From positions 1 through 26,684 of the IMG/VR virus record IMGVR_UViG_3300027736_000216: a stretch of 26,684 bases of DNA; one strand, given 5' to 3'. Every line of letters begins with the position of its first letter. Position 1 is the first letter of the stretch. Below the pieces are notes generated by a model. That model did not search any database. It had not been told where the DNA came from and worked only from the letters and a program-made list of their open reading frames with translations. The stretch is from a virus. A program made the translations under genes and the position numbers. This document shows, piece by piece, positions 1-26,684 of this stretch.

Positions 1-2000
1 ATAAGCTCGACAAGGTAACTCTCTGCCATGCTCATCCCATGCTCGACAAGGTTCATTTTAAATTCAGTCATCATTGGAGGCGCGCCCGCGTTAAAGGCCG
101 TTACATCACGGGACGCAAGCCAGCCGCCGATTGCAGCAAAGCCGCCCGACTTGTACCACCTCCACATTTTCTCCGCAGCTTGGGGGGTCATGCGCGGGGC
201 GTGCGACCAAACGCAAAACCACCGGCGGTCTTGAGAGTCAAGCGAAATCGGCACGGGGTCATTAGAGAACGCCAACACGAACACGCGGTTTGCCATCTGG
301 TAGGGATGCAGACCCTTGCGGTTCACTGTCAGCATCTCAGGCGGGGCGGCAATGATTGGCTTTAATTTATTAGCTAACGCGCGGCGTTCTTTTGCGTCCG
401 GCTCTTTGAGTTCATTCAAAATGAGAATCTCAGACTCAAGGGCGTAGCCAAACTGCGACGACATGGTGTCGTTATCTAGCAGGCCGCGATTCTTTAAATG
501 CTCACCACAGACCGCCCAGATAAAGGGTGCCCACATGGTGTCCTTGCCTGAGCCTTGATCGCCGCCATGCAACACGGCGTGATTGATTTTAATCTCGGGG
601 TGTTGCACCTTAAAGGCCATCACGTTAAAGATGTGTTCCAGTTCGTCAGCGTCAGGCACAAGCGTTTTGCAATGCTCAAGCCACGGCGTCACGTCACCGG
701 CGGCAACAGTTGGCCGCGCATCGCGCCAGCGATTGCCGTAAAGGTCGCCATCACGGGCGACAATGACTGACTCGCCTGCGGCGTAAGTGATACCGACAAG
801 CGCCTTCGCACCATGCTTTTGACGATTTTCATCAAAGCAGATTGACGCCTCGACCTTGGGGTTCTTGCCGTGGATTGAGTTGCATTTGATGTGACGAAAC
901 AAGGCGTTAAAAGTTGACCTTGATACTTCGCGGCGGTCTTGCATATCAAAATAGGACTCATCATCCTGAATGTAGGCGAAGCGCTCATACCACTGCGCCT
1001 TCTCAATGCGGCCTAGTTCTTTGCGCTCAACTTCGGCGACCACGGCGGCGGCGTCATCGGTAAACATGTCGGACGGCGTCAATTTTGATAAGGCCGCGTC
1101 CATAGCCAAGGCCAGCAGCTCATCACGCAAGCCGTGGGCGTGCTTGGGGCCACCATTCTCGGACACCCACTCAAGAAACGCGCTAGAGCCAAACTCGACG
1201 CAGTGGCTATGCAGGCAACAGTAGGCGCGGTTGGCGGGCATGTAACGGCCTTCAGGGTTGCCGTCCGTATGCTCGGCTGAGTTGGGACACATCACGCCCG
1301 CCCAGCCCTCAGCGTTGGGCTTGGACAGTAGCAAACCTTTGCCAGACAGCCACGCCATCACATCGTCAGCGCCATCGTCTGACAATCGAATGGGACGCAC
1401 GCCCACCGAGTCAGCAGGTGCAGGCACTACATCAAGGGCAGTGCAGATTTGCTCAAGCGTGAAGTCGCGCTCTGGATAAAACTCGACAAGTTTAGACGCA
1501 AAGTTGTTGCGGTCTGGTTTCAAGTTAATCGAACCAGGCAGTCGAAAGTTGCGCACGGCATTGATCGCGCCCTTGTCGGTGTAGCCCGCATCGGCGATGG
1601 CTTTAATGGCGGCGGCAAAATCGGCCTTTGTAGGTTGTTCTGAGAAGGCATAGCCCCACTGGAATGAACCCTCTGAGGTTTCCATTTTCCAAGTCGGCTC
1701 GATTGGTGGCACTTTGGCTTTGGTGCCTACGTCGTCCAGCACCATCACAAGCACGTACTCGCAGTTGGCAGCACTGGCGCTGACGTGGCCATCTTTGAAG
1801 CGGTCAATAATGAATGACGCCGTGTTGCCGTAAATCGCCCAGTCGTCTTTGATCCGTGCGGTAGGCAACATAGCCGGCCATGTGCATTTGATCGCGCCGT
1901 CTGCGTGGAATTGCAGTTCTTTGCCAATGGGCTTCTGGCGCACGATCAGCGCAGTCTCACCCTCGGGCGCCAAAGAAATTAAAAAATCTAAGAAATTCAT
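1..2000 (-). CDS. Phage primase-helicase (AEP-like primase + SF3/D5-type helicase), partial at window edge
   Basis: One uninterrupted frame of about 666 codons runs from ATG at 2000 off the left edge, so the C-terminus is missing. A Shine-Dalgarno AAGG lies 7 bases before the ATG. The N-terminal part has a hydrophobic strand ending in VLDDVGTK (acidic pair D89/D90), as in archaeo-eukaryotic-type primases. A zinc-ligand set follows (C238, H244, then C261/C262, H264, H266, C267). The C-terminal part is a superfamily 3 ATPase like the D5/DUF5906 proteins: Walker A GGDQGSGKDT from residue 479, Walker B strand EILILNE at 524-530, sensor-1 SND at 579-581, and arginine-finger-like DRRW at 591-594. 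The family makes primers and unwinds the fork. It is the last visible gene of the leftward replication operon, 18 bases after the 64-aa gene. The helicase call is firm. The primase assignment rests on fewer residues. Confidence 0.9.
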   Translation of the reverse strand, partial: MNFLDFLISLAPEGETALIVRQKPIGKELQFHADGAIKCTWPAMLPTARIKDDWAIYGNTASFIIDRFKDGHVSASAANCEYVLVMVLDDVGTKAKVPPIEPTWKMETSEGSFQWGYAFSEQPTKADFAAAIKAIADAGYTDKGAINAVRNFRLPGSINLKPDRNNFASKLVEFYPERDFTLEQICTALDVVPAPADSVGVRPIRLSDDGADDVMAWLSGKGLLLSKPNAEGWAGVMCPNSAEHTDGNPEGRYMPANRAYCCLHSHCVEFGSSAFLEWVSENGGPKHAHGLRDELLALAMDAALSKLTPSDMFTDDAAAVVAEVERKELGRIEKAQWYERFAYIQDDESYFDMQDRREVSRSTFNALFRHIKCNSIHGKNPKVEASICFDENRQKHGAKALVGITYAAGESVIVARDGDLYGNRWRDARPTVAAGDVTPWLEHCKTLVPDADELEHIFNVMAFKVQHPEIKINHAVLHGGDQGSGKDTMWAPFIWAVCGEHLKNRGLLDNDTMSSQFGYALESEILILNELKEPDAKERRALANKLKPIIAAPPEMLTVNRKGLHPYQMANRVFVLAFSNDPVPISLDSQDRRWFCVWSHAPRMTPQAAEKMWRWYKSGGFAAIGGWLASRDVTAFNAGAPPMMTEFKMNLVEHGMSMAESYLVEL

Positions 2001-2018
2001 GTTGTTGCCTTATGTTTA

Positions 2019-2213
2019 TTATTGAATGACCTGCACGGTCAACCATTCGCTTTCCCACTCTGTTTCTGTGCGGTCAAAAAACCCAAAGAAATCCCAACCG
2101 CCCAACCGATACCGGCGCGCTACACCGTAATTTATTTTTAAAACAGGCGCCCAATACGCGGGGCTAAACCCCATGCTTGTTCTGCTAACTGTTATTTCAG
2201 ATATAAGTTTCAT
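2019..2213 (-). CDS. Small hypothetical protein (64 aa) between polymerase and primase-helicase
   Basis: I do not recognise this protein. The ATG is one base past the polymerase TGA stop (TGAC ATG), and an AAAAGG Shine-Dalgarno lies inside the last polymerase codons, so translation is probably coupled. The 64 residues are rich in aromatics (WDFFGFF in the middle) with no cysteine motif, signal peptide or convincing membrane helix. The C-terminus is acidic and then hydrophobic. Its position in the replication operon suggests an accessory role, but this is inference only. The reading frame is supported by spacing and by filling the gap between two certain genes. Confidence 0.7.
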   Translation of the reverse strand: MKLISEITVSRTSMGFSPAYWAPVLKINYGVARRYRLGGWDFFGFFDRTETEWESEWLTVQVIQ

Positions 2214-2214
2214 G

Positions 2215-4119
2215 TCAGCCTTTTCCGTAGCGGGTCATAGTTTCTACTTCAGCGTTCAAGGGTAGGCCATCTGCCCACGCCGGCGCTGTACACATCACAC
2301 GTTTTAATTTTTCTGCGGCGTAGGGGTCTGCGGTTTCAAGCACAATTTCATCATGCACATGCAACACAACGTCGTCGAGTTGGCGCAGGGCGTGGCGAAG
2401 CAAATCGTTGGCCACTGCCTGCGTTACATTTTCACATGCCAAGCCTTTCCACAGACGGGCGCGTGGCCATTCTTTTGCATCTTGCGCTGGCTTCCATGCC
2501 GCTTTGGCATAACTGACGCCCTCTGATTCCAATTTGGCATAGGGGTAGCACAAAATGCGGCCAGAGGGTAGGGCATACCATAGGTGCAGGCCATCATATA
2601 AATATGTTATACGGCCAGCCTTAAACTCGCGCCCTTTGTTTCGCATGGCGCGGGTATAGGATTCCTCTAAAGCCGACCAGTAAGGTACGCTCCAAGGATT
2701 AGCACGGCGCCAGCCATCAACCATTCGCTTGGCCACAGGCTCTGGAAGACTAATACCGTAAGCGCGGCCCATGGCAGCAAATGCACCAACGCTTCCAGCA
2801 AACCCACACGCAAGTTCCTGTACCTTTCCAATCTGGCGCTGATCCTTGGTGACGTCATCGATGCGAATGTTGAAGGTGGCGGCGGCGTTGACTTTGTAGA
2901 CGTCTTCGCCGGATTTAAAGAGATCCAATTTGTTTTGACCTCGGCTTGAGAGCCACGGGTTGACTCGGGCTTCGATGGCTGCCCAGTCGGCGACGACAAG
3001 GTGCTTGCCTTCGGCTGGGATGATTGCAGGTCGGAGCATTCCTTTAAGAACATCGGTAACGCGCTTTCCATACCTTGGCACGATTGCATGGCCTCGCACC
3101 ATTGCGTGACGGACATCGTCGGGTTCTTCGGCGCACTTTCGGGTGAAGTTGTGAACCTGCGCGCCATACGAAGACGCTCGGCCTGTCGCAGACCCTCCAG
3201 CGAATACGAAAGCTCCTCTAACTCTCGCGTCCTCCTCATCTGCCAAAGCTGCGAGTCGGCTAAATTTTGCGACTGACGACGCCCAAAGGTCGTCTGCGCA
3301 TTGGATGACTTCTTGGACGTCGGCTGGGACTTCATCGGGGTTCTCCATCAATAAAAGGTTTGCACGAACTGTTTTGTCGATGGAATATTTGCCGTCTTTT
3401 TCCATCAACTTCTTGGCCTCGTCGCCTACGCGCTCAAGTACCCACTCGCGCATGCGTGGCGACCGGACGCTAGCAATAGCGCCGTTGGTCACTTCCTTGA
3501 CAATTTCCTCGATCTCGATCAACTCGTCTGACGCGTACTTAACTGCGGCGTGGCACAGCGGCACGTCCACCAGCACGCCTCGGTCGTTGATCTGTTCGTT
3601 GACGTGATAGTCTTCTAATTCTTCTGCGCTAAGGTCACGCATGCCCTTGCTGATTGCACGCATGGCGCGCACGTCTTGCTCGCAATATTTAATCATCTCG
3701 GCCATGAGTTCTGGCGAGTCTTTGAATGGCGGCACGCACATCAAGCGGATCAGTTGCGCGCCTCTGTGATCTTTCTTCATGGACGCGCCAGCAAAGCGGC
3801 CAACGTCCTCCAGACTGCCAGGCGCGCAGTTGGCGCGGGCTTGTGTTGCAGTGCAATAGAATTGCTCCAATTTAAAATTGATCTGCAACACGTACCAAAA
3901 GATCAAACGCTCGAACGCCGCGTTGTGCGCCCTGATCTGGCCGGTGTAGTTGCGTACGCGCTCGGGGAATGGCTGGGCAGGCGTCCACGTCACCACGTCT
4001 TCATCGTCAAACGCGTAGGACATGCACAGCACATCGGTACTGGCATCCTGCGCATAGTTGTACACGCCTTTGGCGCGTAGGTCGCACATACTGCGCGTTT
4101 CAAAATCTAACCAAAGCAT
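2215..4119 (-). CDS. DNA polymerase I (family A) with 3'-5' exonuclease domain
   Basis: A replicative phage polymerase of 634 aa. It lacks the 5'-3' exonuclease domain of bacterial Pol I, as phage forms usually do. Exonuclease motifs: ExoI D5/E7 (LDFETR), ExoII HNAAFE at 65-70, ExoIII YCEQD with Y145 and D149. Polymerase motifs: TGRASS at 312-317, motif A DWAAIEAR at 378-385, motif B R428-x3-K432 with L436 and F440, and motif C HDE at 589-591. All catalytic carboxylates (D378, D590) are present. By alignment to the E. coli RRxxKxxNF pattern, L436 sits where Phe762 does. The start is fixed by AAAGGAG six to seven bases upstream. The gene follows the 218-aa gene across a short hairpin and is followed by the 64-aa gene. 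Confidence 0.97.
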   Translation of the reverse strand: MLWLDFETRSMCDLRAKGVYNYAQDASTDVLCMSYAFDDEDVVTWTPAQPFPERVRNYTGQIRAHNAAFERLIFWYVLQINFKLEQFYCTATQARANCAPGSLEDVGRFAGASMKKDHRGAQLIRLMCVPPFKDSPELMAEMIKYCEQDVRAMRAISKGMRDLSAEELEDYHVNEQINDRGVLVDVPLCHAAVKYASDELIEIEEIVKEVTNGAIASVRSPRMREWVLERVGDEAKKLMEKDGKYSIDKTVRANLLLMENPDEVPADVQEVIQCADDLWASSVAKFSRLAALADEEDARVRGAFVFAGGSATGRASSYGAQVHNFTRKCAEEPDDVRHAMVRGHAIVPRYGKRVTDVLKGMLRPAIIPAEGKHLVVADWAAIEARVNPWLSSRGQNKLDLFKSGEDVYKVNAAATFNIRIDDVTKDQRQIGKVQELACGFAGSVGAFAAMGRAYGISLPEPVAKRMVDGWRRANPWSVPYWSALEESYTRAMRNKGREFKAGRITYLYDGLHLWYALPSGRILCYPYAKLESEGVSYAKAAWKPAQDAKEWPRARLWKGLACENVTQAVANDLLRHALRQLDDVVLHVHDEIVLETADPYAAEKLKRVMCTAPAWADGLPLNAEVETMTRYGKG

Positions 4120-4135
4120 TGGCGTCTCCTTTCCA

Positions 4136-4156
4136 ATGGGCGCTCATAACGCCCAT
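4136..4156 (-). promoter_or_regulatory. Hairpin in the leader of the polymerase gene
   Basis: A perfect 7-bp inverted repeat (ATGGGCG / CGCCCAT) with a 7-base loop lies between the stop of the 218-aa gene and the polymerase ribosome binding site. No T-run follows it on the coding strand, so it is not a standard intrinsic terminator. It could act as a partial attenuator, an RNA processing site or a 3' stabiliser separating the levels of the two products. Only the structure is seen; the function is inferred. Confidence 0.45.
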
Positions 4157-4164
4157 CAGAAAAG

Positions 4165-4821
4165 TTACGCAGCGCGGCGGCGACGTGCAGGCGCTTTGGC
4201 AGCTTCCTGCTCGGCAGTTGGCCAAGCTGGCTCATCGGCCTTGGGCTTTTCACCATCCATGCTTACCCACTCGACAACTTCAAACACTGGCGTGTAAATT
4301 TTGCCGTAGGATTTGTGGGCGTAGTGGTCTTTCTTCAGACGCACGATTGGCACTGGTTTGGTTTGGTCTTTCTCGACCTGCTCGGCCAAGGCCACGGCCA
4401 AGGTTTGAACCGCACGCTTGCCGCCCACTGACGTGGTGGTGAAACGCGCTTCCATGCCTTTGTCTTCGCCTGATATGCACTTGATGGACATACCGACCTG
4501 AGTTTCCCAACCCTTTTTGGCTTGGGGCGGTGCCTCATCCAACTCAGGCAGTGGGTTGCTCACGCTGGTCATTTTCTCGCCCAACACTTCGCCATCGCCC
4601 CAAGCGATGAAACCATGCACGAATGAGAAAGGGTTGACTGCCCAGACAGCGTCGTCCTCAACTTCGGTTTGATCTGCACCAAAGACCCAGTGGCCAGTTT
4701 TGTCCATCTTAATAATGACAACACCAGACGGGCCAACTTCGGCTTGGATCGAACGCAAAGCGCTAGACAAAGTAGAAACAGCGGGGAGATTAGCTTGAGA
4801 GAAGGTTACTAAATTAGACAT
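4165..4821 (-). CDS. Phage replication-operon protein, possible ssDNA-binding protein (218 aa)
   Basis: The family is not certain. The gene lies between the Cas4-like protein and the polymerase, where phages of this kind often carry an ssDNA-binding protein. The composition fits a mainly beta-stranded core (residues about 30-175) with many aromatic and valine-rich strands. A short variable tail follows. Unlike T7 gp2.5 and bacterial SSB, the tail is not acidic to the end: it finishes in PARRRRAA. The start has an AAGGA site 6-7 bases upstream. The stop is TAA at 4165. Alternatives are an annealing or nuclease-cofactor protein working with the neighbouring DUF2800 protein. The gene itself is certain; the function is inferred from position. 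Confidence 0.8.
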   Translation of the reverse strand: MSNLVTFSQANLPAVSTLSSALRSIQAEVGPSGVVIIKMDKTGHWVFGADQTEVEDDAVWAVNPFSFVHGFIAWGDGEVLGEKMTSVSNPLPELDEAPPQAKKGWETQVGMSIKCISGEDKGMEARFTTTSVGGKRAVQTLAVALAEQVEKDQTKPVPIVRLKKDHYAHKSYGKIYTPVFEVVEWVSMDGEKPKADEPAWPTAEQEAAKAPARRRRAA

Positions 4822-4830
4822 GATTTTTCC

Positions 4831-5958
4831 TTACTGTAGTTTAGATAAAGCTCCACGCAAGTGGGAGCCCAAGAGCATCACTTCGGGGCGCGGATCATCC
4901 GCGCTTGCCAAAGTGTTACCTGACGAGATGGCGACCACGAGGTCTTCCGGTAGGCCGATCTTGCGCTTTTTGAGCGCCTTTTCGGCCTTGGCGGGGGAGA
5001 CGACAGTAGTCTCCATCACTTCAGATTCTGTGAGGCCATAGGCAAACAAAGCAATCTTTGCTTTTTCGTCGTCTGACCATGACCGGATGGCACGCTTGGC
5101 CACCAGTTTGTATTCGGGCAACTTAGCGCCAGACTCAAGCATCTGCAATGCAAGGGCGCGCAAGTCTTTGATCCAATCTTCTAGCATGTCAGCGGTTTTA
5201 AGATAGTCGCTGATCTGCGGTGCTGGCAACGCTTCAATTTGCACCTTAAGCGCACGGTCGGCAGCGCCTGTCATATTGGGGCAGATGGGCTTGGCCGCGC
5301 ACCACTTGCAGTGATCGCCCACGGCCAGCTTTGCGTCAGGCTTCTCGGCTTGCTTAACGGCCTGCACCAACTCCAATTCAAACTTGGCGATGCGCTCAGG
5401 CGTTGTCACCCAGCGGCGTATCTCAGGCGGCTGGACAATGACCATCTCAATCTCAGTCACGCCATCAAACGCCCACTGCGCTTCTTTGGTACGCATAGCA
5501 GCGGCGGCGTAGAACATCAGTTGCGGGTTTTCCTCAACCTCGACCATAACGCCGTCACCGAATTTCCAATCCAGTACAACAGCGCGATTGCCAATACGAC
5601 CAATAAGGTCAGTAGACCCAAAAACACCGTCAAGCAAGTTACCAAAATTGACGCTTGTCTCGGCCTCGATTTCCATGATTCGTTCAGGATCGATTGCATC
5701 TAATGCCTCCAATGCCGGTTTGATTTTAGTATCAATCAATTCTTGCGTCAGAACTTGGTCTTCATAGCGTGAGCCAAGGTAATGCTCAGGAGCTTCGTCG
5801 CCCATGATGAGTTCGGCCATGACATTGTGAAGGAGTGTACCTTCGTCAGCGTATTTGCTGGATGGCCTTGGCGGCATTTTTTGCACCAGCGCCACACTGC
5901 CTGGGCAGTTGATGACGCGCTTGGCTGTAGAGCCACCGACGATGTTACTGTGTTGCAT
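4831..5958 (-). CDS. DUF2800 family protein, Cas4/AddB-like PD-(D/E)XK nuclease fold with Fe-S cysteines
   Basis: The 375-aa length matches DUF2800 phage proteins, which are related to Cas4 and RecB-type nucleases. Recognisable parts are C18 (INCPGS), the DEGTLLH helix with H44, the acidic strand FGSTDL with D117, the catalytic D130-x-K132 (VLDWKFG), and the QLMFYA helix with Q146 and Y150. The C-terminal cysteine cluster is C217, C220 and C226. With C18 these make four ligands, as in the 4Fe-4S cluster of Cas4. It probably trims DNA ends or serves recombination-coupled replication. ATG at 5958 has GGAGA six bases upstream and overlaps the previous gene by 14 bases. It is followed after 9 bases by the 218-aa gene. 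Confidence 0.9.
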   Translation of the reverse strand: MQHSNIVGGSTAKRVINCPGSVALVQKMPPRPSSKYADEGTLLHNVMAELIMGDEAPEHYLGSRYEDQVLTQELIDTKIKPALEALDAIDPERIMEIEAETSVNFGNLLDGVFGSTDLIGRIGNRAVVLDWKFGDGVMVEVEENPQLMFYAAAAMRTKEAQWAFDGVTEIEMVIVQPPEIRRWVTTPERIAKFELELVQAVKQAEKPDAKLAVGDHCKWCAAKPICPNMTGAADRALKVQIEALPAPQISDYLKTADMLEDWIKDLRALALQMLESGAKLPEYKLVAKRAIRSWSDDEKAKIALFAYGLTESEVMETTVVSPAKAEKALKKRKIGLPEDLVVAISSGNTLASADDPRPEVMLLGSHLRGALSKLQ

Positions 5959-6130
5959 CTGATGTCTCCGTTAAAGCAATAAGAGCGTCACGCAACTGTT
6001 CTGTTTGCGCTCGCGTAAGGTTTGTGCTGGCGTAACCACAATGGCGATGGACGCTAATCCAAATGCCACCTTCATATTCGCTTAATGTAACGCTAGACCC
6101 TTGTTGATCTGCTTCTACTCTAATGTCCAT
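5945..6130 (-). CDS. Small phage protein (61 aa), first gene of the leftward replication operon
   Basis: The start at 6130 is chosen over an upstream in-frame codon at 6169 because a perfect AAAGGAG (6137-6143) lies six bases before it. The upstream option would place the start inside the promoter. The protein is a short beta-rich domain with a GGIWISVHRHCGYAST stretch followed by an amphipathic helix (LTRAQTEQLRDALIAL). Small proteins of this type recur in phage early operons, but I know of no tested function. It overlaps the DUF2800 gene by 14 bases, so it is co-transcribed and probably translationally coupled. It is the first gene after the leftward promoter, the usual place for a regulator or host-takeover protein. 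Confidence 0.8.
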   Translation of the reverse strand: MDIRVEADQQGSSVTLSEYEGGIWISVHRHCGYASTNLTRAQTEQLRDALIALTETSDATQ

Positions 6131-6149
6131 TTGACTCTCCTTTATTGAA

Positions 6150-6178
6150 TTGAAATTGAATATTAGCACAGAAATAAT
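6150..6178 (+). promoter_or_regulatory. Rightward promoter P1 for the VRR-NUC/helicase operon
   Basis: TTGAAA (6150-6155), 17-base spacer, AATAAT (6173-6178): each box differs from consensus at one position. The predicted start is near 6185, about 30 bases before ATG 6216. It occupies the same DNA as the leftward promoter on the other strand, so the two are unlikely to be used at the same instant. Confidence 0.55.
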
Positions 6179-6188
6179 TGTTGTGCAA
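6160..6188 (-). promoter_or_regulatory. Sigma70-type promoter for the leftward replication operon
   Basis: On the minus strand the -35 box TTGCAC (6183-6188) is separated by 17 bases from the -10 box TAATAT (6160-6165). The -10 is preceded by TGC, an extended -10. Transcription would begin near 6153, about 23 bases before the ATG at 6130. This is the best promoter match in the window. It overlaps both rightward promoters and contains the inverted repeat. Confidence 0.7.
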
Positions 6189-6189
6189 A
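6163..6189. promoter_or_regulatory. Inverted repeat, candidate operator between divergent promoters
   Basis: Arms TTAGCACA (6163-6170) and TGTGCAAA (6182-6189) are an imperfect inverted repeat matching at 7 of 8 positions, with centres 19 bp apart, about two helical turns. That geometry suits a dimeric repressor. It covers the spacer of the leftward promoter and the -10 of rightward P1, so a bound protein could block both directions. No repressor gene is recognisable in the window. Confidence 0.45.
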
Positions 6190-6208
6190 TCTTTTTTACA
6201 TGTATACT
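6181..6208 (+). promoter_or_regulatory. Possible second rightward promoter P2
   Basis: TTGTGC (6181-6186), 16-base spacer, TATACT (6203-6208). The predicted start, at about 6215, coincides with the ATG at 6216, so a transcript from here would be leaderless or nearly so. That would fit the lack of a Shine-Dalgarno before that ATG. Weaker than P1 in the -35 box. Confidence 0.4.
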
Positions 6209-6215
6209 TTACGGC

Positions 6216-6503
6216 ATGCGAGAAAAAGAAATTGAAATTTATTTTGATTGGGCTGTGCAGCGCATCGGTGGCCGGACTTGGAAGTTTACTTCGCCCGGAC
6301 GCAAAGGTGTAGCAGATCGCATTGCGTGTTTACCCGATGGCCAAACTTGGTTTGTGGAATTGAAAACCAAAGGCGGCAGATTGTCAGAACTGCAAAAATT
6401 ATTTGAGGTGGACATGCTGTTGTTGAATCAGAACTACACATGTTTATGGACTAAGGAACAAATTGATGGTTTCATTACGACCCTATCAAGAGACAGCCGC
6501 TGA
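6216..6503 (+). CDS. VRR-NUC domain nuclease
   Basis: A stand-alone VRR-NUC protein of 95 aa, the usual size for phage versions of this PD-(D/E)XK endonuclease family. The family signature is plain: GRKGVADRIACL, with the catalytic aspartate in ADR, then the strand FVELKTKGGRLSELQ carrying the E-x-K pair, then a helix. Such proteins cut branched or flapped DNA and in phages typically sit beside an SNF2-type helicase, as here. ATG 6216 is chosen over an in-frame TTG at 6150 because the latter would lie in the promoter and code for an atypical hydrophobic extension. No clear Shine-Dalgarno precedes it. It overlaps the helicase gene by 38 bases. Confidence 0.92.
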   Translation: MREKEIEIYFDWAVQRIGGRTWKFTSPGRKGVADRIACLPDGQTWFVELKTKGGRLSELQKLFEVDMLLLNQNYTCLWTKEQIDGFITTLSRDSR

Positions 6504-7788
6504 CTTTCTCTTTGAGCATGACCGCGCCATGATCTTGGCGCCAGTGGGTGCGGGTAAGACCGCCATCACACTGACGGCCATGTGGGAAATGATCCGCGAC
6601 GGGCATGTCAAGCGCTGGCTGGTGCTGGCGCCCAAGCGCGTCTGCACCGACGTGTGGCCAGTCGAGCGCCCCAAATGGGCAGACCGCTTGAGCATGAATT
6701 TGTGCGTTGGGACACCAAAACAGCGCTTAGACGCCCTTAAAAGCCCCGCCCAAGTGGTTGTGACCAACTACGACAACTTGCAGTGGCTGGCCGAGCAGAA
6801 GCTAAACTTTGACGGCGTGGTGTTTGACGAACTGACGCGCCTGAAGAACCCATCCGGCACACGCTTCAAAGCGTTCCTCAAAGTGGTTGACCCCATGACC
6901 GTTCGCTGGGGCTTGACCGGCTCGTTCACCAGCAACGGCCTTGAAGACGTCTTTGGCCAGTGCAAGATCGTCGATCAGTCATTGCTAGGGCGCAGCAAAG
7001 GCGCGTTCATGCAGACGTACTTTGTGCTGATTAACAAGGAGTTTGGCGAATGGGCGCCGCGTGTAGGGTCGCTTGAGAAGGTAATGAACGTGATCAAGCC
7101 TGCCACATTTGTCTTAGAAGCAGGTGAGTATAAGGACAAGTTGCCGCCTTTACATACTGTGGAACTGGCCTGCACCATGGATCTGACGCCCTACAACACG
7201 ATGAAGAAAGACTTTGTGTTGGAAGGCATCACAGCCGTCAACGCCGCCGTTGTTACGGGCAAGCTACAACAACTGGCGTCGGGGTTTGTTTACGACACAA
7301 AGACCACGCCGTCTGACTCACCAGGCAAGTTTAAATCCACCCAGCGCCCGATTTGGTACAGCCTGCACAAGTTTGAACGCCTTGAAGAATTACTTGACGA
7401 GAACCAGCATGCCAACACTATTATTGTGTACAACTACCAAGAAGAACTTGCCGAACTCAAGCGACGCTTTGGACACTTACAAACCCTTGACGATACCGAC
7501 GCCATCAAGCGATGGAATGATGGAAAAATCAGGCTACTGGCCGTCCATCCGAAGTCAGCAGGCCACGGCCTCAACCTCCAACACGGCGGCTGTCACATGG
7601 TGTTTTTGTCATTGCCGTGGAGTTTGGAACTATACGAACAGACCATTGGTCGTTTGCACCGCAGCGGGCAGAAACACGCTGTGTGGTGCTACGTGATGCT
7701 GACCAGTAAAACGGTAGACGAAAAAATTTGGGCGGCCTTGCATGACAAGCGCGCCATATCTGACATTGCAATGGAGGAACTTAAATAA
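6466..7788 (+). CDS. SNF2/DEAD-type DNA helicase
   Basis: A 440-aa superfamily 2 ATPase. Residues seen: RPYQ near the N-terminus (Q8, Q-motif position), Walker A APVGAGKT at 25-32, motif II DEL at 121-123 followed by TRLKNP, as in SNF2 proteins, and motif VI QTIGRLHRSGQ beginning at residue 392 with arginines 396 and 399. Phage members remodel or branch-migrate DNA during replication and recombination. They lack the extra chromatin domains of eukaryotic SNF2. ATG 6466 is preferred over TTG 6463; both share the AAGGA at 6453-6457 inside the VRR-NUC gene. Its TAA overlaps the ATG of the 30-codon gene (TAATG). With VRR-NUC it probably forms a helicase-nuclease pair. Confidence 0.93.
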   Translation: MVSLRPYQETAADFLFEHDRAMILAPVGAGKTAITLTAMWEMIRDGHVKRWLVLAPKRVCTDVWPVERPKWADRLSMNLCVGTPKQRLDALKSPAQVVVTNYDNLQWLAEQKLNFDGVVFDELTRLKNPSGTRFKAFLKVVDPMTVRWGLTGSFTSNGLEDVFGQCKIVDQSLLGRSKGAFMQTYFVLINKEFGEWAPRVGSLEKVMNVIKPATFVLEAGEYKDKLPPLHTVELACTMDLTPYNTMKKDFVLEGITAVNAAVVTGKLQQLASGFVYDTKTTPSDSPGKFKSTQRPIWYSLHKFERLEELLDENQHANTIIVYNYQEELAELKRRFGHLQTLDDTDAIKRWNDGKIRLLAVHPKSAGHGLNLQHGGCHMVFLSLPWSLELYEQTIGRLHRSGQKHAVWCYVMLTSKTVDEKIWAALHDKRAISDIAMEELK

Positions 7789-7880
7789 TGTGGCCATTCC
7801 CGCCTTTTCCAAACCCCAAAGACAAGGGCAACAAAGTGCCCAAGTTCAACCCCGATAACCATGAGGACGCACCAAGATGA
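7788..7880 (+). CDS. Microprotein, 30 aa, proline-rich N-terminus
   Basis: A 30-codon frame starts within the helicase stop (TAATG) and ends in an ATGA overlap with the next gene. A GGAGG lies about ten bases upstream. The first ten residues are aromatic and proline-rich (MWPFPPFPNP); the rest is charged. No domain is recognisable. It fills the space between two genes exactly, and both junctions look like translational coupling. It could also be just a coupling spacer. Confidence 0.5.
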   Translation: MWPFPPFPNPKDKGNKVPKFNPDNHEDAPR

Positions 7881-8035
7881 AACAAAATGACGATGACATT
7901 CAGGAATATGTCCGCCCTTGGAAAAAGTTGACCGATGATGAGATTGATAACATTTGGCACAAAACTTCGCCGTATTACAACGAAAACGATTTTGCCAGAG
8001 CTATTGAACAAGCTTTAAAGGAGCGCAACACATGA
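7877..8035 (+). CDS. Small phage protein, 52 aa
   Basis: Starts in an ATGA overlap with the 30-codon gene and ends in another ATGA overlap with the glutaredoxin-like gene. The protein is acidic at the N-terminus (NDDDIQE). It then carries LTDDEIDNIW and a C-terminal amphipathic helix, DFARAIEQALKERN. I recall this helical pattern (DDEID...FARAIE.AL) from small early genes of proteobacterial phages, without an assigned function. The tight junctions on both sides make it very likely to be translated. Confidence 0.75.
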   Translation: MKQNDDDIQEYVRPWKKLTDDEIDNIWHKTSPYYNENDFARAIEQALKERNT

Positions 8036-8298
8036 TCCACACCGACGAAGACGACGAGTTTGACCGCATTGAGCGTGAAAACATTATGAAAGGGCAACCT
8101 TATTATTGGAAAACCATGGAAGTAGTGATCTACACCAAGCGCAAATGCCCTGATTGCACGGAAGTCAAACAGCTTTTGAGGGCTAAGAACATTAACTATG
8201 TTGAGATGGACATGGAGTCTAGCCCTGACTTACCCCATATTTTTATCAATGGCAAGCGCGTCAATGGCTTGGCCGGACTACAGGAAGCACTCAAATGA
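8032..8298 (+). CDS. Glutaredoxin-like protein with N-terminal extension
   Basis: The thioredoxin-fold core begins at about residue 29 (MEVVIYTKRKCPDC), with the redox pair C39-x-x-C42. The family's cis-proline loop is at P68 (LPHIFING), followed by NGLAGLQEAL, the glycine pair and last helix of glutaredoxins. A phage glutaredoxin would reduce ribonucleotide reductase or other disulfides; no reductase gene is in the window. The first 28 residues are acidic and not part of the fold. ATG 8032 is still preferred because AAAGGAG lies eight bases upstream and it overlaps the previous stop. A start at residue 29 has only a weak GGAAAA site. CPDC differs from the classical CPYC. Confidence 0.87.
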   Translation: MIHTDEDDEFDRIERENIMKGQPYYWKTMEVVIYTKRKCPDCTEVKQLLRAKNINYVEMDMESSPDLPHIFINGKRVNGLAGLQEALK

Positions 8299-8456
8299 AA
8301 CGAATTGACCAATGGAAAGCCAAACTTAAAGTGGCCCACGCAGAACGGCGCATACGCGACCGAGAAGCCAACGCCGCAGTGCGGGCGCTTATGCGCGTGC
8401 GCGCAACAATTATTGACCTGGAGAGAAAAATTGACAAACACTTGGCGAAGCCTTAA
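8295..8456 (+). CDS. Small basic coiled-coil protein, 53 aa
   Basis: ATGA overlap with the glutaredoxin-like gene. The protein is almost wholly helical and highly basic (many K and R, with heptad-like alanine/leucine spacing), ending in IIDLERKIDKHLAKP. This fits a short coiled coil or nucleic-acid binder. No catalytic motif is seen. Its 3' end overlaps the next gene by 26 bases. Confidence 0.72.
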   Translation: MKRIDQWKAKLKVAHAERRIRDREANAAVRALMRVRATIIDLERKIDKHLAKP

Positions 8457-8619
8457 CAACGAACTTAGCAGGATGAGCGAGGAAGACGTCCTTATGCTGC
8501 TTAACGAGGAACGTGAGGGCGCAAAGCGCGTCACCATGCTTCAGCGCCTTCACCAGCGCTACAACACCCTGCGCGTAGCAAGGGAAAGATTAGAACTACT
8601 TAAAGGAGCAACACAATGA
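8431..8619 (+). CDS. Small helical phage protein, 62 aa (TTG start)
   Basis: The proposed start is TTG 8431 with GGAGAG five bases upstream, inside the preceding gene. The alternative is ATG 8473 (MSEEDVLM), which has no room for a ribosome binding site. The core, EEDVLMLLNEEREGAKRV then LHQRYNTLRVARER, is helical and resembles small phage proteins I have seen beside replication genes; function unknown. It ends in an ATGA overlap with the next gene. Confidence 0.7.
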   Translation: MTNTWRSLNNELSRMSEEDVLMLLNEEREGAKRVTMLQRLHQRYNTLRVARERLELLKGATQ

Positions 8620-8807
8620 TCAATTGGACACCCCCAGAAGGCACCAAAGTGACTTACCCAAGCAAGAGTCTGCAAGACCGCGCATTTAACTACCAGCGCG
8701 GCTCAGACGTGCAGGCGCTCTGGCGTGAGCATGGCTGGACACCGCCCAGCGAAGGCATGGTGCCCCCGCCCCCTGAGAAAGCGTTTGAGCTTAGGAGAGT
8801 CAGATAA
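8616..8807 (+). CDS. Small phage protein, 63 aa
   Basis: Start in an ATGA overlap with AAAGGAG upstream. The sequence contains DVQALWREHGWTPPSE, a short helix plus a proline turn that I recall from other proteobacterial phage early regions, then PPPPEKAFELRR. No known catalytic motif; the Pro-Pro segments suggest a binding role. Its TAA is immediately followed by the ATG of the next gene. Confidence 0.75.
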   Translation: MINWTPPEGTKVTYPSKSLQDRAFNYQRGSDVQALWREHGWTPPSEGMVPPPPEKAFELRRVR

Positions 8808-8987
8808 ATGCCGCGCCCCAAACCACCTGAACCTCTATTGGGACGACAAGTCCGAATGTCTGACAGACATTGGATGATCTTGCAAGAACTTGGGGGCGCT
8901 GAATGGCTGCGCAAACAACTGGATAAGAACGCCAAGATGCCGGCCAAGTATTACTCCACGTTTTTAAAGAAAGAAACCAATGACTAG
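8808..8987 (+). CDS. Small phage protein, 59 aa
   Basis: ATG follows the preceding TAA with no gap; AGGAGAG lies some ten bases upstream. The protein starts basic and proline-rich (MPRPKPPEPL). It then has VRMSDRHWMILQELGGAEWLRKQL, the recurrent R-[MS]-x-D-x-W...LGGxxWLR pattern of small phage proteins that look like ribbon-helix-helix or AbrB-sized DNA binders. The fold is my inference. It overlaps the next gene by 8 bases. Confidence 0.75.
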   Translation: MPRPKPPEPLLGRQVRMSDRHWMILQELGGAEWLRKQLDKNAKMPAKYYSTFLKKETND

Positions 8988-9165
8988 CGGATGGCGTAAA
9001 CGACAAATTCAAATGCCCAAGTTTGACATTTGGGAACGCGAAACTTTGGTTGACTTTGCCGGCGAGTGCTACGTCAAGCTGTGCGAGCAGGACGACATTA
9101 TTCAGCAGTTGCAATGCGACCTGAAGACGGCCATTGAGGCTTACAGGGCGCTAGCTAAGGAATAG
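8980..9165 (+). CDS. Small phage protein, 61 aa, last gene of the rightward operon
   Basis: ATG 8980 lies inside the end of the previous gene. An internal ATG at 9013 is possible but has no better ribosome site. The body is a long helix (RETLVDFAGECYVKLCEQDDIIQQLQCDLKTA, split here only as pattern), with three cysteines and coiled-coil spacing. No function known. It ends convergently with the endolysin gene: the two reading frames overlap by 15 bases, and its TAG (9163-9165) lies in the right arm of a short dyad. Confidence 0.75.
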   Translation: MTSGWRKRQIQMPKFDIWERETLVDFAGECYVKLCEQDDIIQQLQCDLKTAIEAYRALAKE

Positions 9166-9168
9166 CGC
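9148..9168. terminator. Dyad spanning both stop codons at the convergent junction
   Basis: GCGCTA (9148-9153) and TAGCGC (9163-9168) form a perfect 6-bp inverted repeat with a 9-base loop. The left arm contains the endolysin stop (complement of CTA), and the right arm contains the TAG of the rightward operon. A short GC-rich hairpin can form in both transcripts, but no T-run follows on either side, so intrinsic termination would be weak. Confidence 0.3.
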
Positions 9169-9627
9169 GCGCTCGTCTATGCGGCGGTTTTGCAAGCCTT
9201 TTAAGACCTTGCCACCACCCATGCAGTATTTTAAAAGTTCTTCGGCTGCGCCTTCTTTGTCAAGCCGAAGAACTTTTTGACGAAGCGTCGAACGCTGTAG
9301 TGTTCCCAGACCGACATTAAAACTAAAAGACACAAGGCCATCAAACATCCCTTGTGTAAGAGGGACAGGGCAGAAACGCTCCACGCCTCGCTCAAAGCGA
9401 TCCAGATCGATTCGAAGAATTGCATCTACTTCGTCTTTTGAAAACGCTCGGTTATCTTCTGGGTAAAGCGCATAAGCGCCTCTTTGATCGATTGGCATCT
9501 TGCCTTGATTTGGGTAAAGAACATGGCCTACTCCTATTGTCCACAGCTTTGCTGGGCACTGGTATGGTTTAAATCGAACACCCTCATGGTGCTTGATCAT
9601 CTCAATGGCTTTGGGCGAGACATTCAT
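9151..9627 (-). CDS. Endolysin, GH24 lysozyme (T4/P22-type muramidase)
   Basis: This 158-aa protein is the standard size for phage GH24 lysozymes, which cleave the MurNAc-GlcNAc bond of peptidoglycan. The catalytic region is HHEGVRFKPY then TIGVGH. The triad positions hold E15, C24 and T30, the E-8-C-5-T form, with cysteine in place of the usual aspartate. This form is known among phage endolysins. There is no signal peptide or SAR segment, so release depends on the holin encoded just upstream. The start overlaps the holin gene stop (ATGA). It is the last gene of the leftward late operon. Confidence 0.95.
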   Translation of the reverse strand: MNVSPKAIEMIKHHEGVRFKPYQCPAKLWTIGVGHVLYPNQGKMPIDQRGAYALYPEDNRAFSKDEVDAILRIDLDRFERGVERFCPVPLTQGMFDGLVSFSFNVGLGTLQRSTLRQKVLRLDKEGAAEELLKYCMGGGKVLKGLQNRRIDERALFLS

Positions 9628-10139
9628 TTGCCAAACGCCCGACCGCCAAAGTGGAACGCTATGATGCTGGCAAACAGCGCTTGGGTGTCAGAGTCCCATA
9701 GCATGTCAGCCAACTCTGTAAAGGCCACGCCTCGGTTCCAGCCGTAGGCGAACAGGCCAACGTCAACAAAGACTAACAGAAAAAAGAACCCATAGGTAAT
9801 AACTGGGCGAACGCTGGCGCGAAGGTTCTTCATCCAAGTGGACGTGCCTTCGTTCAGGCTTGTGTCATGGGCGTAAATGGCTTGCATCTCGGCCTGTTGC
9901 GCGCCAATGATGGCTTGGCTAGTGGCCGCCGCGCTTTCGGTTTCCAACTGCTCAGAACGGATATGCTCGATGCGCTCTTGGGCCTCAAAGCCCGCTTTGC
10001 GCAGCTCAAGCTCACGGGTGATCTGCATTTGAGCCAGTGCCAGCTCATGCAGCTTGTCGGCGCGGTCTTGAAAAAAATCCAACAACTTGGGCAGACCACC
10101 CATCAAAAATGAAATAAGTGTAGATAGTAGTGTCAACAT
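9624..10139 (-). CDS. Holin-like membrane protein (three-TM, GTA-holin type)
   Basis: The 171-aa protein has a short hydrophobic N-terminus (residues 2-22) and a long charged coiled-coil stretch (about 25-90). A WMKNLRASVRPVITY box leads into a strong membrane helix (112-133), and a C-terminal hydrophobic segment ends FGGRAFGK. This matches the three-TM holin family described for gene transfer agents and many podophages. The RASVRP box and the terminal FGxR are the recognisable parts. Position directly before the endolysin supports the role of making the inner-membrane hole. It begins in a TAATG overlap with the 104-aa gene. Confidence 0.85.
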   Translation of the reverse strand: MLTLLSTLISFLMGGLPKLLDFFQDRADKLHELALAQMQITRELELRKAGFEAQERIEHIRSEQLETESAAATSQAIIGAQQAEMQAIYAHDTSLNEGTSTWMKNLRASVRPVITYGFFFLLVFVDVGLFAYGWNRGVAFTELADMLWDSDTQALFASIIAFHFGGRAFGK

Positions 10140-10453
10140 TATTTTCGCTCCAATTTAGTTTCAATGATGGCAATTTTTTGGCGGTTGTATTGGATGTCGT
10201 CACGGTTCTTTTGGATTTCTAACGACAAGTCTTGGCGCAATCGTTCGCGCGCCAGTTCAGCGCCGGTGTTAGTGGCTTGCTTGTTGTCGCTGGTTACGAC
10301 TAAACTAATCTTGCTGTTCAAGATCGTTACTTCGTGCGCCAGATTGGATAGTGAAGACATAAGGTATACCACGCATGAAAACAGCAATGGCAGGAGGGCA
10401 AACGTGATCTTCTCAATCAAAGCGCTTTTTGCAGATTCTTTTTCATCACTCAT
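10139..10453 (-). CDS. Single-TM coiled-coil protein, lysis-cassette member (104 aa)
   Basis: The N-terminus is charged (MSDEKESAKS...EK) and is followed by a membrane helix at about residues 16-34. A long charged, heptad-like helix then runs to the C-terminus. With N-in topology, the coiled coil would be periplasmic, the plan of an inner-membrane spanin (Rz). It lies before rather than after the endolysin, and I see no Rz1-type lipoprotein in any frame. It could equally be an antiholin or a virion protein. It overlaps the 57-aa gene (ATGA) and the holin (TAATG). Confidence 0.8.
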   Translation of the reverse strand: MSDEKESAKSALIEKITFALLPLLFSCVVYLMSSLSNLAHEVTILNSKISLVVTSDNKQATNTGAELARERLRQDLSLEIQKNRDDIQYNRQKIAIIETKLERK

Positions 10454-10623
10454 AGTCCAATCATCCCTAGTAGTTTATTGACAATCTTATTTGACAAGTC
10501 GTCAGGCAGGAAGCGAAGCAGTCCAAGCACCCACCAAGCGATGCACAAGCGTACAAACACTTTGAGAAACAGGTCAAATTGCTTTTGGTACTCATTCACC
10601 GCCCACACCTTGATCGGGCGCAT
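10450..10623 (-). CDS. Small single-TM protein, 57 aa
   Basis: Read directly from the sequence. ATG 10623 lies 28 bases inside the end of the 164-aa gene, and the TGA overlaps the ATG of the 104-aa gene. The protein has a basic, short N-terminus and a membrane helix with two adjacent tryptophans (CIAWWVLGLL, about residues 18-40). A short polar tail with DDLSNKIVNKLLG follows. The Shine-Dalgarno is poor. Size and topology fit a holin, antiholin or anchoring peptide. Without it the late operon would have a 142-base gap, which is unusual here. Confidence 0.68.
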   Translation of the reverse strand: MRPIKVWAVNEYQKQFDLFLKVFVRLCIAWWVLGLLRFLPDDLSNKIVNKLLGMIGL

Positions 10624-11090
10624 ATATCGCTAATCTCAGCAATACCCCAACCAACAGCGCCAATTAACATAACGATGACAACAATACCAACCGCCCACGC
10701 CATCTGCTCGGCTTCATCTTCTTTGCGTTTCTTTTCGTCAACCTTGGCTTGGCGCGCTAGATGCGCATCTTCAACGTCCATCTGTTGCTGGCGTTCTTTA
10801 ATTTTGTTCCACACGTCTACGCGGCCCGTGGCTTGAAAGAGCAACATCAACTCAGCTTCAAAACGTCTGGCCTCATCAAGCACCATCTCAATTTGCAGTG
10901 CTACGCCAAGGTTAGACTTGTTGCCAGAGCGCTTGGCCTCAACCATGGATCTGGTGGCCACGCTTTTGGCGTCAAACAACTTGGCGATCATAGGCGCTAG
11001 GCCCGCTAGATCGTTAGCAACCTTGCTTGCCTTTTTGACAAGTCCAATCGCGCTTTGTAGCCCTTCTAGGGCGATTAAGGGATCTATCAT
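10596..11090 (-). CDS. Membrane protein with helical N-terminal domain (164 aa)
   Basis: The N-terminal two thirds is helical: LIALEGLQSAIGLVKKASKV, a second helix after LAGLAPMIAKLFDAK, then a charged region with QQQMDVEDAHLARQ. A single strong membrane helix lies near the C-terminus (AWAVGIVVIVMLIGAVGWGI, about 129-149). I recall similar proteins next to the lysis genes of marine and freshwater podophages, where the role is unassigned; tail-length or DNA-ejection membrane factors are alternatives. The start overlaps the 43-aa gene by 4 bases. Confidence 0.82.
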   Translation of the reverse strand: MIDPLIALEGLQSAIGLVKKASKVANDLAGLAPMIAKLFDAKSVATRSMVEAKRSGNKSNLGVALQIEMVLDEARRFEAELMLLFQATGRVDVWNKIKERQQQMDVEDAHLARQAKVDEKKRKEDEAEQMAWAVGIVVIVMLIGAVGWGIAEISDICARSRCGR

Positions 11091-11218
11091 TTTCGCTCAA
11101 CCTTTTCCCACTTAAGGCATACTACTTTGCGATTGTATACATCACCTGTCCACGCCCACCGCACACAGCGGTATTCAGAAACTTGTGGTATTAACATCAC
11201 CACAAGAAGCCAACTCAT
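11087..11218 (-). CDS. Small phage protein, 43 aa
   Basis: Read directly from the sequence. ATG 11218 overlaps the preceding TGA (ATGA), and its own TGA overlaps the next ATG. It starts hydrophobic (MSWLLVVMLIPQ) and continues with RCVRWAWTGDVYNRKVVCLKW, holding two cysteines 17 residues apart around a WTGDVYNR core. I have seen that core in other phage proteins of this size. The hydrophobic start is too short for a sure membrane helix, and there is no lipobox. Function unknown. Confidence 0.72.
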   Translation of the reverse strand: MSWLLVVMLIPQVSEYRCVRWAWTGDVYNRKVVCLKWEKVERK

Positions 11219-11436
11219 TTATCCACTTTATTGTCTAGTTTATCAAAAATCTTACCAAGCATTTCTTTAACTTCACGCATGTCAGCGCGGTAATCATCGC
11301 GGGTGACGTAGTTCAAAGGCATGGCTCGAACATCTGTGTCCAAGCGCTCCAGTGATCGGTAGATGTTGTTCAGCACCCAGCCACCTAAGAACCCTGCAAG
11401 ACTGACCGCAATGTTGAATAAAACTTGAGATTCCAT
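11215..11436 (-). CDS. Single-TM protein with short coiled coil, 73 aa
   Basis: Begins in a TAATG overlap with the 648-aa gene. The N-terminal membrane segment is residues 5-24 (VLFNIAVSLAGFLGGWVLNN). An amphipathic, charged helix follows, ending KEMLGKIFDKLDNKVDK. Small proteins of this plan precede endolysins in several podophages and are often labelled holin or antiholin without testing. The cytoplasmic or periplasmic side of the coiled coil cannot be decided here. Confidence 0.78.
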   Translation of the reverse strand: MESQVLFNIAVSLAGFLGGWVLNNIYRSLERLDTDVRAMPLNYVTRDDYRADMREVKEMLGKIFDKLDNKVDK

Positions 11437-13382
11437 TATGGGTTGGCCATTCCGGTTAAATCAACGCGGTATGGCGCTAAAGCATTTTTATCCTGTACTT
11501 CAGGCGCAAGCGCGTTTGCGCTTAATCCTAACGCAGTTAACTTAGCGGGGCTTAACCGACCTTGGGCATCGCCAATCGCACGTAAAACTTCATTGCGCTC
11601 TTTAAACGGGATTTTGTTTAACAAGGTAGAAAGACTTTTACCACTTTCAAACGCGTCAGTTAAAAGACCGATTGTTTTTTCGTTAACTTTGCCTTCAAGC
11701 AATGACGTTGTCTCGCGTGCAATCGCCGCTTTGGCGTCGATAAAGTTAGGGATAAACTTCTTAGCGCTTTGTGAGTTGCGGCTTAAAATTTCCGTTAACG
11801 CATTTTGACCTGCTTTAGCTTGCGTAGCCATTTGCACTTCGCGCGTCATTTCACCAGCGACTTTTTGTACCGCGCCCATTTGTGGTTCAGTCAAAACTTG
11901 ACCTAATTCAGTGTAACGCGGCTGACCAGTTGAGCGCTTTAAAAGTGCTTCTTCACCACGTCCAAGGGCGTTTAAAAATGGTTGAACACGTTCGCCGCCA
12001 CCTGGCTTTTGAAGCACAGAAAGCATTTCGTTAAGAACTTGTGCTTGGTTAACAGGCTCAGACATTTTTGCAAAAGTTTGCCGAGCCGCGCCATAAACAG
12101 GTAATACTTCAGGGCTTTCAATTACTTTTAAATAATCTGTCAATACGTTTCTAGCGGCGGCTTGTGTGTCTTTGCCAATGCCGCTAGCGGGCGACGCATT
12201 TGCAATATCTGACAACGCACGTTTAATATAGTGCAACGATTCGCCAGAAATGGCCGCAGTTGTAGCGGGGGCGGTTCGTGTAAAAGGTTGACCTCCCGCA
12301 GTAACCAGCCCTGTTGGGATTTCTTGCGCAACTTTAGTTTCGCCAATAATAAATGGACGGCTATCCATTCTTGCAATTTCAGCGGCTTTTTCTAACGTCC
12401 CAATCGGGAGTCGTTCAAATACGCTTTGCAATTCAGGGCTTACTTGTGCAGCGGCTTTATTTGCCGCTTGATACAACGGTTCAGTTGCTTGCTTACGCGC
12501 GGCAGTAGCCGCCACTTTATCAGGCGTAACTGTTTGAATGGCGGCTTCACGGCCTCGAATTTCAGCTTGTTGTTTAGGAAAAAACTTTTGCGTCCCTGCA
12601 AGTGTAGATTCGACATCAGCGGCCAAAGCCTGCATGGCTGGCGCGCGTTCAGTAACACCTGAAATTGCTTGTGCGGCGGTAAGATTTGACGGCGCATTTA
12701 TTGCGGCTGTGCGGATGTCTTCTAGCGCTGGCCCTGCGGCTTCGCGGGCAATTCTAGCGGCTTTTTGCGCGGGGAGTTCGCCTTTAAGGGCTTCTACCGT
12801 TTTACCTATCGCAGACGCAACAGGCGCGCCTGCCTTGGTAACGCCCGCAACAACAGGCGTCATAGGGTTAGTTATATTGGCCGCGCTAGTTAAAATCTTA
12901 GATACGCCGGGCGCCATTCTTGTTGTAGCCGCCGCGCCACCAGAAAACAAGGTAGACATGTCTGCCGCCGCGCCTACTGGGTCAGTAGCAAGCGTATTTT
13001 TTAACCCTTCAATACTGCCATAGCGCTCTTTGAACATGCCGCCAACAGCGTTAGCAACTTTAACCGCCTGTTGCGCGGCTTCTGGGTGCGCGTCAAATTG
13101 ATTGACAAAATCAACAACATTCTTAGGTAGCACGTTTTGAAGCGCGCCAGCACCAATGTCAAGCACGCCCTTGGCGGTTTGTATGGGGCTAGTAACCGCT
13201 TCAACAACGCCACCAAAAAACTTTTGCGCGCTTGTACCAACATTAGCCAAGGCTTCGCCGGGCACGTCAGACCAAGCGCGGCGGGGGCCGGGGATGCCGC
13301 CACCGCTTGGTATTGGCTTTGCCGTACTAAGATCAAATCCACCAGTTGCGACTGGCGCGGCGGTGCTAAGATCAAAAGCCAT
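11436..13382 (-). CDS. Large helical virion protein, candidate DNA-ejection (pilot) protein (648 aa)
   Basis: A long, alanine-rich, mostly helical protein with no enzyme motif. The N-terminus carries two copies of FDLSTA(A/K)P at residues 3-10 and 16-23 joined by Gly/Ser turns. A proline/glycine segment follows, then glycine-alanine hydrophobic stretches at about 140-200 (GAAATTRMAPGVSKIL, PMTPVVAGVTKAGAPVASAIG) that might insert in a membrane. It is the last of three large genes after the tail genes, the place of P22 gp7, gp20 and gp16, whose products enter the cell with the DNA. The role is inferred from synteny and composition. It starts in a TAATG overlap with the 500-aa gene. Confidence 0.82.
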   Translation of the reverse strand: MAFDLSTAAPVATGGFDLSTAKPIPSGGGIPGPRRAWSDVPGEALANVGTSAQKFFGGVVEAVTSPIQTAKGVLDIGAGALQNVLPKNVVDFVNQFDAHPEAAQQAVKVANAVGGMFKERYGSIEGLKNTLATDPVGAAADMSTLFSGGAAATTRMAPGVSKILTSAANITNPMTPVVAGVTKAGAPVASAIGKTVEALKGELPAQKAARIAREAAGPALEDIRTAAINAPSNLTAAQAISGVTERAPAMQALAADVESTLAGTQKFFPKQQAEIRGREAAIQTVTPDKVAATAARKQATEPLYQAANKAAAQVSPELQSVFERLPIGTLEKAAEIARMDSRPFIIGETKVAQEIPTGLVTAGGQPFTRTAPATTAAISGESLHYIKRALSDIANASPASGIGKDTQAAARNVLTDYLKVIESPEVLPVYGAARQTFAKMSEPVNQAQVLNEMLSVLQKPGGGERVQPFLNALGRGEEALLKRSTGQPRYTELGQVLTEPQMGAVQKVAGEMTREVQMATQAKAGQNALTEILSRNSQSAKKFIPNFIDAKAAIARETTSLLEGKVNEKTIGLLTDAFESGKSLSTLLNKIPFKERNEVLRAIGDAQGRLSPAKLTALGLSANALAPEVQDKNALAPYRVDLTGMANP

Positions 13383-14884
13383 TATTGCGCCTCTTTGAAT
13401 GATTTACGATCTGGGCTAACCCATGCTTTGTTGCCTGCGGCATCGCTTTCAAATGTCCAATTAGCGCCGACACCTGCTGGACGCGCCGCGCCGCCCATAA
13501 TCGATGATAGTGGAGGCACTTTAATTGGTGTGACAGATAGGCCAGTGCCTTGCACCACTTCTTTTGGCATTTCTCCAACCCGTTTGTTCCAAGCGGCTGC
13601 GCTGCTTGTTGCAACACGGTGCTGTAGTGTGGCCAAGTCCGTAAGTGTTTTTTGAGTCAAACCAATTGTGCCGCCCGCAATACCTTGCAAGAATTTAAGA
13701 TCCTTATCAGTAAATCCTTGTCCAGTACCCAAACCAGCGCCTTTAATTGCATTTAAAGTGCTTTGGCCTGTTCCTGCAATAAGCAGTTCAGTGTTAGCAA
13801 TTTTTTCTTCATTGTTAGCACCTGCTACATTTAACGCGCGCGCAAGATTTAACTTAACGTCGGCAATCGGGCCTGTAAATACATCGCCTTGTTTCACCAG
13901 ACCAATAATTCGATTAGCGTTTTCAGCCATTGCTGGCGCTGTTTCAGCAGTAGTCATCTTAGTAATGTCTACATCTGCAAGTTTGCTACCAAACGCTTCG
14001 CCGTACTTTTTCTCTGTACTAACAGTAACAGTTGTACCTGGCGCGTGCGTTGCTTCTTTTTGTGCGCGTGCAATGCGAAGTCTGGTTTTTTCTGCGTCTG
14101 GTAGCCCAGAATTTTTTAATAATCTTTCAAACTCAGAGTCTTTTTCGGGCGCTGTGTATACAACCTTACCACCAGCATAAAGTTGTTGACCAGGCGACAA
14201 AGTTTGTGCTTTGCTTAATTCAGTTAATTGAGTTTTAAGCATGTCCGCCATTGCTTTGGCGCGAGGGTCGCCAGACTGGCTAAACAAAATAATTTCACGG
14301 CGCAGTTGATCTGCGGTCTTACCAGTAGGCTCTGTAGGCGCAACGCTAGCGGCCAACGCATTGACAGGCGCGGCCTGTGCAACATTAGGCGCTAAAGCAT
14401 TTGTGGGTTGCATGCCGTACATGCCAGTGCCCAACATATCTCGCGTTGGTGCGGCTGGCGCAGCAACAGGCTGACGCATCATCGAAGGCGTAGGTGCCGC
14501 AACAGGTGCGGCAACAGCGCCCATTGCACTAGGTGCAGCAGGTGCAGCACCAAACAGCTCAGGATAAAGTCCTTTACCAATACGTTCGAATTTGTCTTGT
14601 TCATCTAGACGCATCAAACCTTCCACGCCTGATTTTTGTCTTACAGGATCGCGTGATGATCTAAGCATTTCCATGTATTGACGAGGAGTAATACCTTGGT
14701 CTTGAAGTTTGACGGCAAAATCATTAAGTTCTTTTCGATCAGCAATTAACTCCTCAATCTTCATTTGATTGAGTTGTTGTTGCTGTTGACCAGATTTAAT
14801 CTGCGAAACCTGCGCCATTTGCGCCAATGGGTCTGGCAGTTGGAGAGGGCGCACGCCCAATGCAATAGATGGATCGAGAGCCAT
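13382..14884 (-). CDS. Helical virion protein, candidate ejection protein (500 aa)
   Basis: The N-terminus is a coiled coil with a glutamine run (SGQQQQQLNQMKIEEL) and the segment GITPRQYMEMLRSSRDPVRQ. An alanine/proline-rich linker at about residues 113-200 follows, then a helical body. I do not recognise a family with a tested function. Position between the 449-aa and 648-aa proteins suggests it is the second of three internal or ejected proteins. AAGGA lies seven bases before ATG 14884. The coding strand is leftward and continuous with its neighbours; the frames on the other strand in this region are artefacts of alanine-rich codons. Confidence 0.8.
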   Translation of the reverse strand: MALDPSIALGVRPLQLPDPLAQMAQVSQIKSGQQQQQLNQMKIEELIADRKELNDFAVKLQDQGITPRQYMEMLRSSRDPVRQKSGVEGLMRLDEQDKFERIGKGLYPELFGAAPAAPSAMGAVAAPVAAPTPSMMRQPVAAPAAPTRDMLGTGMYGMQPTNALAPNVAQAAPVNALAASVAPTEPTGKTADQLRREIILFSQSGDPRAKAMADMLKTQLTELSKAQTLSPGQQLYAGGKVVYTAPEKDSEFERLLKNSGLPDAEKTRLRIARAQKEATHAPGTTVTVSTEKKYGEAFGSKLADVDITKMTTAETAPAMAENANRIIGLVKQGDVFTGPIADVKLNLARALNVAGANNEEKIANTELLIAGTGQSTLNAIKGAGLGTGQGFTDKDLKFLQGIAGGTIGLTQKTLTDLATLQHRVATSSAAAWNKRVGEMPKEVVQGTGLSVTPIKVPPLSSIMGGAARPAGVGANWTFESDAAGNKAWVSPDRKSFKEAQ

Positions 14885-14893
14885 GATTATTCC

Positions 14894-16243
14894 TTATGGG
14901 CCGTATGTGGATCTGCGAATGGAATCTGCCAGATTTTGGCTAGATGAATAGTTTAAATACGAGCCTAACGCATTTGTCAACGCATTGGCAGTACCAACTT
15001 GGCCAGCCGCCGTTGCCGCGCCTGCGCTGGTTAAATTACCGCCTGCTTGCGTGCCATAGTTGCCCGCAGCCGCTGACTGATTGCTTGCCGCCGCTTGGCC
15101 TGTACTGAGCAAACTGCCCAAAGGAGCCAACTGATTAGCGCGGTTTGTTTGGTAGCGGTTGAACGCGCTTTGGTATTCTTGCGAACCCATGTCTTGGCCA
15201 TATCGTGTGGCCGCTTTTAATGCGCCACCAGAGATCAGACCACCGCGAGCCGCTGCATTGCGCTCCAAGGCTTTCTGGCCTTCGGACAAACGAAAAGCAT
15301 AGCCAGGATCAGCAGTGAAGTCAGACATGCCAAAGTCTTTTGAATATCTGCCAAAACCTTCTGCGCCTTTGTTTTGGCTCAAGCCCAACAGATCAAGCAA
15401 CCTGTTTTGCGCTGAAATGCCTGCACCACGGAAAGGCTCTTGCAGACCTTTTTGCTCTTGGTACATCTTGTAGAGCAATTCATTGGCTTGTGTAGCTGAA
15501 TTGGCTTGAGTTGCGGCGGCAGTTTTTGCTGCGTCTGCGCCTATCAAACTGGTTGCCGCAATGGCCGCAGGAACTGCCAAATTAGCTAAATTTGTAGGAA
15601 CAACCACAGGAGGAACAACTGGGGGTGTAACCACTGGTGTAACCACAGGAGGTGGAACCACAGGAGGTGTAACCACAGGAGGAACACCACCGCCGGGTGG
15701 AACAACTACGGGAGGCGGTAGCAATCCAGGTATAGTTAATGGCGGTGTTCCTGCTAAAGCACCGCCACCAATAGCTAAATCTTGAGCAGTTAATGCGGCA
15801 ATTTCAGCAGCAGTCAATGGTGCAGTGCCCGCCAAAGCACCACCACCAACAGCTAAGTCTGTAGCAGTTAATGCTGCTATTTCGGCTGCGGTCATACCCG
15901 CTGTGCCTGCCGCACCAACTTCACCAAGACCAGGCGGCAAACCAAAAGCCATACCACCTGCGGCTAACAAAAACGGCAACATGTTGTTGCTAACTTTTTG
16001 CTGTGTGCCCGTGCCGGTAAATTTGCCCGTAGGATCGTACGTGCTATACGCGCCGCCAGGCTTATTTGCATCAGCAGCGTATGAAAGAAAACCTGTCAGC
16101 GGGCCTTGTTCAAAAGTTTCGCCTGAACCTGTACTTGCGTATTGAGGTTGGTAATAAGTTCCGTCAATATTGATGGCGGTATTTGGCGCAGCGCTAGCCG
16201 CTTTGGAAACTAATCCGGCAGATAAATCACTAAAAAATCCCAT
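14894..16243 (-). CDS. Virion protein with Pro-Val linker, candidate ejection protein (449 aa)
   Basis: Three parts: a glycine/alanine-rich N-terminal region (1-170) with a 26-residue tandem repeat, a repetitive Pro-Val linker (about 175-216), and a conserved C-terminal part. The C-terminal part, with ADPGYAFRLSEGQKALER, AARGGLISGGALKA and RYGQDMGSQEYQSAFNRYQ, is widespread in podophage structural proteins placed after the tail genes. The C-terminus is glycine/alanine rich with polar repeats. By position it is the first of the three P22-like ejection genes. A role in virion DNA delivery is inferred. The start has GAGG eight bases upstream, overlapping the end of the 111-aa gene. Confidence 0.83.
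   Translation of the reverse strand: MGFFSDLSAGLVSKAASAAPNTAINIDGTYYQPQYASTGSGETFEQGPLTGFLSYAADANKPGGAYSTYDPTGKFTGTGTQQKVSNNMLPFLLAAGGMAFGLPPGLGEVGAAGTAGMTAAEIAALTATDLAVGGGALAGTAPLTAAEIAALTAQDLAIGGGALAGTPPLTIPGLLPPPVVVPPGGGVPPVVTPPVVPPPVVTPVVTPPVVPPVVVPTNLANLAVPAAIAATSLIGADAAKTAAATQANSATQANELLYKMYQEQKGLQEPFRGAGISAQNRLLDLLGLSQNKGAEGFGRYSKDFGMSDFTADPGYAFRLSEGQKALERNAAARGGLISGGALKAATRYGQDMGSQEYQSAFNRYQTNRANQLAPLGSLLSTGQAAASNQSAAAGNYGTQAGGNLTSAGAATAAGQVGTANALTNALGSYLNYSSSQNLADSIRRSTYGP
15596..15721 (-). repeat. Pro-Val repeat tract inside the 449-aa gene
   Basis: On the plus strand the tract is built from repeats of AACCACAGGAGG and close variants, which code on the minus strand for PPVVTPPVV-type units (residues about 175-216). 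Such a tract would be an extended, stiff linker. Its direct repeats make length change by slippage likely. Confidence 0.85.
15740..15895 (-). repeat. Two tandem 78-bp copies in the 449-aa gene
   Basis: Residues 117-142 and 143-168 are near-identical copies (TAAEIAALTA-DLA-GGGALAGT). The DNA copies differ mainly at silent positions, so this is an older in-frame duplication, not a fresh one. Confidence 0.85.
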
Positions 16244-16579
16244 TTAGGTTACCTCACGACCGCTGACGCGGATATTGATTGCGCTGGCTGTTCCGGCAAT
16301 TGTACTGATGAAATCACCAATGCTTAACACTTGCCCGACTAATTCAGGAAACGTATAAACCTCAGATGCCTGAAGCGTCTTGGTCTTTGTGATCAAGTTG
16401 GTGTTGCCCGCAGAGCCTGCGGTTGTCACCAAGTTCACAGAGATTGTGGCCGCTGTAGCGCTGATGTTGGTGGCAGTAAACTTGTCAATAATGGCAGTCA
16501 CGCCAGTTGCGGTGTACTGAGTAACTTGGGTTGCTTCGGCAAATTTAGCCGGTACGAGGACTTTTACAGATACAGTCAT
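16244..16579 (-). CDS. Small beta-rich virion protein (111 aa)
   Basis: The protein has alternating threonine/valine/isoleucine strands, typical of a beta-sandwich virion component (ATNISATAATISVNLVTTAG, then EVYTFPELVGQVLSIGDFIS), with no cysteine and no membrane helix. It lies between the fibre and the first ejection protein. This suggests a tail or connector decoration protein, but I cannot name a family. ATG 16579 has GGAG six bases upstream. The TAA directly precedes the next ATG. Confidence 0.78.
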   Translation of the reverse strand: MTVSVKVLVPAKFAEATQVTQYTATGVTAIIDKFTATNISATAATISVNLVTTAGSAGNTNLITKTKTLQASEVYTFPELVGQVLSIGDFISTIAGTASAINIRVSGREVT

Positions 16580-16582
16580 GGT

Positions 16583-18031
16583 TTACTCCAATAATAGGCA
16601 ATTGTTAGCGGCCTGTTGCATGATGATCCAATTTGTGCCGTCAGACACCATTGTCGCCCAATTTCCTACAACTGCCAAGAGGATTGCGGTGCCAGCGCTG
16701 GTGCTGTCAATTGGCACAACATCGCTTGATGCTGAAACTAAAGTCTGCGCTTGCATATTTTTAAAAATTAACTGGCGGCCCGTCCAACTTGCAGCAGCAG
16801 GTAAAGTAACCGTGCAAGTTGACCCTGACTTATTGTTAATTAACCAAGCCTCACCATCGGCTACGGTAAAGTTAGCTGTCTTGGTAACTGGCGCAGACAC
16901 TGTGTTGATTACTGGCGTTGTCCAAGTAGGCGTTACACCTGTTCCAGCCGATGTAAGGACTTGACCTGCTGTTCCTTGTGCTGCATCAAAACTGAGTGTT
17001 CCTGTAACGCTTAAATCTACAACACTTGCGTTTTTAGGAGTTGTAGCCCCAATAGTCATGTTGTCAATTGTTCCTACATTAGTAGGAGCAATTTCAACCG
17101 AACCAATACCACTAGGCTTTATATGCACATGGCCAGTGCCCGTAGGACTAATGTCTATTTGTGCGTTTGTACCGTTTAAATTGGTAGAAACATTGATGGA
17201 CATATTATCGCCGCCGCCAGCACCAACACTCATTTGAGTTGTGCCTGACGCATTTTTAAGCGATAAACCAGCAGAATTTGATGCTTGAACTATAGGTGTA
17301 GTAACGCTAGTAGAAGCAGCTAATGTTGTAACACCTGTAGTTGCGCCTGTGTCGCTAATTGTGACTACAGAATTTTGAATCAACTTGCCCGTAGTGCTAT
17401 CAAACCTAGCAATAGCGTTATCCGTGGCGCTAGCGGGGCCAAAGACATCACCATAAGGCAACACAGGAATATCGGCCACCACCAAAGCCCTAAAAGTGGG
17501 CACGGCAGACGCGCCCGATGTAGGGCCAGCTAGCACATAGTTAGCGGTCTTGGCAGCGTAAGGGTTTTGCGTATCACCATAGCCTGCCGCCAGACTAATG
17601 TCAGGCGCTATGCCGCCAGAAGACACCACGGGCGCTGTGGCCGTTACCGCAACAACAGTCCCCAATGAAGGCGGAGGCAAGACATAAAGCGTTTCAATCT
17701 GTTTTTGCAACTCGGCAATCTGAGACAACAAGCCAGAACAACAATCCTCAAGACCAGCCGCTTCAATCTGTTTAATCAACTCAGCACTTAAATCAACCGG
17801 CAAAGGCTGGGTTTCAACTTCTTGCGCCAGTGCTTGCAAAGCCGCATCGTAAGACGCAATTAAAGACTCAGAACTAAACGTAAGGCCAGAGTCGTCAATA
17901 ACGCCTGTGGCAACATTGTTAAGCGACAAGAAAAACAAATACCAAGCACGGTCAATGTAGCCCGTGCGAGGGTCAATCAACGGCACCCGTGGGGGCGTGA
18001 TTGGCGTTGGCGTAGCGTTAGGGCTAGGCAT
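16583..18031 (-). CDS. Tail fibre / appendage protein (482 aa)
   Basis: The N-terminus carries PLIDPRTGYIDRAWYLFFLSL, a start common to podophage fibre proteins that dock to the tail. A helical segment with CCSGLLSQIAELQKQIETL follows, likely a trimerising coiled coil. Then comes a long threonine/serine/glycine-rich beta region with AIARFDSTTGKLIQNS and SVTGTLSFDAAQGTAGQVLTS, and an end PAAASWTGRQLIFKN...MVSDGTNWIIMQQ seen at many fibre C-termini. It sits where P22 has the gp26 needle, directly after gp10, but is fibre-like rather than needle-like. The start overlaps the gp10-like gene by 8 bases; the Shine-Dalgarno is weak, so coupling is likely. Confidence 0.83.
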   Translation of the reverse strand: MPSPNATPTPITPPRVPLIDPRTGYIDRAWYLFFLSLNNVATGVIDDSGLTFSSESLIASYDAALQALAQEVETQPLPVDLSAELIKQIEAAGLEDCCSGLLSQIAELQKQIETLYVLPPPSLGTVVAVTATAPVVSSGGIAPDISLAAGYGDTQNPYAAKTANYVLAGPTSGASAVPTFRALVVADIPVLPYGDVFGPASATDNAIARFDSTTGKLIQNSVVTISDTGATTGVTTLAASTSVTTPIVQASNSAGLSLKNASGTTQMSVGAGGGDNMSINVSTNLNGTNAQIDISPTGTGHVHIKPSGIGSVEIAPTNVGTIDNMTIGATTPKNASVVDLSVTGTLSFDAAQGTAGQVLTSAGTGVTPTWTTPVINTVSAPVTKTANFTVADGEAWLINNKSGSTCTVTLPAAASWTGRQLIFKNMQAQTLVSASSDVVPIDSTSAGTAILLAVVGNWATMVSDGTNWIIMQQAANNCLLLE

Positions 18032-19562
18032 TCGTTGGACTCAAAATGAGTTCAGCGCCCATGATGTCAATCTTTACGGGATCAGTGCCAGACACTTCAT
18101 AGACGCGATCACGCAGCTTCAGCGTCATTCCCAAACGCCGCCAAAACACACGCTTGTAATATTCACCAATTTTTCCGATTGGTGACCAATGCTCATTTGA
18201 CCAAGTGTGACCACCATCATCCGACCAACGAAGCATGACTTGTGGATCACTGCCTTGAGTAACAGGCGTTGGGTCATCACTAATCAAATAATCACCATTT
18301 TCGGTAATCAAATATTCGTCGTTTTCGGTCAAAAGATATATGGTTTCAGAAATCATTGACCCATTTAAACCAACGCCAGATTCAATATCTAATTGCAAGC
18401 TGTGTTGGGTGGTACGTTTTAAATTGTTTTGGCCAGTTGGCAGCGCACGCCATGTGCGAAGCCACTTTTGAATGTCGCCGTTGTCGCTGTAATCAGTTAA
18501 ATCAAATGCGTAAACATTGCCGTTTTCAAAGTCGCCAATGAGAATCTTGTTGTTAAACGCCATTTGGCAATTGCCTCGATGCCGAGTAAACGCGCCGTTG
18601 CTCCAACCCGCACGCTCATGCCAGGCTTGCGTTGCCACATCGTAAACCCAAGTGGTGTTAGCGCTAGGAAAAACCAGTACATAAAAACTGTGGCCGTCTT
18701 GTTGGTATGTGTAGCCAATTGCGTCTGACATACCGTCATACTGCTGAATCTGCCATTCGACTGCGTGAGTTGAGATGCGCTGGCCAGTGTAGCCGTTGGC
18801 GCGGTAGACAATACCTTGGCCACGGCGGTCACGGCCAAGCCAAAAAAGTCCGTTGTCCATTTTGGCTATAGAGTAGGGAGCAGCACAACCCAATTCGTTA
18901 AACGCGCCTTGAATGCGTTGGAGAGGAAAATCGGTTGCGCCAGAGTCAAACCAAACTTCAATTGAGTTTGTGCCAAATGCCCATATTTCTCGAAAATTGG
19001 ACACCACGGCAAGCAGGCCGTCAGGCGAGCCTTCGGTGCTAGCAAAATCAAGAGGGTCAATGGATGTGCCGTCAAGCAATGTAGTAATCCACAGTTTTTG
19101 GCTGTTTGGTTCATTGAACACAAAGTAGCCATCCAAGTAAGCCACAGTTACAGCACCAGGAAAATCAGGATCAGTAATCTGACCAAAACCACCTGTATTG
19201 GCGTTATAGATGTAGCTAGGGCCATTACAAGCAATAAACAATTGCGTGCCGTTGTCAGCCATGCTGACCGGCCCAGTACCACTTACAGAACCAATTAGCG
19301 TGGCTGTGTAGCTGTTGTTGATCTTGTAAAGTTGAGTGCCAGAAACAACAAAGCCAGTACCATCATCCGATGAAAACGCCCACAAGCCACGGATCGGCCC
19401 GGTGCCAACGGTATTGAGTAACTTTAAACCTGGTGCGCGGTTAAGAAACGCTGGCTCTTTACCACCCTCGGGAATAATCTCGGGGAACAAATTGACCATG
19501 CGGTTGTCTGCCGCATTGACAGACCGCACTACATAAGACGATCCAAGAATCGGCGTTTTCAT
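18024..19562 (-). CDS. P22 gp10-like tail accessory (phage stabilisation) protein
   Basis: The 512-aa protein is a little longer than P22 gp10 (472 aa), which seals the portal with gp4 and gp26. Family features: the opening MKTPILGSSYVVRSVNAADNR then RMVNLFPE, and KEPAFLNRAPGLKLL. WASP-like beta repeats follow (GPIRGLWAF, GSVSGTGPVSMADNGTQLFI, YLDGYFVFNEP, FREIWAFGTNSIEVWFDSG, YDVATQAWHERAGW), consistent with a beta-propeller. Residues 409-430 hold an inserted 8-residue repeat (YLLTENDE, YLITENGD, YLISDD). ATG 19562 is preferred over TTG 19565; it overlaps the gp4-like stop (ATGA). Confidence 0.92.
   Translation of the reverse strand: MKTPILGSSYVVRSVNAADNRMVNLFPEIIPEGGKEPAFLNRAPGLKLLNTVGTGPIRGLWAFSSDDGTGFVVSGTQLYKINNSYTATLIGSVSGTGPVSMADNGTQLFIACNGPSYIYNANTGGFGQITDPDFPGAVTVAYLDGYFVFNEPNSQKLWITTLLDGTSIDPLDFASTEGSPDGLLAVVSNFREIWAFGTNSIEVWFDSGATDFPLQRIQGAFNELGCAAPYSIAKMDNGLFWLGRDRRGQGIVYRANGYTGQRISTHAVEWQIQQYDGMSDAIGYTYQQDGHSFYVLVFPSANTTWVYDVATQAWHERAGWSNGAFTRHRGNCQMAFNNKILIGDFENGNVYAFDLTDYSDNGDIQKWLRTWRALPTGQNNLKRTTQHSLQLDIESGVGLNGSMISETIYLLTENDEYLITENGDYLISDDPTPVTQGSDPQVMLRWSDDGGHTWSNEHWSPIGKIGEYYKRVFWRRLGMTLKLRDRVYEVSGTDPVKIDIMGAELILSPTNA
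18273..18338 (-). repeat. Octapeptide repeat in the gp10-like gene
   Basis: Three consecutive 24-base units encode YLLTENDE, YLITENGD and YLISDDPT (residues 409-432; the span given covers YLISDD). The DNA units are close but not identical. A similar unit (NLLTESGD, NLVQEDGG) appears in the 54-aa gene at 26125-26289. Confidence 0.8.
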
Positions 19563-20275
19563 CAATAATTACCGGCATAGATGTTGAAACGCTGGCGGTT
19601 GGCCACCAATGCGTAAGGCAGCGCCATCACGTCATCAGGGTTGTTAATGCGTTTTAAGTCACGCTTAGAAGTCATGGCAATGCGCTGCACTTGCTGGCTT
19701 GGCTCAACACCAAACTCAGGAGCAAACTCCATGGCCAAGTTGTATGTAAACGCACGCAAATAGCCTGGTGGGTAATACATGACCGTTGACAAATCAGCGG
19801 GCCGCGTTAGTTCTTCAACCGATACAAAGTGAAACTCCAAGTTTTGTGTGGGCCTTGGATAAAGGTATATCTCAATATCAGGAAACGTCATGTTTACCCA
19901 CATAACTTGTGGGTAGGTAGAGGTCACGGTCTTAACAGCAATACCGTTGTACTGCTGTTGATTGATCATTTTGATGCCATACGACACGCCATTGGGTGCT
20001 TTGAAATATGTAGCATCGTCCAATAAAATCGGGCGCAGGCCAATGAAGTCACCAGTTGGGCCAAGCGTGCGGCTAATAAAACTTGCAGGCCATGTAAAGA
20101 TTTGATCTTGCGTAGAAAACACAGCCAAACGCTCTGTATTCCAGCTGTCAATCATTTGGTTGAACGCCATCAAAGCGTCTTGAGAAACCGATGCAGAGGG
20201 CGTTTCACCTTCAGCAAGCACGCCAAGGAGCCGAAGCGCCCGATTGATTTGTTCGCCAGCGGTGTACGTTGTCAT
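19562..20275 (-). CDS. P22 gp4-like head-tail adaptor
   Basis: At 237 aa it is longer than P22 gp4 (166 aa), with the extra length after the common part. The start MTTYTAGEQINRALRLLGVL then VSQDALMAFNQMIDSWNTERL is the helical adaptor motif that docks on the portal. The middle part (QPQVMWVNMTFP-like strands, IEIYLYPRP) and MYYPPGYLRAFTYNLAMEFAPEFG are standard in longer phage forms. GAGG lies seven bases before the ATG. It overlaps the gp10-like gene by 3 bases, as in P22, where gp4 and gp10 assemble in order. The function is well supported by order and sequence. Confidence 0.92.
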   Translation of the reverse strand: MTTYTAGEQINRALRLLGVLAEGETPSASVSQDALMAFNQMIDSWNTERLAVFSTQDQIFTWPASFISRTLGPTGDFIGLRPILLDDATYFKAPNGVSYGIKMINQQQYNGIAVKTVTSTYPQVMWVNMTFPDIEIYLYPRPTQNLEFHFVSVEELTRPADLSTVMYYPPGYLRAFTYNLAMEFAPEFGVEPSQQVQRIAMTSKRDLKRINNPDDVMALPYALVANRQRFNIYAGNY

Positions 20276-20277
20276 GC

Positions 20278-20460
20278 TTAAACCTCAGTTGCGGTTTTTC
20301 TACGGCGTTTAACTTCCAGCACGTTCACAGGAGCCGCTTCAGGTTCAGAAAGCGTATCTGGATTATAGCGAGTCCAGCCATTTTTTTCATCCATTTCAGC
20401 CTCTAAATCCATGGTTGCCACTTTAGCGCCATGAACAGGGTGAGAAAGATAAATGATCAT
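20278..20460 (-). CDS. Small hypothetical protein (60 aa)
   Basis: The protein starts MIIYLSHPVHGAKVAT and contains DEKNGWTRYNPDT, then a basic end EVKRRRKTATEV. A short HPxHG start with an E-x-x-x-x-GW unit is recurrent in small phage proteins between coat and connector genes; no function is known. No Shine-Dalgarno precedes ATG 20460. A strong hairpin ends nine bases upstream, so expression may be low or need another mechanism. Two bases separate it from the gp4-like gene. Confidence 0.75.
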   Translation of the reverse strand: MIIYLSHPVHGAKVATMDLEAEMDEKNGWTRYNPDTLSEPEAAPVNVLEVKRRRKTATEV

Positions 20461-20468
20461 AATTTAAG

Positions 20469-20493
20469 AATGGGGGTTGTTTAGACCCCCATT
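20469..20493 (-). terminator. Hairpin copy 1, after the 105-aa gene
   Basis: A 9-bp stem (AATGGGGGT / ACCCCCATT) with the 7-base loop TGTTTAG (plus strand), five bases past the stop of the 105-aa gene. On the transcribed strand it is followed by CTTAAATT, a poor U-run. The repeat is almost identical to copy 2 at 20830-20856, including flanking bases. It is likely a partial terminator or a 3'-end stabiliser. Confidence 0.6.
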
Positions 20494-20497
20494 TGGT

Positions 20498-20815
20498 TTA
20501 GACAACAACAGGATACTGCCACTTAGTGCCGTCTGCAATAAACAGCTTGCCAAGGCCAGTAGCATTGGTAGTAGTAGCCAATGAGCCAACTGGCGCAGTG
20601 GTGGTGGTGGTGTTAGCTGTAATTGCGCTTGTCAAGAAATACAGACCAGCAGTAGCGTTTGCAATTACTGGGCCTGTAGTTGCAGTCGAAGTAAACGTGC
20701 CGCTAACGGTAGCGCTTGTTGAAGTAGAGCCAGTGATGGTAGCGCCAGTGATGGTGGTTCCAGCAACAAGTTCTGGGTCAGAATACGCAACGCCTACGGG
20801 TTTGGAATTGGCCAT
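20498..20815 (-). CDS. Threonine-rich virion protein, candidate capsid decoration (105 aa)
   Basis: The body is a run of short Thr/Ser/Ala strands (ITGATITGSTSTSATVSGTF), and the C-terminus GLGKLFIADGTKWQYPVVV resembles the end of small phage head- or fibre-associated proteins. It lies between two copies of one hairpin, two genes after the coat, where head decoration proteins are common. ATG 20815 has AAAGGA seven bases upstream. No enzyme motif is seen. The role is inferred from position and composition. Confidence 0.78.
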   Translation of the reverse strand: MANSKPVGVAYSDPELVAGTTITGATITGSTSTSATVSGTFTSTATTGPVIANATAGLYFLTSAITANTTTTTAPVGSLATTTNATGLGKLFIADGTKWQYPVVV

Positions 20816-20829
20816 AATTGTTCCTTTAA

Positions 20830-20856
20830 AAATGGGGGTTGTTTAGACCCCCATTT
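20830..20856 (-). terminator. Hairpin copy 2, after the 134-aa gene
   Basis: A perfect 10-bp stem (AAATGGGGGT / ACCCCCATTT) with loop TGTTTAG (plus strand), three bases past the stop of the 134-aa gene. The transcribed strand reads on as TTTTTAAAGG if the last stem bases are counted, so a modest U-run is present and intrinsic termination is plausible. The AAAGG that follows is the ribosome site of the next gene. Confidence 0.7.
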
Positions 20857-20859
20857 AAT

Positions 20860-21264
20860 TTAGCCCGCGATGCGGTACAAAGTCCAAGAACCATCGCCGG
20901 TTTTACGAGCGCGGAACAAAGCGCCGGTGTTTTCCAACACCACCATGTTGCCGAGCAAAGTCCAACCAGTAGCGGTAGCCAATGTGCATTGATATGCAGT
21001 GTCATCGACAGCAACTGCAAAGTCAAATGCAGCGTTGACTTTTTGGGCGCTGCTAATTGCGGCTTCCAAATCGGCAACGGTAGGCAACGTCACGACTGTG
21101 TCAGCCGAGGTGTTGCTAGTGATCAACCCGATGGCCATTTGAGCGCCAGTTAGGGTTGCGGTAGTTGCAGTAATTGCAGTAGGAGCGCCTTGGACAATCA
21201 GTTGTGCTTCGCTTGTATTGCCTGCGCCAACTTGATAGCCACCAGAACCATTAGGTAATGCCAT
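20860..21264 (-). CDS. Small virion protein, candidate capsid decoration or head fibre (134 aa)
   Basis: Directly downstream of the coat gene. N-terminal low-complexity strands (GGYQVGAGNTSEAQLIVQG, ITATTATLTGAQMAIGLITS) lead to a domain with TVVTLPTVADLEAAIS and VDDTAYQCTLATATGWTLLGN, ending GDGSWTLYRIAG. The TLP...G.W....G.W pattern is that of small beta domains on phage heads and fibres, where the strand TLPT is followed by aromatic strands. ATG 21264 has AAGGA at the proper distance. The exact family is not recognised. Confidence 0.8.
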   Translation of the reverse strand: MALPNGSGGYQVGAGNTSEAQLIVQGAPTAITATTATLTGAQMAIGLITSNTSADTVVTLPTVADLEAAISSAQKVNAAFDFAVAVDDTAYQCTLATATGWTLLGNMVVLENTGALFRARKTGDGSWTLYRIAG

Positions 21265-21297
21265 GATAAATTCCTTAAAAAGATGTTACAAAATGAA

Positions 21298-21311
21298 ACC
21301 CCCGAAGGGGT
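21298..21311 (-). terminator. Short hairpin with UUCG loop after the coat gene
   Basis: On the transcribed strand ACCCC-TTCG-GGGGT forms a 5-bp stem closed by a TTCG tetraloop, an exceptionally stable loop in RNA, eight bases past the coat stop. TTCATTTTG follows, an incomplete U-run. Probably a partial terminator that lets coat be made in excess over downstream products. Confidence 0.6.
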
Positions 21312-21318
21312 ATTCAGA

Positions 21319-22530
21319 TTAGCCCCAGATGCGGCAGGCCATTTGTGGACGGATTGTGCTAAAACCGTACAAAACGTCAATACGGCAAGGCATACGGTCA
21401 TTGTTGATGTCGTACTGGCGCACGATACGCAAAGAAATACCGTTGTGAACTGCGCGAGCAGCCATGTCAACACCTTGGGGCAACAGCAAGTCAGCAGTTG
21501 CAAAGGTGATGGCATCCTTGTGATAGACCAAGTTCTGAGCGTACTGAGTAGATGCAGCGCCAACAAAGGTCACAGTTGCGCCAGTTGCAGGCAACACATC
21601 CACAGTAGCCAAAGCGTTTGCAGCGGAGTACATAGGAGCCACAGTCACAGTCCAAGTGCCAGATGAAGCGGTTGCATCAGCCAAAGCAACGAACTGGAAC
21701 AACGAACCAGTAGATTCACGGGTTTGTGGATTCACAGCATTGCAAGCACTGATTGTGAACACGTCACCAGCTTTAATGGTAGTAGACACTGAACCTTGTT
21801 CCAACAAAATGGAAGTTGCACCTTCGGCGGTAACGCCGGGGGTCTTTACCAATGTTGTTGAGGTTGTGAGGCGTGAGCCAGTAGTGTGCTGCTTGATTGA
21901 CTGAGACATGTTGATCTCGTCAAAGCCCAACACGCCAGTGCCCATCATGCCGTTCTTAAATTGCTTGCTGATAGTGTCTGTAGGATTGAACAGACCTTTC
22001 ATGCCTTCAACCAAGCCAGCGTTAGCAGCAGGGTTCACGGTAGCGTAACGTGGGGACATCACGGCCGCGTTTTCATTCAGCTTCTGCTGGGCTTGGAGCA
22101 AGACCAAAGAAGTAGAAGGAGTAGTGCCTGGTGTACCAACGGTGTTACCGATTGATTTGTACGCATTGGCCACGTCTGCATCAATAGAAGATGCCAACTG
22201 GCTAATACGGGGCTTTAACACACGCTCAGCGAAGTCATCCAATTGCATGGTCAATTCAGCAGATGTGAAGTTGACACCGATGTGCTTTTGGCTGGCAACG
22301 GTCAAAGTGGTGAACTGCTCGTTGTCGTCTTGCACTTGCAAGGCGGCGCCGTCAGTAACCAAAGCGCGGTCAGGTAAACGGATACGCAGTGTAGAGCCGA
22401 TCTTTGCGCCTTCAACAGCAAAAGAGTCGTCATACTGGCGGTTCACGTTGCGGGTGATCACAAGGTTGTTCTCAAGGATTTCGAGAGACTTACGTGTGAT
22501 CATGTCAATGGTCAGAATACTATTAGACAT
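21319..22530 (-). CDS. Major capsid (coat) protein, P22 gp5-type
   Basis: The 403-aa length compares with 430 aa for P22 coat; the protein has the HK97 fold. Recognisable family features: the N-terminal helix TIDMITRKSLEILENNLVITRNVNRQ (pattern), GAKIGSTLRIRLPDRALVTDGAALQVQDDNE, the strand VASQKHIGVNFTSAEL, then LDDFAERVLKPRISQLASSID. The later KAGDVFTISACNAVNPQTRESTG stretch resembles the inserted beta domain. The end, IRQ-YDINNDRMPCRIDVLYG, is common to the group. The start has AAAGGA six bases before ATG 22530. The gene follows the scaffold gene after 30 bases. Confidence 0.93.
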   Translation of the reverse strand: MSNSILTIDMITRKSLEILENNLVITRNVNRQYDDSFAVEGAKIGSTLRIRLPDRALVTDGAALQVQDDNEQFTTLTVASQKHIGVNFTSAELTMQLDDFAERVLKPRISQLASSIDADVANAYKSIGNTVGTPGTTPSTSLVLLQAQQKLNENAAVMSPRYATVNPAANAGLVEGMKGLFNPTDTISKQFKNGMMGTGVLGFDEINMSQSIKQHTTGSRLTTSTTLVKTPGVTAEGATSILLEQGSVSTTIKAGDVFTISACNAVNPQTRESTGSLFQFVALADATASSGTWTVTVAPMYSAANALATVDVLPATGATVTFVGAASTQYAQNLVYHKDAITFATADLLLPQGVDMAARAVHNGISLRIVRQYDINNDRMPCRIDVLYGFSTIRPQMACRIWG

Positions 22531-22560
22531 TTCAGTCCTTTCAAAAAAAAAGTCAAAGTT

Positions 22561-23337
22561 TTAGCGGTTCTGCGCTTCCCACTTTTTTACTTGCCGTTTG
22601 CGTTCAGCTTCAATCCACTCTGATGCGTTCATGGACTTGGTAGACCGTGGATCAGTAGTATCGTAAGCCGACACTCCATTGGAGCGTGCGGTGACAAGAG
22701 AAATCGGCGGTGGCGCAGATGTTGTTCTCTTAACTGGGGGCGAAGAAACCAATTTGGCTTCAATTTTCCCAATTTCCTTCGCCTGGCTCAAGGGCGACAT
22801 GCGTGAGATGCGATCTGCTTCTTTAGGATTTGAGCCGAGATAGTACGCTAACTCTGGCCCAACGTCCGAAGACTGGATCGTTTCTGCCATCACGTTTGTG
22901 ATCGGAAGTTTAGGGTTGTAAGCGACTTGTTCAAAGTCATCATACTTAGTCCGAGCTTCTTCTTCACGATCGTGATAACTCTCAAGAACAGCCGATTGCT
23001 GCTTGGCCGCTTCACGTTTAGCGATCAGTTCTTCTGCCTTTTGGTAAGCCAATGCTTCCGCATAATGCTCAGGGCTTTCAAATTGATCAACGGATGCAGT
23101 TGGAGCAGCTCTCACAATTTGCGTTTCCGCAGACCGCTGTGCTTGTTCTCTTTCCCACTTACGTTGCTCTCTTGCGAGGCGTTTGCCAATAGCAGCATCA
23201 AGTTCCTCTTGCGAGAATGTCTTGCTTGGCTGTGTTTCAGCTACTTCCGGCGTACTTTCAGCAACTTCAGGTGTGGCCGTCACATCCGTGGTTGGCGCGG
23301 AGTCTACTTCCGCTAGGGCTTGGACTTCTTGAGTCAT
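22561..23337 (-). CDS. Scaffolding protein
   Basis: A 258-aa, charged, helical protein directly before the coat gene, the position and makeup of a P22-type scaffold. The N-terminus is acidic and repetitive (STPEVAETQPSK). Helices with FSQEELDAAIGKRLAREQRKWEREQAQ and AEELIAKREAAKQQS follow. The C-terminus is basic (SEWIEAERKRQVKKWEAQNR), matching the basic helix-turn-helix with which P22 scaffold binds coat. P22 scaffold (303 aa) also regulates its own translation. The leader here contains a hairpin and a candidate promoter. No protease motif is seen. Confidence 0.88.
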   Translation of the reverse strand: MTQEVQALAEVDSAPTTDVTATPEVAESTPEVAETQPSKTFSQEELDAAIGKRLAREQRKWEREQAQRSAETQIVRAAPTASVDQFESPEHYAEALAYQKAEELIAKREAAKQQSAVLESYHDREEEARTKYDDFEQVAYNPKLPITNVMAETIQSSDVGPELAYYLGSNPKEADRISRMSPLSQAKEIGKIEAKLVSSPPVKRTTSAPPPISLVTARSNGVSAYDTTDPRSTKSMNASEWIEAERKRQVKKWEAQNR

Positions 23338-23344
23338 TTTTTCT

Positions 23345-23358
23345 GAATCCTAAGATTC
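23345..23358 (-). promoter_or_regulatory. Hairpin over the scaffold ribosome-binding region
   Basis: GAATC and GATTC form a 5-bp stem with a 4-base loop. On the transcribed strand the stem-loop holds the only AGGA near ATG 23337. It could limit scaffold translation, as P22 scaffold is known to be autoregulated after transcription. The stem is short and AT-rich, so the structure is tentative. Confidence 0.35.
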
Positions 23359-23389
23359 CTCGGTCAACTGGGCCGATACAGTTGTTTTA

Positions 23390-23419
23390 ATCTTACACCA
23401 GATTACTCTGACTGTGCAA
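23390..23419 (-). promoter_or_regulatory. Possible promoter ahead of scaffold-coat genes
   Basis: On the minus strand TTGCAC (23414-23419), an 18-base spacer and TAAGAT (23390-23395), giving a start near 23383 in the 65-base gap before the scaffold. The same -35 hexamer as the leftward early promoter. The -10 matches consensus at only four of six bases. Confidence 0.3.
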
Positions 23420-23651
23420 CTCTTGCAGCTTCATATGCGGCAATAACTTCAGCAGTGTGAATAGATGCGGCAATAGCTTGCACTTTGGCATCTTCGCCAC
23501 TTACATCAGCGCCAGGCACAACAACATGACGATGAAACGTATTACTGATTTCTACGTCATTTTCTTTGATAGTAGTTTTGGTGCGAACTTGAATGGAGCC
23601 GTTTTTAACAACTTCAATCTGGTCTACAGAAATAACTTTTTCTAAGCTCAT
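23403..23651 (-). CDS. Small hypothetical protein (82 aa)
   Basis: The protein opens MSLEKVISVDQIEVVKNGSI and has a beta-rich first half (VRTKTTIKENDVEISNTFHRHVVVPG) followed by an alanine-rich helix (AKVQAIAASIHTAEVIAAYEAARVAQ). I recall proteins of this plan near fibre genes of many phages, possibly virion or chaperone-like, with no proven role. A perfect AGGAG lies six bases before the ATG. It links the receptor-binding module to the scaffold-coat genes. Confidence 0.78.
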   Translation of the reverse strand: MSLEKVISVDQIEVVKNGSIQVRTKTTIKENDVEISNTFHRHVVVPGADVSGEDAKVQAIAASIHTAEVIAAYEAARVAQSE

Positions 23652-23672
23652 TTAAATCTCCTATTAAAAAAA

Positions 23673-24980
23673 TTAGTGCAAATCAACCCAATTTGCGCTA
23701 TCGTAAACTTGCAATTTACTTGTCGACGAATTAAAAATAAGCATACCGGCCAAGGGTGTTAACGCATTTCTTTGTGTAGTAGTTATGCCAGCGTATTGAA
23801 CAGCGCGAGTTGTACTATCAAATTTTATTAAGGTACTTGCAGTTCCTTGATTTTCAGAGCCTATTACAACACCGCCACCAACTGGTTGAATGACAACAGG
23901 GCCATAATTACCACCGCCAATTCCCGTCCCACCTTGAAAACGCAGGTTGCCGCCGCCCGCAGTTCCCACAGGGCCAGCAGCATCGCCGCCAAAAAGAAGT
24001 AAGTCGCCGCCTTTTAACGCTGCGGATGTTGAAGAACTGCTTGCCGCGCCCAAACTTAAATTACGACCAACAACATTTTCTGGGTTTAACGGTGCGCTAA
24101 CACTACTGGTTCTAATGCCAGGAATACCGCCGCCCATAATTGTATTGTTTGCTCCAACATCTCTGTAAGAATTAACATCTTCGCCTTGCAAAACAATTAT
24201 GTTTCTTGTTGATGTTGATCCTAAATTTAAACCGCTAGTGCCATTTGATTCAACATAAATAGATAAAAAATTTGCTATACCTTCAATCAACATGCCGCCT
24301 ACAGTATTGTTTTCGCAACCTATATTTAAACCAGCGTGATAGCCCGCTTGGTCATTACCATATTGTTTAAATCCATACCCACCATTCCCCGTAAGATTGA
24401 TGTCATTAAAAACACAAGCATTACAGATGTTATCTGGAGCACCTGAAGTGCCGGGGCCTGTACCGTCAATTCCAATTCCATCTCTACCATTGGATGAACA
24501 AACAATATTTACAAAATTTGCTTTAAAAGTTCCATTAGTTCCAGTTGCCAATGTGTTGTCAATATAAATACCATCTAAGGCATGAGAAAAACATTGAACA
24601 TTTTGAACATTTATATACGAAGTTCCACGAATAACAATGCCACTTTTGCCATTCCCTGTTTTTCCATGAACATTAAATGAGTCAAAGGTGCATCCTGCTG
24701 CGGAAGCAGTTATTAAAACGCCATCAAAATTACCTTGCTTACGCAAATTTGTAAATTCGCGTTGTCCATAAACACTTACGTTTTTATTCCAAATCAATTG
24801 AGAAGTAAAAAGATAGTTTCCAGCCGGAATATATAAGTTTTGTTTTGACGCAGCCGCCGCCGCATAAGCCGCATTTAAAGCCGCTGTGTCATCGGTAACT
24901 CCATCCCCTGTCGCACCAAAGTCCGCAGCACTTAAATACTGCCCATCAATCATTGAATAGGTAACTTTAGTTAAAGACAT
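23673..24980 (-). CDS. Tailspike-like protein with parallel beta-helix (435 aa)
   Basis: The stretch YLSAADFGATGDGVTDDTAALNAAYAAA is the start of the pectate-lyase-type beta-helix used in phage tailspikes and depolymerases. Rungs follow (SGIVIRGTSYINVQNVQCFSHALDGIYI, VFNDINLTGNGGYGFKQYGN). The C-terminal third is glycine-rich (GGDLLLFGGDAAGPVGTAGGGNLRFQGGTGIGG), then ALTPLAGMLIFNSSTSKLQVYDSANWVDL, a tail-fibre ending. Such proteins bind or cut surface polysaccharide; catalytic carboxylates cannot be fixed by reading. The gene looks visibly AT-richer than its neighbours, as expected for exchanged receptor-binding genes. The Shine-Dalgarno is only AGAAAG. Confidence 0.87.
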   Translation of the reverse strand: MSLTKVTYSMIDGQYLSAADFGATGDGVTDDTAALNAAYAAAAASKQNLYIPAGNYLFTSQLIWNKNVSVYGQREFTNLRKQGNFDGVLITASAAGCTFDSFNVHGKTGNGKSGIVIRGTSYINVQNVQCFSHALDGIYIDNTLATGTNGTFKANFVNIVCSSNGRDGIGIDGTGPGTSGAPDNICNACVFNDINLTGNGGYGFKQYGNDQAGYHAGLNIGCENNTVGGMLIEGIANFLSIYVESNGTSGLNLGSTSTRNIIVLQGEDVNSYRDVGANNTIMGGGIPGIRTSSVSAPLNPENVVGRNLSLGAASSSSTSAALKGGDLLLFGGDAAGPVGTAGGGNLRFQGGTGIGGGNYGPVVIQPVGGGVVIGSENQGTASTLIKFDSTTRAVQYAGITTTQRNALTPLAGMLIFNSSTSKLQVYDSANWVDLH

Positions 24981-24997
24981 ACTTTTCTTTCTCTAAT

Positions 24998-25627
24998 TTA
25001 AGCAACATCATAGTGACCATTTACGGTAACTGAGCCAGTAGAAGTAATTGGTATAGTACCTGAGCTCCCTGTTGCAAGTTCATATTGAATCAAATTTCCT
25101 TGTGTAGCAGAAGGCGGTAAAAAGGCACACATTGGCACATTCCCTACAGTTACTATAAAAGCGTTGTCAAAACGTACCGTAAAAGAGCCGTAACAAGTTG
25201 CACCGCTGGTAAAAGGATACCCTGCCAATGCAGTAGTTCCTGTTCCTGTGTGTGCAGACCAATCTACACGAATTTGAATAAAAACACGGTTGCCTACTTT
25301 TGTATATTGTCCAATTTGACTAGTGTACGTGCCAGCTCCTGCGGTAGTGTTGCCCACAATAACTGGTGTAAAAGTACCTTCTTCATAATCATCTAGCAAC
25401 TCACTTGTGCCTGTGCCTGGCGTGGCAGAAAAGTCAACACCTTGGCCATTTGAGACAATCAAATTGCCAGTGGTTAAAGTAAGTTGAGTTGCGCTAATTG
25501 CACGGCCTGCTGTCAAATCAGACACGGCCACTTTTACCGTTGCGTTAGATTGAACAATTGGCAGAACTTCAGTTCCTGCTAATGGGGTGGATGCTGCGGT
25601 CAGCGCGGAGATTTTTTTATCTGCCAT
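24998..25627 (-). CDS. Tail fibre/receptor-binding protein (209 aa)
   Basis: The N-terminus MADKKISALTAASTPLAGTEVLPIVQ is the docking start of many phage fibre proteins. The body has DDYEEGTFTPVIVG then YTSQIGQYTKVGNRVFIQIRV, a widely shared beta-sandwich at the end of phage fibres, often carbohydrate-binding. The protein is therefore a short attachment module plus binding domain and probably acts with the tailspike next to it. AAGGA lies eight bases before the ATG. The N-terminal box is absent from the neighbouring tailspike, so the two dock differently. Confidence 0.83.
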   Translation of the reverse strand: MADKKISALTAASTPLAGTEVLPIVQSNATVKVAVSDLTAGRAISATQLTLTTGNLIVSNGQGVDFSATPGTGTSELLDDYEEGTFTPVIVGNTTAGAGTYTSQIGQYTKVGNRVFIQIRVDWSAHTGTGTTALAGYPFTSGATCYGSFTVRFDNAFIVTVGNVPMCAFLPPSATQGNLIQYELATGSSGTIPITSTGSVTVNGHYDVA

Positions 25628-25639
25628 GATGATTCCTTA

Positions 25640-26119
25640 TCAGTTGTACAAGATTTCAATTAAAGAATTAAATGGCGGTGCTTCACTGAATGTCAGTGTG
25701 CCGCCCGAAAAAGAATATGTGTTTCTATTTTGATATACGCCGTTAATGTAAACAGCAACCACATTTCCTGAAACCGCATATCCAACAGTCGAGCCATTTC
25801 CTGTGTAGTTTTGAACGGCTGTTGCACCAATTCCAAAAATATTGTCGTATGTTGCGATCAATACATCGTTGGAATCTCTTAAGATAAATTTGTATGCAAT
25901 TGGCAAAATCCAAATTTCACCGCCGCTAGGCACTCGGCCTGCCGAGTCCAGCACAACAGGATTGGTGCGAGCAACATTTCCAGCGCTGGTAGTGTATGAA
26001 GTAGCGGGTGTGGTTGTACCAGCAAGATAGGTGTACAGCTTGCCACCCGTCAGAACAGCGCCGGTATTAGTGAAAAACTGGGCCGCAACGCCGCCCACTG
26101 GAGAGAGAAATACGGCCAT
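25640..26119 (-). CDS. Tailspike/fibre head-binding-type protein (159 aa)
   Basis: FLSPVGGVAAQFFTNTGAVLTGGKLYTYLAGTTTPATSYT, seen as three consecutive blocks, is the head-binding domain found at the N-terminus of P22-like tailspikes; VVLDSAGRVPSGGEIWILP completes it. The C-terminal part (NYTGNGSTVGYAVSGNVVAVYINGVYQNRNTYSFSGGTLTFSEAPP) is a small beta domain shared with other fibres. There is no receptor-binding beta-helix of its own, so it may be an adaptor onto which the downstream spikes assemble. GGAG lies upstream in the end of the 54-aa gene. Confidence 0.85.
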   Translation of the reverse strand: MAVFLSPVGGVAAQFFTNTGAVLTGGKLYTYLAGTTTPATSYTTSAGNVARTNPVVLDSAGRVPSGGEIWILPIAYKFILRDSNDVLIATYDNIFGIGATAVQNYTGNGSTVGYAVSGNVVAVYINGVYQNRNTYSFSGGTLTFSEAPPFNSLIEILYN

Positions 26120-26124
26120 TTAGG

Positions 26125-26289
26125 TCACTCCAAAAGAATTTGCCCACCGTCCTCTTGGACGAGGTTGTCGCCAGATTCGGTGAGAAGGTTGCCCACCGAG
26201 CCGCCACTGTCGCGTGTGCCTGAAAACAGCGTGACGATGCCAGCTAGGCCAATGGCCACCGAATTGCGAAGGGCTACACCAAAGCTCAT
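26125..26289 (-). CDS. Small tail-associated protein with octapeptide repeat (54 aa)
   Basis: Read directly from the sequence. ATG 26289 overlaps the stop of the 102-aa gene (ATGA), and the TGA at 26125-26127 ends six bases before the next ATG. After an amphipathic N-terminal helix (VALRNSVAIGLAGIVTLF) it has GSVGNLLTESGD, NLVQEDGG and QILLE, an 8-residue repeat also seen in the gp10-like protein. Such ILLE-type ends are common in small phage virion proteins. A longer frame over the same bases, at 26120-26335, lacks any of this and is rejected. Confidence 0.75.
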   Translation of the reverse strand: MSFGVALRNSVAIGLAGIVTLFSGTRDSGGSVGNLLTESGDNLVQEDGGQILLE

Positions 26290-26594
26290 TGCTTATTGAT
26301 CGGTTTGCAATACGCAGTGCCGTCTGTGCTACCAATTCGTATCACACTGACACGCCAAGGGGAGCCGTTTGAACTGAGTGTCAGAACAAACGGGATAGGT
26401 GTGTAAGCGGGGATTGGTGTGCTGGCACTGGTAGCCACAGCACCAACGCCCACTTCAACATAGCAAGGCACTTCGCACCAAACCAAAACGCCTTGTGGGC
26501 CGGCGTTCCATGCGGTTGTGTTGCCTGCACTTGCGCCAGCAGTTGCGGTAAAAGCGGGAAAATCCGCTTTGCTCATTGGGTTTAAAAGTTCCAT
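26286..26594 (-). CDS. Small virion-like protein (102 aa)
   Basis: ATG 26594 has AAGGA six bases upstream. The protein carries VLVWCEVPCYVEVGVGAVATSASTPIPAYTPIPFVL, in parts typical of beta-barrel phage structural proteins (threonine/proline strands), then PWRVSVIRIGSTDGTAYCKPIN. I have seen this arrangement beside genes for portal-proximal proteins, with no tested function. Two of its three cysteines are four residues apart (C40 and C44). It precedes the 54-aa gene with a 4-base overlap. Confidence 0.78.
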   Translation of the reverse strand: MELLNPMSKADFPAFTATAGASAGNTTAWNAGPQGVLVWCEVPCYVEVGVGAVATSASTPIPAYTPIPFVLTLSSNGSPWRVSVIRIGSTDGTAYCKPINKQ

Positions 26595-26602
26595 GATGAT
26601 CC

Positions 26603-26684
26603 TTATGCCAAGAATTTAAGCTTGTACAGCGTGCGAAGATATATTTCAACGATATTATCTATCAATTGTTGCAGTGATGAATCA
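26603..26684 (-). CDS. 3' end of an unidentified gene (partial)
   Basis: A frame open to the right edge ends at TAA 26603-26605. The visible 26 residues read DSSLQQLIDNIVEIYLRTLY then KLKFLA, a helical, basic end. By the P22 gene order, the portal or terminase would be expected upstream of the head genes, but this short tail proves neither. It lies nine bases before the next gene's start region, as expected inside the late operon. Confidence 0.5.
   Translation of the reverse strand, partial: DSSLQQLIDNIVEIYLRTLYKLKFLA

Follow-up and report, generated by a model that had tools for sequence, protein, structure and literature searches.

Why should a compact phage operon hold what is almost the same hairpin twice, on both sides of one small gene? 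The question arises in a freshwater P22-like podovirus (IMG/VR record IMGVR_UViG_3300027736_000216), of which the whole stretch of 26,684 nt was analysed and is referred to below as the window. The hairpins sit within the late structural operon. The initial annotation of this DNA had offered two explanations, i.e., that the 105-aa gene between the hairpins was inserted by recombination between the repeats, or that the pair steps down expression gene by gene after the coat.

Twin hairpins in the late operon

All genes around the hairpins are on the minus strand, in the order scaffold, P22-type coat, hp1, G1, hp2, G2, hp3, G3, gp4-like, and gp10-like (Table 1). The 105-aa gene (G2) does stand after the coat gene, as had been described, but it is the second gene after it and not the first. 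The gp4-like gene also matched Pfam PF11650 (P22_Tail-4), below the cut-off. No clear host was indicated; relatives were found in MAG contigs of Rhodoferax and other, mostly proteobacterial, taxa. Elsewhere in the window, a tailspike-like gene with a pectate-lyase fold (PF12708; 23673-24980) is located closely upstream of the scaffold and coat genes, which is unusual for P22-like phages, and an open frame of 441 codons lies on the plus strand opposite the late genes (6463-7788), where no clear gene is seen on the minus strand.

Table 1. Features around the hairpins in minus-strand order; positions are those of the window
Feature	Position	Strand	Description	Basis
Coat	21319..22530	-	P22-type coat protein, 403 aa	Pfam PF11651 P22_CoatProtein, E 2.3e-37; PHROG 283 major head protein
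hp1	21298..21311	-	Hairpin behind coat gene; ACCCC-UUCG-GGGGU, then UUUCAUUUUGU	Terminator scan; matching position in relatives
G1	20860..21264	-	134 aa; probable capsid spike/decoration protein	AlphaFold2 model; match to Pa223 spike
hp2	20830..20856	-	Terminator-like hairpin; AAAUGGGGGU-CUAAACA-ACCCCCAUUU, then UUAAAGG	Repeat, fold, position, covariation, T tract in relatives
G2	20498..20815	-	105 aa; probable short head fibre/decoration protein	Relatives
hp3	20469..20493	-	Twin of hp2 within native hp3 flanks; AAUGGGGGU-CUAAACA-ACCCCCAUU, then CUUAAAUUAUG	
G3	20278..20460	-	60 aa	Placed like P22 orf69 on the map (between coat and gene 4)
gp4-like	19562..20275	-	Head-tail adaptor, 237 aa	PHROG 637 head-tail adaptor Ad3, E 4e-9

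Hp2 and hp3 lie in a direct repeat of 39 nt (20463-20501 and 20825-20863) with 92% identity, and the hairpins themselves have 25 identical bases in common, where none would be expected by chance. The 23-nt core ATGGGGGTTGTTTAGACCCCCAT was present in exactly two copies in the window, even when three mismatches were allowed in the search for further copies that the initial annotation had called for. It never occurred in 100 dinucleotide shuffles (0.00 expected), and a chance repeat was thus ruled out. The near-identity of the pair was therefore confirmed, and so was its closeness to stop codons, as hp2 begins 3 nt past that of G1 (134 aa) and hp3 4 nt past that of G2 (105 aa). The conservation of the loop, given as TGTTTAG, also stood but its strand did not; since transcription runs along the minus strand, the loop reads CUAAACA in the RNA.

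In the transcript orientation (minus strand), hp2 folds with -14.6 kcal/mol (z -2.4) and hp3 with -13.9 kcal/mol (z -2.75). Both have the stem of an intrinsic terminator (GC-rich, at least 5 pairs, short loop), with 10 pairs in hp2 and 9 in hp3, each including 5 GC pairs, and a loop of 7 nt. Besides the UUCG hairpin hp1, they were the only strong intergenic hairpins of the late operon in a scan of the whole window. The stem is followed by CCCCCAUUUUUAAAGG in hp2, which is also directly upstream of the G2 ribosome site, and by CCCCCAUUCUUAAAUU in hp3, where the T tract is interrupted (ATTCTTAAATT). Across the window, terminator-like sites were no more frequent than in shuffles, and no Rfam family was matched.

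Junction hairpins among relatives

IMG/VR was scanned with G2, the coat protein, and the hairpin pattern, which gave 206 loci that have both the coat and the gp4 end; of these, 162 were distinct and could be used. These records are the closest relatives and an uneven sample; the window itself and a few records of named phages are among them. A hairpin was counted when its score was at least 10, with distinct intergenic sequences as the unit and dinucleotide shuffles as the control. A GC-rich hairpin was present at the hp1, hp2, and hp3 junctions in 74, 84, and 98% of the distinct intergenic sequences, respectively, versus 4, 6, and 12% of the shuffles, and was usually located directly 3' of the stop codon. 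Duplicated terminators had been called rare in compact phage operons, a view that is not supported here. Relatives usually have hairpins at all three junctions, so that duplicated hairpins are the rule in this group, and HK97 is annotated with putative terminators flanking its major tail gene.

Most loops of the relatives read UUCG at hp1 and hp2, and at hp3 CTAATCA, UUCG, or UACG; CTAATCA was found in 64 of the 142 strong hp3s, with varying stems. A sequence-specific function of the loop was considered and is weakened by the UUCG and UACG loops at the same sites. The stems covary. In a set of 21 distinct junctions (19 from the hp2 position of relatives and the two window copies), which was picked by hand for variety and is therefore biased towards hairpins, 8 of the 10 pairs were changed on both sides, and 90% of the cells pair versus 37-63% when the helix was slid. 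Moreover, the sense strand carries a T tract downstream of the GC core: T exceeded upstream A in 80 versus 1 distinct sequences at hp1 and in 89 versus 5 at hp2, with a weaker strand bias in the hp3s as a group (54 versus 29). The cultured relative Rhodoferax phage P26218, which grows on Rhodoferax sp. IMCC26218, likewise has a UUCG hairpin after its coat gene.

Neither hp2 nor hp3 is obligatory, since 23 of the 162 records, all from one lineage, have a 105-like G2 without hp2, and hp3 is absent in 11 records with other G2 bodies. Two loci (L150 and L160) represent a different solution of the region; their post-coat gene starts just 2 nt past the coat stop codon, and they yielded none of the three hairpins. 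The possibility that the hairpin is a widespread mobile element was rejected, as 15 of the first 22 viral loci listed for GGGGGTNTAAACNACCCCC were coat-region relatives. The remaining 7 differ in their flanks, gave no hit with any of the five proteins of the region, and seem to be hairpins that are unrelated or arose by chance.

Position, conservation, stem covariation, and T tracts are best read as marks of terminators that would step expression down after the coat gene, in agreement with the second of the two initial proposals, and it is from these features that we infer termination, read-through, and an expression gradient. Hp3 may have a role other than termination, because its T tract is poor, being interrupted in the window, and the strand bias of the group is weaker there. 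An explanation that we consider unlikely, if still a serious one, is that the hairpins are mRNA-processing or 3'-end-protecting elements, i.e., that read-through is free, the message is cut or trimmed, and the G5/C5 stem shields the coat, G1, and G2 messages. It would suit the stable UUCG or 7-nt-loop stems directly behind the stop codons as well as the poor T tract of hp3. However, protection alone needs no sense-strand T tract, and this is kept at hp1 and hp2 in nearly all relatives.

The slot between hp2 and hp3

G1 has a conserved N-terminus and a variable body in relatives. Its AlphaFold2 model (pLDDT 84) matched the capsid spike of Pseudomonas phage Pa223 (9ny6_C; Foldseek E 6.9e-05) with low TM scores (0.43/0.22), and on the model G1 is likely a capsid spike or decoration protein; PHROG 673, named head scaffolding protein, was weakly matched by some G1 relatives. 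G2 consists of the N-terminal motif MANSKPVGVAYSDPE, repeats of the ITGAT/ITGST type, and a C-terminal domain. It had no match in Pfam, PHROG, or PDB, and its AlphaFold2 model was too poor to be used (pLDDT 53); the repeats suggest that it is probably a short head fibre or decoration protein. Proteins in the G2 slot nearly always open with a motif like M.N.K.VGVAYSDPE, followed by swapped bodies of several forms (105-like, 135-163 aa, 198-204 aa, and others). About 16 N-terminal residues are common to them, the bodies are unrelated, and the 5-residue repeats of the ITGAT/ISGST type vary in number. This build resembles that of a short, modular head fibre whose capsid anchor is conserved.

There were 338 genome pairs, selected for hp3 junctions at least 90% identical, in which the G2 bodies were less than 58% identical; mean identity in these pairs was 94% for the hp3 junction, 50% for the G2 body, and 87% for the coat end. 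The hp3 junction is thus short and conserved and borders genes that are swapped, as a homologous joint would, and the exchange at the slot that had been supposed is borne out by these swapped bodies. As judged by comparison of the genomes, the slot between hp2 and hp3 is a hypervariable swap site. Relatives without the 105-aa gene but with one hairpin, which the initial annotation had proposed to look for, were found as well: in L165 and L297 (phage DSL-LC05), G2 is absent and G1 is directly followed by G3, with one hairpin between. It had also been stated that the initial reading would fall if relatives always had the gene, with unrelated intergenic DNA around it; the gene is not always present, and the intergenic DNA is not unrelated.

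A moron is an ORF with its own promoter and terminator that one phage has and a related phage lacks. G2 with its hairpin resembles a moron in being present or absent between the same neighbours (L165, L297), and a hairpin that may act as a terminator follows G2 in most relatives. Minus-strand promoter-like matches in the window were not above those in shuffles. The site is a swap slot rather than a moron because it is nearly always filled. Two other arrangements were observed in the region. L124 has two tandem G2-type genes at 493-1214 after the coat stop, with an own UUCG hairpin before each, and L284 has about 500 bp of extra sequence separating G3 from the gp4-like gene, which marks another point of insertion.

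It could be argued that the hairpins are conserved mainly as short homologous joints for phage recombination and not for termination. In genome pairs with different G2 bodies, the hp3 and hp2 junctions exceed every neighbouring gene in likeness, the hp2 core is exact in genomes with G1 just 41-42% identical, and the idea of conserved boundary sequences (PMC3029335) points the same way. We nevertheless regard this as improbable, since the compensated stem changes and the kept T tracts imply selection on RNA structure, and the group is too varied in its stems and loops for them to serve as one common joint. The conservation of the junctions may also result from swapping rather than cause it.

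The letter-for-letter twin calls for an explanation of its own. The native hp3 junction ACCAAATGGGGGCTAATCACCCCCATTCTTAAATT (35 nt), with the loop CTAATCA, was found exactly in 42 fetched loci, some of which overlap on the same contig, and either exactly or with two extra 5' bases in 15 genomes compared with the window. The window junction ACCAAATGGGGGTCTAAACAACCCCCATTCTTAAATT has the native flanks with the loop and closing pair of hp2, and differs from the native form only in the loop region. L025, which is closest to the window by coat and G2 (its G2 is 99% identical), has the CTAATCA loop in hp3 and a variant CTAAACA-type hp2, and none of the fetched genomes was a second one with two CTAAACA hairpins. 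By these comparisons, the identity of hp2 and hp3 is a derived, late change private to the window genome. As the hp2 loop sits inside native hp3 flanks, hp3 probably received a copy of hp2, in a patch of ~20 nt. L174 has an independent twin pair of 25 nt with a different sequence. The likeness of hp2 and hp3 was 0.61 within genomes versus 0.55 between genomes (0 of 5000 permutations), in a test that ignores phylogeny and relatedness.

The first of the initial proposals, in which recombination between two identical hairpins brought in the 105-aa gene and left the twins as insertion scars, is very unlikely in view of these results. The empty sites with one hairpin in L165 and L297 are what it would predict. 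However, the hairpins of L025, the closest carrier of the same gene, are not identical, hp2 is missing from the 23 relatives noted above that carry a 105-like gene, and it is in the window genome alone that these two copies are identical; on the first two grounds, insertion between pre-existing identical repeats was rejected as the main account. The start codon of G3 is 8 nt after hp3 (window 20460-20470) without a clear Shine-Dalgarno (SD) sequence, and most relatives are likewise without one, as an SD-like motif was present between hp3 and the G3 start in just 24 of 102. A role of hp3 in controlling G3 translation, as an operator to which a phage protein binds via the conserved CTAATCA loop, would fit this scarcity and the recurrence of that loop on varying stems, but can hardly be credited when many relatives have UUCG or UACG at the same spot and the loop is changed in the window itself.

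Putative leaky termination and known systems

The account that we favour, and hold to be probable but well short of certain, is that leaky intrinsic terminators step expression down after the coat gene, G1, and G2, within gene-plus-hairpin cassettes, with a later copying of hp2 onto hp3. Polymerase leaving the strongly needed coat gene would meet a hairpin after the coat gene, after G1, and after G2, and at each of them a fraction of the transcripts would end, or the upstream message would gain a protected 3' end. The mRNA level would then fall from coat to G1, to G2, and to the low-copy neck genes (gp4, gp10). A capsid-surface gene and the hairpin behind it would form one cassette that is exchanged, gained, or lost among phages. 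Later, a short hp2 patch, comprising the loop with its closing T-A pair, would have replaced the native hp3 loop in the window genome.

Hairpins of this kind are already known, since stem-loops or putative terminators are annotated behind the coat genes of P22, phage L, and HK97. In P22 (RefSeq NC_002371, 6102-6119), the stem-loop behind the coat gene is noted as 'similar in location to stem-loops in phage HK97 and phage lambda'. The hairpins of the window resemble those of P22 and phage L (MW013502, putative terminators) in lying in the same operon, right after a P22-type coat gene and before orf69/gene 4, and phage L has the same hairpin design (CAGGGGCUUCGGCCCCUUUCUU). Hp1 is the hairpin behind the coat gene, hp3 the one before G3 and gp4, and hp2 an extra copy between added genes. 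In contrast to the one stem-loop of P22, the window group has three in series, behind the coat gene, G1, and G2, with the genes between them exchanged. The authors of the phage L study described intra-operon terminators of unknown role and suggested partial termination (PMC8022706). In the structural operon of HK97, putative terminators are located after gp5 and on both sides of gp12, a likeness by annotated position behind or around high-copy structural genes. Leaky termination has been measured in PhiX174, whose capsid operon alternates genes and terminators with a stepwise fall of mRNA (PMC9135205), and at T-phi behind the capsid gene 10 of T7 (PMC5592923). The working principle would be the same, although these phages are unrelated and termination was measured there, whereas it is deduced for the hairpins of the window.

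More tentatively, and with more doubt than belief, it can be proposed that the leaky terminators, each closing a cassette, double as homologous joints, which would allow clean swaps of capsid-surface (head-fibre) genes with expression undisturbed, and that they are homogenised within a genome by repeated short-patch copying, a form of concerted evolution seen in the window and independently in L174.

The junction hairpins themselves are thus of a known kind, and only the CTAAACA letter-for-letter copies are peculiar to the window genome. What is new is the series of hairpins in this uncultivated group, the swap slot between them, and the signs of hairpin-to-hairpin copying. The stem-loops behind the coat genes of P22, HK97, and lambda are annotated without an assigned role. 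A natural experiment is offered by some 160 distinct records, in which the hairpins in series number one, two, or three and the genes between them were gained or lost, so that both the expression-step and the swap-joint ideas can be tested by comparison and reporter assays. At the same time, uncultivated freshwater phages of a group common in IMG/VR have been found to contain a swap slot for probable capsid-surface proteins.
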